Positions 1-64,000 of a stretch of DNA of 64,000 nucleotides are shown here, piece after piece. The notes beneath the pieces are model-generated. The model was not told the origin of the DNA, did not search any database, and saw only the letters and a list, made by a program, of their open reading frames with translations. This stretch comes from Clostridia bacterium (GTDB lineage: Bacteria; Bacillota; Clostridia; Oscillospirales; RGIG577): positions 62,001-126,000 of the forward strand of contig JAFQZS010000003.1 of NCBI GenBank assembly GCA_017405765.1, written 5' to 3'. How positions within the stretch are numbered: position 1 is the first letter of the stretch; the number at the start of each line of letters is the position of its first letter. The position numbers and the translations under genes are program-made.

Positions 1-689
1 TCCTCAAGTTTTGCAAAACGCTTCAAAGCCGTGCGGCTGAGTAACGCGTCGCGTACCTTCGGATTGTCAAGCTGATCTGCGTTTATCTCGGTGCGAACGT
101 ATCCGGGGCAGATGCAGTTTACGGTAATATCATATTTGCCCCACTCAAGCGCAAGCGACTTCGATACGTTTACAACGCCTGCCTTTGCGGCGCTGTAAGG
201 AGTTATGCGCTTCGTGCCCTTTAAGCCTGCTGCGGAAGCCACGTTTATGATGCGGCCGCCGGTGCCCTGCTTTATCATCTGCCTTGCGGCTGCGGTATCG
301 CAGAAGAAAACGGCCTTAAGGTCGAGGTTCAATACCTTGTCCCACTGCTCGGGCGTGATATTAACGGCCTTCTCGGTAACGGCACTGCCTGCGTTTGCTA
401 CCATGATATCGAGCTTGCCCATTATCTCAACTGTCTTGTCGATAAGATTCTGAAGTCTTGCCATATCGGTAACGTCGGTGGGAATGCCCTCCGAGCGAAC
501 GCCGAGAGTCCTTATCTCTTCGCTTACGCGCTTGCAGTCGTCTGCGTTTCTTGCGGCAACTACTACATCAGCGCCGAATTTTGCCAAAGATACGGCGATC
601 TGATATCCTATGCCCTTCGTGCCGCCCGTTACGATGGCTACCTTGCCCTTTAAGTCAAAGCTCGGAAAAGTTACTTCATTGATAGTCAT
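1..689 (-). CDS. SDR-family NAD(P)-dependent oxidoreductase (3' end cut by window edge)
   Basis: This is a short-chain dehydrogenase/reductase of the 3-oxoacyl-ACP reductase-like type, so a cytosolic NAD(P)H-dependent reduction or oxidation of a ketone or alcohol is expected; the substrate cannot be read from the sequence. The ATG at 687-689 follows a strong GGGGGG site. About 229 residues are visible. They show the nucleotide-binding TGGTKGIG motif near residue 21, NAG near residue 99 and the catalytic pair in YSAAKAG near residue 168. The protein continues past position 1, so about 20-25 C-terminal residues are missing. It stands alone on the minus strand, with a possible terminator of the next leftward gene about 120 bp upstream. 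A second SDR of the same fold lies at 38.1 kb among alcohol dehydrogenases. Confidence 0.9.
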   Translation of the reverse strand, partial: MTINEVTFPSFDLKGKVAIVTGGTKGIGYQIAVSLAKFGADVVVAARNADDCKRVSEEIRTLGVRSEGIPTDVTDMARLQNLIDKTVEIMGKLDIMVANAGSAVTEKAVNITPEQWDKVLNLDLKAVFFCDTAAARQMIKQGTGGRIINVASAAGLKGTKRITPYSAAKAGVVNVSKSLALEWGKYDITVNCICPGYVRTEINADQLDNPKVRDALLSRTALKRFAKLE

Positions 690-810
690 TACTTTTACCC
701 CCCAATAAATAATAAAAATATAGTGTTGTTTTAAAAATCCCTTGAATACCACATAAAATACAATTATATGATAACATTTAATACAAATGTTTTCAAGTAT
801 AAATACACCA

Positions 811-840
811 AAAAACAGATAAACATGTCATGTTTTTTTA
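811..840 (-). terminator. terminator of the MtaD-like gene
   Basis: On the minus strand the arms AAACATG and CATGTTT flank one base and are followed by a T-rich stretch (atctgtttttt). It lies 26 bp past the stop codon of the deaminase gene. Confidence 0.5.
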
Positions 841-865
841 GGAAACAGCCACAAATAAGCTGCGC

Positions 866-2152
866 TTACAGCTCGGAAAGAATGCGTTTCTTGGAGCTTT
901 CGACCTCAAAATATACTTTTTCTGTATCTATAGTCTTATACTCGCCGTCTTTATATACTGCCTGTCCGTCTATCATCGTCATGATTATTGATGACGCGTC
1001 GAGCGAATATATAATATTGGAAAGAAGATCGTGCTCGGGCTGCATGGACGGCGTGTCCAGATCTATAACGACGAGATCTGCGCGCGCGCCTTCCTTTAAT
1101 ACGCCGCAGTCTGCGCGCCCCTGAGCGCGCGCCCCAACTTCGGTCACGCTCTTTAAGGCTTCCTTTACGCCTATAAGCTTGGGGTCGCCCGAAACTCCCT
1201 TGTGAAGCAGAGAAAAAATCTTCAGATCGGCAAAGAGATCAAGCGCATTATTGCTTGAGGGGCCGTCGGTGCCCAGCCCTACGCTTATGCCCGTCTTGAG
1301 CGCGCGCGGTATGTCTGCAATGCCGCTTGCAAGCTTTAAGTTGCTTACGGGGCAGTGAGCTATCGTAACGCCGCAGCGCGACAGTATCTCAAAGTCGCCG
1401 TCCTCAAGAACGACGCAGTGCGCCGCCGTAACAGGCATTTTGAAAAGCCCCAGCTTTTCAAAATAGGCGGGAGGCGTAAGGCCGTGACGCGCCTTACACT
1501 CCTCGACTTCCTTTTTTGTCTCGGAAAGGTGGATGTGAACGCGCGCGTCCTTTCCCTTTAAATATGCGGCCAGATCGCCGACTATGCCGGGGTTTGAGGT
1601 GTATTCGCCGTGGATCGAGAAATCGGCTAAAATACGGCCGCCGCACGATTTGTGGATCGTTTCAAAATTGCGCTTTTCGCATAAAAAGTTAGCGTTTTCA
1701 AAAAGAGGCTTTCCGTCGAAGCTAGTTATGCCCGACGATATGTTTATCTTAAAGCCGCTTTCCTGTGCGGCGCGCACTATCGCATCGGTGTGAAAATACA
1801 TCTCCGTTGAAGCGGCAGTACCGTATTTCATCATTTCGGCTATGCCGAGGAGCATTGAATGATATACGTCGTCCGGCGTCATCTTGGCCTCAAAGGGGAA
1901 TATTTTAGTAAAAAGCCAGTCGGAAAGCGCCATGCCTTCGCCGTATCCGCGAAGCAGCGTCATCGGCGAGTGGGCGTGTATGTTAAAAAGTGCGCTCATA
2001 AGGAGCTTTCTTTCGCCGTCGTATGTGTCGCCCTCATAATCAAGCGGAGCCGTGCTTCCGATGTAGGCAATGCGTCCGTCCTTAATAAGAACGAACATGT
2101 TTTTTCTTACGTCAAGGTTTTCGTCTATTATCGTTATATTTTTAAAGAGCAT
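866..2152 (-). CDS. mtaD: amidohydrolase, 5'-methylthioadenosine/S-adenosylhomocysteine deaminase type
   Basis: This is a zinc amidohydrolase of the TRZ/ATZ/MtaD group, which deaminates S-adenosylhomocysteine, methylthioadenosine or adenosine in purine and methionine-cycle salvage. The 428-residue length fits the family. The metal motif HAHSP with the typical MTLLRGYGEGMALSDWL context lies near residue 60. Further conserved histidines occur in HIHLSE and AAHCV, and the catalytic aspartate lies in GTDGPSSNN near residue 295. The ATG at 2152 follows the Shine-Dalgarno GGGAGGA. The S-adenosylhomocysteine hydrolase at 42 kb acts on an overlapping substrate. True substrate preference within this family cannot be read from sequence. 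Confidence 0.85.
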   Translation of the reverse strand: MLFKNITIIDENLDVRKNMFVLIKDGRIAYIGSTAPLDYEGDTYDGERKLLMSALFNIHAHSPMTLLRGYGEGMALSDWLFTKIFPFEAKMTPDDVYHSMLLGIAEMMKYGTAASTEMYFHTDAIVRAAQESGFKINISSGITSFDGKPLFENANFLCEKRNFETIHKSCGGRILADFSIHGEYTSNPGIVGDLAAYLKGKDARVHIHLSETKKEVEECKARHGLTPPAYFEKLGLFKMPVTAAHCVVLEDGDFEILSRCGVTIAHCPVSNLKLASGIADIPRALKTGISVGLGTDGPSSNNALDLFADLKIFSLLHKGVSGDPKLIGVKEALKSVTEVGARAQGRADCGVLKEGARADLVVIDLDTPSMQPEHDLLSNIIYSLDASSIIMTMIDGQAVYKDGEYKTIDTEKVYFEVESSKKRILSEL

Positions 2153-2219
2153 AATGTCCTCCCGTGTGCTTTATTCTATATAATAATATAACACACATCG
2201 GTGAAAAAAGATATACCCT

Positions 2220-2471
2220 CTATTTTGACGCGCGGTATTTTGCCCGCGTGGCTTCTCCGCCGCGTATGTGACGCTCCAACTTGTTCTTTTCAAGCACCGC
2301 CTTTACTTCGCCGTAAAGCGTGCGGTTTATAATAAAAAGCCTTTCCGTTATATCCTTATGAACTGTCGATTTTGATACGCAAAACGCGCGGGCGGCGGCG
2401 CGCACCGTACAATCTGTCTCCGTAATATAGCGCGCAAGCTCGAGCACGCGCTCCTCTATGTAATCTTTCAT
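2220..2471 (-). CDS. spoIIID: SpoIIID, stage III sporulation transcriptional regulator
   Basis: SpoIIID is a small DNA-binding protein that acts in the mother cell during endospore formation, switching genes of the sigma-E regulon on or off. The 83-residue length and the sequence match the family: the start MKDYIEERVLELARYI, then a helix-turn-helix containing AARAFCVSKSTVHKDITERL, then a basic tail rich in Lys and Arg. The start follows a GGGGGCAG site. It is a single gene divergent from rmuC. Its presence is the best single evidence in the window that the organism is a spore-former. Confidence 0.95.
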   Translation of the reverse strand: MKDYIEERVLELARYITETDCTVRAAARAFCVSKSTVHKDITERLFIINRTLYGEVKAVLEKNKLERHIRGGEATRAKYRASK

Positions 2472-2603
2472 AAGCCTGCCCCCTTTTATACTTATGTAAT
2501 GTATATGTTTTTTTGACAGCTTATATGAAAGGGATTTCTTTGTTTTGGGGTGTAAATTGGATGTATATCTGCTATAATCAGATAAAAAGGGGAGGGATAT
2601 TCT

Positions 2604-3917
2604 TTGACTGATATGCTTATTATCATAGCGCTTGCGCTTTTAGTCATACTTGTTGTTATGCTTATCTATATGCTGATGGGACAGAAGCGAAAGAACGACG
2701 AGCTTTCGGCGGAGCTTAAACGACTGATGGCGGACGAGCTTCGCGCGGGAAGGCTTGAAAGCGCAGAAACACAGTCGAAAATGATGCAGTCGTTCGGTTC
2801 GGCAATAACGGACGTGCAGTCGCGCACATCCGAGGTGCAGGACAAGCGCCTTATGGAGCTTTCGGACAATCTGCGCGAGGGACAGAATGCGCTTTTGAGG
2901 AATGTTTCGGCTTCGCTTTTGCAGATGGAGGAGCGCTTAAACGGCTTTGCGGCGCAAAACGAGCAGCAGCTGCAGGGAATACGCGCCTCGGTGGAGACAA
3001 GGCTTAACGCCATGCAGGAAGACAACAACAAAAAGCTCGACGCAATGCGCGAGGTGGTCGACGAAAAGCTTCAAAAAACATTGAACGAACGCTTAAATCA
3101 ATCGTTCGGGCTTGTCAGCGCGCGGCTTGAAGAGGTATACAAGGGGCTCGGGGAGATGCAGACTCTCGCATCGGGCGTGGGGGACCTTAAAAAGGTGCTT
3201 TCCAATGTGAAAACACGCGGCATATTGGGAGAGCTGCAGCTTGGAGCAATACTTGAGCAGATACTTTCGCCTTCACAGTATGTAAGCAACGTAGTGACGA
3301 AAAAGGGCACCCAGAATTTTGTCGAATATGCAATAGTGCTGCCGGGCGACGGAGACGAGCCCGTATACCTGCCGATAGACGCAAAATTTCCCGCCGACCT
3401 TTATTCGCGCCTCGTTGACGCTTACGATGCGGGCGACCAGGCGGCCGTAACGGAAGCGGCGCGCGCCCTTGAGCTGCGAATAAAACAGTGCGCGAAGGAT
3501 ATACGCGACAAATACATAGACCCGCCGAACACGACGGATTTCGGTATACTTTTTCTGCCGTTCGAGGGGCTTTACGCCGAGGCTGTGCGCCGCGATATGG
3601 TGGAGAAGCTTTCGCGCGATTATAAGATAACCATTGCCGGCCCCACAACTATGGCGGCGCTTCTAAACAGCCTTCAGATGGGCTTTCGCACGCTTGCCAT
3701 ACAGAAGCATTCAAGCGAGGTGTGGGCTGTTTTGGGCGGCGTAAAGACAGAGTTTGAAAAATTCGGAGAAGCGCTTTCTGCGGCCCAGAAGAAGATATTG
3801 GCGGCAAACGATGAGATAGATAAGCTCGTGGGAGTGCGCACTCGCGCCATACAGCGCAAATTAAAGGGCGTGACGTCGCTTCCCGAAGGGGAGAGCGGCT
3901 CTTTGTTTGACGAATAA
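2604..3917 (+). CDS. rmuC: RmuC-family DNA recombination protein
   Basis: RmuC proteins are membrane-anchored coiled-coil proteins with a PD-(D/E)XK nuclease-like core, thought to limit recombination at inverted repeats. Here residues 5-24 form one membrane helix. Residues ~30-180 are a long coiled coil rich in Glu, Gln and Lys. The conserved core follows with TRGILGELQLGAILEQIL, the segment LPIDAKFPADLY and the GPTTMAALLNSLQMGFRTLAI block. The start is taken as TTG at 2604, which sits about 8 bases after GGGAGGG; the next in-frame ATG at 2613 is further from the site than is usual. The 437-residue length is ordinary for Firmicutes. Confidence 0.92.
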   Translation: MTDMLIIIALALLVILVVMLIYMLMGQKRKNDELSAELKRLMADELRAGRLESAETQSKMMQSFGSAITDVQSRTSEVQDKRLMELSDNLREGQNALLRNVSASLLQMEERLNGFAAQNEQQLQGIRASVETRLNAMQEDNNKKLDAMREVVDEKLQKTLNERLNQSFGLVSARLEEVYKGLGEMQTLASGVGDLKKVLSNVKTRGILGELQLGAILEQILSPSQYVSNVVTKKGTQNFVEYAIVLPGDGDEPVYLPIDAKFPADLYSRLVDAYDAGDQAAVTEAARALELRIKQCAKDIRDKYIDPPNTTDFGILFLPFEGLYAEAVRRDMVEKLSRDYKITIAGPTTMAALLNSLQMGFRTLAIQKHSSEVWAVLGGVKTEFEKFGEALSAAQKKILAANDEIDKLVGVRTRAIQRKLKGVTSLPEGESGSLFDE

Positions 3918-3939
3918 AAAAACACTACGGGAGACGCAT

Positions 3940-4806
3940 ATGAGAATAATAGACGCGCACATCCATTACACCCAAAACGAATACTTTGAAGCCATAGCAA
4001 AGGCGGCCGGAGGAGAGAACAGCTTTTCATATTTGGAACGCGAGTTCAAAAGGCTGGGCATAATCATGGGGATAGGTATGGGAAACGTTCCGGTTTCGGA
4101 CGAGCCCGCCGCTCCCACTCTTTTTAATCTCGATAAGAATATGGAGCCGGAGCCTTACAATTATCCAGAATTCACATGCTTCTGCGTAGGCATAAATCCG
4201 CGCGGACTTACCAAAGAAAACGCGCATACGGTGCTTGATGAGTACGAGAAGATACTTAAAACGCCGCGCTGCGTAGGCCTCAAGGCATATGTGGGCTATC
4301 ATCAGGCTTATATATACGATGATATGTACAAGCCGTTTTTTGAGCTTGCGGCTGCGTACAAAGTGCCGGTAGTCGTGCATACGGGAGATACGGCCATGCC
4401 GGGAGGGAAGATAAAATATGCGCACCCGCTTACAGTGGACGACGCGGCGGCCGAGTTTCCGGACACGACGTTCGTTATAGCGCATTATGGGAACCCATGG
4501 ATAATCGACGCCACGCAGGCGGCGCGAAAGGAGAATGTATTCATAGATCTTTCGGGCATGCTTGCGGGCAATATAAACGCAAAGAGCTTTTTTGAAGAAT
4601 ACGGCGGTTACGCCGACCATGTGCGCACATGGATGCGCTACTTAGGCAATTTTGAAAAGTTCATGTACGGCACCGACTGGCCGTTAGTAAATATGGAAGG
4701 TTATATAGAGATAATGTCCGAGATCGTTCCTTTCGAGCATCACGAGAAGTTCTTTTATAAAAATGCCCTTAATGTTTTCGGAAAAATGAAGCAATTCGTT
4801 AAATGA
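3940..4806 (+). CDS. amidohydrolase family 2 (TIM-barrel metal hydrolase)
   Basis: This is a 288-residue amidohydrolase-2 family protein, a cytosolic TIM-barrel metal-dependent hydrolase or decarboxylase. It starts MRIIDAHIHYT, with the HxH metal motif at residues 7-9. Further metal-site candidates are the histidine in VVHTGD, the histidine in FVIAHYGNPW and the aspartate in YGTDWPLV. The ATG at 3940 is chosen because GGGAGA lies just upstream; a longer reading from a TTG would overlap the rmuC stop and has no ribosome site. It begins 22 bp after rmuC, so the two may be co-transcribed. The substrate is not recognisable. Confidence 0.85.
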   Translation: MRIIDAHIHYTQNEYFEAIAKAAGGENSFSYLEREFKRLGIIMGIGMGNVPVSDEPAAPTLFNLDKNMEPEPYNYPEFTCFCVGINPRGLTKENAHTVLDEYEKILKTPRCVGLKAYVGYHQAYIYDDMYKPFFELAAAYKVPVVVHTGDTAMPGGKIKYAHPLTVDDAAAEFPDTTFVIAHYGNPWIIDATQAARKENVFIDLSGMLAGNINAKSFFEEYGGYADHVRTWMRYLGNFEKFMYGTDWPLVNMEGYIEIMSEIVPFEHHEKFFYKNALNVFGKMKQFVK

Positions 4807-4813
4807 TCCATGC

Positions 4814-4847
4814 AAAAAAGCATTGCGTTTCGGCGCGGTGCTTTTTT
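4814..4847 (+). terminator. intrinsic terminator after the amidohydrolase gene
   Basis: AAAAAAGCA and TGCTTTTTT form inverted arms around a 16-base loop, immediately followed by a T-run. Confidence 0.65.
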
Positions 4848-4982
4848 AATGCTTTTGTTGAAAAAAATGGCGGCATTACATAAAAATATGATTGAAATGA
4901 TATAAACAGAGTGATATCATAATAGATAGTATTATGATCATACATGGTATATTAGATGCAAAAAAGGGGAGGAGTAATACCA

Positions 4983-6116
4983 TTGTCGCTTCTTACTGCC
5001 GATGACGTTATGAAAGTCAATCGCTTTTACAGATATATAAACCAGCATTACGAGGCGTTCATACGCAACGCCCTGGGCGCGCTCAATACGATTTTCGGCT
5101 ATCGCCGCACTACTTACGTCGTATTTGCGCAAAAAAACGACCGCTCGCGGTACGTGCAGGAGATAGACAGCGATTCGATAAGTCCCGATCTGCTTTCGCT
5201 CTACAAGGAGGAGTTTTATAAGCAGGACGCGATCCTTTGGGAGTTCAGCAAAAAGGCGCATTCCGCAAAGAGCAACAGTCTTTTTAAGCTGACCGACTTC
5301 ATGAGCCTTGAAGAGTATCAAAAGACGTCTTACGGGCAGCTTATGGCAAGCTATAATCTGGGCTACTTCGCAAGCATTACTACTGCCGTAGTATCGGAGT
5401 TCCCCGTGTATGCTATGAATATTTTCAAGACGCTGGACGAGCCTGATTTTACCCCAAAGGAGATAGAGCTTTTGGAGCTTACGGCAAGAGCGTTCACCGA
5501 CAGCTTCATGCTTTATAAGAAGCATGTTGAGCTTCAGACCACGGTCGATATGATAAAAAGATATACGGATACGTTAAACTGCGGCTTCGCCATTGCCGAC
5601 GATTCGTGCGATATCGTTTTCAGCAGCTCCGCATATATGTTCTGCGCCTCGCGCATAACAAACAAAAAAGACATATATTTTATAAACCGCGATATGCTGA
5701 ATATAATAGAAGAAAAAATAGGAATGCCGATAAACGAGTTTACCGACAGCGCCTTAATAGATCTTGAGGATTATATTATCAATCTTTCGGCGGATACCGC
5801 CATATATGAGAAGAACGTTAAAAAGAGTATCTATATAAATATTTTGGACAAAAAGAAGCTGCCGCCGGATCATAGTATGCTCCACGGGCAGAGGCGGACG
5901 GCGGACGAATCGATCGACAACAGCCGCTTTACGAGCCGCGAAAAAGAGGTAATAGGGCTTATGCTCGAGGGTCTTAACAATCAGCAGATAGCGAACAGGC
6001 TCTATATAAGTATTTTTACGGTTAAGACGCATATAAAAAATATATTCAACAAGCTGGATGTTTCAACGCGCGTTGATGCGATCTCAAGGCTTAAAACCAT
6101 GAAATGGGGATTGTAA
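4983..6116 (+). CDS. LuxR/GerE-type transcriptional regulator
   Basis: This is a 377-residue regulator with a C-terminal GerE helix-turn-helix. The block FTSREKEVIGLMLEGLNNQQ, followed by IANRLYIS and TVKTHIKNIFNKL, is the classic LuxR DNA-binding signature. The N-terminal ~310 residues have no domain I can name and may sense a ligand. The start is taken as TTG at 4983, because the strong site AGGGGAGGAG lies 8 bases upstream of it; an ATG at 4956 would place that site inside the coding region. It stands alone between two terminators, so its targets are not evident from position. Confidence 0.85.
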   Translation: MSLLTADDVMKVNRFYRYINQHYEAFIRNALGALNTIFGYRRTTYVVFAQKNDRSRYVQEIDSDSISPDLLSLYKEEFYKQDAILWEFSKKAHSAKSNSLFKLTDFMSLEEYQKTSYGQLMASYNLGYFASITTAVVSEFPVYAMNIFKTLDEPDFTPKEIELLELTARAFTDSFMLYKKHVELQTTVDMIKRYTDTLNCGFAIADDSCDIVFSSSAYMFCASRITNKKDIYFINRDMLNIIEEKIGMPINEFTDSALIDLEDYIINLSADTAIYEKNVKKSIYINILDKKKLPPDHSMLHGQRRTADESIDNSRFTSREKEVIGLMLEGLNNQQIANRLYISIFTVKTHIKNIFNKLDVSTRVDAISRLKTMKWGL

Positions 6117-6120
6117 AGAT

Positions 6121-6149
6121 AAAAAAGCACGCAGAAGCGTGCTTTTTTT
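6121..6149 (+). terminator. intrinsic terminator after the LuxR-type gene
   Basis: Arms AAAAAAGCACGC and GCGTGCTTTTTT surround a 4-base loop and end in a T-run. Confidence 0.85.
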
Positions 6150-6246
6150 GACACGTCAAAGACTTTCAAAAAAGAGGTCCTAATACTTAAAAGACGGCGC
6201 GTCGGCGTATTTTTATACGGCAGAGGCGTTTTTTAGGCATAGATGA

Positions 6247-6278
6247 AAACCCGCCGAAAACGTAAATTTTTCGGCGGG
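6247..6278 (-). terminator. intrinsic terminator of the sirtuin-macrodomain unit
   Basis: On the minus strand CCCGCCGAAAA pairs with TTTTCGGCGGG around a 7-base loop and is followed by TTTTC. It lies about 40 bp beyond the sirtuin stop codon. Confidence 0.75.
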
Positions 6279-6318
6279 CAAAACACTTAAATCGACTTTC
6301 GACGTTTTCTCAATTAAC

Positions 6319-7308
6319 TTACATAAGCTGTCGGATCACATTTCCACTGTCTCCATCGATCACGATCGATCGTTTTTCTATCTGCTTCGGGCAGCAGGCT
6401 TCATTATAATTCAGGCATGCGTAGACTGCGTTCTCGTTGTCATTTGTCATCTGCCAAAATGGATATTTCACGATGACAGGGGTGTTGGCTCCGATCCCGA
6501 TCTCAAGAAACAGCACATGCAGACCTTCATGCCTTTTCAGGAAATCAGAATATGCCGCAGAAGCTTTATGCCATCCTTCGTCCTCTACGAAAGAGTCGTC
6601 CGACCGAAGATTCATGGTCATGTCACTTCCGTCATCAGGGCATTTCGGGATCAGCTCTGTCGGGATCCGCATGGAGATATTTCTGTCAGCCGGAACGTCA
6701 AAGACGCCGTCTTTATTCCTAATAAACCCCTGCGCTTCCATCGCCCGCATGATCCAATCTTCATTATCGTAGGTTTTCCGGATCCGGGGATTAACGCTCT
6801 GGAACAAACCGTAATCGCCCTGGGTATAGAAGAGCCGCTTTTTATCAAAACCGGCTGTCTGGAACTGATGGTCCACGTTTGTTGTGACGACAAAGTAATC
6901 CTTGTCTTTTATAAGCTCGTACAGATCCCGATACACAGATTTTGGAGCTTCCCTGTAACGATTGAAATAAATATGCCTTGCCCACCAGGCCCATCGGGTC
7001 TCGTTATCGGGGAAGGGATAGAACCCGCCGGAGTACATATCCCGGATACCAAAGGTTACAGCAAAGTCGAAGAAATACTTTTCAAACCGTTCCCCGCTGT
7101 AGGTAAATCCCGCAGCAGTAGAGAGGCCGGCTCCCGCGCCGATCACGATGGCGTTGGCAGTATCGATTTCTTTTTTCAGTCGACCCAGGTTCTCCTGGCG
7201 TGTTCCGATCCCGCGTGAGACGCCGGAGCTGAAACGTCGAACGCCGGCGATCCCTTTCTGTATGGTCTCAAGATAGCCGTTTGGCATTTCGGAATAATTC
7301 TGTTTCAT
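6319..7308 (-). CDS. class M sirtuin (SirTM), NAD-dependent protein ADP-ribosyltransferase
   Basis: Class M sirtuins use NAD to ADP-ribosylate a protein; in Staphylococcus and Streptococcus the target is a lipoylated GcvH-like protein. The NAD-binding motif reads GAGAGLSTAAGF near residue 57, and TTNVDHQFQ carries the conserved Asn-Asp. The deacetylase His of classical sirtuins is replaced: the position reads YTQGDYG, as in SirTM proteins. The zinc-ribbon equivalent (IPKCPDDGSDM) keeps only one cysteine. The gene overlaps the 3' end of the macrodomain gene by 41 bp if translation begins at the ATG at 7308; an ATG at 7338 is possible but lacks a better ribosome site. The function assignment rests on the motifs plus the macrodomain partner. 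No GcvH-like or lipoate ligase gene is in the window. Confidence 0.85.
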   Translation of the reverse strand: MKQNYSEMPNGYLETIQKGIAGVRRFSSGVSRGIGTRQENLGRLKKEIDTANAIVIGAGAGLSTAAGFTYSGERFEKYFFDFAVTFGIRDMYSGGFYPFPDNETRWAWWARHIYFNRYREAPKSVYRDLYELIKDKDYFVVTTNVDHQFQTAGFDKKRLFYTQGDYGLFQSVNPRIRKTYDNEDWIMRAMEAQGFIRNKDGVFDVPADRNISMRIPTELIPKCPDDGSDMTMNLRSDDSFVEDEGWHKASAAYSDFLKRHEGLHVLFLEIGIGANTPVIVKYPFWQMTNDNENAVYACLNYNEACCPKQIEKRSIVIDGDSGNVIRQLM

Positions 7309-8122
7309 AGTATTGCTTGTCCTCATCCTTGAAAACATTGAAGATCACCCTTTCCATAGTCTCCGGGTGTGTGCTAAGCCAATCGGTCACAGTCTTCACA
7401 GCGATCTCTGCAGCACTCTTGTTCGGGAAGTGAAAAACACCGGTTGAGATGCAGCAGAAGGCCACGCTTTTTGGCCCGTTTTCCAGGCACATATCAAGCG
7501 TATTTCGGTAACAGTCCGCAAGGTCTTTCTCCAGATTTGGAGTAAGCTGATACTGAACGATCGGGCCGACGATATGGATCACTTTCTTTGCCGGAAGATT
7601 ATAGCCGTCCGTCAGCATCGGAACGGCTGTCGGCTGCTCATAATCTTTGCCGTAACGGATCCTCAGCTGATTCATCTGACGATAGCACTCAGCCCTAAGC
7701 TGAATGCCTGCAAAGGTATGGATGCAGTTATCGATACAGGTATGCATCGGGACGAAACATCCAAGCATCTGCGAATTGGCCGCATTCACGATCGCATCGA
7801 CCTCCAGCCTTGTGATATCGCCCTGCCAGACGGAGATACGATCCGCGAACGGATGAGTACTGCCCCTATCCGCGATCGTGGGGATCTCTGAAAGAGTTAC
7901 GATACCGTTTTCCCTGATCCGGTCCTGCAGATATTCATCCTGGACCTCAAGAACGGCCGGAGCCATCTTTCGCGGCATACGAATGTTCATCAGAGACCGA
8001 AGGATACGGCGCTTGCCGTTCGTATCTGCCGGCGTCTGGAGATCTTTATATTCGCCGGAATCTTCCTTGAATGCCTCTACGAGGTAATCAAGACGTTCTG
8101 CTTGTGTTCTTTCTTCACTCAT
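7268..8122 (-). CDS. zinc-dependent macrodomain protein-ADP-ribose hydrolase
   Basis: This family removes ADP-ribose placed on proteins by class M sirtuins, reversing the modification. The 284-residue protein has an N-terminal helical extension (1-~95) and then a macrodomain with VDAIVNAANSQMLGCF. The zinc-macro signature GCFVPMHTCIDNCIHTFAG supplies the Cys and His ligands of this subclass. The phosphate loop appears as STGVFHFPN. Translation starts at the ATG at 8122 after AAGAGGT. The downstream sirtuin starts inside this gene, implying translational coupling and matched amounts of writer and eraser. Ile codons are mostly ATC, unlike the ATA-rich neighbours, suggesting transfer. Confidence 0.92.
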   Translation of the reverse strand: MSEERTQAERLDYLVEAFKEDSGEYKDLQTPADTNGKRRILRSLMNIRMPRKMAPAVLEVQDEYLQDRIRENGIVTLSEIPTIADRGSTHPFADRISVWQGDITRLEVDAIVNAANSQMLGCFVPMHTCIDNCIHTFAGIQLRAECYRQMNQLRIRYGKDYEQPTAVPMLTDGYNLPAKKVIHIVGPIVQYQLTPNLEKDLADCYRNTLDMCLENGPKSVAFCCISTGVFHFPNKSAAEIAVKTVTDWLSTHPETMERVIFNVFKDEDKQYYETELFRNAKRLS

Positions 8123-8284
8123 GGTTTACCTCTTTTCTGCCGCGCCGACCGGGCATGACGTCATGCGGTTTCCGCAGTGCAGGCAGTTCTTTTGTCGGAT
8201 CACATGTGTGATCCCGTCGTCATTTTTTTGTACCTTTCCTTAAAAAGGCCCCCAAAAAAGGACTGTTGCGGAGCCCCATATACG

Positions 8285-8725
8285 TCAGGCTTCTTCTTTC
8301 AGGATGCACTGCATCCCTGAACGCAGATCCTCGATCGTATACTTCTTCATTTCTTCTTCCATCGCATTCTGGATGGCTTTCAGCTTTTCATCAAGAAGCA
8401 TGTGAATGTTCCTGCCTACGGGACACTCAGGGCTCGGATGCTCGTGAAAACGGAAGAGGTCTCCGTTCTCCACGGCTTCGATCGCCTGGTATACGTCATA
8501 AAAGGATATCTCCGACAAAGCCCTTGTGGGTTCTATTCCTCCGGTGCCTCTGGCGACCGTGATCAGTCCCGCGTTCTGCAGCTGTGTAAGGATCTTTCGA
8601 ATGATGACCGGATTGGTCCCTATGCTTCCCGCAAGGAAATCGCTCGTGACCTTGTATTCATTCTTAAAAGTTTCCACACAGGTGAAGATATGCAGGGCGA
8701 CTGTAAATCTGCTTGATATCTGCAT
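8285..8725 (-). CDS. Rrf2-family transcriptional regulator
   Basis: This is a 146-residue winged-helix regulator. The N-terminal half matches Rrf2 (ISSRFTVALHIF, VIIRKILTQLQNAGLI, ARGTGGI, SFYDVYQAIE). The three-cysteine iron-sulfur cluster of IscR/NsrR is absent: only one cysteine lies in the loop (SPECPVGRN). That resembles the YwnA type, which senses something other than an Fe-S signal. The ATG at 8725 lies 8-9 bases after GGAGGTG; a GTG at 8734 would overlap that site. A 19-bp palindrome covers its own -35 box, and a near copy covers the -35 box of the neighbouring SnoaL-like gene. Autoregulation plus control of that gene is therefore likely. Confidence 0.9.
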   Translation of the reverse strand: MQISSRFTVALHIFTCVETFKNEYKVTSDFLAGSIGTNPVIIRKILTQLQNAGLITVARGTGGIEPTRALSEISFYDVYQAIEAVENGDLFRFHEHPSPECPVGRNIHMLLDEKLKAIQNAMEEEMKKYTIEDLRSGMQCILKEEA

Positions 8726-8745
8726 ATAAAACACCTCCGGCTGCC

Positions 8746-8774
8746 ATTTTACTACGTTTCTTATGTAATTTCAA
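8746..8774 (-). promoter_or_regulatory. sigma-A promoter of the Rrf2-type gene
   Basis: On the minus strand TTGAAA (8769-8774) is followed by 17 bases and TAAAAT (8746-8751). Confidence 0.75.
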
Positions 8775-8782
8775 TGGTTACA
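8764..8782. promoter_or_regulatory. candidate Rrf2 operator O1
   Basis: TGTAATTTCAATGGTTACA is an imperfect 19-bp palindrome (TGTAA...TTACA) on the -35 box of the Rrf2-type gene. It fits exactly between that promoter and the stop codon of the gene upstream. It matches the operator at 9642-9660 in 17 of 19 positions. Confidence 0.7.
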
Positions 8783-9556
8783 TTAGAACTTGCCGTTCTG
8801 ATTCTGCCATGTATCCTTCGCAGCGATGGTCTCCATCACGTCCCAGTGCTCGGCGATCTTGCCGTTCTCCACTCTCCAAAGATCATAGTAGGAGGTGGGA
8901 GCGCCGCCTAAAGTGCCCTCGGAAACTGCGAGAACGTAATCGCCCTGCGCCAGCACCTGATGTACAGTAGTATAGATCATCTGGATACCTGCTTCGGCAA
9001 GAGCTGCGAGAGCAGTGCCAAGTCCGGACAGGCCGTCTGCGATGCCGGTGTTGTGCTGGATGTAGGTATCACCATCAAAGTAGTCAGGTGTTTTCTGTGG
9101 GTCGTTGCCCTGCATTACGTCATACAGGAAGTTCTTGACCAGCTCACGGTTCGCTTCAGTTTTTTCGACATCCTTGACAGGAGCGACGTTGTCGATCTGG
9201 GTGCGGCCTGAAGGATTCGGATCAGCCTTGGAAGTCAGGTTGTCCCAGTGCTCTGCGATCTTACCGTCAGCGTCAAAACGGAAGATGTCGAATGCGACTT
9301 GCTCGCCCATACCCGCGAAATTGTATACGGTATGTAAGAACACCTTGTCGCCGTCCTCAAAAGCACGGATATTGTTGACAGTGGTCTTTACGGAAGCGGA
9401 GCCAAGGTAGGCAACGCTGCCGACGAAGGCGTCGGCGCCGGTGCCGTAGGCGAGGTTGTGCTGGATGTAACCGGGAGCCAAAAGTCCCTTAGCAGTCTCG
9501 GTATCGCCGGTAGCAAAGCAGTTGATAAGGGCCAGAGCTTTTTCGATATTAGTCAT
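8783..9556 (-). CDS. double SnoaL/NTF2-like protein
   Basis: This is a 257-residue protein made of two tandem SnoaL-like (NTF2-fold) domains, residues ~1-125 and ~130-257. Each half repeats the pattern of an NTF2 barrel: YIQHN, then a central cavity segment, then IAEHWD near its end. Such proteins (COG4922-like) are often annotated as aldol-condensing or polyketide-type enzymes, but substrates are generally unknown. The start is the ATG at 9556, which follows AGGAGG; longer readings have no ribosome site. It has its own sigma-A promoter with the Rrf2-type operator over the -35 box, so it is probably the regulated output of the adjacent repressor. Confidence 0.85.
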   Translation of the reverse strand: MTNIEKALALINCFATGDTETAKGLLAPGYIQHNLAYGTGADAFVGSVAYLGSASVKTTVNNIRAFEDGDKVFLHTVYNFAGMGEQVAFDIFRFDADGKIAEHWDNLTSKADPNPSGRTQIDNVAPVKDVEKTEANRELVKNFLYDVMQGNDPQKTPDYFDGDTYIQHNTGIADGLSGLGTALAALAEAGIQMIYTTVHQVLAQGDYVLAVSEGTLGGAPTSYYDLWRVENGKIAEHWDVMETIAAKDTWQNQNGKF

Positions 9557-9623
9557 TGTAGTTTCCTCCTGAACTTGTTTTTGATTTCTTGATGTAACCG
9601 CTGTAGTTTCATCTGACGATGTT

Positions 9624-9652
9624 AATATAACACGCCATTGTTGTAATGTCAA
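9624..9652 (-). promoter_or_regulatory. sigma-A promoter of the SnoaL-like gene
   Basis: On the minus strand a consensus TTGACA (9647-9652), a 17-base spacer and TATATT (9624-9629) are present. Confidence 0.85.
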
Positions 9653-9660
9653 TAGTTACA
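9642..9660. promoter_or_regulatory. candidate Rrf2 operator O2
   Basis: TGTAATGTCAATAGTTACA is a 19-bp palindrome overlapping the -35 box, with the same placement as O1 at the repressor gene. Confidence 0.7.
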
Positions 9661-9711
9661 TCAAAGCTTTTTTAAAAGTTTTTTTGCCCTGATTTTGGGG
9701 GAGAAAGCGAT

Positions 9712-9755
9712 AAAAAAGAGACGCCGGCCATCGGAGATGATCCGACGACCGGCGT
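9712..9755 (-). terminator. intrinsic terminator downstream of citrate synthase
   Basis: On the minus strand ACGCCGG...TCGGA pairs with TCCGA...CCGGCGT, followed by CTCTTTTTTA. The interval 9756-9857 also has a weak GC hairpin near 9832. Nothing else is seen between the two genes. Confidence 0.8.
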
Positions 9756-9857
9756 ATACTGTTTTGCCAACATATTCAGACGGCGCCTCTTTTCGGTTTT
9801 TCGTTTGATACTTTCTTATGAGTGCCCGCCTAAGAGGGCGCCTTTTTTATATGCATA

Positions 9858-11315
9858 TCAGCGATCTTTATTTAAGACGACGCCGTGAGCGGCGCGGGCG
9901 CCTCTTTTGTTAATAGGCGTATACTCGCGGTCATCGGTCACGCTCATGTAGTTGGGACGTATTATTTTCCCCGCGTTTATTATTTCCTCAAGCCTGTGCG
10001 CGCTCCAGCCGACTATGCGCGCCATGGCGAATATAGGCGTATAAAGCTCCAACGGTATGCCCATCATGTTATAGACAAATCCGCTGTAAAAGTCTACATT
10101 GGGGCTTACGCCTTTATATATCTTTCGCTCCTCGGCTATTATTTTGGGCGCAAGGCGTTCCACTGAGCTGTAAAGCGCAAAATCATCCGAAAGGCCCTTT
10201 TCCTCGGCCAAAAGCTCTACAAAGCGCTTAAACACCTTGGCGCGCGGGTCGGAAAGCGAATATACGGCGTGTCCCATACCGTATATGAGCCCCTTTTTGT
10301 CGAAAGCCTCGCCTCTGAGGAGCCTGAGAAGATAACGTGAAAGCTTTTCCTCATCGGAGACGTCGCGCACGTGACGCTTTATGTCGTCCATCATCTGGAC
10401 TACCTTAATATTCGCTCCGCCGTGCCTGGGACCTTTTAATGAGGACAGCGCCGCAGCCATAACGGAATATGTGTCGGAGCCCGCCGAGCTTACGATGTGC
10501 GTTGTGAAGGTGGAATTGTTGCCGCCGCCGTGCTCCATATGGAGTATGAGCGAAAGATCGAGCACGTGAGCCTCAAGGTCAGAAAAGCGCATATCGGGAC
10601 GAAGCATGCGAAGGATGTTCTGGGCGGCCGAAAGATTGCGCTGCGGGTTATGTATATACAGGCTTTCGCCGCGTTCGTAATGGTTGTAGGCGTGATATCC
10701 GTAAACTGCGAGGCGCGGCAGTACGCTTATAAGAAAGAGACATTGCCGCAGTACGTTTTCAATGGACGGGTCGGTAAGATCCTTGTCGTATGAGGCAAGC
10801 GTAAGCACGCTGCGCGCAAGCGAGTTCATCATATCGTAGCTCGGCGCCTTCATGATAACGTCCCTGGTGAAATTTTTGGGTAGCGAGCTGCTTACGGCAA
10901 GTATATTTTTAAAATTGGAAAGCTCGCGTGAAGACGGAAGGGAACCGAAAAGCAGGAGATACGCCGTTTCCTCAAATCCGAAGCGCCTTTCGGACGCCGC
11001 GCCTTCAACAAGCTTGATTATATCGTAGCCTCTGTAACGAAGCTCCCCTTCACAGGGAACTCTTTCGCCGTCCTTTTGGTCGAACGCCTTTATAGACGAT
11101 ATCGTCGTAAGTCCGGCAAGCACTCCCTGTCCGTCAAGGTCCCTCAGTCCCCGTTTTACGCCGTATTTATTATAAAGCTCCGTGTCTATTGACGAGGCGT
11201 CGAGACAATATTTTGCATGATCATTTGCATAGTCGATAAGCTTTTTATTGTAGGGAGAGGCTTCTCTTAAAGAGGGCAGCCCGTCCTTTCTTTTGTGATG
11301 AACGTAGTGATTCAT
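9858..11315 (-). CDS. gltA: citrate synthase
   Basis: This enzyme condenses oxaloacetate and acetyl-CoA to citrate in the cytosol, probably for glutamate synthesis in an anaerobe with a partial TCA cycle. The 485-residue protein carries the family blocks: MEHGGGNNSTF with a catalytic His near residue 270, GPRHGGAN, GMGHAVYSLSDPRA with the second catalytic His, and NVDFYSGFVY with the catalytic Asp. It is the long clostridial form. The ATG at 11315 is preceded by GAAAGGAG. It is divergent from a MarR-type regulator, with interlocked promoters. I call it citrate rather than methylcitrate synthase because no propionate gene is nearby. Confidence 0.92.
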   Translation of the reverse strand: MNHYVHHKRKDGLPSLREASPYNKKLIDYANDHAKYCLDASSIDTELYNKYGVKRGLRDLDGQGVLAGLTTISSIKAFDQKDGERVPCEGELRYRGYDIIKLVEGAASERRFGFEETAYLLLFGSLPSSRELSNFKNILAVSSSLPKNFTRDVIMKAPSYDMMNSLARSVLTLASYDKDLTDPSIENVLRQCLFLISVLPRLAVYGYHAYNHYERGESLYIHNPQRNLSAAQNILRMLRPDMRFSDLEAHVLDLSLILHMEHGGGNNSTFTTHIVSSAGSDTYSVMAAALSSLKGPRHGGANIKVVQMMDDIKRHVRDVSDEEKLSRYLLRLLRGEAFDKKGLIYGMGHAVYSLSDPRAKVFKRFVELLAEEKGLSDDFALYSSVERLAPKIIAEERKIYKGVSPNVDFYSGFVYNMMGIPLELYTPIFAMARIVGWSAHRLEEIINAGKIIRPNYMSVTDDREYTPINKRGARAAHGVVLNKDR

Positions 11316-11345
11316 GGGAGACTCCTTTCGTAATATATTAAAACA

Positions 11346-11374
11346 AGCATAACACAATAATTGATAAAAGTCAA
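11346..11374 (-). promoter_or_regulatory. promoter of citrate synthase
   Basis: Minus-strand TTGACT (11369-11374), a 17-base spacer and TATGCT (11346-11351). Confidence 0.75.
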
Positions 11375-11388
11375 TAATTATATAATAT
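11361..11388 (+). promoter_or_regulatory. promoter of the MarR-type gene, interlocked with the citrate synthase promoter
   Basis: Plus-strand TTGATA (11361-11366), a 16-base spacer and TAATAT (11383-11388). The dyad ATTGA-N6-TCAAT (11360-11375) spans the -35 boxes of both divergent promoters and is a candidate MarR operator. Confidence 0.6.
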
Positions 11389-11447
11389 CAAATATATACC
11401 TTGACTTTAACGGCGCTTGGTTTTATCATATGAATGGGGTGAAAAAT

Positions 11448-11903
11448 ATGTATGACGATGAAAGCAGAGAAGCAATATCGGTAGTGTTTGAGCTGTTTCC
11501 CGTATTCCGGCGCATTTTTTTTGACGCTCTGTATGAAAATACGGACGAACGTGTGCGCCATATAACGAAAGTACAATTCCTTCTTTTGACTGCGCTGATC
11601 TCTTACGGACAAATGAATATGTCGCAGACCGCGCTTTGCATATCTTCGTCGAAAGAGCAGGCGACGCGGATAGTCGCGCCGCTGGTCGACGCGGGATTAT
11701 TGGAACGGTTTTATGATAAGACGAACAGGCGCGCCGTCTATATACGGCTGTCTGAAAAAGGAATGTCGTTTATGCGCGGGATACGCACGGACATGTGTAA
11801 GCATGTGCTTAAGAAGCTTTCTCTGCTTTCGCAGGACGATATAAAGACGCTTGAAGAGTCCGCTTTAAACGTTGCACATATACTGAGAAAAATTGAAAAA
11901 TAA
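11448..11903 (+). CDS. MarR-family transcriptional regulator
   Basis: This is a 151-residue winged-helix regulator of the MarR family. The DNA-binding core includes TKVQFLLLTAL, NMSQTALCISSSKEQATRIV and VDAGLLERFYDKTNRRAVYI, whose basic wing is typical, followed by LSEKG. The start is the ATG at 11448, seven bases after GGGGTG; upstream in-frame codons lie inside the promoter. It is divergently paired with citrate synthase and shares a 60-bp control region with it, so it probably regulates itself and citrate synthase. Its ligand is unknown. Confidence 0.88.
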   Translation: MYDDESREAISVVFELFPVFRRIFFDALYENTDERVRHITKVQFLLLTALISYGQMNMSQTALCISSSKEQATRIVAPLVDAGLLERFYDKTNRRAVYIRLSEKGMSFMRGIRTDMCKHVLKKLSLLSQDDIKTLEESALNVAHILRKIEK

Positions 11904-12100
11904 ATTCGGTGCGCGCATTTTTTTGCCGCGTGTTTCCGACGTTGTATAAATAGAATAAAAGCCCTCGAAAAACACGCTCAGATTTTGTCAACTTGAGATT
12001 ACATAAATTTTTTATTTTTTTCGACACATTTTCATTTGTTTATGCTATACTTTATCTGTCCCTATTAAACACAATATTTTTCAAGAGGCGGGCGTGGAAA

Positions 12101-13315
12101 TTGAAGGCAAAAAATATCCTCACTATAATTCTCATTATTTCGTTATTCTCATCGATTTTTCTTGTCAGCGGCTGCAGCTGGATCTTTGCCGAATCAGAAG
12201 AGCCGGCCGAAGAGACTTACGCTGATATAATAGGAAAAATAAATTCTACGACCAAAAAAGTAACGCTTGTTTTTTGCGCGGCAAAAAAGAATGCGGATAA
12301 ACAGGAAACTGAAAAATTCCTTTCGGAGAAGGATGTTTCTTTTTCATATCTTTCGGGCGCCGAAGACAGACTTATATTAAAGCATGACAACGTAAATTAT
12401 CTTGTCGAGCCGACCTTATGGTTTACGGGAGAGCAAACAGATAAGTATACTTTTGTTGATAATACGCGCTGGGGAAGCGTAGTATGCGTTGATATGGCCT
12501 CGTTTTCAAGCTTCGAACAGTTTGAAAGCGCCGTAGAGGAGCTTATCTACGTTTATCGCTACGCGGGATATGAGATAGTGCCGCCGTATGAGCTTTATAT
12601 ATCAAATGAGAGCCTCGGATTTGAAGACGACGCCGACCCCGCAAATTATCCGTCGCTTACGACGTCGATCCCGCTCGGTATCGAGGAATCAAATCCCGTA
12701 AATGACGCGTATTTTAACGATGCGGTATTTATAGGAGACTCCATAACACAGAAGCTTCAGATGTATGTTACGCAGATGCGCCGTGAGGAGTCCGGCTTTA
12801 TGGGAGAGGCGAAATTTCTCTGCTCAACGAGCCTCGGCGCTTCGAACGCACTTTCGGAGGTGACTACCGAATCCCTTCATCCGTCCTACAACGGAGTAAA
12901 ACGTACGATTTGGGAGAACGTTGCGCAGACAGGAGCGAAAAAGGTTTACATAATGCTGGGAGTCAATGACCTTACATGGGCGTCGATAACGCTTACGGTA
13001 TCTAATCTTCGCACGCTTATCGATGAAATAAAGGCGGCTTCGCCCGATGTACAGATATATATCCAGTCCGTAACGCCGAGAATAGCCGGTTTCGTGGGCG
13101 AGCCGGACAATAAAAAGATATTTGAATATAATCTTGAGCTTTATAAAATGTGCCGCGAGGAGGGCTATTATTTTGTAGACGTTGCGTATGCTCTGCGAGA
13201 TGAAAACGGATGCCTGCCCGATGAGCTTTGCAGCGACCTTAATTCTCTCGGGATCCACTTTACAAATGAAGCCTGCAGAATATGGGTCAAATATCTTAGG
13301 ACGCATACGCCGTAA
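12101..13315 (+). CDS. SGNH/GDSL-type hydrolase lipoprotein
   Basis: This is a secreted lipoprotein with a signal peptide ending in the lipobox LVSGC (Cys near residue 23). The C-terminal half is an SGNH hydrolase: GDSIT near residue 212 carries the nucleophile, MLGVNDL is block III, and the last block appears as the His in LGIHFTNEA. Such enzymes add or remove acyl groups on glycans. The start is TTG at 12101, with GAGGCG about 11 bases upstream; an upstream reading has no ribosome site. An MBOAT acyltransferase begins 21 bp downstream, so the pair fits a surface-polymer O-acetylation system. The glycan acceptor is unknown. Confidence 0.85.
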   Translation: MKAKNILTIILIISLFSSIFLVSGCSWIFAESEEPAEETYADIIGKINSTTKKVTLVFCAAKKNADKQETEKFLSEKDVSFSYLSGAEDRLILKHDNVNYLVEPTLWFTGEQTDKYTFVDNTRWGSVVCVDMASFSSFEQFESAVEELIYVYRYAGYEIVPPYELYISNESLGFEDDADPANYPSLTTSIPLGIEESNPVNDAYFNDAVFIGDSITQKLQMYVTQMRREESGFMGEAKFLCSTSLGASNALSEVTTESLHPSYNGVKRTIWENVAQTGAKKVYIMLGVNDLTWASITLTVSNLRTLIDEIKAASPDVQIYIQSVTPRIAGFVGEPDNKKIFEYNLELYKMCREEGYYFVDVAYALRDENGCLPDELCSDLNSLGIHFTNEACRIWVKYLRTHTP

Positions 13316-13336
13316 GCCGCTTATGGGAGTACAATA

Positions 13337-14713
13337 ATGGTATTTAGTACGACGCTGTTTTTATTTATATATCTTCCCGTGACGCTGCTTGTTTATTACA
13401 TTACTCCTTTAAAGTGGCGAAATGTTGTGCTGCTTATTGCGAACCTTGTTTTTTACGGCTGGGGAGAACCTGTTTACATAGCGGTGATGGCCGCATCCGT
13501 GCTGTTTGACTATATATTCGGCATACTCATTGAAAAAAACCGTGAAAACAAAAAAGCGGCAAAAGCGTTTGTTGCCATGTCGGTAGTTTTGAATCTGGGA
13601 CTGCTTGTGTTTTTTAAATATACCGACTTTATCTTTACCAATATAGGTATGAGAGCGCCGGGCATAGCTTTGCCGGTCGGCATATCGTTTTATACGTTTC
13701 AGAAGATGTCTTATATAATTGACGTTTACAGGGCGGACGCAAAGGCTCAGAAGAATATTGTAAGCTTCGCCACGTTCGTTACGCTCTTTCCTCAGCTCAT
13801 AGCCGGCCCGATAATAAAATACCGCGACGTCGCCTCGCAGATAGAGAGCCGCTCTCATACGGCCGACCGCTTTTCGGCCGGAATATGCACGTTTATGGTC
13901 GGTCTTGCCAAAAAGGTGCTATTGGCCAACAATATAGGCATGTTGTGGGATATATATAAGGCGTGCGATCCTGCGTCCGTAAGCGCGCTGGGCGCATGGC
14001 TGGGCGCGCTTGCCTTCACATTTCAGATATACTTCGACTTTTCGGGATATTCCGATATGGCAATAGGACTCGGCAGGATGTTCGGCTTTGAGTTTAAGAT
14101 AAATTTTGATTATCCCTACATATCAAAAAGCATAACGGAGTTTTGGCGCAGATGGCATATTTCGCTTGGAAGCTGGTTTCGGGAGTATATGTATATCCCG
14201 CTCGGCGGCAACCGTGTGAGCGTGCCGAGACATATGCTCAATCTGCTCATAGTATGGGCGGCTACGGGAATATGGCACGGAGCTGCGTGGAATTTCCTTA
14301 TATGGGGTCTTTATTACGGCGCTGTTCTCGTTATTGAAAAGCTGTTCCTTTTAAAGCTTATCGAGAGGCTGCCCGCAGGCATAAGAGTCGCTTATTCTAT
14401 GTTCGTGGTGATAATAGGCTGGGTGATCTTTGCGGTGGAAGACGCATCTTCGTTCGTCTCATATATAGGTGCGATGTTCGGCGCTACGGGAGTGGGCGCT
14501 AAGCCTGCAGATCTGTATTATCTTATCTCGTATTTGCCACTGATGATCATAATGGCAGCCGCATCGACTCCGCTCGCAAAGACGATGTACGCGAGGCTCA
14601 AAAAAAAGGCGCAATATGCCTTTTGCCTTGTTGCCGTGATACTTGGACTTGTTGTCTGCACGGCGTATCTCGTAGATGCAACGTATAATCCGTTCCTTTA
14701 TTTCAGATTTTAG
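13337..14713 (+). CDS. MBOAT-family O-acyltransferase (AlgI-like)
   Basis: This is a polytopic membrane O-acyltransferase of 458 residues, similar to AlgI and DltB-like proteins that pass acetyl groups across the membrane for cell-surface polysaccharide modification. About ten hydrophobic segments are visible. The MBOAT signature is clear: ITEFWRRWHISLGSWFREYM followed by YIPLGGNR near residue 280, and the catalytic His in ATGIWHGAAWNF near residue 315. It sits between a GDSL lipoprotein and a DHHW protein in one tight operon, the usual company of alginate-type acetylation genes. The polymer acetylated here is not identifiable. Confidence 0.92.
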   Translation: MVFSTTLFLFIYLPVTLLVYYITPLKWRNVVLLIANLVFYGWGEPVYIAVMAASVLFDYIFGILIEKNRENKKAAKAFVAMSVVLNLGLLVFFKYTDFIFTNIGMRAPGIALPVGISFYTFQKMSYIIDVYRADAKAQKNIVSFATFVTLFPQLIAGPIIKYRDVASQIESRSHTADRFSAGICTFMVGLAKKVLLANNIGMLWDIYKACDPASVSALGAWLGALAFTFQIYFDFSGYSDMAIGLGRMFGFEFKINFDYPYISKSITEFWRRWHISLGSWFREYMYIPLGGNRVSVPRHMLNLLIVWAATGIWHGAAWNFLIWGLYYGAVLVIEKLFLLKLIERLPAGIRVAYSMFVVIIGWVIFAVEDASSFVSYIGAMFGATGVGAKPADLYYLISYLPLMIIMAAASTPLAKTMYARLKKKAQYAFCLVAVILGLVVCTAYLVDATYNPFLYFRF

Positions 14714-14724
14714 AAGGAGGGCAT

Positions 14725-15840
14725 ATGGACGGCTCTCGCATATTTAAATATATTTTATGCGCCGTATTCCTTGCGGCGATATTCGGGGCTTTTTTAATTA
14801 ACATCCTGCTGCCTGATAAGGATTTTCTGGAGCAGGAGAACCGAATGGCGCAGACGCTTCCCAAATTCTCTGCGGATGCGCTTATGTCGGGGAAATTCAC
14901 CTCGGATTTCGAACAGTATGAAAACGACCAGTTCGTTTTTCGAGATGGCTTCATATCGCTTAAAAGCATATCCGAGCGCGCCTTGGGAAAGCGCGAGAAC
15001 GGCGGCGTTTTCTTTGCAAATGACAGACTCATCGAAGCGTTTCCTTCGGTAGATGAGAGCCTTTTTTCAGACAATGTAAATGCCGTAAACAAGTTTAAGG
15101 AAAGCGTAAAAACACCCGTGTATTTTGCTCTTATACCGACTGCGGCGTATATATACCGGGATGAGCTGCCTTCGGGCGCGCCTCTTTCGGATGAAGAAAA
15201 GCTTATATCGGAGGCGTATGATGCTCTCGGCGGCGCGGACATCAAGAGCGCGCTGTCAGAGTATGATGACGAATATATATTTTATCGCACAGACCATCAC
15301 TGGACGTCGCTGGGCGCATATTACGGATATTCGGCATTGTGCGATGAAATGGGTATAAAATGTATAAGGCTTTGCGATCTTGAAAAAAGCGTGCTCACTG
15401 AGGATTTCAACGGTACGCTGTATTCGCTTTCGGGCGCGCGATGGGTGACTCCGGACGAAATAGACGCATATGTGCCCTCGGAGCAGATAACGGTTCTTCG
15501 CTATGATGCGCCCGAGCCTGAAAAGGGCGGGCTTTATTATTATGAGAACCTGACGGTCAAGGATAAATATAAGGTGTTCTTGGGCGGCAACTCTCCGCGC
15601 GTAGTCATAAAGACGAAAAACAAGACTGCGCCGAAGCTGCTTATCATACGAGATTCTTACTGCGACAGCCTTGCGCCGTTCTTAACGCCGCATTTTAGCG
15701 AGATACACCTTCTGGATCTGAGATATTATAAAAGCGGCGTAACGAAATATATAGACGAGAACGATATAGATGAGGTCTTGGTGATATACGGCCTTAAAAA
15801 ATTCAGCGAAGATACTAATATAAGGGCTTTTTTAAAGTAG
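14725..15840 (+). CDS. DHHW-motif (AlgJ/AlgX-like) membrane-anchored acetylation protein
   Basis: This is a 371-residue protein with one N-terminal membrane helix (residues ~8-26) and an extracellular SGNH-like domain. The defining motif TDHHWTSLGAYYGYSALC lies near residue 192, and the serine-containing RDSYCDSL near residue 308 is the likely nucleophile region. DHHW proteins work with MBOAT proteins to place acetyl groups on extracellular glycans. It begins 11 bp after the MBOAT stop with a good AGAAGGAGG site, completing a three-gene operon. About 80 bp separate it from the tRNA genes, with no clear terminator. Confidence 0.85.
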   Translation: MDGSRIFKYILCAVFLAAIFGAFLINILLPDKDFLEQENRMAQTLPKFSADALMSGKFTSDFEQYENDQFVFRDGFISLKSISERALGKRENGGVFFANDRLIEAFPSVDESLFSDNVNAVNKFKESVKTPVYFALIPTAAYIYRDELPSGAPLSDEEKLISEAYDALGGADIKSALSEYDDEYIFYRTDHHWTSLGAYYGYSALCDEMGIKCIRLCDLEKSVLTEDFNGTLYSLSGARWVTPDEIDAYVPSEQITVLRYDAPEPEKGGLYYYENLTVKDKYKVFLGGNSPRVVIKTKNKTAPKLLIIRDSYCDSLAPFLTPHFSEIHLLDLRYYKSGVTKYIDENDIDEVLVIYGLKKFSEDTNIRAFLK

Positions 15841-15921
15841 CCTGAAAAGCATTTAAAATAAAAATAAAAAAAACCTTGCTTTTTTAGAAAGTGTGTGATA
15901 TTATATTTAGGCGTTAAAAAT

Positions 15922-15998
15922 GTGCCTGTAGCTCAGCTGGATAGAGTGACTGGCTACGAACCAGTAGGTCGGGGGTTCGAGTCCCTCCAGGCACGCCA
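15922..15998 (+). tRNA. tRNA-Arg (anticodon ACG)
   Basis: Acceptor arms GTGCCTG and CAGGCAC pair fully. The anticodon stem ACTGG/CCAGT encloses the loop CTACGAA, giving anticodon ACG. The T-arm contains GGTTCGAGTCC, and CCA is encoded. Confidence 0.97.
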
Positions 15999-16017
15999 AT
16001 AACGTCTCCTTATATAT

Positions 16018-16104
16018 GCGGATATGGCGGAATTGGCAGACGCGCATGGTTCAGGTCCATGTGAATGCAAGTTCATGCAGGTTCAAGTCCTGTTATCCGC
16101 ACCA
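16018..16104 (+). tRNA. tRNA-Leu (anticodon CAG), integration target of the adjacent element
   Basis: This is an 87-nt class II tRNA. The anticodon stem CATGG/CCATG encloses TTCAGGT (anticodon CAG), a long variable arm is present and CCA is encoded. Its last 14 bases plus two more recur at 22877-22892, showing that the element starting here is inserted in its 3' end and has restored the gene. Confidence 0.96.
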
Positions 16105-16106
16105 AA
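16091..16106 (+). repeat. attL core of the integrated element
   Basis: TGTTATCCGCACCAAA, the 3' end of tRNA-Leu, is repeated exactly at 22877-22892. Tyrosine recombinases commonly integrate in this way. Confidence 0.88.
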
Positions 16107-16140
16107 AACGGCAGTTTTTTAACTGCCGTTTCTTTTTCTC
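16105..16140 (+). terminator. intrinsic terminator supplied by the element behind tRNA-Leu
   Basis: AAACGGCAGTT and AACTGCCGTTT pair around TTTT, followed by CTTTTTC. The original chromosomal terminator of the tRNA now lies beyond attR at 22888-22930. Confidence 0.85.
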
Positions 16141-16151
16141 AAAGTGCCCGA

Positions 16152-16251
16152 AATCCAGTGTTTATGCGGGTTTTTGGCGTCTTCGGCAGAATGTTAAATC
16201 TTGTTAAATCAAGCTGAAATATCGTTCGGTAGCACACGGTAGCACACTAAA
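16152..16251 (+). repeat. left-end arm repeats shared with the right end
   Basis: Three blocks recur in direct orientation near attR. Block A (16152-16173, containing CCAGTGTTTATGCGGG) matches 22839-22860. Block B (16191-16212, two copies of TGTTAAATC) matches 22770-22791. Block C (16216-16251, two copies of GTAGCACAC) matches 22796-22830. They are candidate arm-type sites for the integrase or Xis. Confidence 0.65.
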
Positions 16252-16374
16252 AAACAGCCCCAAAACCGAGGCAGCAAGCGGGTTTCTCGGGCATAAAAAA
16301 TCGGCGGTAGCACACTTTTAAACGGCACACGTATTTTTACACGAAAAAAGGCGTATTTCATGCATAAAACAAAC

Positions 16375-16401
16375 GGCGGCAGACCTTTAAAATCTGCCGC
16401 C
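16375..16401 (-). terminator. terminator-like hairpin at the end of the leftward element operon
   Basis: GGCGGCAGA and TCTGCCGCC pair around nine bases. On the minus strand the hairpin is followed by GTTTGTTTT. The 664 bp between tRNA-Leu and the sigma-like gene hold only this, the arm repeats and the 55-65-bp repeats; I see no gene there. Confidence 0.55.
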
Positions 16402-16410
16402 TTTGTTCGT

Positions 16411-16712
16411 TCCTGTCCTGAATTTGCCCTGTTCTCAGGACAAAAACGCCGCCTCATATTCTCTTTCGTATCCTGTTTCGCACCTGTTAGCAGGTGGATA
16501 TAACGTGCCTTCGTTCATGCTTGCGCCCTGTTTTGAGCCTGTTAGCAGGGAACGCGCCGCCCGTCGCATACGGCCTTCGCCCACTGTTACGCTCACTGTT
16601 AGCAGTCAGGCGAACCGCCCGTCCGACGCCGTTTATATGGTCGTGTATGCTGTTACGACGCTGTTACCAACGTGACGCGCCGCCCGTGGAAGCGCGCTTC
16701 TCGCCGTTTTCT
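16411..16712. repeat. five degenerate ~55-65-bp tandem repeats with TTAG-loop hairpins
   Basis: Units begin near 16411, 16471, 16526, 16582 and 16649. Each carries CTGTT, then 7-10 bases later CTGTTAGCAG or a variant, and most have a GC block similar to ACGCGCCGCCCGT. In three units the core folds into a small hairpin with a TTAG loop, such as CACCTG-TTAG-CAGGTG at 16481-16496. No reading frame runs convincingly through the repeats. Confidence 0.6.
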
Positions 16713-16768
16713 GCCCGTTTGATCGGTGGGCATATTATATGCCGCCTTCGGTAAACGCCTATCTCACG

Positions 16769-17587
16769 TCATTGTGCGCCCTCTCGCGCATATCGGACTT
16801 CCGTCACGCCCATGCCCTCACGCTTTGCGATGCGGTCATACGCCGCCTTGAGCATAGCTTGCCGCTTCCCGTATGACAGATATCGTATCTGCGCTTCCCG
16901 TGCGATCTTGCGGCGTACCGCAGCCGCTTCGGCCGAAAGACCGAACATATACATCGACTGCCACAGCGCGCTGTCGTGATAATGTCTGCCGTAATCCTCA
17001 TACAGTCTCCGAAGCTCCGGCGCGCTCCGCAGCCTTCGCAAGGCCGCATTGTACTGCGCCGCGATATTGGAACGCTCAACGTCCCATGCCGCCGCGATCT
17101 CACCAAGCGATACGCCGTGCCAGAAGCGAAGCTTTATTATATGCCTCTGCGTTTCGGTAAGCCGAAGCATTGACGCGAATATCCTTTCCTGTACGTCCGA
17201 AAGCTCCGCCGCCTCGTCTGCGGCTGAAGCGCTCTCATCGGCTATCGTATCAAAAAGCGTTATGCTCTCGTCTTCGTCTACGTATGCATCGCCGCTCACT
17301 TCACTGTACACTCCCTTGCGAAGCGACAGTCCCGACTCTCTTGCGGCAGCATTGCGAAGGTGAAAGCCAAGATACGTAGTGAATGCAAATCCCTTATTGG
17401 GATCATACGCCTTCACCGCATCGAGAAAACCGAAATACGCGCACTGCGTTATATCCTCGGCATCAATCCAGATAGGCAGGGCAAGCCGCTTCGCATATCC
17501 GCGCATGAGCTTCATGCAAAGCCGCTCCACCGCTTCCCACAGCGGCGTTAAATACTCCATATGCCCCGCCTGTACCATCAGTGCCAT
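16769..17587 (-). CDS. sigma-70-family RNA polymerase sigma factor of the element
   Basis: This protein should redirect host RNA polymerase. Region 2 is visible as ITQCAYFGFLDAVKAYDPNK followed by GFAFTTYLGFHLRNAAARE. Region 4 appears as TETQRHIIKLRFWHGVSLGE followed by IAAAWDVERSNIAAQYNAALRRL. The C-terminal ~90 residues are basic and not part of the canonical factor. Two starts are possible: the ATG at 17587, five bases after AAGGA, used here (272 residues), or a TTG at 17608 (279 residues). It is the last gene of the leftward operon, next to the repeat-rich left end. Such factors occur on clostridial phages and integrative elements. Its target promoters are unknown. Confidence 0.8.
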   Translation of the reverse strand: MALMVQAGHMEYLTPLWEAVERLCMKLMRGYAKRLALPIWIDAEDITQCAYFGFLDAVKAYDPNKGFAFTTYLGFHLRNAAARESGLSLRKGVYSEVSGDAYVDEDESITLFDTIADESASAADEAAELSDVQERIFASMLRLTETQRHIIKLRFWHGVSLGEIAAAWDVERSNIAAQYNAALRRLRSAPELRRLYEDYGRHYHDSALWQSMYMFGLSAEAAAVRRKIAREAQIRYLSYGKRQAMLKAAYDRIAKREGMGVTEVRYAREGAQ

Positions 17588-17612
17588 ATATTCCTTGTTC
17601 TTTTCCAAAATC

Positions 17613-17646
17613 CGCGCCCCCCGTGATATAATATTGTCGGGGCGCG
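17613..17646. repeat. GC-armed palindrome with AT-rich centre
   Basis: CGCGCCCC (17613-17620) and GGGGCGCG (17639-17646) flank an AT-rich centre containing GATATAATATTG. It lies between the 58-residue gene and the sigma-like gene and could be a regulatory hairpin or a promoter with operator arms. Confidence 0.4.
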
Positions 17647-17657
17647 CGGCATGATTG

Positions 17658-17834
17658 TTATCGGGCTTTCATGTGTGCATGAAGAGAACGCTTCTGCAAG
17701 GCGCGCACACGCAGTTCTTCGGCTAAGAGCATACCGAAGTATTTGAAGTCAACATAGCCCTCGCCGTAACAGCGTTCAATCTGTGCGGCTTTTCTTTCCG
17801 CAGCCAGCAATGCATTTAAAAATTGTCCGTCCAT
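17658..17834 (-). CDS. small element protein of 58 residues, function unknown
   Basis: This short reading frame starts at the ATG at 17834, seven bases after GAAAGGAG, and ends 24 bp before the palindrome ahead of the sigma-like gene. The protein begins MDGQFLNALLAAERKAAQIE, includes CYGEGYVDFKYFGMLLAEEL and ends in a basic tail. It appears alpha-helical and has no motif I recognise. The strong ribosome site and its place in a tight operon just after the helicase gene support it as real. It may belong to the replication or regulatory module. Confidence 0.65.
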   Translation of the reverse strand: MDGQFLNALLAAERKAAQIERCYGEGYVDFKYFGMLLAEELRVRALQKRSLHAHMKAR

Positions 17835-17853
17835 GTTTTTCTCCTTTCGCCGA

Positions 17854-19119
17854 TTATTCGATTATGCCCGTGGCGGGGAACATCTTCATGCGGATTTCCC
17901 CGCATTTGCCGTGCCTGTTCTTAGCCACTTTAAAGAGCAGGCCTTTATAGTCGCCCAGTTTGCCGCCCGTGCCCTCTGTTTCCGTGTTCGAAAGCAATAT
18001 AACGCCGTCGGCATCCTGCTCCATTGCGCCGCTGTCCCGAAGATGAAATGCTTCAGGCGCACCCTTTGCCGCTTCGCGGTTAAGCTGAGCAAGGCATATA
18101 ATCGGAATGTTAAACTTTACGGCAATCTGTTTAAGCTCCGCCGAAAAGTCGCTCATAACGTCGTACCGTGAGCGCGTATCTCCCGTCTGACGCGATAAAA
18201 GCCCGATATAATCAATTACTACAAGCTCAGGCTTGTCCTTCATACGGCGTATCTGTGCGCTTATCTGCGCCGTCGTAGGCCTTCCCGTTATGAGCTTGAA
18301 GCGGCTTTTATTAAGCCTCGTTATTGCATCCACAACGCGGGCGCGTTCCTCTTTGTCCATATCTCCGTTTAAAATCTTAAAATACCGCACAGCAGCGTCA
18401 CGCGATACGCGGCGCGCCGCTATTTGGTCTGCGCCCATCTCCATATTGAAGTACAGCACGGGAACGCCGCGCGCCGCCGCGTTCTGCGCTATTGCCAGCG
18501 CGACCGTCGTTTTTCCAACGGCCGGACGCGCCGCCAATATGTATAGGCCACCTTTTACAAGACCGCCGCCCAAAGCTTTATCAAGCATCTTAAAGCCCGT
18601 TGCGACGATCACCTTTTCGTTGCTCGAAAGCCTTTTCGTCAGCGCGATAAGGTCGGAATTATAAGCCGCTTCCCTCGCATCTGTGTCCTTTCCCTTTGCC
18701 GCTTCAAGCTCGGACAATACAGCGTCGGTCACCTCGCCGCTGTCCTTGCCGGTCATGAGATCTTCGTTTATCTGTAAGCTCAACTCATACAGCCGTCTTT
18801 GCGCGTTCTTCTCTTTCAGCATGAGGCAGTAATCATAAAGCCCCGCCGTCGTCGGTACGGCTTCCATGGCGGCCATACATATCTTTTTATCAATCGGCTT
18901 GCCCTTCTTCTCAAGCAAGGCCATTACCGTAAGATGATCAATATTTGCCCCCTCGTCGGACAGCGCATACGCGGCCTCGAACATGTCCCTGTATTCGGGA
19001 GTCATGAAGTCCTCGGCGCAAATCGTCTCCGACGCTTTTATCAAGGCACCCTCTCCGTCGAGAAGGATTGCTCCGATGATAGCTTGCTCAATATCTTGAG
19101 CATCAAAATTATTTATCAT
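17854..19119 (-). CDS. DnaB-like replicative helicase of the element
   Basis: This is a 421-residue hexameric helicase of the DnaB family. The N-terminal domain (residues 1-~130, starting MINNFDAQDIEQAIIGAILL) is followed by the RecA-like ATPase. That domain shows Walker A ARPAVGKTT near residue 207, Walker B LVVIDYIGLL near 290, CLAQLNREAA and LRDSGAMEQDAD. It would unwind element DNA during replication. Carrying its own helicase suggests that the excised element can replicate. The start codon overlaps the end of the 53-residue gene upstream. No separate primase gene is visible. Confidence 0.93.
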   Translation of the reverse strand: MINNFDAQDIEQAIIGAILLDGEGALIKASETICAEDFMTPEYRDMFEAAYALSDEGANIDHLTVMALLEKKGKPIDKKICMAAMEAVPTTAGLYDYCLMLKEKNAQRRLYELSLQINEDLMTGKDSGEVTDAVLSELEAAKGKDTDAREAAYNSDLIALTKRLSSNEKVIVATGFKMLDKALGGGLVKGGLYILAARPAVGKTTVALAIAQNAAARGVPVLYFNMEMGADQIAARRVSRDAAVRYFKILNGDMDKEERARVVDAITRLNKSRFKLITGRPTTAQISAQIRRMKDKPELVVIDYIGLLSRQTGDTRSRYDVMSDFSAELKQIAVKFNIPIICLAQLNREAAKGAPEAFHLRDSGAMEQDADGVILLSNTETEGTGGKLGDYKGLLFKVAKNRHGKCGEIRMKMFPATGIIE

Positions 19120-19270
19120 GCTCTAAGTCCTTTCTTAAGTTTTTTTCCGCTTTAATTTCGGCAATTGCTTTTTTGGCAATCTCATGACAAGACTTTCTCT
19201 TCACTATGCCGTCACCAATCTGATTAGCGATATCCCGTAGCCAATAATCTGAGATGTTCTCTTTAAACAA
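19109..19270 (-). CDS. 53-residue element protein coupled to the helicase
   Basis: This small frame begins with TTG at 19270, eight bases after GAAAGGA, and its stop overlaps the first eleven bases of the helicase gene. The protein starts MFKENISDYWLRDIANQIGD and ends in a Lys/Glu-rich helix; no known domain is recognised. The ribosome site and the overlap with the DnaB-like gene argue that it is translated and coupled to the helicase. A role in helicase loading is only a guess from position. Confidence 0.6.
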   Translation of the reverse strand: MFKENISDYWLRDIANQIGDGIVKRKSCHEIAKKAIAEIKAEKNLRKDLEHDK

Positions 19271-19288
19271 AGTTAAAATCCTTTCTTG

Positions 19289-19321
19289 ATAAGCGGGGAG
19301 CGCGCTTTTGCGGCGCGCCCC
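19289..19321. repeat. strong GC hairpin ahead of the 53-residue gene
   Basis: Arms of about 11 bases (GCGGGG...GCGCGC with GCGCGC...CCCGC) enclose TTTTGCG. There is no T-run on either side, so it is more likely a structural or replication-origin element than a terminator. Confidence 0.4.
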
Positions 19322-19359
19322 CGCCGTCTTATGTATTATGTCTTATGTATTTACTGTAT

Positions 19360-19426
19360 GTAATCCGACCATAGGTACCTGTGTAATCCGACCATAGGTA
19401 CCTGTGTAATCCGACCATAGGCAGCT
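19360..19426. repeat. three 23-bp direct repeats (iteron-like)
   Basis: Copies start at 19360, 19383 and 19406, with core GTAATCCGACCATAGG. The first two are identical through GTACCTGT and the third diverges at its end. Directly repeated 22-23-mers within replication genes are typical of iterons bound by an initiator protein. The likely binder is the winged-helix protein encoded 30 bp away. Confidence 0.65.
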
Positions 19427-19456
19427 ATGCCTCTTTTGCATCGGCAAAAATTATAA

Positions 19457-19744
19457 TTACTTCAAAAGCTTAAACTGTGTCGTCATTCCGCTTTTGGATT
19501 TATATGCTATAATGCCATGCCGACAAAGCTCATCACGTGCTGAGAATAGCGTCTTATTGCCTGTGGCAGTATAATCTTCCAAGAGAGACGTTGACGCATA
19601 AAACCATTCGCTCCAATAAGTTGCATTGTTTAAATGGACAAGCGTTTGCCACAACATGCGCGCTGATTTGCTCAACTTTAATTTGCGTCCAGCTTCTATA
19701 CAGTTTTTCATCTCATCCATGTAATTTTTATTACTTTTGCTCAT
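19457..19744 (-). CDS. winged-helix protein, possible replication initiator of the element
   Basis: This is a 95-residue protein resembling the N-terminal winged-helix of phage replisome organisers and plasmid initiators. The visible pattern is LSKSARMLWQTLVHLNNATY, then SEWFYASTSLLEDYTATGNK, then a recognition-helix-like stretch LFSARDELCRHGIIAYKSKS. It lacks the larger C-terminal part usual in such proteins, so it may be a minimal or shortened initiator. The start is the ATG at 19744 after GGGAAG. The iteron-like repeats lie directly downstream, before the helicase module. The initiator role is inferred from fold and position. Confidence 0.6.
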   Translation of the reverse strand: MSKSNKNYMDEMKNCIEAGRKLKLSKSARMLWQTLVHLNNATYWSEWFYASTSLLEDYTATGNKTLFSARDELCRHGIIAYKSKSGMTTQFKLLK

Positions 19745-19762
19745 TTTGGCACTTCCCTCTTG

Positions 19763-19779
19763 TCAAGGCCGTGCCTTGA
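19763..19779. promoter_or_regulatory. palindrome upstream of the winged-helix gene
   Basis: TCAAGGC-CGT-GCCTTGA is a perfect 7+3+7 dyad 19 bp ahead of the start codon, and a possible operator. Confidence 0.4.
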
Positions 19780-19824
19780 GTGATAAAGTATAAATATAGG
19801 ATTACCCGTTTCGGCGGGACTTGC

Positions 19825-19879
19825 ATACTTCTATTCCGGCGCACCGCCAAGTGACAAGTCGGAATAGAAGTATTTTTTT
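19825..19879 (+). terminator. long plus-strand hairpin with T-run inside the minus-strand operon
   Basis: ATACTTCTATTCCG (19825-19838) pairs perfectly with 19860-19873 around 21 bases and is followed by TTTTTT on the plus strand only. This orientation opposes the surrounding genes, so it may end a short antisense or regulatory RNA. Confidence 0.55.
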
Positions 19880-19936
19880 GCCCCGACGCCGCGTTCTGAA
19901 AAGGCGGCTCTCTTGCTGCCACGATCACGCCCCCTC

Positions 19937-20128
19937 TCATACGCGCCTCTCGCGGCACCAATTCTCAAATGCGGTCTTTTCGACCTTGAAGTTCTTACCG
20001 ATCTTCAGCGCGGGGAAGTCGTGTCTGTAGAATAACTGCCTTGCAGTCGGTATCGAGCAGCCCAAGCACTGCGCCACTTGCTTCGTGGTATAGAATACCG
20101 TCGTAAGCTTTACTTCGTTTTCGTTCAT
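19937..20128 (-). CDS. excisionase-like helix-turn-helix protein
   Basis: This is a 63-residue DNA-binding protein of the excisionase/MerR-like winged type. The segment FYTTKQVAQCLGCSIPTARQ is the helix-turn-helix. LKIGKNFKVEKTAFENW matches the wing and final helix of small Xis proteins. It would bend attachment-site DNA and favour excision with the element integrase, or act as a regulator like AlpA. It is the third gene of the leftward operon, opposite the repressor, the usual place for an Xis gene in islands and temperate phages. Confidence 0.75.
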   Translation of the reverse strand: MNENEVKLTTVFYTTKQVAQCLGCSIPTARQLFYRHDFPALKIGKNFKVEKTAFENWCRERRV

Positions 20129-20140
20129 ACAATGCTCCTT

Positions 20141-20437
20141 TTAAATATTATCTTCGCGTCCGTGCGCTGCGGCGAAATTGACCTTCGCCCGCGCGCTTAA
20201 TTTACGCTTCGTTTCCTCGCTTATTTCACGGGGCTTTTTAACCCCTATAAGCTTTTTGGGGAAAGTATACGTCCTTGTGTGTTCGTCCTCGGAAATCAGG
20301 GTAACTGTCGAGGATTTTGCCCTCATTTCATCGAGTCTGCGCATGAGCCTTTTGTCACACGTATAACATACGGCGTTTTCCTCGCCGTCGTTATACGTAA
20401 TCACGGTCTCACGCTCATATTTTGATAAATTTGCCAT
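20141..20437 (-). CDS. conserved hypothetical protein of the element
   Basis: This is a 98-residue protein of unknown function. It contains YNDGEENAVCYTCDKRLMRR, a segment with two cysteines that may bind metal or nucleic acid, followed by a predicted strand-rich part (STVTLISEDEHTRTYTF). It ends in a basic helix containing KLIGVKKPREISEETKRKLS. Proteins of this layout are frequent on Firmicute integrative elements, but I know of no assigned role. It starts 14 bp after the end of the small upstream gene and is co-transcribed with the Xis-like gene. Confidence 0.7.
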   Translation of the reverse strand: MANLSKYERETVITYNDGEENAVCYTCDKRLMRRLDEMRAKSSTVTLISEDEHTRTYTFPKKLIGVKKPREISEETKRKLSARAKVNFAAAHGREDNI

Positions 20438-20450
20438 ATATCCGCCTTTC

Positions 20451-20615
20451 TTATGATTTGCCTTCGGTCTGCAGCTTCTTTTCCGCCTTTCGCTCCCAAT
20501 AACGCTTGTTATTTTCGGCGATGCGCGCCTTGTTTTTCCGACGGTATTCTCGGTAATACTCTCTTTGCACTTCCTTGACCGTCTGCTCCAACTTGGAATT
20601 ATTCATGTGATACAT
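20451..20615 (-). CDS. small basic helical protein, first gene of the leftward operon
   Basis: This is a 54-residue, highly charged protein beginning MYHMNNSKLEQTVKEVQREY and containing REYRRKNKARIAENNKRYWE. It is rich in Arg, Lys, Glu and Tyr and should be one long helix. The ATG at 20615 is chosen because GAAAGGA lies eight bases upstream; the longer reading to 20669 would run through that site. It follows the early promoter directly. No function is recognised. Confidence 0.6.
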   Translation of the reverse strand: MYHMNNSKLEQTVKEVQREYYREYRRKNKARIAENNKRYWERKAEKKLQTEGKS

Positions 20616-20663
20616 CTGATACATCCTTTCGTAATTATTTTTTGTTTTGTCTTGACTTAGCTT

Positions 20664-20690
20664 GGTCACAATGCTATTATAATTGTGAAC
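20664..20690. promoter_or_regulatory. element operator 1 (27-bp dyad on the early promoter)
   Basis: GGTCAC-N15-GTGAAC. Its centre falls on the -10 box of the leftward promoter. Confidence 0.7.
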
Positions 20691-20704
20691 AAAATAAAAA
20701 TCAA
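20676..20704 (-). promoter_or_regulatory. leftward early promoter of the element
   Basis: Minus-strand TTGATT (20699-20704), a 17-base spacer and a perfect TATAAT (20676-20681), 61 bases ahead of the first leftward start codon. Confidence 0.85.
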
Positions 20705-20710
20705 GCGAAA

Positions 20711-20737
20711 GGTCACTCTTAAGATAATATTGTGACC
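20711..20737. promoter_or_regulatory. element operator 2 (27-bp dyad)
   Basis: GGTCAC-N15-GTGACC, a perfect 6-bp arm pair just upstream of the leftward -35 box. Confidence 0.75.
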
Positions 20738-20751
20738 AAATCGAAATATTG

Positions 20752-20778
20752 GGTCATATTTCAGATGAATTCGTGACC
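20752..20778. promoter_or_regulatory. element operator 3 (27-bp dyad near the repressor gene)
   Basis: GGTCAT-N15-GTGACC, 29 bp before the repressor start codon, suited to autoregulation. Confidence 0.7.
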
Positions 20779-20806
20779 AAAAAGATTGGGCAAGGAGGAT
20801 GCGCGT

Positions 20807-21598
20807 ATGAAAGACCAAAAAAAAGCAGTAGAAAACATTGTTGATTTACAAAGGTTAAAAGATTTAATTGACAAGAAAAAATCGCGGCAAGCTATAGCCG
20901 ACAAGATCGGTTGTGATGTATCGCTGATAACGCGCCATTATAACGCACAGAAGGCGGTGCCGATAACCTTTTTGAAAAAGTATGCTGAATACTTCAATGT
21001 ATCTGCCGATTATTTATTAGGCTTGACCGACGCACCGACGAACGACAAAGATTTACGTTTCGTATGTGACTATACGGGATTGAGCGAAGAAGCGGTAGAG
21101 AGTATCAAATATGCCGAGAAAAATACGCTGCTTTCCGCAGAATCAAATTATCTCGACATAAAAAAAGTGGATGAGTTCATAAGAAGTGCAAAGCCGATCA
21201 TATCTCAAATACTCAAAAGTGAGCAGTTTTACGGTTTAATAGCAAAGCAACTGATTATTAGAGCGGACAAAGTGCGGCAGTTTGAAATACTGGAGAAGGT
21301 TGATAAGCTTTCTGAGACTGTTTTCTCAAAAGAGGGCAAAACACCTACGGATAAGGATTGGGAAGATGCGCTGAAAGCATACATCGAGGTTTTACAATTA
21401 AATTATGAGACGAAAGCGTATGCCTATGATATGCAGGAAGATTTAAAAAAAATATTTCCGCACTTTAGCGATATGCCAAGCAAGGATAAGATAGACAAGC
21501 TACAAAGATTTATCCACAAGAGTACTTACTTAAGAGAATTGGAAAAAGCAACAAAGAATAACACGGGAGGTGCGGACAATGGCAAAGAAGAACGCTAA
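20807..21598 (+). CDS. XRE-family phage-type repressor
   Basis: This is a 263-residue regulator with an N-terminal Cro/CI-type helix-turn-helix (residues ~15-75, containing SRQAIADKIGCDVSLITRHY, then FLKKYAEYFNVSADYLLGLT). A long helical C-terminal part of unknown fold follows. The ATG at 20807 follows AAGGAGG; an upstream start would overlap that site. It is divergent from the replication/xis operon, and the gap holds three 27-bp dyads, so it probably silences that operon as CI or Stl-type repressors do. No S24 peptidase domain is present, so induction by self-cleavage is unlikely. Release by another protein, as for Stl of satellites, is plausible but unproven. Confidence 0.88.
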   Translation: MKDQKKAVENIVDLQRLKDLIDKKKSRQAIADKIGCDVSLITRHYNAQKAVPITFLKKYAEYFNVSADYLLGLTDAPTNDKDLRFVCDYTGLSEEAVESIKYAEKNTLLSAESNYLDIKKVDEFIRSAKPIISQILKSEQFYGLIAKQLIIRADKVRQFEILEKVDKLSETVFSKEGKTPTDKDWEDALKAYIEVLQLNYETKAYAYDMQEDLKKIFPHFSDMPSKDKIDKLQRFIHKSTYLRELEKATKNNTGGADNGKEER

Positions 21599-22754
21599 CG
21601 GCGACGGCGGCATATTTTATAGCAAGTCCCAAAAGTTGTGGCGCGGTCAGATAACCATAGGCTACGACGAGAACGGCAATCAGAGACGCAAGAGCGTTTC
21701 GGGCAAGAACCCGCAGGAAGTGAAACAGAAACTGAAACAAATCGAATACGGCATCTTCTCCGGCGAATTCGTCGATAAGAGCAATATAACGATATACCAC
21801 CTTGCAAAACAGATGATCGTTGACAAATTCAATCTGAATGAGATAAAAGAAAACACCTACCTTACGCATTTGTCCACGCTGAAGCGGCTGCAGCCCATAT
21901 ACAATACGCCGCTTCAGAAGGCTAACGAAACGCAGATAAGAGCATATCTGCAAGGTCAGATAGGCAAATCAAATTCCATACTGCAGAAGGACTTCCAGCT
22001 TCTTAATGCCACTTTCAAAGAGGCGGTAAGGCGCGATATAATCACAAAGAACCCCATGGATCATATAAAGCAGCCGAAATCGAAGCAGAAGCGCGAAGCG
22101 GTCAGAGCTTTCACGCTGGAAGAGCAGAACAAGCTCCTTTACGTCCTTCAGACCGAAGATATAAAGTACAGCCAACAGATGCTTTTATCTATGTTCACGG
22201 GAATGCGTATGGGCGAAGTGAATGCCCTGACGAAGCGGGACGTAAATCTTATATTCAACAGCGTGTCCATAAACAAAACGATATCACGCGGCGAAAAGGG
22301 TAAGGCCGTTTTGGGCGATACGGCAAAGACTTACGCCGGAAACAGAACGATATTTATCACCGAGGACGTACAGACGATACTTGCGGAGTGCATAGAGTGC
22401 GCCGAGGGAGATATGCTCTTTACCACCGAGCGCGGCGGCCTAGTTACGAGCAATCAGGTCAATATGGAACTTGCGCGCGTCCTGAAAAAATATAAGATAG
22501 TCGATGAGACGGTACGCGGTAAAGTGTCGTGTCACTCTCTGAGACACACATACGCAACGCGCATGATAGAAGGCGGTATGCAGCCGAAGGTATTGCAGAA
22601 GCTATTAGGGCATACGGATATCAAGATAACCATGAACACATACTGCGATGCTTTCGATAAATTTCAGAACGACAATATCAATATCGCAAACGAATATTTG
22701 AAGCAAAACGGCCTCACACTGACCCGAAAGAAAAGCATTCCCGAAGCCATATAG
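21579..22754 (+). CDS. int: tyrosine recombinase integrase of the element
   Basis: This is a 391-residue site-specific recombinase of the Tn916/lambda Int type. The N-terminal arm-binding domain (residues ~1-60, beginning MAKKNANGDGGIFYSKSQKL) precedes a SAM-like core-binding domain (~65-165). The catalytic domain shows Arg in MFTGMRMGEVNAL, His-Arg in CHSLRHTYATR, His in LLGHTDIKI and the nucleophile Tyr in MNTYCDAF. The ATG at 21579 follows GGGAGG and overlaps the repressor gene by 20 bp, so the two are coupled. The gene sits beside attR. The arm-binding domain fits the repeated arm blocks near both ends. Confidence 0.95.
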   Translation: MAKKNANGDGGIFYSKSQKLWRGQITIGYDENGNQRRKSVSGKNPQEVKQKLKQIEYGIFSGEFVDKSNITIYHLAKQMIVDKFNLNEIKENTYLTHLSTLKRLQPIYNTPLQKANETQIRAYLQGQIGKSNSILQKDFQLLNATFKEAVRRDIITKNPMDHIKQPKSKQKREAVRAFTLEEQNKLLYVLQTEDIKYSQQMLLSMFTGMRMGEVNALTKRDVNLIFNSVSINKTISRGEKGKAVLGDTAKTYAGNRTIFITEDVQTILAECIECAEGDMLFTTERGGLVTSNQVNMELARVLKKYKIVDETVRGKVSCHSLRHTYATRMIEGGMQPKVLQKLLGHTDIKITMNTYCDAFDKFQNDNINIANEYLKQNGLTLTRKKSIPEAI

Positions 22755-22769
22755 GGCGGCATTATGGGG

Positions 22770-22860
22770 ATGTTAAATCTTGTTAAATCAAATCAAAATA
22801 TCGTTGCGTAGCACACGGTAGCACACTAAATTTTAAAAAATCCAGTGTTTATGCGGGTTT
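22770..22860 (+). repeat. right-end arm repeats
   Basis: Blocks B (22770-22791), C (22796-22830) and A (22839-22860) recur from the left end in the same orientation. Their order relative to the core differs: core-A-B-C on the left and B-C-A-core on the right. Confidence 0.65.
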
Positions 22861-22876
22861 ATCGCGGGTATTGTTT

Positions 22877-22892
22877 TGTTATCCGCACCAAA
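22877..22892 (+). repeat. attR core
   Basis: Exact copy of the 16-bp attL core; the tRNA-Leu tail without the rest of the gene. Confidence 0.88.
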
Positions 22893-22930
22893 GATACCGA
22901 GCCGGTAATCGGCTCGGTATCTTTGGTTTA
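22888..22930 (+). terminator. original chromosomal terminator of tRNA-Leu, displaced by the insertion
   Basis: A 16-bp perfect stem starting CCAAAGATACCGAGCC (22888-22903) with a short loop and a T-rich tail begins within attR. Confidence 0.75.
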
Positions 22931-22932
22931 AG

Positions 22933-23074
22933 GCGGGCAACAGGACTTGAAGCTTAAGAAGGCGGCCGACGAAAAGAAAACAGTCCGGTGGACTGTTTTC
23001 AGGAGGCCGGAGCGCAGTCGGCTGAGCCGCCAAGCCGGAAGATAAAAAGCTCACGCGGTCCTGTCGCCCGCACC
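22933..23074. repeat. structured repeat bounded by tRNA-tail-like inverted ends
   Basis: GCGGGCAACAGGAC (22933-22946) pairs with GTCCTGTCGCCCGC (23058-23071, followed by ACCA) with one mismatch. Inside are AAAACAGTCC-GGT-GGACTGTTTT and a GGCGGCCGAC/GTCGG...GCCGCC stem. The right end reads like a tRNA T-arm and acceptor tail with CCA, and the left end like the reverse complement of one. The interval 22893-23673 has no protein gene; it holds this repeat, a hairpin at 23081-23111, a promoter and a leader. Confidence 0.6.
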
Positions 23075-23080
23075 ATATAA

Positions 23081-23111
23081 GGACGCCAGCCCGAAGAACA
23101 GGCCGGCGTCC
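23081..23111. repeat. hairpin GGACGCC...GGCGTCC
   Basis: A 7-bp GC stem with partial inner pairing and no clear T-run. It may be a terminator for a transcript covering the structured repeat. Confidence 0.4.
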
Positions 23112-23288
23112 ATTCTATATGAGAGTATCCCCGTTAATGCGGTATTGGACAGAGGGCTGTTGCCGCGGGTCTTCCGGCGGTACGAAGCATGTATCAGTTC
23201 AGAACAACTTGAATACTATGATTTCTATAAACGTTTATGTTATATCATTTTATATCCCAAAAGCGAAACGGCGTTCCGTTTGAACGCG

Positions 23289-23317
23289 TTGACTATTCGC
23301 CCGCGAAATGTTAAAAT
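23289..23317 (+). promoter_or_regulatory. promoter of the Cna-B/SLH adhesin gene
   Basis: TTGACT (23289-23294), a 17-base spacer and TAAAAT (23312-23317). It predicts a leader of about 350 nt before the start codon. Confidence 0.65.
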
Positions 23318-23323
23318 TATTTA

Positions 23324-23673
23324 ATCAAACATCATGAATTACTGCACATATAAACTTGAACATAGGGTGCTGTTGAAGAAAACCATATGGCGATGGAAGA
23401 AGCTGCCGAGAAAGGGAGAGGCGGCAAATGATCGTCAAAAAGGAGTTCGGCGTCCGCCCCGCATTGCCTGATTGCCAAAAGTGCATGGAAGGTTCCATGG
23501 GACGGTGTATCAGGCAAAGGAACACGGCTCCTTTTTTTGCGGAGACATCTGCAGGGAAAACACATGCTTCCCCAAGACTTTGAACGCGTAAGCTTTCAAA
23601 GCATTGGGAGTGGGTGATGATCCACTCCCCCGGCAGCCGATCGGAAGAATAAGACAAAGGAGGAACAAGACAG
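23324..23673 (+). promoter_or_regulatory. long structured leader with an internal terminator
   Basis: The leader contains a long stem TTGCCTGAT...ATCAGGCAA with ATGGAA/TTCCAT inside (about 23462-23517). AGGA...TCCT followed by TTTTTTT (23518-23540) comes next, then hairpins around CTTTGA/TCAAAG and GAGTGG/CCACTC. A basic 34-residue frame (GTG at about 23370, MLLKKTIWRWKKLPRKG...) lies at its front. I recognise no known riboswitch class. Confidence 0.45.
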
Positions 23674-26600
23674 ATGAGACGGAAAGCAAAACAGTTGATG
23701 GGCATACTGCTTTGCCTTGCGATGGTGCTTAGCTTGACGCCGGGGATGAGCCTGACGGCGTATGCGGACGACACGGATGAGACCGAAAAAACGCAGGTAA
23801 GCGTCCGGAAGGTCTGGGAGGACAACAACGACAAGGCGCAGATGCGGCCACAGAGCTTAGAGGTGCAGCTGTACGCGGACGGCGAGGCACTGGGAAGCCC
23901 TGTGACACTAAACGAGGAAAACGGCTGGAGCTACAGCTGGAGCGATCTTTCGAAGTACGTCAATGAAGACGAACAGACCGGCGTTCAGCGGGCGATTGTC
24001 TACACGGTGGCTGAGACCGAGATTCCGGAAGGCTATGTCGGCGAGGTTTCGGGCAGTGCCGAAGAAGGCTTCGTGATTACAAACGTCTTTGTGATTGAAA
24101 AGACGCAGGTAAGCGTCCGGACGGACTGGGAAGACAACAACGACAAGGCGCAGATACGGCCGCAGAGCATAGAGGTGCAGCTGTACGCGGACGGCGAGGC
24201 AATGGGAAGCCCTGTGACACTGAACGAGGAAAACGGCTGGAGCTACAGCTGGAGCGATCTTTCGAAGTACGTCAATGAAGACGAACAGACCGGCGTTCAG
24301 CGTGCGATTGTCTACACGGTGGATGAGACCGAGATTCCGGAAGGCTATGCCGCCGAGGTTTCGGGCAGTGCCGAAGAAGGCTTCGTGATTACAAACATCT
24401 TTGTGATTGAAAAAACGCAGGTAAGCGTCCGGACGGACTGGGAAGACAACAACGACAAGGCGCAGATGCGGCCGCAGAGCATCCGGGTGCAGCTGTACGC
24501 GGACGGCCGGGCATTGGGAAGCCCGGTGACACTGGATGAGGAAAACGGCTGGAGCTATAGCTGGAGCGATCTTACGAAGTACGTCTATGAAGGCGGCCTG
24601 AGGGCGATTGAATACACGGTGGATGAGACCGAGATTCCGGAAGGCTATGTCGGCGAGGTTTCGGGCAGCGTCGAAGCGGGCTTCGTGATTACAAACACCT
24701 ATGAGACCGGCACGCTTATCATCGAGAAGGAATTCGATATCGCGCCCTGGGAGCCTTTCGTCCCGGACGATTCGTATGTGGACGTCCCGGTCGTCATTAC
24801 ATGGAACGACAACAACAACGCGGACGGCAACCGTCCCAAGAACGCAACCGTGAGACTGCTGGCGAACGGCACGGAGGTTGCCAACGCCGAACTCAATTCG
24901 GGCAACGGCTGGAGATATACCTTCACCGGTATGCCGAGGCTCGACGAGAACAGGGAAAAGATCGAATATACGATCACCGAGGATCCGATCGATTGGTACA
25001 AAGACCAGATAAGCGGATTCAACATCCGTAACAACTATGAGCCCGAGCTGACCGAAGCTGCCGTCAAAATGATCTGGGACGACGCCGACAACGAGACGGG
25101 GACGAGACCGAAAAGCATTGCGATGACGCTGAGCAACGGCATTACCGTACTGCTGAGCGATAATAACGGCTGGACCGCCACCGTCAAAAATCTCCCCACG
25201 AGGCTGAATGGAGAACCTGCCAATTATACCTGGACCGAGCAGAAGGTGGCGGGTTACGACAAGATTTCCGAGGTGACCGAGGGTACCTTAACCACCTTCG
25301 TGAACAAAAGACGGGTACAGTCGGCGTCACCGACCGTGGACCGTATCGAGTATGAGTTTGGTGAGTATGAGATCCCGCTGAGAGCCAGGGTCTGCGAATC
25401 GGCCGCTCCGACGATCTCAATTACCGCCGGAGTGGAATGGGACGGCGATGATGATTATTATCAATTGCTCAGGCCGGAGTCCGTGCAGTTGATCCTGATG
25501 GGGGACGGCGAACCGGTCGGTGAACTGAAAACGGTGGAAGCCTCCTCCTGGGAAGCAACGTGGTACGATCTGCCGGCTCAAAACAGCGACGGTAATCCGA
25601 TCGAGTACACCGTAAAGCAGATGGAACCGATCTCCGCTTATACGACGACATGCGACGGCCTGACGGTGACAAATACCCTGAAGACGGGCAGCCTCAGCGT
25701 GAAGATTTCCCTCTCGGGCGTTCCGGAAGAGGCAGACCTGAGCAAGCTTCGGCTTGCCATTGACGGTCCGGATCCGCGGCTGGAGAAGACGCTGACCTAC
25801 GAGGATGTAATGAACGGAACCGTAGACCTGGGCAGGGTGCTCGAGGGCGCTTACATGATCCGCGATACAAATGCGGACACGCTTATCGAAGGCTATGTGA
25901 TGGACGCCGAGAACAGCAAAGTGGCCGACGCCATTTACGTCTCGGGCGGTGAAGACTCTGAGCTGGAGTTCAAATACACATGGAAACTTCCGGAGCCTCT
26001 GGATGCGGAAGCGGATGAAGACTACGATCCCTTTGCCAATATCGGCGATCTGTCCTTTGAGATCCTCGGACCCGACGCTCTGATGCCGCTGACGATCCGT
26101 TACTCCGATTTCACGAACGGCAAGTATGAGATTCCGGATCTGGCGCCCGGCGTTTACACCGTGGTCGAGCGCAATGCGGAAAAGCTGGTGAAGTATTACA
26201 CGCTGACGAGCAACAGCATGACGGGCATGGCTGTTGAAGTGAAGGCGGGCGGGACGGCCACCGCGAAACTGTTCAACCAATACGTGCCCCTGCCGACGCC
26301 TGAACCCGACGCCGAGTTCGTCGACATCCCGGTGACCGTGACCTGGAACGACAACAACAACGCGGACGGCAACCGGCCCGAATCCGTCACGGCCCGCCTG
26401 TATGCCGACGGCGTGGAAGTGGACAGCCATGTGCTGACGGCCGCCGAAAACTGGCAGTTCACCTTTATCGAGAAGCCGCGCCATCAGGAGGACAACAAGA
26501 CTGAGATCGTCTACACGGTCAATGAAGATGCGGTTCCGATGTACAGAGCAGTTGTCAAAAGCTACAGCATCGTGAACGAATATGAGCCCGAATTAATAAG

Positions 26601-28017
26601 CGCTTCTGTTTCTAAAAGATGGAATGATAACAACAACCAGCAGAATCTCCGGCCTGATTCCATTGCGATGAGCCTGTTAGACGGACAGAAGGTCGCCAAA
26701 GTGGTCGTGCTTAGCGAAGCCAACGGCTGGACCGCCGTCGTCAACGATCTCCCCACCGTGGTGAACGGACAGGAAGCACAGTATGAATGGAAAGAACAGC
26801 AGGTCAACGGCTACACGCTCGAAAACGTGGAGCAACGGGGGAACCACATGACTTTCACCAACGCGGTCTGGGAGCGTCCTGAGAACAACCCTACAATTAC
26901 TCCCAACAATCGAACTTATGATGATACTGAGAAGCCGCTTGTTACTGTTTCCGGCGAACTGACCGGCAGTACAACAAAGTACGCTCTTGGCTCAGATGCG
27001 GCCACTGCCCCTGAAGCATCTGCATATACCACAGCCATCCCTACAGCCACCAGCGCCGGAACCTACTATGTATGGTACAAGACCGAGGGCGACGAAAGCC
27101 AAAACGACAGCAGTGCGGTTTGTGTGATCGTCACCATCAGCGCAAAGTTCTCCGGCGGAGGAGGCGGCGGAGGCGGTGGCGGCGGCTCATCCTCCGTCAA
27201 TAACCCCGTCGGCACCGGTACCTTCGAGGGCGGCTCCGTGAAGCTTAGCACCGAGGGCGCCAGGGCGGGCAGCACCGTGACCATAACCGTCACCCCCGAA
27301 GAGGGCTATCGGGCGGATAAGGTCACCGTCACCGACAAGAACGGCAGCGTCATCCCCGTGGCACAAAACGCCGACGGCACCTACCGCTTCACGATGCCAA
27401 ACTCCCCCGTTACCGTTACACCCGCCTTTGAGAAGATCGCGGACCGGACCGACACCGACGTCTGTGACAAATTCCGCGATGTCTCCGAGGACGCATGGTA
27501 TCACGACGCGGTCCGCTGGGCCGTGGACAACGGTATCATGAACGGCGTGGCTTCGGACCTCTTCGATCCGGACGGCGCCGCCACGCGGGCCATGGTAGTC
27601 ACCATGCTCTGGCGGCTTGAAGGCGAGCCTGCGGGCGCGGGCATTTCATTTGACGACGTGCCTGACGGCGCGTGGTACGCGCCCGCTGTAAGCTGGGCGG
27701 CACAGAATGAGATCATAAGAGGGCTGTCGGACGAAAGCTTCGACCCCGATGCGCCCGTCACCCGGGAGCAGCTTGCGGCGATCCTGTATCGGTACGCGCA
27801 GAGCAAGGGAAAAGGGTTCACCGGCGCATGGGCCTTCCCGCTCGATTACAGCGACGCGGCGGACGTGTCCGAGTACGCATATGAGGCCATGTGCTTTATG
27901 ACCATGAACGGTGTCATCACCGGCATGGACGACGGAACGCTGGCTCCGAAGGACAACGCCACCCGCGCGCAGATAGCCGCGATATTCATGCGCTTCTGCG
28001 AGGAGACGGCAGGATAA
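23674..28017 (+). CDS. giant surface adhesin with Cna-B repeats and three SLH domains
   Basis: This is a 1447-residue secreted protein with a signal peptide ending AYA (residue 31), held to the cell wall by three C-terminal SLH domains (~1265-1447). Between them lie about eight Cna-B-type beta-sandwich domains, marked by VSVRKVWEDNNDKAQ, ITWNDNNNADGNRP and similar motifs. The first three are nearly identical 104-residue copies. Next come an MBG-like domain (~1073-1159), a nine-glycine linker and an InlB-B-repeat-like domain. Cna-B modules form stiff stalks, often with internal isopeptide bonds. It has no LPXTG signal, so anchoring is by SLH. Ile codons are mostly ATT/ATC, unlike resident genes, and it lies beside the integrated element. 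Confidence 0.92.
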   Translation: MRRKAKQLMGILLCLAMVLSLTPGMSLTAYADDTDETEKTQVSVRKVWEDNNDKAQMRPQSLEVQLYADGEALGSPVTLNEENGWSYSWSDLSKYVNEDEQTGVQRAIVYTVAETEIPEGYVGEVSGSAEEGFVITNVFVIEKTQVSVRTDWEDNNDKAQIRPQSIEVQLYADGEAMGSPVTLNEENGWSYSWSDLSKYVNEDEQTGVQRAIVYTVDETEIPEGYAAEVSGSAEEGFVITNIFVIEKTQVSVRTDWEDNNDKAQMRPQSIRVQLYADGRALGSPVTLDEENGWSYSWSDLTKYVYEGGLRAIEYTVDETEIPEGYVGEVSGSVEAGFVITNTYETGTLIIEKEFDIAPWEPFVPDDSYVDVPVVITWNDNNNADGNRPKNATVRLLANGTEVANAELNSGNGWRYTFTGMPRLDENREKIEYTITEDPIDWYKDQISGFNIRNNYEPELTEAAVKMIWDDADNETGTRPKSIAMTLSNGITVLLSDNNGWTATVKNLPTRLNGEPANYTWTEQKVAGYDKISEVTEGTLTTFVNKRRVQSASPTVDRIEYEFGEYEIPLRARVCESAAPTISITAGVEWDGDDDYYQLLRPESVQLILMGDGEPVGELKTVEASSWEATWYDLPAQNSDGNPIEYTVKQMEPISAYTTTCDGLTVTNTLKTGSLSVKISLSGVPEEADLSKLRLAIDGPDPRLEKTLTYEDVMNGTVDLGRVLEGAYMIRDTNADTLIEGYVMDAENSKVADAIYVSGGEDSELEFKYTWKLPEPLDAEADEDYDPFANIGDLSFEILGPDALMPLTIRYSDFTNGKYEIPDLAPGVYTVVERNAEKLVKYYTLTSNSMTGMAVEVKAGGTATAKLFNQYVPLPTPEPDAEFVDIPVTVTWNDNNNADGNRPESVTARLYADGVEVDSHVLTAAENWQFTFIEKPRHQEDNKTEIVYTVNEDAVPMYRAVVKSYSIVNEYEPELISASVSKRWNDNNNQQNLRPDSIAMSLLDGQKVAKVVVLSEANGWTAVVNDLPTVVNGQEAQYEWKEQQVNGYTLENVEQRGNHMTFTNAVWERPENNPTITPNNRTYDDTEKPLVTVSGELTGSTTKYALGSDAATAPEASAYTTAIPTATSAGTYYVWYKTEGDESQNDSSAVCVIVTISAKFSGGGGGGGGGGGSSSVNNPVGTGTFEGGSVKLSTEGARAGSTVTITVTPEEGYRADKVTVTDKNGSVIPVAQNADGTYRFTMPNSPVTVTPAFEKIADRTDTDVCDKFRDVSEDAWYHDAVRWAVDNGIMNGVASDLFDPDGAATRAMVVTMLWRLEGEPAGAGISFDDVPDGAWYAPAVSWAAQNEIIRGLSDESFDPDAPVTREQLAAILYRYAQSKGKGFTGAWAFPLDYSDAADVSEYAYEAMCFMTMNGVITGMDDGTLAPKDNATRAQIAAIFMRFCEETAG
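23791..24708 (+). repeat. three tandem 312-bp coding repeats
   Basis: Copies start at 23791, 24103 and 24415 and are almost identical in DNA. The third is shorter near its end. They encode Cna-B domains 1-3 and indicate recent duplication or exchange. Confidence 0.85.
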
Positions 28018-28043
28018 CAAATTATAAAAAGCATATACAGCGC

Positions 28044-28084
28044 AATATGGCGCGGGCAGCATCAACGTCTGTCCGCGCCATATT
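28044..28084 (+). terminator. bidirectional-looking terminator after the adhesin
   Basis: AATATGGCGCGG and CCGCGCCATATT pair around 17 bases, followed by TGATT. It separates the adhesin from the convergent DUF4186 gene. Confidence 0.65.
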
Positions 28085-28112
28085 TGATTCATATATTCCG
28101 CCCGGATTTTGT

Positions 28113-28469
28113 CTAACCGCGCGCATATTCCCGTTCTATCCATTTCATCAAGAGGTTCACGATGCGTTCCTGTTCGTTCTCTGTAAGCGCCCGATCTTTG
28201 GGGACGCGGTACCATTTGTAAAGGCAGCTCCTGCAGCAGCACGCACATGCGTGCTGAGCGGCGAATACGGGATGCCCGCGCATCGGCGTTTGCCTCCCGT
28301 CGTTCGGGATATGGGCCAAAGCAAGCCGCTTCCTTATAAAATCGGCGGCGTGTGAGCGGATCGTGTCCATACCTTTTTCCGATATATACAGCCTGTCCTT
28401 TTCGCTCAGATGAAATTTTGAGCGAAAAGCGGATCGCTGCAGTCTGTTAAGCGCTTCGTCAATAGTCAT
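28113..28469 (-). CDS. DUF4186 family protein
   Basis: This 118-residue protein matches DUF4186. The conserved stretches are RLQRSAFRSKFHLSEKDRLY, EKGMDTIRSHAADFI, PNDGRQTPMRGHPVFAAQHA and ACCCRSCLYKWYRVPK. The His and Cys residues in the centre look like a metal site, but no activity is known for the family. The length is normal and the frame intact. It is convergent with the adhesin and stands alone. Confidence 0.9.
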   Translation of the reverse strand: MTIDEALNRLQRSAFRSKFHLSEKDRLYISEKGMDTIRSHAADFIRKRLALAHIPNDGRQTPMRGHPVFAAQHACACCCRSCLYKWYRVPKDRALTENEQERIVNLLMKWIEREYARG

Positions 28470-28612
28470 GATCTTCTGTTTTCACCTACAAATAACGATT
28501 TCATCGGCTCCCACGGCCGTCCTGCAATAATAATATATCACAAAACGCCGACGAGCGGGACGACTTTATGACGCATATTTGTGAGCGCGTTCGTTTTCGG
28601 CGCGTGCGCTTA

Positions 28613-28641
28613 TTGCTTTATGCGACAGAAAATGATACGAT
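28613..28641 (+). promoter_or_regulatory. promoter of the zinc-ribbon gene cluster
   Basis: TTGCTT (28613-28618), a 17-base spacer and TACGAT (28636-28641). Confidence 0.55.
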
Positions 28642-28683
28642 ATAAAATAAAGAGACCGGATCAAAGTGAGGAGGTGCCGATAT

Positions 28684-30363
28684 ATGGCGAATGAAAACAA
28701 AAGCCCGCTTCGTATTTACTGCAATACCTGCGGCGCTCCCGTGGGATTCGATATAATAAATCAGACATACCGCTGTGCCCATTGCGGCGAGATCGGCGTC
28801 CCCGCCGACAAAAAGAATGCGTTCGAATTTAAAAGACAGATCCGCAGGGATGACGAGACAGTAAGCGGGGACGGCGGAGAGGCCGAGACGTTCTTTTGCC
28901 CGTCGTGCGGTGCAAAGCTCGTATTTGCCGCCGGTGACGCCTCCACGACGTGCGATTTCTGCGGCAGCAGGCTCGTGCGCCAAGAGCTTTCGTCCGACGC
29001 GGGGACGCCGGACCTTATAATACCGTTTTTCATAACTCTGGATGAAGCGCGGGAGCGTATGCTTTCGTGGGGACGGACACATGAGAAAACGCCGGAGGGC
29101 AAAAGCGTAATTTCAAATATAGACGGCTTATGCGGATATTATCTTCCTTACAGGATCGTTCGCGGCCCTGTACAGGCCGAAGTTTACCGCCATGGCACAG
29201 AGCGCAAGTTTAACTGCCGCGGATTTATCGAGGGAACGGCCGTAAACGCTTCAAAACAGCTCGACAACCGCGTATTGAATGATATGGAGCCGTTCGACTG
29301 GACGGCGGCAAGACCTTTTGAATACGGCTATATCGCGGGAAGCGGCGTAAAGCTTGCGGACATTTCCGACGCCGAGACGGACAGGCGCGTGCGCGAGGAG
29401 GTCGCACAGGACTTCCTTTTGGATGTGGAAAAGCTCATGCAGACCACCGGCGTAACGCTTAAAGTCGAAACGGGAGAGCTTGCGTCGCTTACAGTGCTTT
29501 TGCCCGTGTATTTTATACGCGGGGGAAAGCTAACGGCCGCTATGAACGGACAGACGGGCCGTATCGCAGTCAGCACTCAGCGCGAGAAAAAAACTTTCCC
29601 GTGGGTCATCGAACCTATAATATATACTGTGATCCTTACATTACTTTTGGGCATATGGAGCGATTTTATGCCCGATCTGATGTTATACTGCGGCTCTTGT
29701 CTCGCGATCGTCATCTTCATGACGATGGGAGAAGGAAGAACCTCGCTGATACGCCGGATAACGCTTCAAACGAGGGCGGGACGCGCAAAACGCGAGGACG
29801 GAGAGCTTAAAATAGACGACGAACGCGATATACTTAAAAATCCGTTCGACAATACTCCGGTATTTTTCGAGCCGAACGAAAGGGGACGCTCTGTACCCGT
29901 AAAGCTGCGCTTTTACACTGTGGGACGGTGGTTTACTATCTTTATTAACGCCCTTGTTACCTTATTTCTGCCCGTGATCATCGCGGCGGTCCTTCGCCTT
30001 TTAACGATGGGCGAGGGAGAGCGCTTTTTGGACTCGTTCACTCCGAGATACGGCGCGGCGTGGTACGTGATAGCGGCGGTCGTTGTTTTAATGTATCTCA
30101 TAAAGGGCGTAAGAAGGGACGTTTACGACCACCCGTATATTTACGAACTCATGCCGGACGGCAATAAAAGACTCATGGGCAGCCGCATAGACAGGAGCGT
30201 TTCGGTGCTTTCGATATTCGGCTTAGGCAAGAAGACAAGCGACGGAAAACGCGTGACGCTTTTGTGGATACTTAAGTCGCTCAAAATACGCGCGGTCGGG
30301 ATATTTTTGCTTCTTCTCGCTTTGCTTATGGGAAGCGCAGCGTCGATAGTATTCTTATCATAA
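28684..30363 (+). CDS. zinc-ribbon membrane protein of unknown function
   Basis: This 559-residue protein begins with two zinc ribbons: CNTCG...CAHCG (residues ~13-36) and CPSCG...CDFCG (~72-97). A soluble domain of ~200 residues follows. Four to five membrane helices are visible at roughly 308-345, 415-440, 460-480 and 530-555. The zinc-ribbon opening resembles TFIIB-like ribbons common in Firmicute membrane proteins of unknown role. The ATG at 28684 has GAGGAGGTG upstream. Two smaller zinc-ribbon genes follow within 31 bp and with a one-base overlap, so the three form one operon. Confidence 0.75.
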   Translation: MANENKSPLRIYCNTCGAPVGFDIINQTYRCAHCGEIGVPADKKNAFEFKRQIRRDDETVSGDGGEAETFFCPSCGAKLVFAAGDASTTCDFCGSRLVRQELSSDAGTPDLIIPFFITLDEARERMLSWGRTHEKTPEGKSVISNIDGLCGYYLPYRIVRGPVQAEVYRHGTERKFNCRGFIEGTAVNASKQLDNRVLNDMEPFDWTAARPFEYGYIAGSGVKLADISDAETDRRVREEVAQDFLLDVEKLMQTTGVTLKVETGELASLTVLLPVYFIRGGKLTAAMNGQTGRIAVSTQREKKTFPWVIEPIIYTVILTLLLGIWSDFMPDLMLYCGSCLAIVIFMTMGEGRTSLIRRITLQTRAGRAKREDGELKIDDERDILKNPFDNTPVFFEPNERGRSVPVKLRFYTVGRWFTIFINALVTLFLPVIIAAVLRLLTMGEGERFLDSFTPRYGAAWYVIAAVVVLMYLIKGVRRDVYDHPYIYELMPDGNKRLMGSRIDRSVSVLSIFGLGKKTSDGKRVTLLWILKSLKIRAVGIFLLLLALLMGSAASIVFLS

Positions 30364-30394
30364 TAGTAATTTAGTATATAAGGGAGGAGAGAAC

Positions 30395-31093
30395 ATGGAG
30401 AAAACTCAGGGAAACAAGGTGTGCGTAGTTTGCGGCAGAGCGATAGATGAAAGCGGCATGTACAGCGGCCCAATGGAAATATTTAACGGCCCTAAGGATG
30501 TTCCGCTCAAGGACGGCGGCGCGGTATGCCGCGAATGCGCCGAAAAAGTGAGGATAGTATGTCCGCTTAAAAATTCAAGGATGTTTCTAGAAAGCGCCGC
30601 GCATTTCGGTATTTTTGAAAGCAAAACGGGATCCGGCCACGACAACCGCGGCTGGATAAACGTGCTCATCGACCCGATCGCCGAGCTTGACACGGAGAGC
30701 TTTCGCAGGGTACAGCTCAAGGCCGAAAGCGCCGTATCAGCGCTTTCACAGCGGTTTGCGGGAGCGCGCGGCGCCGCGGAGGCGGATTTTACATATCGCC
30801 GCTATACAAAGGACCGCTCAAAGGATACGCCTCTCGGCGCGAATGAAAAGCGCTTCGTTACATGCGTAAAGGTGCTTTTCGGTGCGATACGTCCCGGCGA
30901 CATGGTGACGGTCGCTCATAAAGACCGCGAGTACACGGCGAAGGTGGAAGATGTGTGGTACTGGAATTATCTTGACATACCCGTAAGACCGATAGAAAAG
31001 GCGTCGGCAGGTATGACGGCGGCGCTGTGGTTTTATAATGACGTGCCGTTTATTTATCCGGGCGATACTCTTATGGTAAAGGAGGGTCAGTGA
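30395..31093 (+). CDS. zinc-ribbon protein, second gene of the cluster
   Basis: This is a 232-residue soluble protein. A four-cysteine ribbon occupies residues ~9-54 (CVVCGRAID...CRECAEKV). A helical middle part follows, then a C-terminal barrel-like region containing FGAIRPGDMVTV and ending FIYPGDTLMVKEG. That spacing recalls domain II of translation GTPases, but no GTPase domain is present. It shares this layout with the next gene, so the two are probably distant paralogues. Function is unknown. Confidence 0.65.
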   Translation: MEKTQGNKVCVVCGRAIDESGMYSGPMEIFNGPKDVPLKDGGAVCRECAEKVRIVCPLKNSRMFLESAAHFGIFESKTGSGHDNRGWINVLIDPIAELDTESFRRVQLKAESAVSALSQRFAGARGAAEADFTYRRYTKDRSKDTPLGANEKRFVTCVKVLFGAIRPGDMVTVAHKDREYTAKVEDVWYWNYLDIPVRPIEKASAGMTAALWFYNDVPFIYPGDTLMVKEGQ

Positions 31094-31740
31094 TGGCTGG
31101 TTATAAGATAGGCGACACGAGAGATCTGGGATACTGCGCGGCATGCGGCAACGTTATCACTATTGAGGCGACCGACGGGATATTTCGCACCCAGCGCTGC
31201 GGAAATCCGGTCAAGCTTAAGGACGGGGAGTGGCTCTGCGGCTCATGCCTTAGAAAGCTTCGCGTAAAGTATCCGCAGGAGTATAAGCTCGATCCCGTGC
31301 GTAAGGCGATCGTGCCGTTCGAGTCGGCGGCAGGACTTGACGCGGCGGAGGCGCGCCGCGAGCTTTCGGCTGCACACGACCATCTTGAGAGCCTGAGAGA
31401 AAAGTACGGCTTTCATCAGGCTGTCTTTTTTGTTGAAGACGTAAAAAAAGAAAAGGGCGGTTTTTTAAAGGCCCCGTTCATCACCGTTACGGGTCATGTG
31501 ATTTACGGAACGTTCTATCCGTATGACGAGGTGGCGTGCGGAAAAGCGGGCTATAAGGCGCAGATAATTGCGTTCGCAACGCCGCATCTCGCTCTTCCCG
31601 TAAACGAGCAGACGTTGCGCCTCTGGAAGCCAAGCGACGTCATAAGCTACGCATGGGCCGACGGCGGCGAGGAGGCCGCATTCGTGTTCCGCGATAAAAG
31701 CCTTGACCTGAAACCGGGAGATGTTCTTATAAAAGATTGA
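31093..31740 (+). CDS. zinc-ribbon protein, third gene of the cluster
   Basis: This is a 215-residue protein with four cysteines in the first 50 residues (CAACG...CGSCLRKL) and a C-terminal region that reads like an EF-Tu domain II barrel: FITVTGHVIYGTFYPYDEVA, then ... LDLKPGDVLIKD. The ATG at 31093 overlaps the TGA of the previous gene, with GGAGGG six bases upstream, so the two are coupled. Function is unknown. The barrel comparison is mine, from strand pattern and the PGD motif, and is not a database result. Confidence 0.65.
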   Translation: MAGYKIGDTRDLGYCAACGNVITIEATDGIFRTQRCGNPVKLKDGEWLCGSCLRKLRVKYPQEYKLDPVRKAIVPFESAAGLDAAEARRELSAAHDHLESLREKYGFHQAVFFVEDVKKEKGGFLKAPFITVTGHVIYGTFYPYDEVACGKAGYKAQIIAFATPHLALPVNEQTLRLWKPSDVISYAWADGGEEAAFVFRDKSLDLKPGDVLIKD

Positions 31741-31775
31741 CCGTCTCTAAAGGGACGGATCGAAAAAATATACCC

Positions 31776-31795
31776 CCGCCGCAAACGCGGCGGGC
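31776..31795. terminator. GC hairpin after the zinc-ribbon operon
   Basis: CCCGCCGC-AAAC-GCGGCGGG. The T-run lies on the minus-strand side. A weaker hairpin (CCGTC...GACGG, 31741-31757) precedes it. Confidence 0.45.
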
Positions 31796-31821
31796 TAATA
31801 AGGAAGTATTTTCAGATGCAT

Positions 31822-31860
31822 GGAATGGTGTAGTCTTTCGTAACTGCACCATTCCTGTTT
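31822..31860 (+). terminator. intrinsic terminator
   Basis: GGAATGGTG and CACCATTCC pair around 16 bases and are followed by TGTTTTT. Confidence 0.65.
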
Positions 31861-31940
31861 TTATGCCGTGATGCGATGCTGCCGGGGATTCTGTCGGATA
31901 TCGGCCATCAGTTTTTCCGGTTCCTTTAATTCACAAATTA

Positions 31941-32518
31941 ATGGGGGTTCGTGGCGCAGAACGCAAAAAGAGCGCCTGCCTCTTTTTGGAAGCAGACGAT
32001 CTTTTGGTATTATTTAGTTTCACTTCATCAGCCGGATCAACAGCTTGCCCAAGTCCTTCGTGGGCTTTCCGCCGGCCAGCAGCTTGTTCCGAAAGGGCGG
32101 CATCGCGCCGGTCAGCAGCCGGCGCTCGCCGGCGCAGAGCAACAAGATCCGGTCTCTCTTAATTACATTGCAACTTATTTTGTCTGTGTTGTTCACAGCG
32201 ATGGTGCGGTATGCCGTCAAAGGCGGAGCCGTAGACGGATTGTATTTTTATCCCAAACCGGTGCAGGAAAGGGCTATCGATATCGGATTGATCGACCGGG
32301 AAACGATACAGCACAAACGGAAAGTCTTCATGACAGAATACTTTATCGTCATCGATAAAGTATGGGTAGGGACGAACAGGTTCTGGATCCTCCCCGGCTG
32401 CGAGGATATCCCTTATGTGCAGACATGGCCGCAGATACTGAAGAAGCGCGGTATTATGACGCTGATATGGATCGCCGGCGCGGCGATCGTGGCAGGAATC
32501 GTTATTCTGATATTTTGA
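31941..32518 (+). pseudogene. decayed membrane-protein gene with internal deletion
   Basis: The recognisable part (about 32155-32518) encodes a membrane segment (LLITLQLILSVLFTAMVRYA), then YFYPKPVQERAIDIGLIDRE, KRKVFMTEYFIVIDKVWVG, a W/P-rich stretch and a final membrane helix. Intact relatives I know of this type carry about 30-40 more residues, including membrane helices, between KRKVFM and IDKVWVG. The join looks like an in-frame deletion. The upstream part has no coherent start. Codon use is ATC-rich, unlike the flanks. Confidence 0.5.
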
Positions 32519-32652
32519 CGATGGAGGAAGATGATGGCGAATCATATGACGATCCATCAGCTTCCCTACGGGAAACCGGTACGTACATGGCTGAAAGAAC
32601 GAACGGAGAGCAGCAGGCGGCGTCCATTTGGAGGCAGACGGAAGAAAACTAA

Positions 32653-32941
32653 GCGGCGTATCTGAAGGATCTTCCCGACTACGGAGGAAAGAAAAACGGC
32701 CACGCGAGAGCGATCTACGGCGGACTTCTGGTGTTTGCATTATATACGGCCCTGCTCGATCAGCCGCCCATTGGTCATTGCCCACCGTATGCGGACTATT
32801 GAGGCAGCGGACAGGATCGTCGTGCTTGCAGACGGCAAGGTCGTGGAAAACGGGAGCCCTGCTGAACTCCTCGCAAAAGAAGACGGCATGTTCAGCCGTA
32901 TGACCCGTCTCCAGGCGGCAAGCGCCGACTGGAGAATATGA
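32653..32941 (+). pseudogene. remnant of an ABC exporter gene
   Basis: The first part (frame at 32653) reads KDLPDYGGKKNGHARAIYGG followed by a membrane-helix start (LLVFALYTALL), like the opening of an exporter. A frame change follows, then the extreme C-terminus of an ABC ATPase: VIAHRMRTIEAADRIVVLAD, with the H-loop histidine, then GSPAELLAKEDGMFSRM. Everything between, including Walker A and the signature motif, is missing. It is therefore a deletion remnant and not a functional transporter. Confidence 0.7.
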
Positions 32942-32955
32942 GGATATAATAATAC

Positions 32956-33000
32956 AACGGTTCCAAAAAGCACGTGTGCCTTTTGGAACCGTTATATTTT
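32956..33000 (+). terminator. intrinsic terminator after the ABC remnant
   Basis: AACGGTTCCAAAA...GCAC and GTGC...TTTTGGAACCGTT form a long stem, followed by ATATTTT. Confidence 0.75.
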
Positions 33001-33087
33001 GCCTTTGCAACATCCATTAATCCTTATTTCAGATTACTTTCGTATCGGGCAGTAGCAAACGCGGCGGGGGTAGTCTTATCTTTTCGC

Positions 33088-34272
33088 TTACTTCTTCTTT
33101 GCAAGGTAATCGCAGACTATCTTGTCGCCGACCTTCATGCATCTGTAAAGGTCGTCGGCCTGTAGAAGCGAATCGGATATGGCGTAGGTGACTGAGTTTA
33201 CGGCGATCTGGGCGGGTTCCTTGAATTCCTCGGCCGTGACGTTTTCAAGTCCCATCTCCTCCAAAGTTACGGGCAGGCCGATGCTCTTTGCAAAATCGAC
33301 GTACTTATATATCTCCTCGAGAGAAGCGTCCATATAAACGAGCAGCGGAACGCAGGCGTATCCGATGACGTAGCCGTGCATGAGCTTTCTTACGGACGGG
33401 AAGCACAAAAGAGCGTTGTCAAGGATGTGCGCGAAGTCGGTGTTCTGTATGCCCCACTGAGGGCCGTTTATGTGAACTATCTGAGCTATGACCGACTCAA
33501 ATGAGAAGTTGAGTTCGTGCGCCTCGGCGGCCTTAACGGCAGCGTAGCCGTGCTCGTAGAATATCTGCTTCGTTATCTCGTTCGACCAGTAGGACACGTC
33601 GAGCACCTTATGTCTGCGCGCGTGCTCCATCGTTGCCACGTCGGTCTCGAGCGCGCTGCCGATGCAGTCGCCTATGCCCGCAACGAGCATATGAGGCGGA
33701 GCCTGTATAAGAAGCGATGTGTCGGCTAAAAGCAGGTTGGGGTGATAATCCATTATGCCGGCCTCGACTATCTGGGAGCCTTCGTCGTTGTAAACGACGT
33801 TCAGCGTGGTAGCCGCCGCATTCGACGCCGCCACGGTGGGACAGAGCGCCACCTTGCTGCCGGTGATATGATGCGCGCCGCGCGCAAGGTCAAGCGCCTT
33901 GCCGCCGCCTATGCCGATTATTACTTCGGCCTTCATTTCTTTTGCGCGTTCGGCGACCTTGGCTATGTTGGCGCGCGTTACCTGCCAGCCCTCGCAGTCG
34001 ATGAACTCGTAATACGGCTTTTTGCCCTGAGCGTCGTACTTCTGCGCCTGTGCCAAAGCGCGCTTGTACTTCATGTTCGCCTTTTGACAGTTGTCCGCCA
34101 TCGGATTGTCGAAGCTCTGCTTCACCATCGAAACGGCCTGCTCTGTTATAGGGCCGCAAGCCGTAACGACTAAGAAGCGCTCGCCCAGATGATGCGTGAG
34201 CCTGCGTATCTCATAAAGCGCGCCGGGCCCCAGTACGAACATAGGATTAGTTTTAAATTCCGTAAAAACCAT
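33088..34272 (-). CDS. iron-containing alcohol/glycerol dehydrogenase family protein
   Basis: This is a 394-residue metal-dependent polyol dehydrogenase related to glycerol dehydrogenase, expected to oxidise an alcohol with NAD in the cytosol. NAD binding is shown by GIGGGKALDLARG near residue 120. Metal ligand candidates are the Asp in GIGDCIGSALETD and the histidines in FAHILDNA and LMHGYVIGY. An insertion of roughly 30 residues rich in Lys and Gln (around 55-90) is unusual for GldA. It faces away from the three zinc alcohol dehydrogenases across a 378-bp AT-rich gap. Polyol metabolism is a reasonable shared theme, but the substrate is unknown. Confidence 0.85.
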   Translation of the reverse strand: MVFTEFKTNPMFVLGPGALYEIRRLTHHLGERFLVVTACGPITEQAVSMVKQSFDNPMADNCQKANMKYKRALAQAQKYDAQGKKPYYEFIDCEGWQVTRANIAKVAERAKEMKAEVIIGIGGGKALDLARGAHHITGSKVALCPTVAASNAAATTLNVVYNDEGSQIVEAGIMDYHPNLLLADTSLLIQAPPHMLVAGIGDCIGSALETDVATMEHARRHKVLDVSYWSNEITKQIFYEHGYAAVKAAEAHELNFSFESVIAQIVHINGPQWGIQNTDFAHILDNALLCFPSVRKLMHGYVIGYACVPLLVYMDASLEEIYKYVDFAKSIGLPVTLEEMGLENVTAEEFKEPAQIAVNSVTYAISDSLLQADDLYRCMKVGDKIVCDYLAKKK

Positions 34273-34335
34273 TTTTCTGCCTCCCTTTTATATTAAAAAT
34301 TATATTGCGCTTAAATTATTTACATTATTTATTTA

Positions 34336-34363
34336 ATTCTATCATATGTATGCAGAAAAACAA
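34336..34363 (-). promoter_or_regulatory. promoter of the iron-ADH-family gene
   Basis: Minus-strand TTGTTT (34358-34363), a 16-base spacer and TAGAAT (34336-34341). The rest of the gap 34273-34650 is AT-rich. I see no further confident site there, although the rightward dehydrogenase promoter must lie in it. Confidence 0.55.
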
Positions 34364-34650
34364 CGAAAAATGCCGATAAAAAAGGAGCGCAGGCAAAAGA
34401 ACGGTAGGAAAAAACCGTGACAAATACACCTTAAATCATTAAAATTGTTTAAGAATTATAAAAAATGAACAAAAAAACGTTTTATATTAGGCTTTATAAC
34501 TAAAAAAATAATATAAAAGTACTACTTACTTTAATTCTTTAAGCTGATTGGATTTTAAATGAAGGTATGAGATACTTATTTTAGTAAAATGAAACGGCTA
34601 CGCGCTCGTTTTTTTAACTATAAAATAATTTTTTTGGGAGGAATATAATA

Positions 34651-35721
34651 ATGAAAGCAATTTATCAGGCAGAGACTTGTAAGCTCGGTATGAACGAGAA
34701 TTTCCCGGATCCCGTAAAGGACGGAAAGAGACCGATAATGAAGGTAGAATACTGCGGCATCTGCGGCTCCGACGTACACAGCTGGGAGAAAGAGGGCGAC
34801 CAGCTCATCAAGGGCCTCGTGCTCGGTCACGAGTTTGCGGGCAAGATAGTAGACCCCGGTGACAGAGCAGACCTTAAGGTAGGCGACAGAGTTACCTGCG
34901 TTCCGATCACTCCGTGCGGCGAATGCGAATGGTGCAAGTCCGGCAGAACGTTCATGTGCGGCCACAATCTGTATTCTCCCGGCATATTCTTCCCGGATAA
35001 GCCCGGCGCGCTTGCTGAATACTTCCAGCCGTTAAAGAGCGAATACATAAAGAAGGTTCCCGACAACGTACCGCTCGACGTAGCAGCTATGGTAGAGCCG
35101 GCCGGCATAGGACTCAGAGGCTGCCAGGCTATCGACGTAGGCCCCGGCGACAAGGTGCTCGTAGCCGGCGGCGGCATCATCGGCTCGATGTGCGCAAACT
35201 GGGCAAAGGCCCTCGGCGCAGACTACGTAGCAATGACCGAGCTCAACCCCGCACGCGCAAAGATGGCGCTTGAGATGGGGGTTGTTGACGACGTTTTCGA
35301 TCCCACCGAGGAAGGCGTTGAGGAGAAGATAAATCCGAAGATAGACGGCGGATACAGAGCAGGCGGCGGCTTTACGAAGTTCATCGACTGCACCGGCGTT
35401 GCCGCTGCAATAAACTTCGGCATGAACTTAACGAAGAAGGCCGGCAAGGTGTCGCTCGTAGGCGTAAACTGGAAGCCCGTTCCGCTCATGACGATAGTTG
35501 CGCTTCTGCATCAGCTCACGCTCGTAGGCATCATGTCCTCTCCGACAGACAACTTCGACATAATCTTAAAGGCCGTATCCGAGGGCAAGTTCAATCTGGC
35601 TCAGTACAAGACGAAGGAGATAAACTTCGATCTGGGCGAGATACAGGCCGCTTACGAGGAGCTCCACGATCCGAAGAACGAGCAGCTCAAGATCATGGTA
35701 AAAGTAGGCGAAGGCGAATAA
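34651..35721 (+). CDS. zinc-dependent medium-chain alcohol dehydrogenase, copy 1
   Basis: This is a 356-residue MDR-family dehydrogenase of the sorbitol/threonine/butanediol dehydrogenase type. Catalytic zinc ligands are the Cys in YCGICGSD and the His-Glu in GHEFAGKI. Structural zinc cysteines are in CGECEWCKSGRTFMCGH. The NAD site is VLVAGGGIIGSM near residue 170. It is the first of three tandem paralogues, nearly identical in sequence to the second, and has a strong GGGAGG site. The sugar alcohol or diol it acts on cannot be inferred. Confidence 0.9.
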   Translation: MKAIYQAETCKLGMNENFPDPVKDGKRPIMKVEYCGICGSDVHSWEKEGDQLIKGLVLGHEFAGKIVDPGDRADLKVGDRVTCVPITPCGECEWCKSGRTFMCGHNLYSPGIFFPDKPGALAEYFQPLKSEYIKKVPDNVPLDVAAMVEPAGIGLRGCQAIDVGPGDKVLVAGGGIIGSMCANWAKALGADYVAMTELNPARAKMALEMGVVDDVFDPTEEGVEEKINPKIDGGYRAGGGFTKFIDCTGVAAAINFGMNLTKKAGKVSLVGVNWKPVPLMTIVALLHQLTLVGIMSSPTDNFDIILKAVSEGKFNLAQYKTKEINFDLGEIQAAYEELHDPKNEQLKIMVKVGEGE

Positions 35722-35773
35722 TATACGCGGATCATGCGAATAAACGCGCCGAGATCATAGGTTACGATAAGAC

Positions 35774-35810
35774 AAAGAGCGGCGCAAGGCCGCTCTTTGC
35801 TTTATTTTAA
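35774..35810 (+). terminator. terminator between dehydrogenase copies 1 and 2
   Basis: AAAGAGCGGC and GCCGCTCTTT pair around five bases, followed by GCTTTATTTT. Copy 2 may therefore have its own promoter or depend on read-through. Confidence 0.75.
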
Positions 35811-35848
35811 AATTCAAAACATTTAATCATAGATAAGGAGGAATGTTT

Positions 35849-36910
35849 ATGAAAGCGATTTTTCAGGCGGATAAATACAAGCTCGGTATGAACGAGAATT
35901 TCCCGGATCCCGTAAAGGACGGAAAGAGACCGATAATGAAGGTTGAATACTGCGGCATCTGCGGCTCGGACATCCACAGCTGGGAAAAGTGCGACCCCGT
36001 AGGCCTCGTTTTGGGCCATGAGTTCTCCGGCAAAATAGTTGACCCCGGCGACAGAGCGGACCTTAAGGTGGGCGACAAAGTTACCTGTGTTCCGATAACT
36101 CCGTGCGGCGAGTGCGAATGGTGCAAATCGGGCAGATCGTTCATGTGCGGCCACAACCTATACGCTCCGGGCACGTTTTTCGTTGACAAGCCCGGCGCAA
36201 TGGCGGAGTATTTCCAGCCGTTAAAGAGCGAATACATAAAGAAGGTACCCGACAACGTACCGCTTTACGTTGCGGCTATGGTAGAGCCGTCCGGCATAGG
36301 ACTGAGAGCCTGCCAGGCAATAGACGTGGGAAAAGGCGACAAGGTGCTCGTTGCTGGCGGCGGCATCATCGGCTCGATGGCCGCGAACTGGGCGAAGACT
36401 CTCGGCGCGGATTACGTTGCAATGACCGAGCTAAACCCCGCGCGCGCGAAGAAAGCTCTTGAGATGGGCGTGGTAGACGACGTTTTCGATCCCACCGAGG
36501 AAGGCGTTGAGGAGAAGATAAATCCGAAGATAGACGGTGGATACAGAGCGGGCGGCGGCTTTACTAAGTTCATCGACTGCACCGGCGCGGCTGCCGCTAT
36601 AAACTTCGGCATGAACCTTACGAAGAAGGCCGGCAAGGTATCGCTCGTAGGCGTAAACTGGAAGCCCGTTCCGCTCATGACGATAGTTGCGCTTCTTCAT
36701 CAGCTCACTTTGGTAGGCATTATGGGCTCTCCGACCGATAACTTCGACTACATCTTAAAGGCCGTATCCGAGGGCAGGTTTGACCTTGCGCGCTACAGAA
36801 CGAAGCAGATAAACTTCGACTTAGGAGAGATACAGGCGGCTTACGAGGAGCTCCATGACCCGAAGAACGATCAGTTAAAGATAATGGTCAAAGTAGGCGA
36901 CGGCGAATAA
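35849..36910 (+). CDS. zinc-dependent medium-chain alcohol dehydrogenase, copy 2
   Basis: This 353-residue paralogue of the preceding gene keeps all zinc ligands (YCGICGSD, GHEFSGKI, the CGECEWCKSGRSFMCGH cluster) and the GGGIIGSM nucleotide site. Much of the protein is identical to copy 1, with differences concentrated around residue 45 (a shorter loop, WEKCDPVGLV) and residues 100-115. The ATG at 35849 is six bases after AAGGAGGA; an ATG two codons earlier is too close to it. The shorter substrate-side loop may change specificity. Confidence 0.9.
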   Translation: MKAIFQADKYKLGMNENFPDPVKDGKRPIMKVEYCGICGSDIHSWEKCDPVGLVLGHEFSGKIVDPGDRADLKVGDKVTCVPITPCGECEWCKSGRSFMCGHNLYAPGTFFVDKPGAMAEYFQPLKSEYIKKVPDNVPLYVAAMVEPSGIGLRACQAIDVGKGDKVLVAGGGIIGSMAANWAKTLGADYVAMTELNPARAKKALEMGVVDDVFDPTEEGVEEKINPKIDGGYRAGGGFTKFIDCTGAAAAINFGMNLTKKAGKVSLVGVNWKPVPLMTIVALLHQLTLVGIMGSPTDNFDYILKAVSEGRFDLARYRTKQINFDLGEIQAAYEELHDPKNDQLKIMVKVGDGE

Positions 36911-36973
36911 TACAAAGATCCGTAAGGCGTATGAACAAAAAGAAAAACGAACGTTTAAGAGAGGAGAAACGAC

Positions 36974-38044
36974 GTGAAAGCGATAGTTCAGGAAGGTAAT
37001 TTAAAGCTTTATGAGGATAAAATCTTCCCTGATCCCGTAAAGGATGGAAAGAGACCGATAGTAAAAGTTGAATACTGCGGCATCTGCGGCTCCGATGTTC
37101 ACAGCTGGGAGATAGCTGACAGAACGAAGGGCCTCGTTATGGGCCACGAGTATTCCGGCATCGTGGTAGATCCCGGCGACAGCACGACGCTCAAAGTCGG
37201 CGACAGAGTCACCTGCTCGCCCATAACGCCCTGCGGCGAATGCGAATGGTGCAAAATGGGACGCGACGACCTTTGCCCGCAGGATTACTATTCGCCCGGC
37301 ACGTTCTTTAAAGAGGTGCCCGGCGCTATGGCCGATTATATGCAGCTCGGCAAGTCGGCGTATGTAAAGAAGCTGCCCGACAATATGACGCTTAGGGCTG
37401 CGGCTTTGATCGAACCCGCAAATATCGGCTTAAGAGCGTGCCAGTCCGTAAACGTTGAAAAAGGCGACAAGGTTTTGATTGCCGGCGGCGGTATAATAGG
37501 CGTTATGTCGGCTCAGTTTGCGAAGTACTTCGGCGCTTCCTACGTTGCCATGACCGAAGTTAATCACGCGCGCGCCAAAAGAGCGCTCGATCTGGGCGTC
37601 GTAGACGACGTTTTCGATCCCACCGAGGAAGGCGTTGCAGACAAGATAAACGAGAAAATAGACGGCGGCTACACAAAGGGCGGCGGATTTACGAAGTTCC
37701 TTGAGTGCTCCGGTTCTGCCGCGGCGCTGAATTTCGGAATCAGTCTCATGAAGAAGGGCAGCAAGATATCGCTTGTCGGCGTTAACTGGAATCCCGTTCC
37801 GATCATGACTGTAGTCGTGCTTTTGCGCCAGATCACGATGGTCGGCATTATGTCGGCTCCGTTTAACGGATTTGACACCGTTATGAAGGCGGCTTCCGAG
37901 GGCAAGATCAAGCTTGAGGAGCTTATTACTAAGGAGATCCCCTTTGAGGTCGACGCTGTTCAGGCGGCGTTTGAGGAGCTTCACGATCCTACGAACGAAC
38001 AGCTTAAGATAATGATCCGCATAGGCGACGGTAAGACGAAATAA
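36974..38044 (+). CDS. zinc-dependent medium-chain alcohol dehydrogenase, copy 3
   Basis: This 356-residue third paralogue is more diverged than the first two but has the same architecture: YCGICGSD, GHEYSGIV, a CGECEWCKMGRDDLC cluster and VLIAGGGIIGVM. The structural-zinc region differs (MGRDDLCPQ against SGRTFMCGH), but four cysteines remain. It starts with GTG at 36974 after GAGGAG. It is followed by an SDR and a cupin gene in the same direction, suggesting a shared oxidation pathway. Confidence 0.9.
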   Translation: MKAIVQEGNLKLYEDKIFPDPVKDGKRPIVKVEYCGICGSDVHSWEIADRTKGLVMGHEYSGIVVDPGDSTTLKVGDRVTCSPITPCGECEWCKMGRDDLCPQDYYSPGTFFKEVPGAMADYMQLGKSAYVKKLPDNMTLRAAALIEPANIGLRACQSVNVEKGDKVLIAGGGIIGVMSAQFAKYFGASYVAMTEVNHARAKRALDLGVVDDVFDPTEEGVADKINEKIDGGYTKGGGFTKFLECSGSAAALNFGISLMKKGSKISLVGVNWNPVPIMTVVVLLRQITMVGIMSAPFNGFDTVMKAASEGKIKLEELITKEIPFEVDAVQAAFEELHDPTNEQLKIMIRIGDGKTK

Positions 38045-38056
38045 ATGACAGTAATA

Positions 38057-38085
38057 AAAGGCCGCCTTTTTAAGAAGGCCTTTGA
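38057..38085 (+). terminator. weak terminator or attenuator ahead of the SDR gene
   Basis: AAAGGCC and GGCCTTT pair across an AT-rich loop. There is no strong T-run, so partial read-through is likely. Confidence 0.4.
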
Positions 38086-38114
38086 AACTTAAACAAACAA
38101 GGGAGGCAATTAAA

Positions 38115-38927
38115 ATGGGAAAATATGCAAGCTTAAAAGATAAAGTAGTATTCGTAACGGGCGGCGCAGGCGGCCTTGGCAGCGAGATATGCAAGGCGTT
38201 CGGCGAGAACGGCGCCAAGGTTGCCGTTGCAAGCCAGAACGAAGAGCGCGGCGCAAAGTCGGTCGAGGCCGTTAAGGCTGCGGGCGGCGATGCATTCTTC
38301 GTAAAGGTAGACGTAACGAATGCGGAGTCTGTAAACGCGGCTGTAGCTGCGACCGTTGAAAAGTGGGGCACCATCGACGTGCTCGTAAACAATGCGGGCG
38401 GCGGCGGCGGTCTCGCATACCCCAACTTCCACGCCGTAACGGAAGCGGCTTTCGACGCAACGTATCAGCTCAATACGAAGAGCACGTTCCTCTGCATCAA
38501 AGCCGTTCACGACATAATGATAAACAAGGGCTACGGCCGCATAGTAAACATTTCGTCCATGGCCGGCCGCACGCCTCAGCCCGAGCTTCCGGCATACTCT
38601 GCACAGAAGGCGGCAGTTATCAGCCTTACCAAGACTTACGCGATAGATTTCGCGCCCCACGGCGTGACCGTAAACGCAGTTTGCCCCGGTATCGTTTACA
38701 CGGTAATGTGGAAGACGCTCGTAAACGTATTCAGAAAGCTGTTCCCCGATATCTACGGAGACAAGACCGACGATGAGATATTCGATGCGGAGATAAAGAA
38801 GCGCATTCCGATGCAGCGTCCGCAGACCGAGCGCGACATTGCGAACGCCGTTATATTCCTTGCATCTGACGACGCGCAGAACATAACAGCTCAGACGCTC
38901 TCCGTTGACGGCGGCGCAAGCATGTAA
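38115..38927 (+). CDS. SDR-family oxidoreductase
   Basis: This is a 270-residue short-chain dehydrogenase. The NAD(P) motif is TGGAGGLGSEI near residue 16. NNAGGGGG is near residue 95, the catalytic Ser lies in NISSMAG and Tyr-Lys in YSAQKAA near residues 160-164. The C-terminus (AQTLSVDGGASM) is typical. The start is the ATG at 38115 after GGGAGG. It follows the three alcohol dehydrogenases and may act on the ketone or sugar they produce. Beyond the SDR fold, the substrate is unknown. Confidence 0.9.
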   Translation: MGKYASLKDKVVFVTGGAGGLGSEICKAFGENGAKVAVASQNEERGAKSVEAVKAAGGDAFFVKVDVTNAESVNAAVAATVEKWGTIDVLVNNAGGGGGLAYPNFHAVTEAAFDATYQLNTKSTFLCIKAVHDIMINKGYGRIVNISSMAGRTPQPELPAYSAQKAAVISLTKTYAIDFAPHGVTVNAVCPGIVYTVMWKTLVNVFRKLFPDIYGDKTDDEIFDAEIKKRIPMQRPQTERDIANAVIFLASDDAQNITAQTLSVDGGASM

Positions 38928-38956
38928 CGCGGCGTACGGGAAAGGGGATATAAAAT

Positions 38957-39325
38957 ATGATAAGGCGGTATAAGGACAGTCCTTTCGGGATGAATATTTA
39001 TCCATATCCGTCTGAGGACAAGGCGGGAATACAGCACGTATTGGCCACTGCGGCCGACACGGGCGGCGCGGTAAGACAGTTTGCGCGCACTGTGCTCCTT
39101 CCCGGATTTGATATCCCGCTCCATCTCCATGAGATCGATATGGAAATAGCGGTGCTTTTGTCCGGATACATTATATATAACGACAATGGCGAGGAATCGC
39201 TCGTCGGCCCGGGCGACGTTATGATAGTGCGTGCCGGAGAAAGACACGCCATGAGAAATCCGTTCAAAGAGCCGGCGGTATCCCTGGATATAAATCTTGC
39301 CGATCCGCCGAAGGAAATAAAATAA
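38957..39325 (+). CDS. cupin-domain protein
   Basis: This is a 122-residue single-domain cupin. The metal motif begins LPGFDIPLHLHEIDMEIAVL (two His and a Glu). The second half GPGDVMIVRAGERHAMRNP carries the last His. Small cupins act as isomerases, sugar-binding domains or dioxygenase-like enzymes. It is the last gene of the dehydrogenase run, 29 bp after the SDR, and is closed by a perfect palindromic hairpin. A sugar or keto-acid isomerase role would suit the neighbourhood but is not shown. Confidence 0.82.
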   Translation: MIRRYKDSPFGMNIYPYPSEDKAGIQHVLATAADTGGAVRQFARTVLLPGFDIPLHLHEIDMEIAVLLSGYIIYNDNGEESLVGPGDVMIVRAGERHAMRNPFKEPAVSLDINLADPPKEIK

Positions 39326-39332
39326 CGACTAT

Positions 39333-39358
39333 GAAGCCGAGGCAGCTGCCTCGGCTTC
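39333..39358. terminator. perfect 26-bp palindrome after the cupin gene
   Basis: The stem GAAGCCGAGGCAG and its reverse complement meet at AGCT with no loop bases. A T-run is weak, but the position fits transcription termination. Confidence 0.55.
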
Positions 39359-39419
39359 GTTCTGCATGGCGCGAAAGCGTCAGCGGCGCACAAAAAGAGC
39401 GGCAGATGAGGTGATCCCC

Positions 39420-39437
39420 AAAAAGTCAGACTTTTTT
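39420..39437 (+). terminator. second terminator-like hairpin before the esterase genes
   Basis: AAAAAGTC and GACTTTTTT flank one base. Confidence 0.5.
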
Positions 39438-39477
39438 AAGCGTAGCGGTATAATAGCTGTTGCGCTGTTTTTTTATA

Positions 39478-39507
39478 TTGCCCCGGCGCGGCGAAATGTG
39501 GTATACT
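39478..39507 (+). promoter_or_regulatory. promoter of the esterase operon
   Basis: TTGCCC, an 18-base spacer and TATACT (39502-39507), 31 bp ahead of the start codon. Confidence 0.5.
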
Positions 39508-39537
39508 CTATATAAATACAAAAAGGTCGGTGAGTAT

Positions 39538-40338
39538 ATGGCAGTATTGGAAGTATCGTATTTTTCAAAAACGCTCGATATGCAGTCGTCGATGGGCGTC
39601 ATATTGCCGCAGAGAGACAACGATTACGGAGTGCCTGTAAAGAAGGGCGTTAAAGCGCCGTATCCCGTCTTATATTTTCTTCACGGGCGCGGCGGCGACC
39701 ACAGCGTTATGCGCCGCTTTCAGAAGCTTGAGCTTTACGCCCAAACGTACGGCGTAGTGATAGTAATGCCCGACGCGCATCAGAGCTTTTATGCCGATCA
39801 GCTCCACGGTTCGCCGTATATCACGTTCCTTTCACAGGAGCTGCCGGGGATAGTGTCGGAGTTTTTCCACGTATCTACGGCGCGAGAGGACACTTACGCG
39901 GCCGGTATCTCGATGGGCGGCTACGGCGCGCTCAAGCTCGCCCTTACTTATCCCGAAAAATACGCCGCGTGCGTCAATATGTCGGGTTCGCCAGATATAT
40001 CGTATTCGATGACGAAGAATCCCTTTTCGCGCGAATCGACGGCGCGGATTTTGGACGCCTCGTTCGGAGGGGCAGAAAACCTCATGGGCTCAAAGGACGA
40101 TATATACGAGCTTTCACGCCGCCTCGTCGGATCGGGGAAGAGAGCGCCGCGCATTTTTATCACGGTAGGGCGCGACGACGGCTTTGCCGCCATAAACCGC
40201 CGGTATTATGAAACTTACGGAAAGGCGCTCGGTATCGAGTACAGCGAACGCGACGGCGGCCATACGTGGGGCTTTTGGCAAAGCAATATAGCGGACGTGT
40301 TCAAATGGCTCGATATAAACGGCGATAAAAACAAATAG
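39538..40338 (+). CDS. alpha/beta-hydrolase esterase (EstA/esterase D type)
   Basis: This is a 266-residue cytosolic serine esterase without a signal peptide, related to esterase D, S-formylglutathione hydrolase and carbohydrate esterase family 1. The oxyanion region is YFLHGRGGDHS near residue 44. The nucleophile lies in GISMGGYGALK near residue 123, Asp in VGRDDGFAA and His in GGHTWGFWQ near the end. A paralogue follows 14 bp downstream. Deacylation of small esters or acetylated sugars is plausible. Confidence 0.85.
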   Translation: MAVLEVSYFSKTLDMQSSMGVILPQRDNDYGVPVKKGVKAPYPVLYFLHGRGGDHSVMRRFQKLELYAQTYGVVIVMPDAHQSFYADQLHGSPYITFLSQELPGIVSEFFHVSTAREDTYAAGISMGGYGALKLALTYPEKYAACVNMSGSPDISYSMTKNPFSRESTARILDASFGGAENLMGSKDDIYELSRRLVGSGKRAPRIFITVGRDDGFAAINRRYYETYGKALGIEYSERDGGHTWGFWQSNIADVFKWLDINGDKNK

Positions 40339-40352
40339 GGGGTAAAGCATAT

Positions 40353-41141
40353 ATGGCACTTGCAGAGGTAAGCTTTTTTTCTGAATTTTTGCGTCAGCAG
40401 TATTATATGAACGTAATACTGCCCGAGCAGATAAACGGCTACAGCGCGCTGCCGCCGAAGAAATACGAGCCGCCGTATCCGGTGTTGTATCTTCTTCACG
40501 GCACGTCGCAGAATCATACCGACTGGACGAGGTTCTGCGCGCTCGAACGATACGCGCAGCGCACGGGACTCGTTATCGTGATGCCTGCGACGCAGCGCGG
40601 CTGGTACACAAATCAAAAGATAGGCTATCCGTTCTACGACTTCTTCACGAAGGAGCTGCCCGTAACGGTGAAGCGCTTTTTCAATATATCCGACAAGCGC
40701 GAGGACACGTTCGTCGCGGGCGTGTCTATGGGCGGCTACGGCGCGATAAAGCTGGCGGCAAACTTCCCCGAACGATTCGCGGCGGCGGCAAGCCTTTCCG
40801 GCTCGGTCGATATGATATACGTAATAGAGCACTCAAAGCTTCAGACAGAGAAGGCGAAAATGCACAGAAATCTCACGTTCGGAACGCTTGAGGAGATGCG
40901 CGAAAGCGATATGGACAACGTATATATGCTGGAAAAACGCCTGAAAGAAGGGACTAAGCTTCCTAAATTCTACGTCTGCTGCGGCGAACAGGATTATCTT
41001 CTGCCCGTGAACCGGCACTTCCGCGATATATTCGAGGGCAGGCTCGACATGATATACGTCGAGGGCGAGGGCGCGCACAAGTGGGAATATTGGGACGAGC
41101 ATATACAGAAGATATTAAAGTGGCTGCCCATACAGAGATGA
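40353..41141 (+). CDS. alpha/beta-hydrolase esterase, paralogue
   Basis: This 262-residue enzyme is of the same family as the gene before it and shares its layout: YLLHGTSQNHTDW, the nucleophile in GVSMGGYGAIK, Asp in CCGEQDYLLP and His in GAHKWEYWDEH. The two genes arose by tandem duplication, and the proteins have diverged considerably outside the motifs. It starts after a GGGGG site and is followed within 19 bp by the purine nucleoside phosphorylase gene, so it is probably part of a longer transcript reaching ahcY. Confidence 0.85.
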   Translation: MALAEVSFFSEFLRQQYYMNVILPEQINGYSALPPKKYEPPYPVLYLLHGTSQNHTDWTRFCALERYAQRTGLVIVMPATQRGWYTNQKIGYPFYDFFTKELPVTVKRFFNISDKREDTFVAGVSMGGYGAIKLAANFPERFAAAASLSGSVDMIYVIEHSKLQTEKAKMHRNLTFGTLEEMRESDMDNVYMLEKRLKEGTKLPKFYVCCGEQDYLLPVNRHFRDIFEGRLDMIYVEGEGAHKWEYWDEHIQKILKWLPIQR

Positions 41142-41159
41142 CGAAAAAGGGGAGAAGAT

Positions 41160-41975
41160 ATGTTTACGTTTGAGGATTATAAAAAGAGCGCGGACTGCAT
41201 AAGAAGCATAACGGGCGATATAGATATTGCGCTGGTGCTAGGCTCGGGACTGGGGAAAATAGCCGAAATGCTTGAAGATCCCGTAAAGATACGATTTGAA
41301 GACGTGCCTAATCTGCCGCGTTCCACCGTTATGGGCCACGCGGGCGAATTCGTATGCGGAACGCTTCATAAAAAGCGTGTGCTCATTCAGAGCGGACGCT
41401 TCCACTATTACGAGGGCAACAGCTTTGAGCAGTCGGCCTACGCCGTGCGGCTCTTTAAGCTTCTCGGCGCGCGCGCGCTGATACTTACCAACGCCGCCGG
41501 TGGAATAAACCGCGCGTTTAAGGCCGGCACGATAATGATGATAACAGACCACATAAAATTCTTCGACGAAAGCCCCTTAAGAGGTCCGAACATCGGAGAG
41601 TTCGGGCCGAGATTCAACGATATGTCATATGTTTATTCAAAACATTTAAGGTGGCTTGCCAAGGGTACGGCGGCGCGTCTCGGCATAGACTTAAAAGAGG
41701 GCGTGTACGCCTTTATGCCGGGGCCGAGCTTTGAAACGCCGGCCGAGATACGCGCGCTCGGGATCTTGGGCGCGGACGCGGTTGGCATGTCTACCGTTGC
41801 GGAGGCCATAACGGCGGCGCACTGCTCGCTCGAGCTTCTGGCGTTTTCGTGCATATCAAACCTGGCTGCGGGGCTTTTAGATCAGCCGCTTTCTCATGCG
41901 GAGGTCATGGAGGCCGCAAAGCTTGTGGAAAAAGATCTGACCGCGCTTTTGGGCGAGGTAATAAAGGAGATATAA
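41160..41975 (+). CDS. purine nucleoside phosphorylase
   Basis: This enzyme cleaves inosine or guanosine with phosphate to the base plus ribose-1-phosphate in purine salvage. The 271-residue trimeric-type protein shows the phosphate site GSGLGKIAEML near residue 28, SGRFHYYEGN near 79, TNAAGG, and the nucleoside site GPSFETPAEIRAL followed by VGMSTVAEA. The usual motif ends VPE, so the Ala here is a small departure. The stop codon abuts the ahcY start directly, which links nucleoside breakdown with the methyl cycle. Confidence 0.93.
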   Translation: MFTFEDYKKSADCIRSITGDIDIALVLGSGLGKIAEMLEDPVKIRFEDVPNLPRSTVMGHAGEFVCGTLHKKRVLIQSGRFHYYEGNSFEQSAYAVRLFKLLGARALILTNAAGGINRAFKAGTIMMITDHIKFFDESPLRGPNIGEFGPRFNDMSYVYSKHLRWLAKGTAARLGIDLKEGVYAFMPGPSFETPAEIRALGILGADAVGMSTVAEAITAAHCSLELLAFSCISNLAAGLLDQPLSHAEVMEAAKLVEKDLTALLGEVIKEI

Positions 41976-43211
41976 ATGAGTATTATTAAAGATATCGGCC
42001 TTGCGCCGTCGGGACACGTAAAAATAGACTGGGCAAAGCGCCATATGCCCGTTTTAAATGAGATAGAGCGCGAATTTTTGAGAACTAAGCCGTTTGCGGG
42101 CAAAAATGTGCTCGTTTCGGTACACGTTGAGGCAAAGACTGCGTATCTTGCGCTTGTGTTAAAAAGCGGCGGCGCAAATGTGGCCGTGGCGGCCTGCAAT
42201 CCGCTTTCAACGCAGGACGACGTTGCGGCCGCTCTCGCTGAGAGCGGCGTCGAGACGTTCGCCGTTTACGGCGCTGACGACGAGCTTTATTATAAGTGCC
42301 TCGAGGAGGGCTTAAAGACGCGCCCCAATCTTTTCATCGACGACGGCGGCGACCTTGTGCATATGCTCCATACAAAGCGCCGGGATCTTATGGACGGGAT
42401 CTTGGGCGGTTCGGAGGAGACGACTACGGGCGTTGCGCGCCTTATCGCGCGCTCGAAGCGCGGCGAGCTTGAAATACCGATGATGCTTGCGAACGACGCA
42501 ATGATGAAGCATCTTTTCGACAACCGCTACGGCACGGGACAGTCCGTTTTCGACGGCATAAACCGCACGACTAATCTTATAGTCGCCGGGAAATGCGTAG
42601 TTATCGCGGGATACGGATGGTGCGGCAGAGGCGCGGCTATGCGCGCTAAGGGTATGGGAGCGCGCGTAGTCATAACGGAGATAGACCCGATAAAGGCCAT
42701 AGAGGCCGTTATGGACGGCTTTGAGGTAATGACGATGGACGATGCGGCGAAAAAGGGAGATCTGTTCATAACGCTTACAGGATGCTGCGATGTTATAACA
42801 GAAAAGCATTTCGATACTATGAAGGACGGCGCGGTAATGTGCAATGCCGGACACTTTGATGTGGAGATCGACGTTAAAGCTTTAAAAGAGACGAGCGTAT
42901 CCTCTTACGAGGCGCGCCGCAATATCGAGGGCTTTAAGCGCTCCGACGGGCGTACGCTCTATCTTCTGGCCGAAGGACGGCTAGTGAATCTGGCGGCGGG
43001 CGACGGCCATCCCGCCGAGATAATGGACATGAGCTTTTCGGTGCAGGCGATGACGCTTAAATATATTCTCGACAACGAAGAAAGCCTAAAGCCCGAGGTG
43101 TATAAGGTACCCGACGAGATCGACGAATACGTTGCGCGGGTGAAGCTTTCGTCGGGCGGCGTTTCGATAGACAGCCTCACGCCCGAGCAGGAAAGATATC
43201 TTTACGGATAA
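41976..43211 (+). CDS. ahcY: S-adenosylhomocysteine hydrolase
   Basis: This enzyme splits S-adenosylhomocysteine into adenosine and homocysteine, with tightly bound NAD as cofactor. The 411 residues match the shorter bacterial/archaeal form. Substrate-domain motifs SVHVEAKTAYLALVL, the segment FIDDGGDLVH and ETTTGVARLIARSK are present. The NAD site is VVIAGYGWCGRGAA, and the C-terminus ends PEQERYLYG. The start follows the phosphorylase stop without a gap. The MtaD-type deaminase at 0.9-2.2 kb may compete for the same substrate. Confidence 0.95.
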   Translation: MSIIKDIGLAPSGHVKIDWAKRHMPVLNEIEREFLRTKPFAGKNVLVSVHVEAKTAYLALVLKSGGANVAVAACNPLSTQDDVAAALAESGVETFAVYGADDELYYKCLEEGLKTRPNLFIDDGGDLVHMLHTKRRDLMDGILGGSEETTTGVARLIARSKRGELEIPMMLANDAMMKHLFDNRYGTGQSVFDGINRTTNLIVAGKCVVIAGYGWCGRGAAMRAKGMGARVVITEIDPIKAIEAVMDGFEVMTMDDAAKKGDLFITLTGCCDVITEKHFDTMKDGAVMCNAGHFDVEIDVKALKETSVSSYEARRNIEGFKRSDGRTLYLLAEGRLVNLAAGDGHPAEIMDMSFSVQAMTLKYILDNEESLKPEVYKVPDEIDEYVARVKLSSGGVSIDSLTPEQERYLYG

Positions 43212-43241
43212 TACGCGGCATATTGATTCAGAAGTTGAAAA

Positions 43242-43300
43242 AGAGAGCGCGGCTTTTCGGCATTTTTGTGGATTTGTCTTGAAAAGCACGCTCTTTTCAT
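43242..43300 (+). terminator. terminator after ahcY
   Basis: AGAGCG plus GCTTTTC pair with GAAAAGC plus CGCTCT over a long loop, followed by TTTTC. Confidence 0.55.
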
Positions 43301-43370
43301 GTATAATTTAACCGCATGGATTTGAATTTTCAAAAACAGGGATTCATATACAAGAAAGGAGCAGACAAAA

Positions 43371-44162
43371 ATGAGTTTGGTATTAAAAGAAGTAAAAGAC
43401 GGCGTTGCTATAATAAGGATGAACAACCCGAAGACGATGAACGGTCTTGACCTTAATATGACGCAGGCCGTTTACGATGCGGTCACCGAAGCGGGAGCCG
43501 ACGATAACGTAAAGGTAATAATCCTTGCGGGCGAGGGCAAGGGCTTCTGCGGAGGCGGCAACCTTGCCAATATGTATGAAAAGATAAAAAGCGGCGGCAA
43601 ATTCGATCCTTCCGAGTCGAAGCCCAACATGAACCGCCTGGCAGAGCTTGCATGCTATATGAGAGAAGTGCCGAAGCCCGTTATCACTGTGGTACACGGC
43701 GCGGCTGCGGGCGCAGGCGCAAGCCTTGCGTTCGTTTCCGACTTTACTATTTCCACGCCCGAGGCAAAGTATATAATGGCGTTCATAAACGTTGGCCTCG
43801 TTCCCGATACGGGCGGCATGTTTTGGATGGTAAAGGCGCTGGGATACAAGCGCGCGACCGAGCTTGCTATGCTGGGCGCTCCGTTTACGGCTGAAGAAGC
43901 GCTGAAGATGGGCCTTATCAATAAGATAGTTCCTCAGGAGGAGCTTTGGGACGAGGCTATGAAGCTTGCGAAGAAGTTAAAGAACAAGCCTATCGACTCC
44001 GTAAGATTCATTAAGGAAATGGTAAACGAGATAATCATGAAGGACGTAAAGAGCGCCCTCGCTCTCGAAGAAAAGAATATGCTCGCATGCATCGAGACAG
44101 ATAACTTCAAGGAAGGCGTTTCCGCTTTCATGGAGAAGAGAAAGCCCGAGTTCAACAAATAA
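43371..44162 (+). CDS. enoyl-CoA hydratase/isomerase (crotonase family), copy 1
   Basis: This 263-residue crotonase-fold enzyme acts on acyl-CoA. The oxyanion hole is visible in GKGFCGGGNLANMYE near residue 62 and in AAGAGASLAFVSD near 115. VPDTGGMFW supplies the region of the second catalytic acid (Asp in place of the common Glu). It starts after AAGAAAGGAG. A close paralogue lies 660 bp downstream with a lipoprotein gene between. No thiolase or 3-hydroxyacyl-CoA dehydrogenase is adjacent, so the pathway is uncertain. Confidence 0.88.
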   Translation: MSLVLKEVKDGVAIIRMNNPKTMNGLDLNMTQAVYDAVTEAGADDNVKVIILAGEGKGFCGGGNLANMYEKIKSGGKFDPSESKPNMNRLAELACYMREVPKPVITVVHGAAAGAGASLAFVSDFTISTPEAKYIMAFINVGLVPDTGGMFWMVKALGYKRATELAMLGAPFTAEEALKMGLINKIVPQEELWDEAMKLAKKLKNKPIDSVRFIKEMVNEIIMKDVKSALALEEKNMLACIETDNFKEGVSAFMEKRKPEFNK

Positions 44163-44177
44163 GAGGCGCGGCTTAAA

Positions 44178-44789
44178 ATGAAAAGAATATTTGCGTTTGT
44201 TTTGACTCTGGCGCTGTTGTTTGCTTTTTCGGCGTGCAGCTCGGATAAAAAAAGCGACGTGCAGGAAGGTAACGAAGCGGCGGCGCAGGAGACAAAGATC
44301 TCAGAAGACGTAAAAAAGTCCGTGTCCGGTACGGCCGAGCAGACGGCCAAGGTCCCCGAGCTTGCCGATTACGGATATGACGGCACGATTTTTACGTACG
44401 ACGGCGTCGATTACGATATGAGCGAAATAGCGCCGCCCACAAATGCCGTAATGAAGGCAGTGCCTGCGGGCAAAAATATCGTTGTAGAGGGACATATAAA
44501 TCCAAACATGAGCGCATACGCAGTATTTGACAGCGATACCCGCGAGTTTGGGGATATAATATACGGCACAAACTTTATATGGTATGACGACGATGTTTCG
44601 ACAGGAGTTTATGCATCATGGAACGAGGTCTGCCTGTATGACGGCACTCTCATTGCTTCGCTTGAACTTGGCGAGGGAGAGGTGATCTATGATTTGGCAT
44701 TCTCAGACGATCGCGCTTCTGTAAATATTACCATATTGAACGATACAAACGAGCGCACAGAGACGGTAGCGCTGGCTGCGGCACAGTAA
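44178..44789 (+). CDS. secreted lipoprotein of unknown function
   Basis: This 203-residue protein has a signal peptide and the lipobox AFSACSS (Cys at residue 20). A charged Glu/Lys/Ala linker to about residue 55 and a beta-rich C-terminal domain of ~140 residues follow; I cannot name that domain. It sits between two crotonase paralogues with 15 and 30 bp spacing. That is odd for a cell-surface protein and suggests insertion between duplicated genes or co-expression for an unknown reason. Confidence 0.75.
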   Translation: MKRIFAFVLTLALLFAFSACSSDKKSDVQEGNEAAAQETKISEDVKKSVSGTAEQTAKVPELADYGYDGTIFTYDGVDYDMSEIAPPTNAVMKAVPAGKNIVVEGHINPNMSAYAVFDSDTREFGDIIYGTNFIWYDDDVSTGVYASWNEVCLYDGTLIASLELGEGEVIYDLAFSDDRASVNITILNDTNERTETVALAAAQ

Positions 44790-44819
44790 AACGCATTAAA
44801 GAAAAAAGGAGATAACGAA

Positions 44820-45605
44820 ATGAGCCTTGTAATAAAGGAATTACGCGACGGCATATGCATAATTAAAATGAACAGCCCTAAGAATATGAACGCACTTGAC
44901 AGGGAATTGCGCGAAGAGCTTATATCAGTAATGAGCGAGGCAGCCAAGGACCCCGAGGTGAAGGCGGTAATACTTGCTGCCGAGGGCAAGGGCTTCTGCG
45001 CAGGCGGAGACCTGGGCGCAATGTACAAGGACATTAAGACGAAGGGCGGCTTCGACGCGACCGACGAGGATCTGGTAAACGTTGAGAAGCTTGCAGAATG
45101 CATGAGGACTATGGATAAGCCCGTTATAGCCGCCGTACACGGCGCGGCTGCGGGCGCCGGAGCAAGCCTTGCGTTCGCAGCGGACTTTACCGTAGCTTCA
45201 CCCGAGTCGAAGTATATCATGGCTTTTGTAAACGTAGGACTTGTGCCCGACACGGGCGGTATGTTCTGGTTAGTCAGAGCGCTGGGCTATAAGCGCGCCA
45301 CCGAGCTTGCTATGCTCGGAGAGCCGATAGACGCCGAGACTGCGCTTGAATACGGCCTTATAAACAAGATCGTGCCGCGCGAGGAGCTTCTTGATGAGGC
45401 TGTGAAGCTTGCAAAGAAGCTTAAGAATAAGCCCGTCGACTCCGTAAGGTTTATTAAGGAAATGGTCAACGAGATGACAATGAAGGACTTTTGGGAGTCC
45501 ATGGCAGCGGAAAGAAAGGGCTTCCTTTACTGCATGGAGACAGACAACTTCAAGGAGGGCGTTTCCGCCTTCGTTGAAAAACGTAAGCCTGAATTCAATA
45601 AATGA
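44820..45605 (+). CDS. enoyl-CoA hydratase/isomerase (crotonase family), copy 2
   Basis: This 261-residue paralogue of copy 1 has the same motifs: GKGFCAGGDLGAMYK, AAGAGASLAFAAD and VPDTGGMFW. The second halves of the two proteins are nearly identical, including ALGYKRATELAMLG and the ends KEGVSAF and KRKPEFNK. The first third is more diverged. Both catalytic regions are intact, so both copies probably work, perhaps on different chain lengths. A hairpin follows the stop codon. Confidence 0.88.
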   Translation: MSLVIKELRDGICIIKMNSPKNMNALDRELREELISVMSEAAKDPEVKAVILAAEGKGFCAGGDLGAMYKDIKTKGGFDATDEDLVNVEKLAECMRTMDKPVIAAVHGAAAGAGASLAFAADFTVASPESKYIMAFVNVGLVPDTGGMFWLVRALGYKRATELAMLGEPIDAETALEYGLINKIVPREELLDEAVKLAKKLKNKPVDSVRFIKEMVNEMTMKDFWESMAAERKGFLYCMETDNFKEGVSAFVEKRKPEFNK

Positions 45606-45610
45606 TGATC

Positions 45611-45642
45611 GCGGGCGGTTATGGGGTATCATAGCCGCCCGC
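45611..45642. terminator. GC hairpin after the crotonase cluster
   Basis: GCGGGCGG and CCGCCCGC pair, with additional ATG/CAT pairing inside. No T-run follows. Confidence 0.5.
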
Positions 45643-45713
45643 AAATTATGTAAAACATACTGTTTTTGCGGCGCATAGCCGCGTTTTTTCTATCTTTTTT
45701 CAGACTTTTAATA

Positions 45714-45742
45714 TTGAAAGAAGCGGCATGTTCGTGTATACT
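45714..45742 (+). promoter_or_regulatory. guaB promoter
   Basis: TTGAAA (45714-45719), a 17-base spacer and TATACT (45737-45742), 44 bp before the start codon. No guanine riboswitch is visible in the short leader. Confidence 0.8.
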
Positions 45743-45744
45743 AA

Positions 45745-47247
<1,503 letters not shown>

Positions 47248-47260
47248 AAACGCACGGTAG

Positions 47261-47292
47261 ACGCACAGGTATTTTTTGCCTGTGCGTTTTTT
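47261..47292 (+). terminator. guaB terminator
   Basis: ACGCACAGG and CCTGTGCGT pair around an AT-rich loop and end in TTTTTT. Confidence 0.9.
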
Positions 47293-47372
47293 GTAAATTT
47301 TTGTGGACTGATCTCATATAACGTGGTATTATGTAAATTGAATATCCGTACCGCAAAAAAGGGGGGCGATAT

Positions 47373-48410
47373 ATGAGACGCAGATCACGAAGGATCATTG
47401 CCGCGCTTGTGATCGCGGTCTTGATACTTGCCGGCGTTACTGCGGCGGCGGAGGACGAGCTTATAGTCACGCCGTCGAAGCATAACGTGGAGGTCATGGG
47501 AAAGAAGGCCGATCTTCAGGCTTATAACATAAACGGATACAATTACTTCAAGCTTCGCGACATAGTCGAGGCTCTGGGCTTTTACATAGCATGGGACGAG
47601 GCGCTTCAGAAGGTGACGGTATCGGACAAGCCCATAAACTCCGGTTCGATATTCATAATGATAGATCCCGGCCACGGGGGAAACGATCCCGGCGCGATGA
47701 ACAAAAGCGCCGGTTTATATGAGAAGGATATAAATCTAAGCGTGGCGACGAGGCTTGCACAGCTGCTTCGCGACGAGGGATTCATCGTAGGCATGACGCG
47801 CACGGACGATATGACTCTCTCGGTAACGGAAAGAATGGATATGATAATCACACGCCGCCCCGATCTTTACATAAGCGTACATCATAACGCCTCTGACGAC
47901 GCTTCGCGCTCCGGCGCGTACGTGCTGTGCCAGATCGACGATAAGTATGGCGGACGCTCTACGAGGCTTGCGGGCTTTTTGAGAGAAGAATTTGAAAACA
48001 TAGGTCAGACGTATCTCGGAAACATTTACAGAAGCGGTTCGCGAGGCGATTATTACGGCGTGCTCAGGGCGGCGGCAAGCGTTGGCATTCCCGCCGTCAT
48101 CACGGAATTTGCCTTTATAGATAATCCGACAGACGTAAAGCTCGTGGACACTAAAGATAAGCGAAAGGCCGAGGCCTTAGCTATTTACAAGGCGGTAATG
48201 CGCTTTTTGGACAGGCCCGAAAGCGAGCATTCGAACAGTGAAGAAGAAATAGAGGAGACAAGCGGCGGGACCAACGAGGATGCCCCTTATGAGGACGCAT
48301 CGGACGATGTTAAAAGCCCCGCCGAGATCCAGCCCTCCGATGTGGGCGGAGCCGATGAGGAAACGGGCGACGGCTATCCGCTCGCAGGAGAAAGCGAGAC
48401 GGCGGAATAA
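47373..48410 (+). CDS. N-acetylmuramoyl-L-alanine amidase with copper-amine-oxidase-N-like domain
   Basis: This is a 345-residue exported cell-wall hydrolase. After a signal peptide (~1-26) comes a stalk domain of the copper amine oxidase N type (YNYFKLRDIVEALGF), common in clostridial cell-wall proteins. The Amidase_3 catalytic domain follows: zinc ligands in IDPGHGGNDPGA, Glu in AGLYEKDINLSVA, His in SVHHNASD and the final Glu in VITEFAFIDNP. It cuts the bond between MurNAc and L-Ala in peptidoglycan. The last ~60 residues are acidic and disordered. Germination or cell-separation roles are possible. Confidence 0.92.
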   Translation: MRRRSRRIIAALVIAVLILAGVTAAAEDELIVTPSKHNVEVMGKKADLQAYNINGYNYFKLRDIVEALGFYIAWDEALQKVTVSDKPINSGSIFIMIDPGHGGNDPGAMNKSAGLYEKDINLSVATRLAQLLRDEGFIVGMTRTDDMTLSVTERMDMIITRRPDLYISVHHNASDDASRSGAYVLCQIDDKYGGRSTRLAGFLREEFENIGQTYLGNIYRSGSRGDYYGVLRAAASVGIPAVITEFAFIDNPTDVKLVDTKDKRKAEALAIYKAVMRFLDRPESEHSNSEEEIEETSGGTNEDAPYEDASDDVKSPAEIQPSDVGGADEETGDGYPLAGESETAE

Positions 48411-48511
48411 AAGATGAGCTTTTTACGCTTATCTTGAAAAAATAAAAATACAGCAGTATACTTTTTACGGGCATATATCGGATCACACAGAAAATGAAAA
48501 GGGGAAAAGAA

Positions 48512-48677
48512 ATGAGTAAGAAAATGTTAAAAAGCATTTTCTTGCATAGCTATGGCTCTTACTTTAGTATGTGCTCTTGCAGCGTACGCCGGCAATTCCA
48601 CAAAGGATGCACAAAAAGAAATTGACGCGGCAGTCGTTGCGGGCGACCTTCTCGAGCAGGGGGTTAAGATTTTTTGA
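48512..48677 (+). pseudogene. small secreted-protein gene broken by a frameshift
   Basis: An ATG at 48512 after GGGGAAAAG begins MSKKMLKS. The signal peptide then continues in another frame as AFSCIAMALTLVCALAAYAG, followed by about 28 residues (NSTKDAQKEIDAAVV...GVKIF) and a stop at 48675. One base gained or lost around the run of A near 48529-48533 would restore a peptide of about 54 residues. The interval 48411-48785 holds nothing else I can identify. Confidence 0.55.
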
Positions 48678-48785
48678 TAACGATGCGACCGACCGTAAAA
48701 AAAAGACGAACGACCGCCTTTTTGATCAAACGCGGCTTTAAAGATAAATTGGAATTATTAATTATGGAGAACGGAGGAATCAGTT

Positions 48786-49505
48786 ATGGAGAACACGAAC
48801 AACACACCTGTCTCTGCCCAAAAGAAGAGACGCATGACGGAAGAAAGACTTGAAATAGTCGTGGCCATTTTTCTGGGCGTTACGGCTCTGCTTATGGCGT
48901 GGTCAACGTGGATAGGGGGCCTTCACGGAGGCAATCAGGCGACCAATTATACGATGAGCAATAATCTTGCCGCTGAGGGCAACGCCGAATACAACGCGGC
49001 GAACCAGTCGCTCATTCAGGATATGATAACGTGGAACAGCATCATGGACTACGCGACCGAGCAGGAGATAGCCGAGCTTAACGGCAATGCGGCCGAGGCC
49101 GAGCTTATTGAAGCGAAAATGGAGAAGCTGATGAATGACAACTGCTCGTCTCAGATGCTCGACGCCATAATCTGGGCGTCGGATCAGGAGGAGGACGTTT
49201 CTCCGTTTGAAATGGAAGGATTTTTTGAAAGCTATTACGAGGACGCGAACGCCCTGCTGGCGGAGTCTCAGGCTCTGCTTGAGCAGGGGCAGAAAGACAA
49301 TACGAACGGCGACAAGTTCGGACTTGTCAGCGTCATTTATTCTGTGGTGCTCTTCCTTTTGGGCATCGTCGGAGTATTCAAGCGCCTGCCGAACCGTGTT
49401 ATCGTGTTCTGGATAGCGATAGTAATGCTTGTTATAGGCACGATATATATGCTTACGATACCTCTGCCTACGGGATTCAGTATAGGTTCGTACTTTCAAA
49501 AATAA
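48786..49505 (+). CDS. membrane protein of the DUF4337 type
   Basis: This is a 239-residue membrane protein with one N-terminal helix (residues ~25-43), a long extracytoplasmic or cytoplasmic helical region rich in Glu, Asn and Ala (~45-170) and two C-terminal helices (~180-200 and ~207-228). The arrangement, with a conserved Trp after the first helix, resembles DUF4337 proteins, whose function is unknown. It has an AACGGAGG site and ends in a strong terminator, so it is a single-gene unit. Confidence 0.7.
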   Translation: MENTNNTPVSAQKKRRMTEERLEIVVAIFLGVTALLMAWSTWIGGLHGGNQATNYTMSNNLAAEGNAEYNAANQSLIQDMITWNSIMDYATEQEIAELNGNAAEAELIEAKMEKLMNDNCSSQMLDAIIWASDQEEDVSPFEMEGFFESYYEDANALLAESQALLEQGQKDNTNGDKFGLVSVIYSVVLFLLGIVGVFKRLPNRVIVFWIAIVMLVIGTIYMLTIPLPTGFSIGSYFQK

Positions 49506-49510
49506 GACAA

Positions 49511-49540
49511 AAAAATACCGCGCAGCCGCGCGGTATTTTT
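49511..49540 (+). terminator. strong intrinsic terminator
   Basis: A 13-bp perfect stem (AAAAATACCGCGC with its complement) and a 4-base loop, ending in TTTTT. Confidence 0.9.
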
Positions 49541-49689
49541 CGTTCAAACAATATTTTTCGACGAAAAGCGATAAATTGTTTTTTATTCTTTGAAAATGTT
49601 ATATAATGTTTGAAGAAGAAAAGACGCACCGCGTAAAAAACAGGCTTTATCAGTCTGAGGAATAATAAAGAAGAAAGGTTGTGTTTGAT

Positions 49690-51804
49690 TTGAAAATGAA
49701 AGCTTTGGCAAAAATACTGGCAATAATAATTGCCGCAGCCATGCTTTTCTGTCTTGCGGCATGCGGCTCCGATTCGGACAGCTCGGGCTCGCAGAGTTCG
49801 TCGTCGCTTACCGCAAAAGGACTCAATATGTCCGTGAACCGCTCGACCGGACGGCTCACGATGGACCGCCCCGAAGGCGCGTCCGGAGAAAGCATGGGAG
49901 AAGCGGGCACTTGGACGATATTCGTTTATCTGTGCGGCACCGATCTTGAATCAAAATACGGCATGGGAACGAACGACCTGCAGGAGATGATAAACGCCGA
50001 CGGAAGCGACAGCGTACGTTTTGTAGTACAGACGGGCGGAGCGTCCAAATGGCAGAACGACGTAGTTGAAAACGGAAAGATACAGCGCTTCCTCGTACAG
50101 GACGGAGAGCTTTACGCGCTCGACGAAGGACCCGCGGCCGATATGGGCAGCGTCGATACGTTTTACGACTTTTTGAGCTGGGGCGTTGAAAATTACGCAT
50201 CGGAGCATATGGGCGTAATATTCTGGAACCACGGCGGCGGCAGCATCACGGGAATCTGCTTCGACGAGCAGAACGAATTTGATTCGCTCTCGCTCAAAGA
50301 CCTTGACCTGGCGTTTGCGGCCGTTTACGAGAACATGACGCAGAAGTTCGACTTCATCGGCTTCGACGCCTGCCTTATGGGTACGCTCGAGACGGCCAAC
50401 ATACTTGCTTCGTATGCCGATTATATGTACGGCTCGGAAGAGTCGGAGCCGGGATACGGCTGGGATTATACCGCCATAGGCTCCTACCTTGCGGCAAATC
50501 CCGATGCTGACGCAGCCTCGCTCGGAGAGGTGGTATGCGACAGCTTCTATAAGTCCTGCGCGGATATAGGCCAGGAGAGCGGCGCGACGCTTGCCGTTAT
50601 AGACCTTTCGTATATGGACGAACTTGTTGCCGATTTCAACACCTTTGCGCAGAATATGTACGAGTCGGCAGAGGACCCCGACTCTCTTGTTTACATGGTG
50701 CGCGGCATAGAGGGCGCGGAAAACTTCGGCGGCAATAATAAGAGCGAGGGTTATACGAATATGGTAGACCTCGGTGCGCTCGTTTCGGCGTGCGCTCCCT
50801 ACACGGAAGGTGCGGACGAGGTGCTTTCGTCGCTTGACAACGCCGTAGTTTACCGCATAGCGGGCGACACTCATAAGAATGCATCCGGACTTTCGCTTTA
50901 TTATCCGTTAAGCGTACAGGGCTCCGAGGAGCTTACGATATTCGGCGGCGTGTGCGTGAGCCCCTATTATCTGTCGTTTATCGACAGGCAGAATTATGGC
51001 GGCGTAAATCAGGGCAGTACGCAGGGTTACAGCGACGAATACTGGTACGACGAGGACGGCAACTGGAACTGGGCTTCCGAGGGGAGCGGCGACCAGGAAT
51101 ACTGGGAGTATGTCGATTCCTATGAAGTTACCGGCGAAAGCTCGCTAATCACGTTTGAACAGGAGCCGATACTCGACGACGAAGGCGACTTCTGGTTCGT
51201 GCTCGACGATGACGGCTATTATTACGCGTCGAACGTTTACGGATACGTTTACGAGCTTTCCGAAGACGGCGAGGACTTGATAGAGCTTGGCGAAACGTAT
51301 GATATAATAATCGACTGGGACAACGGATATTTCTGCGATGACTTTGACGGCTACTGGATGTCGCTTCCCGACGGACAGAATCTTGCTACATATATAGTTG
51401 AAGTGACTGACGACGCAATAATCTACACTTCGCCCATATTCTTAAACGACGAGCAGACTAATCTGCGACTGCGGCAGACGTTCGACGGCGATATTACGAT
51501 AGAGGGCGCATGGGCCGGCATTGACGAGAACGGTATGGCAGCAAAAGACATAGTACAGCTTAAAGAGGGCGACAAGATAGTGCCTATCTATTATTCGTAT
51601 GCTGTAAACAGCGATGATGAGTCCTACTATTACGGCGGAGAATACGTATTCGAAGGCGCGCCCGAGATATATTACGACATTATGGAGAGCGCCGATTATC
51701 TTTTCGCATTCTGCATAGACGATATTTACGGCGACTATTATCTCACTGAATACGTTATGTTCAACGTGGAGGAGAACGGCGACGTATATTACTACGAGTG
51801 GTAA
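49690..51804 (+). CDS. clostripain-family (C11) cysteine peptidase lipoprotein
   Basis: This is a cell-surface protease of the C11 clan CD family, which cleaves after basic residues. The signal peptide carries the lipobox LAACGS. Catalytic His is in IFWNHGGGS near residue 179 and Cys in GFDACLMGTLE near residue 226. The last ~250 residues form a Tyr/Asp-rich domain that may bind calcium or substrate. The start is taken as TTG at 49690, 11 bases after AGAAAGG; GTG at 49681 and ATG at 49696 are alternatives. It opens the secretome block. Confidence 0.9.
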   Translation: MKMKALAKILAIIIAAAMLFCLAACGSDSDSSGSQSSSSLTAKGLNMSVNRSTGRLTMDRPEGASGESMGEAGTWTIFVYLCGTDLESKYGMGTNDLQEMINADGSDSVRFVVQTGGASKWQNDVVENGKIQRFLVQDGELYALDEGPAADMGSVDTFYDFLSWGVENYASEHMGVIFWNHGGGSITGICFDEQNEFDSLSLKDLDLAFAAVYENMTQKFDFIGFDACLMGTLETANILASYADYMYGSEESEPGYGWDYTAIGSYLAANPDADAASLGEVVCDSFYKSCADIGQESGATLAVIDLSYMDELVADFNTFAQNMYESAEDPDSLVYMVRGIEGAENFGGNNKSEGYTNMVDLGALVSACAPYTEGADEVLSSLDNAVVYRIAGDTHKNASGLSLYYPLSVQGSEELTIFGGVCVSPYYLSFIDRQNYGGVNQGSTQGYSDEYWYDEDGNWNWASEGSGDQEYWEYVDSYEVTGESSLITFEQEPILDDEGDFWFVLDDDGYYYASNVYGYVYELSEDGEDLIELGETYDIIIDWDNGYFCDDFDGYWMSLPDGQNLATYIVEVTDDAIIYTSPIFLNDEQTNLRLRQTFDGDITIEGAWAGIDENGMAAKDIVQLKEGDKIVPIYYSYAVNSDDESYYYGGEYVFEGAPEIYYDIMESADYLFAFCIDDIYGDYYLTEYVMFNVEENGDVYYYEW

Positions 51805-51840
51805 TGCATATATAATTATTTTAAGAAAGGAAGATGTAAA

Positions 51841-52212
51841 ATGGCATTCGGAGTAAAGATGAAGACGATAAAGACGAGCAGGGATTATTCGATCGAGGAG
51901 CTTTTTGAGCTGATAAAGGACAAGGAGTTTGAGGCGGGAAAGCCCGAGTACGCAAAGCAGGGACTTTATTATCTCATAGCTTTCCCTGCGCTCGACAGCC
52001 AGAATCAGGTGCAGATAGTGCGCATGGGCAAGGCAAAGTTCATGGTACAGAAGGCGGAGCAGGCAGGCATAGGCAACATGGTAGCCAACGCCGCGCTCGA
52101 TTCGGTGTCCGGCGGCCTTTTCGGCATGAAGAAGATAGTAGGAAACAACGCAAAACGCTGCGAGCAGCTCGTTGAGATAACGAAGAAGGAACTTGAGGCA
52201 ATGAATCTGTAA
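51841..52212 (+). CDS. conserved hypothetical cytosolic protein
   Basis: This is a 123-residue soluble protein with no signal peptide. It begins MAFGVKMKTIKTSRDYSIEE and contains an alpha/beta pattern with YYLIAFPALDSQNQVQIVRM, a Gly/Asn-rich helix and a Lys-rich end. I recognise no domain. It has a strong AAGAAAGGAAG site, lies 37 bp after the peptidase gene with no terminator between, and ends in a clear terminator. The two are probably co-transcribed. Confidence 0.75.
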   Translation: MAFGVKMKTIKTSRDYSIEELFELIKDKEFEAGKPEYAKQGLYYLIAFPALDSQNQVQIVRMGKAKFMVQKAEQAGIGNMVANAALDSVSGGLFGMKKIVGNNAKRCEQLVEITKKELEAMNL

Positions 52213-52222
52213 ACATTTACCC

Positions 52223-52257
52223 AAAAGGCCGTCGGATGCACGTCCGGCGGCCTTTTT
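52223..52257 (+). terminator. intrinsic terminator
   Basis: AAAAGGCCG...CGGA and TCCG...CGGCCTTTTT pair around a short loop. Confidence 0.85.
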
Positions 52258-52430
52258 GATGCTTTTTATAAAATTTGCCCCCGGGATTCGGCCGGCTTTT
52301 TTTGTCGGCACATCTTGTGCCTGAAAATAAAAATAAAAAAAATATAATTAAATTTATTTTTTTGATGTAAAAATTATTTATTTGTGATATGATATAATCG
52401 TTATAATAATAAAACACAGGAGTGATGCGG

Positions 52431-53648
52431 ATGAAAAGGGTTCTCACATTGATTTTGTCTGCTGCCATTGTAATATGCTCGTTGGGCGTGGGCGTATTTG
52501 CAGCGGCAGGCACGGCTTTTTCGGTGAAAGCGCCCGACGTCATGCCCAAAAGCGGCGAGACGTTTACCGTAACGGTGGATATAAGCGGGAATACGGCTTT
52601 TTATGCGGCACAGTTCACACTTTCGTATAATACGGCCGAGCTTGTCTGCACCAACGCTGCAGAGGGCGCGCTTTTGGAGGATAAGCTTGCCGTATATAAT
52701 CCCGACGGCGACGGCGGCGCGGTAGTAGCGGCAGCTTCGGAGCGCGGCGTGAAGGGCGACGGCACACTTGCTGTTTATACCTTTGAGGCGCTCAAAGACG
52801 TTACGGATTACGGACTGGCGATCACGGTAAACGAGCTTGCCGATGAAAACGGCAGCGCGATACCTTATACGGTCGAAGATTTTTCGCCTGCGTCACAACC
52901 TGATGACAACGGCAAGACCGACAACGGTAAGACCGACAATGGCGAAACCGACAACGGTAAGACCGACAACGGCAAGACCGACAACGGTAAAACCGACAAT
53001 GGCGAAACCGACAACGGTAAGACCGACAACGGTAAGACCGATAACGGCGAAACCGACAACGGTAAGACCGACAACGGCAATAACGCGCCCGCGGTTGTAA
53101 GCTTCAGCGACACTAAGGGACACTGGGGTGAACAATACATAGAAAAAGCCGTACAGGCAGGACTTTTCAAAGGATATGAAGACGGCTCATTCGGGCCCGA
53201 CATCCCCGTGACGCGCGCACAGTATGTTACGGTGCTTTGGCGCATGGCGGGAACTCCCGCACCGGCAGGGATGGCTCCGTTCGCCGATATTACGACTCAG
53301 AGCGAGGAATTCAAGTCGGCGATATCGTGGGCATATGAAAAGGGATACGTAAACGGCACGTCCCCCGATACGTTCGAGCCGAACGCTTCGCTTACGAGAG
53401 AAGCGGCAATGAAGATACTCTTCGGCTATGCAGGCGCTCAGAGCGGCATGGAGATGATGTTCACCGGCATTTATGACGAGGCGTTTAATGACAGTGCGGA
53501 CATATCCGCATGGGCAAAGGAACCCATGTACTGGGGAGTATACAAGAGCATAATATCAGGCACGGGCGAGGGACAGCTTTCCCCCAAGGGAACGGCTACC
53601 AGAGCTCAGCTTGCCAAGATACTTATTGAATTCACAGAGAAAAACTGA
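52431..53648 (+). CDS. SLH-anchored cohesin protein
   Basis: This is a 405-residue exported protein with a signal peptide (1-~25), a cohesin domain (~28-150) and a spacer of twelve five-residue repeats (TDNGK/TDNGE, ~158-217). Two to three SLH domains then run to the C-terminus (FSDTKGHWGEQYIEKAVQAG, FADI..., ISAWAKEPMYWGV). The cohesin is shown by SGETFTVTVDISGNTAFYAA followed by FTLSYNTAELVC. A cohesin on an SLH anchor captures dockerin-bearing proteins at the cell surface, as OlpA-type anchors do. A dockerin gene lies 22 bp downstream. The ATG at 52431 is eight bases after CAGGAG. Confidence 0.85.
   Translation: MKRVLTLILSAAIVICSLGVGVFAAAGTAFSVKAPDVMPKSGETFTVTVDISGNTAFYAAQFTLSYNTAELVCTNAAEGALLEDKLAVYNPDGDGGAVVAAASERGVKGDGTLAVYTFEALKDVTDYGLAITVNELADENGSAIPYTVEDFSPASQPDDNGKTDNGKTDNGETDNGKTDNGKTDNGKTDNGETDNGKTDNGKTDNGETDNGKTDNGNNAPAVVSFSDTKGHWGEQYIEKAVQAGLFKGYEDGSFGPDIPVTRAQYVTVLWRMAGTPAPAGMAPFADITTQSEEFKSAISWAYEKGYVNGTSPDTFEPNASLTREAAMKILFGYAGAQSGMEMMFTGIYDEAFNDSADISAWAKEPMYWGVYKSIISGTGEGQLSPKGTATRAQLAKILIEFTEKN
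52902..53081 (+). repeat. twelve 15-bp coding repeats (TDNGK/TDNGE spacer)
   Basis: Tandem 15-mers such as GACAACGGTAAGACC with silent changes encode a hydrophilic linker between cohesin and SLH domains. Copy number is likely to vary between strains. Confidence 0.9.
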
Positions 53649-53669
53649 AGTAAATGAAGGAGGGGCAAT

Positions 53670-54284
53670 ATGAAAAAAGTAATTGTTTGTCTGATCGTGG
53701 GCGTGCTTCTTATGACTATGTGTGTGGGCGCGCTTGCGGCGGGGGATTCCGGCATCCAAAACGCCAAGGTCGAGGCTGCTTATTCAAGCGTTATCACGGT
53801 AACGCCGTCTGCCGATAAAGCAACCGTTGCATACAGCAGCGCAAAATCCGGCAGCGATTATGTTATTATGGTAATGACCGACACGAGCGGCGTTCCGACA
53901 GAGGCTAATCTCGAGTACATCGACGAAGTGAGGGCGACTTCCGCGACCGTAAGCTTTTCGGTTTATCCGAAGAACTTAACGAGCGGAACGACGTATTACG
54001 TATATATGTCGAGCAATGCAGCAGGCTCGCTTGCAACAGATATAACGAGCCTCGTGCGCGTAGCTTCGTTTGAGTACAAGGCGGCTTACGTTCTCGGCGA
54101 CGTAAACGAGGACACTTACATTACGCCTACCGACGCACTGTTCGCTTTGCAGGCGGCTGCAGGCAACCGTACGCTCAGCGACAGTCAAAAGCTTGCGGCT
54201 GACGCAAATAAGGATACTTTTGTAACTCCTACCGACGCGCTGTTTATTTTACAGGCGGCAGCAGGCAATCGCACGTTATCATAA
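53670..54284 (+). CDS. dockerin-bearing secreted protein
   Basis: This is a 204-residue exported protein (signal peptide 1-~23) with a beta-sandwich-like middle part, possibly FN3-type (residues ~35-130), and a C-terminal type I dockerin (~141-204). The dockerin has two calcium loops, DVNEDTYITPTDALFALQ and DANKDTFVTPTDALFILQ, each followed by AAAGNRTLS. This is the symmetric duplication that lets dockerins bind cohesins. The gene starts 22 bp after the SLH-cohesin gene with AAGGAGG and is surely co-transcribed. No catalytic domain is present, so it may be a structural or adaptor part. Confidence 0.88.
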   Translation: MKKVIVCLIVGVLLMTMCVGALAAGDSGIQNAKVEAAYSSVITVTPSADKATVAYSSAKSGSDYVIMVMTDTSGVPTEANLEYIDEVRATSATVSFSVYPKNLTSGTTYYVYMSSNAAGSLATDITSLVRVASFEYKAAYVLGDVNEDTYITPTDALFALQAAAGNRTLSDSQKLAADANKDTFVTPTDALFILQAAAGNRTLS

Positions 54285-54325
54285 TTGATAAACTATAAAT
54301 CAAAGAAGAAAGAAGGAGGACAATT

Positions 54326-57300
54326 ATGAAGAAAATTTTGGCAGTCGTGCTTGCGATACTTATGGTCGTAACATTCCTGCCGGCAGCAATGGCTGCAGGC
54401 TGGTCAGACAGCGCGCCTACGGTTTCGCTTTCGGTTTCGGATCCCGACGCCGAGAACATAATCCAGGCTACTGTAAGCGTATCGGCGTCAAAAATGATCA
54501 CCGCTTACGCATTGACGGTCGAGTACGATTCTGACGTGGTAGACGTTGCCGCGGACAAGGGTACTTACGTTGACGAGATGAGCGAGAGTACGATAGGTCT
54601 TACGCTTGCGGGCGATGGCCTTAAGATCTCGGATTCATTCCAGTATAACGTGAACCGCGCCGGCGCGGCAAGCGGCAAGAAACTGTTCTATATCGGCGAC
54701 GCAAGAGCGGCAGGTATATCTAAGAACGGCTTTACCGCAACGATGTACTTTAAGGTTAAAGACGGCGCCGAAGGTACGGCGGCATTTGCTCTGTCAAACG
54801 ATATCGTTGGCGGATCTAAAATGTTTGAAGTAGGCAATGCAGACGGTGAAACCATAGAGTTCCCGTCGTCGGGCACAACGGCAAGCGTTTCCATCCCCGT
54901 AACGAAGCTGACGCTTTCCGGCTCTGTTACGACTCCCGCAAAGGGCGCGACCGATGCATCTGCCATCACCGAGACGGCAGGCAATGCTACAGTAGCCGTA
55001 ACGTGGGATCCCGCACTTTCGGGCGGCACCTTCGCAGCTAACACTGCTTACACCGCTACCGTTACCGTAACTCCGGCTACCGGCGTTACGTTTGCAGATA
55101 CAGTCGATGTAACGGGACTTACGGGTTACACCTTTACTAAGAGCGGCTCCAACTATGTTGCTACCAAGACTTTCCCGAAGACGGCAGACAAGACTGCTAC
55201 CGCTCTTACGATCACCACGCCTCCCACCAAGACGACTTACGGCGCGGGAGACGTTCTCGATAAGGCGGGAATGGTAGCTACCGCAACGTTTGACGATGCT
55301 TCCACTGCAGACGTTACGGATGAAACGACGATAACGTATGCATCGGGTACTGCGTTCTCAAAGGGCGATACTTCCGTAACGGTCGGCTACGAGGGTCTCA
55401 CGACGACGCTTAGCGGTCTTACCGTAGGCGGCAAGTCCGTTACCGTGACTGTAGCAGATATTCCCGATGTTGAGTACACGGGCAGCGCAATAGAGCCCGC
55501 TGTTACCGTGACATGCACTGAAGCAACTCTCGTTAAGGATACCGACTACACCATAGCTTACGCTTCCAATACCAATGTAGGTACGGCAACCGTGACCGTT
55601 TCGCCTATTACGACGAGCGACTATGTATTTGCTCCCGTAACGAAGACGTTTGAAATAACGGGCGCATCGCTTGACGAAAGCAAATTCACGGTAGACACGG
55701 CAGACAAAGCTTATACCGGCTCACCGATAACGACCACCGTTACGGCTGTGGGCTATACCGAGGGCACCGACTACACCGTAGCTTACAGCGAGAACACGAA
55801 CGCAGGTACTGCTACCGTGACCATAAGCGGCAACGGCGGCTTCGGCGGCACTATAACGAAAAACTTCACTATAACTCCTGCAGTCCTCACCATGACGGCA
55901 ACGGCAGCAGATAAGGCTTACGACGGTACGGTAGCTGCTACCGTAACGGCAGGCGCTCTTACCGGCATAATCGGTACCGACGACGTATCCGTAGCCGAGG
56001 CAACTGCTGCAGGTTCGTTTGCCGATGCAAACGTAGGCACTGCAAAGGCTGTAACGCTTGATGCAGGCTTCACGCTCACCGGCGCGCAAGCGGCAAACTA
56101 TACGCTTACTCAGCCCACCGGCCTTACCGCAAACATAACGAAGGCAGCAGCTTCCGATGAGACTGAGAACGTATCTATACGCTACGGCGCAACTCAAACT
56201 GTTGACCTTAGCGCTAAGGTAAAGGAAGGCAGCACGCCGGGTACACTTACTGTGGCCGATGCAGACAGCATATTATCATATCCTCCGAGCATGACGGCAA
56301 ACGTTCTCTCGCTTACCATAGCTGACGACGCTGCACTCGAAGGAAAGACTGCGACTGTAACGATACCCGTGACCGGTACGAATTATGATGATTACAACAT
56401 AGTGGTGACCGTGACCGTTACCGCTAAGGACGCACAGGTAATAGACGCTTCCGACGCAACGTTTACATACGGCGATACCGGCAAGTCGATAACGGCTTCC
56501 GTTACGACCGGCGACGGCGCTCTCTCCTATGCGTTAAAGAGCGGCACGGCAGTAGCGGTTGACGCGGCTACCGGCGCGCTCACCATTAACGGCGCAGGCA
56601 CTGCAGTCGTTACCGTGACCGCTGCTGAGACGACGTCTTACGCTCCGGAAAGCAAGGACGTAAACGTAACGATAAACAAAGCCGACATAACCGTAACGGC
56701 TAAGGACAGAACCATCAACAGAGGCGGCATAGTTCCGGATCTTTCCGCACCTGTAGAGGGTACCGACTATACGGTTACCGGTCTTGTTGGCACTGACGTT
56801 CTGGGCGGCACTGTTGCAATGAAGTATCAGCAGTCCGGATCGGACGTAACGCCCGTAAACACTGCTGCAGGAACGTATGACATAGTTATCTCGGGAGCAA
56901 CGGCGCCCGATACGACTAACTACAACGATCCCACGTTTGTAAACGGTACGTTCAAAGTCAATGCTTCCAGCGGCGGCGGAGGCGGCGGAGGCGGTTCTTC
57001 CGCGTCGAGCGATACTTATTATAAGATAAGTACGACCACGCCTCAGAACGGTACGATAAACGTAAGCGCACTCACCTCGATGGCAGGACGCACGATCACG
57101 ATAACGGCGGCTCCCGCAGAAGGATATGCTGTTGAAAATGTGACCGTAACCGATAAATACGGCAATAAAGTATCCGTTACCGCAACGGAAAACAACAAGT
57201 TCACATTCCTTATGGCGAAGAGCGATGTTACGGTAAGCGCAACCTTTAAGCAGAGCGGCGAGGTAGTTCCTCCCGACGAGAATAAGGGATTTACCGACGT

Positions 57301-57814
57301 TAACGAGGACGACTACTTCTATGCACCCGTTAATTGGGCGGCTGAGAAGGGAATAACCTCGGGAACGTCCGCAACGACGTTCAGTCCCACTTTGGACTGC
57401 ACTCGCGGCCAGATAGTAACGTTCCTTTACAGAGCGGCAGGTCAGCCCGCATTGAGCGAGGATGCGGTAAATCCGTTCACCGATGTTGCTGAAAACGCAT
57501 ATTATCGTGACGCAGTCGTATGGGCTGCTAATATGGGAATAACGACCGGCACAACTGCCACTACGTTCGATCCCGATGCGATCATATCGCGCGGCCAGAT
57601 GATAACCTTCCTGTATCGTTACGCAGGCGGTACCAATCCGGGCACGGAAAATCCGTTTAACGACGTTTCCGAAGGTGAATACTACTATGACGCAGTTATG
57701 TGGGGCGTAGCCAACAGCATAACTACGGGCACCACCGAACACACCTTCTCGCCTGACAGCCCGTGCAACAGAGGTCAGACCGTGACCTTCCTGTATCGCT
57801 TACTCGGCGAGTAA
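54326..57814 (+). CDS. large SLH surface protein with cohesin-like front and Ig/YDG repeats
   Basis: This is a 1162-residue exported protein. After the signal peptide (1-~24), residues ~28-195 resemble a cohesin-type carrier domain (TVSVSASKMITAYALTVEYD followed by SDVVDVAADKG). Next come several Ig-like beta domains, a YDG-type domain (TATAADKAYDGTVAATV) and MBG-like modules (~400-870). A Gly/Ser linker (~882), an InlB-B-like repeat and three SLH domains (~987-1162) follow. It follows the dockerin gene by 41 bp with AAGGAGG, in the same orientation. It could offer a second docking site, but the cohesin assignment here is weaker than for the upstream gene. Confidence 0.85.
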   Translation: MKKILAVVLAILMVVTFLPAAMAAGWSDSAPTVSLSVSDPDAENIIQATVSVSASKMITAYALTVEYDSDVVDVAADKGTYVDEMSESTIGLTLAGDGLKISDSFQYNVNRAGAASGKKLFYIGDARAAGISKNGFTATMYFKVKDGAEGTAAFALSNDIVGGSKMFEVGNADGETIEFPSSGTTASVSIPVTKLTLSGSVTTPAKGATDASAITETAGNATVAVTWDPALSGGTFAANTAYTATVTVTPATGVTFADTVDVTGLTGYTFTKSGSNYVATKTFPKTADKTATALTITTPPTKTTYGAGDVLDKAGMVATATFDDASTADVTDETTITYASGTAFSKGDTSVTVGYEGLTTTLSGLTVGGKSVTVTVADIPDVEYTGSAIEPAVTVTCTEATLVKDTDYTIAYASNTNVGTATVTVSPITTSDYVFAPVTKTFEITGASLDESKFTVDTADKAYTGSPITTTVTAVGYTEGTDYTVAYSENTNAGTATVTISGNGGFGGTITKNFTITPAVLTMTATAADKAYDGTVAATVTAGALTGIIGTDDVSVAEATAAGSFADANVGTAKAVTLDAGFTLTGAQAANYTLTQPTGLTANITKAAASDETENVSIRYGATQTVDLSAKVKEGSTPGTLTVADADSILSYPPSMTANVLSLTIADDAALEGKTATVTIPVTGTNYDDYNIVVTVTVTAKDAQVIDASDATFTYGDTGKSITASVTTGDGALSYALKSGTAVAVDAATGALTINGAGTAVVTVTAAETTSYAPESKDVNVTINKADITVTAKDRTINRGGIVPDLSAPVEGTDYTVTGLVGTDVLGGTVAMKYQQSGSDVTPVNTAAGTYDIVISGATAPDTTNYNDPTFVNGTFKVNASSGGGGGGGGSSASSDTYYKISTTTPQNGTINVSALTSMAGRTITITAAPAEGYAVENVTVTDKYGNKVSVTATENNKFTFLMAKSDVTVSATFKQSGEVVPPDENKGFTDVNEDDYFYAPVNWAAEKGITSGTSATTFSPTLDCTRGQIVTFLYRAAGQPALSEDAVNPFTDVAENAYYRDAVVWAANMGITTGTTATTFDPDAIISRGQMITFLYRYAGGTNPGTENPFNDVSEGEYYYDAVMWGVANSITTGTTEHTFSPDSPCNRGQTVTFLYRLLGE

Positions 57815-57827
57815 TCCGATGATCTAT

Positions 57828-57860
57828 AACAGCAGGGGACGCATGTCCCCTGCTGTTTTG
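57828..57860 (+). terminator. terminator of the cohesin-dockerin operon
   Basis: AACAGCAGGGGAC and GTCCCCTGCTGTT pair around GCAT and end in TTT. Confidence 0.9.
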
Positions 57861-57893
57861 TCAATATTATTAAAGAAATGAGTGAGGCGGTAT

Positions 57894-59432
57894 ATGCGAG
57901 AAAAAAAGCATATAAAAGGATATGTACGTATACTTTTGACCGCGCTTATGTGCGCAGCGTTGATATTTGCCTTTGGCACCAGCGCGCTTGCAGACAATAC
58001 GGATATAAGAAGTTCTCTGAGCGCAGAGGAAGCTTACGGACATGTGTATTCCGATGATGCGGCCGCCGTTTTGGAGGAAGCTCCTCTTACCGATTCGGAA
58101 AGAGCGCTTATCAGGATGGTCAGCACGGCCATTTGGAACGGGGAGACGCAAATTACGTTCAACGGTTCCGATTACGGCGTGACTTTTGACAGACTGAGCG
58201 CTGTCGCGCGGAGACTTTATCTTGAACCCGAAACATTTGCAATGGCAAATGTGTATTTCGGCTCTTCGGGAGGGAAGCTGTATTTTGCCCCAGTATATAA
58301 CGCCGATATATACTCCGACTACGACACGGCCAAAGCGCTTTATCTTAACACGGTGGCCGAAATAGCCGCTTTGGTTGACGACAGCTGGAGCGACCTTGAA
58401 AAGGTCTTATTCGTACACGATCATTTGGCCTTGAATTACGATTATGACACAACGTACACAAATTACGATGCGTATTCCTTTTTCCGCGATAAAAGGGGCG
58501 TGTGTCAGGCATATATGCGCGCCTTTAATGCGATAATGGCAGAGCTAGGCGTTGAATCTTCGTATGTGGAAAGCGAAAGCCTTGATCATGTATGGAACAT
58601 TGTTAAGATAAACGGCAAATGGTACCACATGGACGTTACGTGGGATGATCCTTTATCGACTTCGGTGACTAATGTGGATCATATGTACTTTATCATCTCG
58701 ACAGATAAAATGTATGCTCTGGATCATGTGGAATCCTATGACTGGCAATACGGCCTGAACGTCACATGCAGCGATACTGCATACGACAACTGCTTTTGGA
58801 GCAGCGATGCAGAGCCGCGTGTCGCATCGTCGTTTTTAAACGATAACGGCAAGTGGTATTTTGTAACTGATTCCGGCATCGGCGTATGGGACGGACATTC
58901 GTCCGGCCCGAGTGTTCTGGCGTCATTTTCCGATATATATGCAGAGCTATATCCTCAGTACTCCTTCGGCGTTTATTTGGGGACGTCGGGTCTGTCTTGC
59001 TTAAACGACAAGCTCTATTTAAACACGGCGTTTGATGCGCTTGAATATGACTTGACGACAAAGCAGGCAAAATCGCTTGCTTCCGTTATAGGAGGATCAA
59101 CGAATATATGTGCATCGTATCTTGACGGCGCGTATATCGTTTACCAGACGACGGACAATATGTTTTACAGAGTTCCGCTGGACGTTTATACTAACGTGGA
59201 AGACGGCGGATACGGTTATTACACAGATAACGGCAAGCTAAATCTGAAGGTAGGCTCCAAAGCGTTCGTTATTGCGGTATGGTATGACGCTGCCGGAAAA
59301 ATGATAGGCTGCAGAATAATAAATACTGCCGGAGAATACTCTTTAGATGTGTCCGCAAGCTATGTTAAGCTGATAAGCCTCGATATAGCGAACGCGCCGC
59401 TCTGTGAGACGGTAAAGCTGTATGTGCAGTAA
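57894..59432 (+). CDS. secreted transglutaminase-like cysteine protein
   Basis: This is a 512-residue exported protein with a signal peptide (~1-36, ending SALA) and a transglutaminase-like core. The Cys lies in KRGVCQAYMRAF near residue 203, His in LDHVWNIVKINGKWYHM near 231 and Asp in DVTWDDP near 247: the papain-like triad of this family. The C-terminal ~240 residues hold repeated beta units of the DUF5050 or propeller-like type (for example GVWDGHSSGPSV). Bacterial members act as proteases or crosslinkers on the cell surface. The start is the ATG at 57894 after GAGGCGG. It is a single-gene unit between two terminators. Confidence 0.85.
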   Translation: MREKKHIKGYVRILLTALMCAALIFAFGTSALADNTDIRSSLSAEEAYGHVYSDDAAAVLEEAPLTDSERALIRMVSTAIWNGETQITFNGSDYGVTFDRLSAVARRLYLEPETFAMANVYFGSSGGKLYFAPVYNADIYSDYDTAKALYLNTVAEIAALVDDSWSDLEKVLFVHDHLALNYDYDTTYTNYDAYSFFRDKRGVCQAYMRAFNAIMAELGVESSYVESESLDHVWNIVKINGKWYHMDVTWDDPLSTSVTNVDHMYFIISTDKMYALDHVESYDWQYGLNVTCSDTAYDNCFWSSDAEPRVASSFLNDNGKWYFVTDSGIGVWDGHSSGPSVLASFSDIYAELYPQYSFGVYLGTSGLSCLNDKLYLNTAFDALEYDLTTKQAKSLASVIGGSTNICASYLDGAYIVYQTTDNMFYRVPLDVYTNVEDGGYGYYTDNGKLNLKVGSKAFVIAVWYDAAGKMIGCRIINTAGEYSLDVSASYVKLISLDIANAPLCETVKLYVQ

Positions 59433-59461
59433 AAATATCATAAAAAAGTGATAGCTCTTAT

Positions 59462-59495
59462 AAAAGCGCATGTTTGAAAACGTGCGCTTTTTTAG
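59462..59495 (+). terminator. terminator after the transglutaminase-like gene
   Basis: AAAAGCGCA...TGCGCTTTTTT stem-loop, very similar in sequence to the terminator at 61164-61197. Confidence 0.85.
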
Positions 59496-59516
59496 TTTTT
59501 TACAGACATATGGCTG

Positions 59517-59545
59517 TTGACATTCAAAAAAAGCTTTGATAATAT
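59517..59545 (+). promoter_or_regulatory. promoter of the SLH/Tp47-like gene
   Basis: A consensus TTGACA (59517-59522), a 17-base spacer and TAATAT (59540-59545). Confidence 0.8.
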
Positions 59546-59552
59546 AATATAT

Positions 59553-59570
59553 AGTTAGTGCCGACTAACT
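59553..59570. promoter_or_regulatory. operator-like palindrome 1
   Basis: AGTTAGT-GCCG-ACTAACT, a perfect 7+4+7 dyad over the predicted transcription start. Confidence 0.65.
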
Positions 59571-59639
59571 TACTTTCCAATATAAACATTTATATTGACA
59601 AAGTAAGAATGGAATGCACTGACTTATATAATACAGAAG

Positions 59640-59657
59640 GGTTAGTATATACTAACC
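59640..59657. promoter_or_regulatory. operator-like palindrome 2
   Basis: GGTTAGT-ATAT-ACTAACC, the same half-site as palindrome 1, 87 bp centre to centre, just ahead of the ribosome site. Confidence 0.65.
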
Positions 59658-59682
59658 AAATAATATCAAGTGAGGTGTACAA

Positions 59683-61146
59683 ATGAAAAAAAGGAAGGTA
59701 CTTGCCCTTTTGCTTGCAATAGCTATGGTGACAGCAATGCTTCCCGTGGCCGCTATGGCGGCGTCGGATATAGACGGTCACTGGGCCCAGCAAGCGATGC
59801 AGTCGTTTATTGACGACGGCTACCTAAAAGGGTATGAAGAAGGCACGTACGGACCCGATGTTTCCATAAGCCGTGCTGAATATGCCGCGCTTATCAACAG
59901 AGTAACGGGCCTTAGCGATGCGTCGGCGTCTTTGGACGCATATACCGACGTAAGCCCCGAGCAGTGGTTCTATACGGACATTAAAACGGCGCTTACCGCA
60001 GGTTATATGAACGGCACATCACCGACGACCATGTCTCCGATGAATACGATAACGCGCGAACAGGCGGTTACTATGGTGGCAAGAGTTTTAAATCTGCCCG
60101 AGGCCGACGAAAGCATTCTTGACAGCTTTGCGGACAGCGATAAAATCAGCCAATACGCGAAGGGTGCGTTTGCCGCCATGGTACAGGCAGGTTATCTGCA
60201 GGGCAACGAGGCGGGCGAAATAATGCCTCAGCGCGCACTCAGCCGAGCAGAGGGCGTTACCCTTCTGTATCGCACAGAAGGCGCGCTTAAAGACGCTTTG
60301 AACAACACCCTTGAAAGCGAAAATAATGAGAATAATGATGACACACAGACGACTAAAACCGATGCAAATACCTCCGGCGGATCGTCATCCGGCGGCAGCT
60401 CAGGCGGCGGCGGAGGCGGCAGCTCACGCATTACAAGCGGCTACGTTCTTATGAACATACCGTATGATGAGTTCTATAAGGCGGAGCTTGGCGAGAACGA
60501 TCCGACGGTAGACGCCGTAACGAGCGCAACGCGCAACAAGCCCCGTACAGGAACGCTTGCGGGCGGCTCGTATCATGTAAATTCGGACGGAAGCGACATA
60601 ACGGGCATAATTTATCCCGTATATGTTAGAGATATGTCGAGGCTGTCCGGTTATACCAAAATAACGGACGAGTCTAGCGTAGATATAACGGTAACGAACC
60701 GCGGGCAGACGACGACCACGACGTACAGCGGCAAGGATGCATTGTTTGAAAGCGCAAGCTATTCTTACTATGTGATGACTGGGGTGCCTGCAAGATATAA
60801 GATATGGAATGAAGATGGTACATTCTCCGCAGTTATGGGCAAAGCATCGAGCGTAGAGGGCGTAGAAGCAGAGGTGACTGTTGGCGCGCGTCATGCCGAT
60901 ATAGAGATCTCGCTTACGGGCACCGAGGGCGTTGCACAGGGCGATACTGTAAGCGGTGTAGTAGTTACGTTTTCCGACGGGAGCAAGATGGGACTTCGCC
61001 ACATTGCGAACCTTTGGAGAGGGACTGAGATAGGCGGCTCCATTGCAGACCTCGGCGGAAAGACGATAACTAATATACGCTACATAAAGCAAGACGCCGT
61101 ATATGATTATCCCGTGAATATTGAGATAAGCGACGCGGACGCATGA
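59683..61146 (+). CDS. SLH surface protein with Tp47-like C-terminal domain
   Basis: This is a 487-residue exported protein. After the signal peptide (1-~25) it has three SLH domains (~27-205: DIDGHWAQQAMQSFI, SPEQWFYTDIKTALTAGYMN, ISQYAKGAFAAMVQAGYLQG). An acidic Asn-rich stretch and a Gly/Ser linker (~230-247) follow, then a ~240-residue domain starting GYVLMNIPYDEFYKAELG with VDAVTSATRN. That opening resembles the repeated domain of Treponema Tp47-like proteins found in other Firmicute SLH proteins. Its role there is unclear; the old penicillin-binding label is doubtful. Two dyads flank the leader, so expression is probably controlled by a dimeric repressor. It is a single-gene unit. Confidence 0.8.
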   Translation: MKKRKVLALLLAIAMVTAMLPVAAMAASDIDGHWAQQAMQSFIDDGYLKGYEEGTYGPDVSISRAEYAALINRVTGLSDASASLDAYTDVSPEQWFYTDIKTALTAGYMNGTSPTTMSPMNTITREQAVTMVARVLNLPEADESILDSFADSDKISQYAKGAFAAMVQAGYLQGNEAGEIMPQRALSRAEGVTLLYRTEGALKDALNNTLESENNENNDDTQTTKTDANTSGGSSSGGSSGGGGGGSSRITSGYVLMNIPYDEFYKAELGENDPTVDAVTSATRNKPRTGTLAGGSYHVNSDGSDITGIIYPVYVRDMSRLSGYTKITDESSVDITVTNRGQTTTTTYSGKDALFESASYSYYVMTGVPARYKIWNEDGTFSAVMGKASSVEGVEAEVTVGARHADIEISLTGTEGVAQGDTVSGVVVTFSDGSKMGLRHIANLWRGTEIGGSIADLGGKTITNIRYIKQDAVYDYPVNIEISDADA

Positions 61147-61163
61147 TAATGTGTTATTAAATT

Positions 61164-61197
61164 AAAAAAGCGCATGTTTTCAAACATGCGCTTTTTT
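61164..61197 (+). terminator. terminator of the SLH/Tp47-like gene
   Basis: AAAAAAGCGCATGTTT and AAACATGCGCTTTTTT pair almost without a loop and end in a T-run. Confidence 0.9.
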
Positions 61198-61265
61198 AGT
61201 TTTTCTTGCGTTTGTATATATGCTTTTGATATAATAAAAAAAACAGCGGATTGGACTATTGTATT

Positions 61266-62687
61266 ATGAAAAAACTTATCTCATTTATACTAATATGCGC
61301 TTTCTTTGTTTGCGTTATGCAAATGCCGATCCCTGCAAAGGCAAGTGAAGCATATACGTCAAAAGAAAGCCCGCGTTATGACGGATACCTGGTATTTATG
61401 GCAGACACGCAAGATACGGCGATTTTGCAGGAAAGCTCTGATAAGCTAAGTTTCGTTGCCGATAATATATATAAAACGGACGATCCTGACTATGCGGCGC
61501 TTTTGCTTAGGTGCGGACAGGCTATATATGTTGAACCTGATTATACGGCGACGCTGTGCGATTTGGAAGACGAAGCCGAGATCTGTGACGGCTGGCCGTA
61601 TGAGGCGATGAACGTAGCGTATGCCGACAGCGTTGGACTTGACGGTTCTGGCGTGTGCATAGGCGTGATAGACAGCGGCGTAGACTTGTTAAATCCCGAT
61701 CTTAAAAACGCCAATATCTGCGCAGGATACGATTACGTTGAAAATACGACGCAAATGAAAGACGATGTGTATCATGGCACGAAGGTAATGCAAATGATAT
61801 GCGGCGATAAAAATGAGCTTGGAGTCACAGGCATGGCAAGAGGTGCTAAAATAGTGCCGCTCAGGTGCTTTTCCGCAACAAAAAATCCAAACGTGTCGAA
61901 TCTTGTGAAAATAATAGACGATGCGGTAAATGTATACGGATGCGACGTTATAAATATGAGCTGGAGCGTTGATGTAAAATCCGCGGCACTTTACAATGCG
62001 ATAGAGAGGGCCTACTCGGCCGGAGTGGTTTTGGTGGCCGCGTCAGGCAACGTGAGCTCGGGCGCACCTCAGGGCACTGTATTGTATCCGGCAGCGTATG
62101 AGCATGTACTGGGCGTTTCTTCCGTAAATAAGGCGTTATCGTACGTTTCGAGCGCTCAGCATACTGTGGCTGTGGACGTGTGCGCGCCGGGCGCTTATAT
62201 TACGTTTACGGGAGCCGACGAAGAGAGCATAACGAGCACGGGAACGTCGTTTGCGGCGCCGTGCGTGACGGCTGCCGCCGCCGTTATATTGCAGCTTGCG
62301 CCTGATATGGATAACGCCGATATGCTATGGCTTTTTAAGGAAAGAGCAATAGACCTGGGCGACGAAGGATATGACAATTATTACGGCTGCGGATTTATTA
62401 GTTTTGACAAGCTTATTGATACGCATTGGGAAAAAGCAGTGCCCTTGGGCGACGACTCTTTTATGATATCGTCTTGGATAATAAGCCCCGGCGGAGGGTA
62501 TATCATGTATGCTTCATATAACGATGACGGGAAGATGACGGGCTTGTCGGTCTATGAGGAAAAGGGAGATTTCGGCTATAAAAAGAAAATCGTCACAAAT
62601 GATGTAGAGAATGAAAAAACCACGCTCTTTTATCTTGACAAAAACTACGCGCCTATTTCACAGAGCGTTGAAGCTGTTGTCGAATAG
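61266..62687 (+). CDS. subtilisin-like serine protease (S8 family)
   Basis: This is a 473-residue secreted subtilase. A signal peptide (~1-27) and a propeptide (~28-110) precede the catalytic domain. Asp lies in IGVIDSGVDLLNPDL near residue 135, His in YHGTKVMQMI near 170, the oxyanion Asn in VAASGNVSSG and Ser in TGTSFAAPCVTAA near 326. The last ~80 residues are a small beta domain. The ATG at 61266 begins a good signal peptide, but the ribosome site (GCGGA, 15 bases upstream) is poor. A TTG at 61251 would add five residues. It lies after three surface-protein genes and could process them, although no direct link is shown. Confidence 0.9.
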   Translation: MKKLISFILICAFFVCVMQMPIPAKASEAYTSKESPRYDGYLVFMADTQDTAILQESSDKLSFVADNIYKTDDPDYAALLLRCGQAIYVEPDYTATLCDLEDEAEICDGWPYEAMNVAYADSVGLDGSGVCIGVIDSGVDLLNPDLKNANICAGYDYVENTTQMKDDVYHGTKVMQMICGDKNELGVTGMARGAKIVPLRCFSATKNPNVSNLVKIIDDAVNVYGCDVINMSWSVDVKSAALYNAIERAYSAGVVLVAASGNVSSGAPQGTVLYPAAYEHVLGVSSVNKALSYVSSAQHTVAVDVCAPGAYITFTGADEESITSTGTSFAAPCVTAAAAVILQLAPDMDNADMLWLFKERAIDLGDEGYDNYYGCGFISFDKLIDTHWEKAVPLGDDSFMISSWIISPGGGYIMYASYNDDGKMTGLSVYEEKGDFGYKKKIVTNDVENEKTTLFYLDKNYAPISQSVEAVVE

Positions 62688-62811
62688 GGAGCGGACTTAA
62701 AGGGACGAAGCGACGCGGGGCTCGTTGACATTTCAAATTGATTATAGTAAGCTTTTTTGTAAAAGAATTGTTTTTTTAGAAAGATTTTATATTCAGTAGG
62801 CAGTGATGTAT

Positions 62812-63612
62812 ATGGAAAACTCAGTACAGATATTGGGCGCCCGAGGCTCTGTCCCCGTGAGCGGAGGTTCATTTTATCGTTACGGCGGCGCAACGACTTG
62901 CGTTTTAGTTAAAATGGCGGGGCAATATGTTATCTTAGACTGCGGAACGGGCATACTCAAGCTGCCCAAGCAGGCGCTTTCAAGTCCGTCGCTTTCGCTT
63001 GTCATATCGCACGCCCATGCCGACCATATAATAGGGCTTGCAATGTGCCCTTATATCTTTAAAAGCGACGCCCGCCTTGATATATACGGCGCCAGGCGGG
63101 GAGAGCTTGACATAAAAGAGCAGATGGAGCGCATTTTTTCACCGCCGATATGGCCTGTTGACACAGACGGACTGCCCGCAAGTTTTTATTTTCATGATCT
63201 TAGGGAAAGCTTTTATATAGACAGGATCAAAGTAGACACAATAGAAGGCGCGCATCCCGGAGGAGTATCGCTTATTCGCCTGAGCGCCGAGGGAAAAAGC
63301 GTGGTCTTTATGAGCGACTGCACGTTAAACGACGGGGAAACGGCAAAGTATATTGAGTTTGCAAAAAACTGCGACCTGCTTTTATGCGACGGGCAGTACA
63401 GCGACGAGGAGTGGGAACATCGCAGCACTTTCGGTCACAGCACATGGACGGCGGCTGCGCGCCTGGGACGCGACGCGGGGGCAAAGGCCGTGAGAATAAT
63501 ACACCACGATCCGGGACGAACTGACGAACGCCTTGATAAAGAGGCCGACGCGCTTTTTTCAATACACCCGAAATGCTCTTTTGCATATGAGGAAGAGGTG
63601 ATATTACTTTGA
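62812..63612 (+). CDS. MBL-fold metallo-hydrolase
   Basis: This is a 266-residue cytosolic metallo-beta-lactamase-fold hydrolase, related to PhnP and RNase Z-like phosphodiesterases. The metal motif is SHAHADHIIGL near residue 67. Further ligands are the Asp in VVFMSDCTLND and histidines in FGHSTW and IIHHDPGRTD. The opening VQILGARGSVPVSGGSFYRY is typical of cyclic-nucleotide or RNase Z-like members. The start is chosen at the ATG at 62812, eight bases after AGGCAG. Its stop overlaps the start of the GAF-domain gene by four bases, so the two are coupled, hinting at nucleotide signalling. Confidence 0.85.
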   Translation: MENSVQILGARGSVPVSGGSFYRYGGATTCVLVKMAGQYVILDCGTGILKLPKQALSSPSLSLVISHAHADHIIGLAMCPYIFKSDARLDIYGARRGELDIKEQMERIFSPPIWPVDTDGLPASFYFHDLRESFYIDRIKVDTIEGAHPGGVSLIRLSAEGKSVVFMSDCTLNDGETAKYIEFAKNCDLLLCDGQYSDEEWEHRSTFGHSTWTAAARLGRDAGAKAVRIIHHDPGRTDERLDKEADALFSIHPKCSFAYEEEVILL

Positions 63613-64000
63613 CGCCGAATGAACTGAAAAGGTTTTTAAACATTTGTCTTGCGATCTCAAACGAGCGCGACAGAGAGGCGCTTTTATCCAATATTCTCGA
63701 CACTGCCATGGACCTTGCAAAATGCGATGCGGGAACGCTGTATCTTTACGAAGACGACGGCCTTCATTTCTGCCGGATGGTGACGCGCTCGCAGAATATA
63801 CGCCAGGGAGGTCATGCGGCGCCCATAGCTCTGCCGCCCGTGCCTTTGGACGAGACATATGTCTGTTCGTGGGTGGCGATACATGGCGAGGCCATAAATG
63901 TGGCCGACGTGCGCACCGATAAGCATTTTGATTTTTCCGGTTCGAAGCGCTACGACGATATGACGGGATATAGAACGAAGAGCATGCTCGTCGTTCCTAT
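63609..64000 (+). CDS. GAF-domain protein (3' part beyond the window)
   Basis: The first 130 residues are visible, starting with TTG at 63609 inside the stop of the MBL-fold gene, with GAGGTG about 10 bases upstream. The segment ILDTAMDLAKCDAGTLYLYE followed by INVADVRTDKHFDFSG and TKSMLVVPM is a GAF sensor domain. In Clostridia such openings are often followed by an HD or HD-GYP phosphodiesterase, a cyclase or a kinase domain, none of which can be seen here. No membrane segment or signal peptide is present in the visible part. Confidence 0.85.
   Translation, partial: MTPNELKRFLNICLAISNERDREALLSNILDTAMDLAKCDAGTLYLYEDDGLHFCRMVTRSQNIRQGGHAAPIALPPVPLDETYVCSWVAIHGEAINVADVRTDKHFDFSGSKRYDDMTGYRTKSMLVVP

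Follow-up and report, generated by a model that had tools for sequence, protein, structure and literature searches.

A tRNA-Leu island of a gut-type Clostridia bacterium with phage satellite-like features and a sigma factor whose relatives adjoin phage late genes

We analysed a 64-kb stretch of DNA (the window) from a gut-type Clostridia bacterium, in which a 6.8-kb island (16091-22892) is inserted in the 3' end of a tRNA-Leu(CAG) gene. The tRNA gene, identified by ARAGORN and Rfam, occupies 16018-16104 on the + strand. The island is bounded by an exact 16-bp repeat on the + strand, TGTTATCCGCACCAAA, of which the window holds only two copies: the attL core inside the tRNA 3' end (16091-16106) and the attR core at the right end (22877-22892). 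By chance, the two end regions would be expected to share about 5e-5 exact 16-mers of this kind. Repeat searches further revealed a 61-bp repeat with GGTAGCACAC motifs (90% identity; 16191-16251 and 22770-22830) and a 29-bp repeat (93% identity; 16151-16179 and 22838-22866), each common to both island ends. As expected of arm-type sites for an integrase, they form a left block (16151-16251, with GGTAGCACAC twice in the 61-bp repeat) and a right block (22770-22866), and the GGTAGCACAC motifs have the same spacing at the left end of a near relative, L013. Contig C24 of a same-genus genome, G002, holds the empty site (L056), in which a tRNA-Arg/tRNA-Leu(CAG) pair is followed directly by the terminator sequence that lies to the right of attR in the island's genome. 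The tRNA-Leu(UAG) gene of another genome, G001, is also empty (L058) where the island's own genome carries a second island, L012. We conclude that the island evidently inserted into the tRNA-Leu(CAG) tail by means of its own tyrosine integrase. The original prediction, made from the sequence alone, had described the end repeats, the tRNA-Leu tail and a divergent gene plan, all of which were reproduced by repeat search, ARAGORN and gene calls, and had proposed a search for an empty site, which L056 provides.

The integrase (394 aa; 21570-22754; PF00589, 2e-21) and a Cro/CI-type repressor (20786-21598; phrog_8, 4e-14) are encoded on the + strand, and all other genes lie on the - strand in an operon facing them. 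Three GGTCAC..GTGACC repeats found by repeat search (20664-20781) separate the divergent operons and are operator-like. The leftward operon begins with two small proteins, the basic orf72 (72 aa; 20451-20669; phrog_14214), which has weak relatives in the distant islands L025 and L084, and orf98 (98 aa; 20141-20437), a phage protein of unknown function (phrog_1709, 1e-12). These are followed by an Xis/AlpA-like HTH_17 protein (19937-20128; PF12728, 2e-9; TIGR01764) and a 95-aa winged-helix protein resembling replication initiators or helicase loaders (19457-19744; phrog_19658 'replication initiation', 2e-5; phrog_186, 2e-4). Adjoining the initiator-like gene are three 23-bp iterons, TGTAATCCGACCATAGGTACCTG, detected by repeat search (19359-19427), which mark a candidate replication origin. 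Beyond them lie orf53 (53 aa; 19109-19270), a DnaB-type replicative helicase with N and C domains (421 aa; 17854-19119; PF03796, 2e-54; PF00772, 1e-15) and orf58 (58 aa; 17658-17834), orf53 and orf58 being of unknown function. The last gene of the operon encodes a sigma-70 family factor, recognized by profile search (279 aa; 16769-17608), with regions 2 and 4 and a C-terminal extension containing a YLSYGKRQA motif. The four small leftward open reading frames (58, 53, 98 and 72 aa) add to the genes listed earlier. As had been claimed, no capsid, terminase, lysis, relaxase or conjugation family stands as a real assignment for any open reading frame of the island, and neither does any tail family. 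Judged by its gene content, the island looks able to excise and replicate itself, and it encodes no virus shell.

The sigma factor matches the SigA/RpoS profile over both regions 2 and 4 (E 1e-27) and is therefore probably a working sigma factor, more than a regulator with region 4 alone. In Firmicute prophages, late regulators of the PBSX Xpf, ArpU and DUF1492 types are also sigma-like and lie at the start of the late operon. These types resemble region 4 only, whereas the island's protein combines regions 2 and 4 and is carried by satellites. An AlphaFold model (pLDDT 63), for which the Foldseek matches shown were sigma factors, none below E 1e-3, adds little to the profile match.

Two near relatives share the core of the island, so that it appears as a conserved unit in several genomes and sites. 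L013 is a collinear, intact copy in the tRNA-Leu(UAG) gene of G002, with identities of 89% for the integrase, 84% for orf98, 75% for the repressor, 75% for the sigma factor, 71% for orf53, 70% for DnaB and 64% for orf58. L012, the second element in the island's own genome, measures about 8.5 kb, lies in tRNA-Leu(UAG) and is related through DnaB (78%), the sigma factor (66%) and the initiator (48%), with a different integrase and repressor. The same gene order in a tRNA-Leu gene of a related genome, which the original prediction had suggested looking for, is thus found in L013. The iterons occupy an identical place in the island, L012 and L013, yet their sequence differs, and the initiator is the least conserved protein among the three; this pattern would fit an initiator matched to its own origin. 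Between the island and L013, dN/dS was 0.10 for int, 0.20 for the repressor, 0.30 for dnaB and 0.31 for the sigma gene, within a range of 0.10-0.49 for all genes with unsaturated synonymous change (the initiator and Xis genes were saturated and left out). Since L013 is intact and collinear, L012 is related but has a different integrase, and the dN/dS values indicate purifying selection, we take the island not to be a remnant. The original prediction had held that relatives with a relaxase or full phage modules would mark this copy as a deletion remnant; the near relatives have neither, L013 being collinear and L012 sharing the same core, all intact.

Relatives of the island also occur as free circles. 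MT836843 (L032; 8,514 bp) has a 124-bp overlap of its ends and thus represents a circle of 8,390 bp, which encodes an integrase, a repressor, a DUF6291 protein in the position of the replication genes, a sigma factor, Abi_2 and a HIRAN-like protein. The stretch downstream of its int gene contains a tRNA 3' end, GTTCAAGTCCCGTTTGCCGCACCA, as an attP site should. The sequence came from human faeces in Mexico. From the source, country and assembler, it appears to belong to a virome study in which virus particles were prepared by 0.22-µm filtration with chloroform and DNase treatment (PMC8361208), although the accession is absent from that paper's text; the 124-bp overlap fits an IDBA-UD assembly with k of 20-125. 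DNA from virus particles can be contaminated, since two other records of the same deposit (L033 and L034) look like plain chromosomal DNA. IMG/VR supplied four more circular sigma-bearing contigs of 8.3-10.1 kb (L112, L126, L128 and L131), and in L112 a tRNA tail adjoins int; L122, with an end overlap of only 28 bp, is less surely circular. These circles bear on whether the island descends from a temperate phage and, having lost the late genes, merely persists. Loss of late genes is thinkable, as some relatives have tape measure, portal, scaffold or head genes beside the sigma gene, but the core plan is common to two intact near relatives at other sites, one of them fully collinear, the island's genes are under purifying selection, free circles resemble the island in size and content, and the sigma tree does not separate minimal from late-gene-bearing forms. 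We consider this descent highly improbable, and the collinear relative, the selection and the circles led us to reject a full prophage or prophage remnant as a candidate.

We next asked how far the element group extends. DnaB was dismissed as its hallmark, as an order-level search found close relatives of the helicase in the island's genus only, and the sigma factor was therefore used as the search marker. At class level, 16 of 391 genomes gave sigma matches at E < 1e-30. Sigma relatives at a greater distance (about 25-36% identity) belong to islands in other tRNA genes, most of them 8-11 kb long. A tyrosine integrase stands beside a replication module in 13 of the 17 non-own sigma regions judged (L081, L090 and L091, at contig edges, were left out), and no recognized integrase was found near the chromosomal matches L078, L079, L082 and L085. 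Each of the five order-level islands has an integrase and a repressor opposite a replication gene, which differs from one to the next: a D5/DUF5906 primase-helicase in L024 (10.5 kb; tRNA-Thr; 61-bp att), an NrS-1-like primase-polymerase in L025 (10.8 kb; tRNA-Thr; 74-bp att), a DnaG zinc finger with a large unassigned protein in L026, a Lin1244/DnaD-like protein in L027 and a G2P-like Rep in L028 (8.0 kb; 27-bp att). Further islands occupy tRNA-Arg (L084; 10.1 kb; 17-bp att), tRNA-Lys (L086; 8.4 kb; 46-bp att) and tRNA-Ala (L087; 17.7 kb; 65-bp att), every att given here being an exact repeat. L084 combines a different replicase with an integrase and an Xis that share 54% and 60% identity, respectively, with those of the island, which shows that modules are exchanged between elements. 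The sequence comparisons thus suggest that the conserved hallmark of the group is the sigma factor, kept while replication modules differ. A satellite-like family in Clostridia, as originally predicted, is supported by L013, L012 and the distant sigma islands; its supposed reliance on DnaB and iterons holds for the island itself (with iterons also in L012 and L013) but fails as a family rule, the distant relatives having other replicases. Across the group as we propose it, free exchange would take in replication, integration and cargo modules as well as subsets of virion genes (none, tape measure, TerS, portal, or scaffold and capsid).

The sigma factor keeps company with phage late genes, in line with the earlier suggestion that it might transcribe such genes. 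Tape measure proteins are encoded in L035-L038, L041, L113-L116 and L121-L123, TerS in L039 and L114, portal proteins in L040 and L113, and a scaffold and major head protein in L128 and L131, some of these assignments having been made by BLAST to a profiled relative. The sigma gene lies just before the late genes in most records that have them and just after some of them in L128, L131 and L122; in L091, a chromosomal phage-like locus, TerL immediately precedes it. Minimal and late-gene-bearing elements are intermixed in the sigma tree. The large terminase family phrog_2 had no match in 27 of the 28 IMG/VR sigma records, a count that is indicative because many of the records are fragmentary and divergent terminases may escape phrog_2; the only match (L117) belongs to a distinct PBSX-like prophage beyond the island's recombinase. 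These records were recovered only with alignments, scans of IMG/VR with single sigma or DnaB sequences having found nothing, and megablast of the whole island against phages gave no match. The occurrence of tape measure or capsid genes in relatives for which no large terminase was detected suggests that a satellite can contribute individual components of the virion.

The same module of integrase, Xis, initiator, DnaB and iterons would equally suit a small integrative mobilizable element or integrative plasmid that excises and replicates itself, moves by conjugation through an oriT and a foreign relaxase, and uses the sigma factor for its own genes. Such an element would also account for an island without a packaging gene in a genome without an evident prophage. 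We nevertheless regard it as unlikely, since the island's open reading frames include no relaxase (an ICE or IME with its own was rejected on the same count), sigma relatives adjoin phage late genes in many elements, the sigma factor had no match among 72,556 plasmids, and one relative, the circular MT836843, comes from a deposit of the virus-particle type.

We consider it fairly likely that the island is instead a phage satellite-type integrative element whose sigma factor directs transcription from late promoters, which most likely belong to a helper. In this scheme, derepression, perhaps by a helper phage, would start excision; the excised island, a circle of about 6.8 kb, would replicate; the sigma factor would then bring the host RNA polymerase to these late promoters; and helper phage particles would carry the satellite DNA. 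The scheme raises the hypothesis that a satellite takes over its helper by changing the promoters that the host RNA polymerase reads. It is possible to imagine the sigma factor as an interference device that draws RNA polymerase off helper or rival promoters, or as a regulator of the island's own genes only. Interference with the reproduction of the helper is a known trait of satellites (PMC10803314), but the sigma gene, where late structural genes are present, mostly lies directly before them, which is the place of an activator, and we judge this role very unlikely.

A candidate type of helper is present in a related genome. G002 contains a PBSX-like prophage with sheath, tape measure, portal and TerS genes, assigned by eye, and a TerL assigned by profile, the last also found in G001 (81%); a DUF1492-type regulator adjoins its terS. 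L012 carries a DUF1492 protein beside its sigma gene that resembles the one in this prophage (36% over 76 aa, E 2e-10). As a relative of the prophage's putative late regulator, it offers circumstantial support for the hijacking of late control. Neither a convincing large terminase nor an evident prophage was found in the island's own assembly. No cos or pac site, TerS or capsid-remodelling gene was recognized in the island, and a packaging-site copy common to L013 and the G002 prophage was discarded, the matches being of chance length only.

With att repeats, an integrase, a regulator and replication genes and no full set of virion genes, the island has the appearance of a satellite, broadly defined, although not of a canonical PICI, P4, cf-PICI or PICMI. 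It resembles SaPIs and other PICIs in its direct att repeats, its integrase and repressor divergent from an early operon with operator-like repeats between, its excision and replication genes and its small size (the PICI mean is 9.5 kb; PMC10803314). Unlike them, it has DnaB, a winged-helix initiator and iterons in place of Pri-Rep, and a sigma gene at the end of the operon; no open reading frame matched the TerS, Ppi or Cpm families, and the membership of the PICIs implied by the original prediction was thus not upheld. The likeness to P4 is a functional parallel, that of a satellite-borne activator of helper and own late genes, and psu, sid, delta, epsilon and alpha families were absent from the island's Pfam matches. 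The P4 activator delta is of the zinc-finger type, whereas the island's candidate is a sigma-70 factor. By analogy, the role of the sigma factor is most likely comparable with that of delta, which is homologous to P2 ogr and promotes the late genes of P2 and P4 (PMC8628076). Capsid-forming PICIs have their own capsid and packaging genes, of which the island has neither; its distant relatives L128 and L131 come closer, with scaffold and major head proteins and no detected terminase. PICMIs are similar in having few genes, 6-7 kb, and an integrase, AlpA-like HTH and replication genes, but their model requires a DUF3987/DUF5906-type primase and a fis site (PMC10803314), whereas the island has DnaB and no primase and lies in tRNA-Leu.

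Satellites have been well studied in staphylococci, enterobacteria and vibrios and little in gut Clostridia. Text searches of the open-access literature, which took in few subscription papers and preprints, turned up no account of satellites that carry a sigma factor. The chances seem roughly even that these elements form an undescribed, widespread group of Clostridia satellites, in which a late-gene sigma factor is kept for command of helper late transcription and other modules are exchanged. A constant sigma factor would serve as a searchable hallmark for elements that tools based on primase, TerS or capsid genes may miss. Finally, the non-coding stretch downstream of the sigma gene (16470-16690) contains six CTGTTA motifs in small inverted repeats, which form a candidate packaging or regulatory site. 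An Rfam match of this cluster to CsrC RNA scored 21 bits, below the gathering score of 61, and was taken as chance. The CTGTTA motifs are likewise present in the equivalent stretch of L013.

The three islands compared, namely the window island, the second island of the same genome in tRNA-Leu(UAG) (L012) and the collinear island of the same-genus genome G002 (L013), all have a block of 100–250 bp to the right of the attR flank (window 22933–23077; L012 13441–13688; L013 14150–14292). At its start stands a copy of the tRNA-Leu T-arm in inverted orientation (ACAGGACTTGAA); a hairpin (GAAAACAGTCCGGTGGACTGTTTTC) lies within it, and a further tRNA-Leu 3′ end (GGTCCTGTCRCCCGCACCA) closes the block. 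The window's own genome holds only two copies of the hairpin core, each adjoining an island. Since a near copy of the hairpin is also present at the end of L056, the empty tRNA-Leu(CAG) site of G002, we conclude that the block is part of the host tRNA-Leu locus, as a tRNA-derived repeat or an old att scar. Beyond it, window 23674–28017 encodes a secreted-looking 1,447-residue repeat protein, apparently with Cna-B-like repeats followed by terminal SLH domains (by eye only).

Inside the window island, six CTGTTA motifs lie in small inverted repeats downstream of the sigma gene (16470–16690). This cluster matched no Rfam family above threshold and is kept in part in L013.

Several viral-contig records with a related sigma carry structural genes. 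Two circular elements of 8.3–8.5 kb encode sigma alongside scaffold and major head proteins (phrog_422; L128 619–2091, L131 5636–6996), and no terminase was found in either. Seven IMG/VR records (L035–L038, L115, L116 and L121) form one lineage with int, repressor, replication protein and sigma, plus its own tape measure and a gp10-like protein; no large terminase was found in it. Might these be satellites with their own tail ruler? A PBSX-like prophage (L102/L103, G002:C5 16.4–33.9 kb; L157/L158), in which integrase and replication genes were not recognised, could be a defective phage or gene-transfer agent and is a candidate carrier. A relative (TerL 56%) adjoins the sigma island L117.

The non-sigma cargo of the 8,390-bp circle MT836843 (L032 1877–2683 and 627–1052) and of three distant sigma-bearing islands (L024 12100–12528; L025 11226–11919; L026 1114–1922) looks defence-like, comprising Abi_2, HIRAN proteins, a RelE-like/HTH pair and an RHH/PIN pair, with both pairs and the L032 HIRAN assigned by eye.
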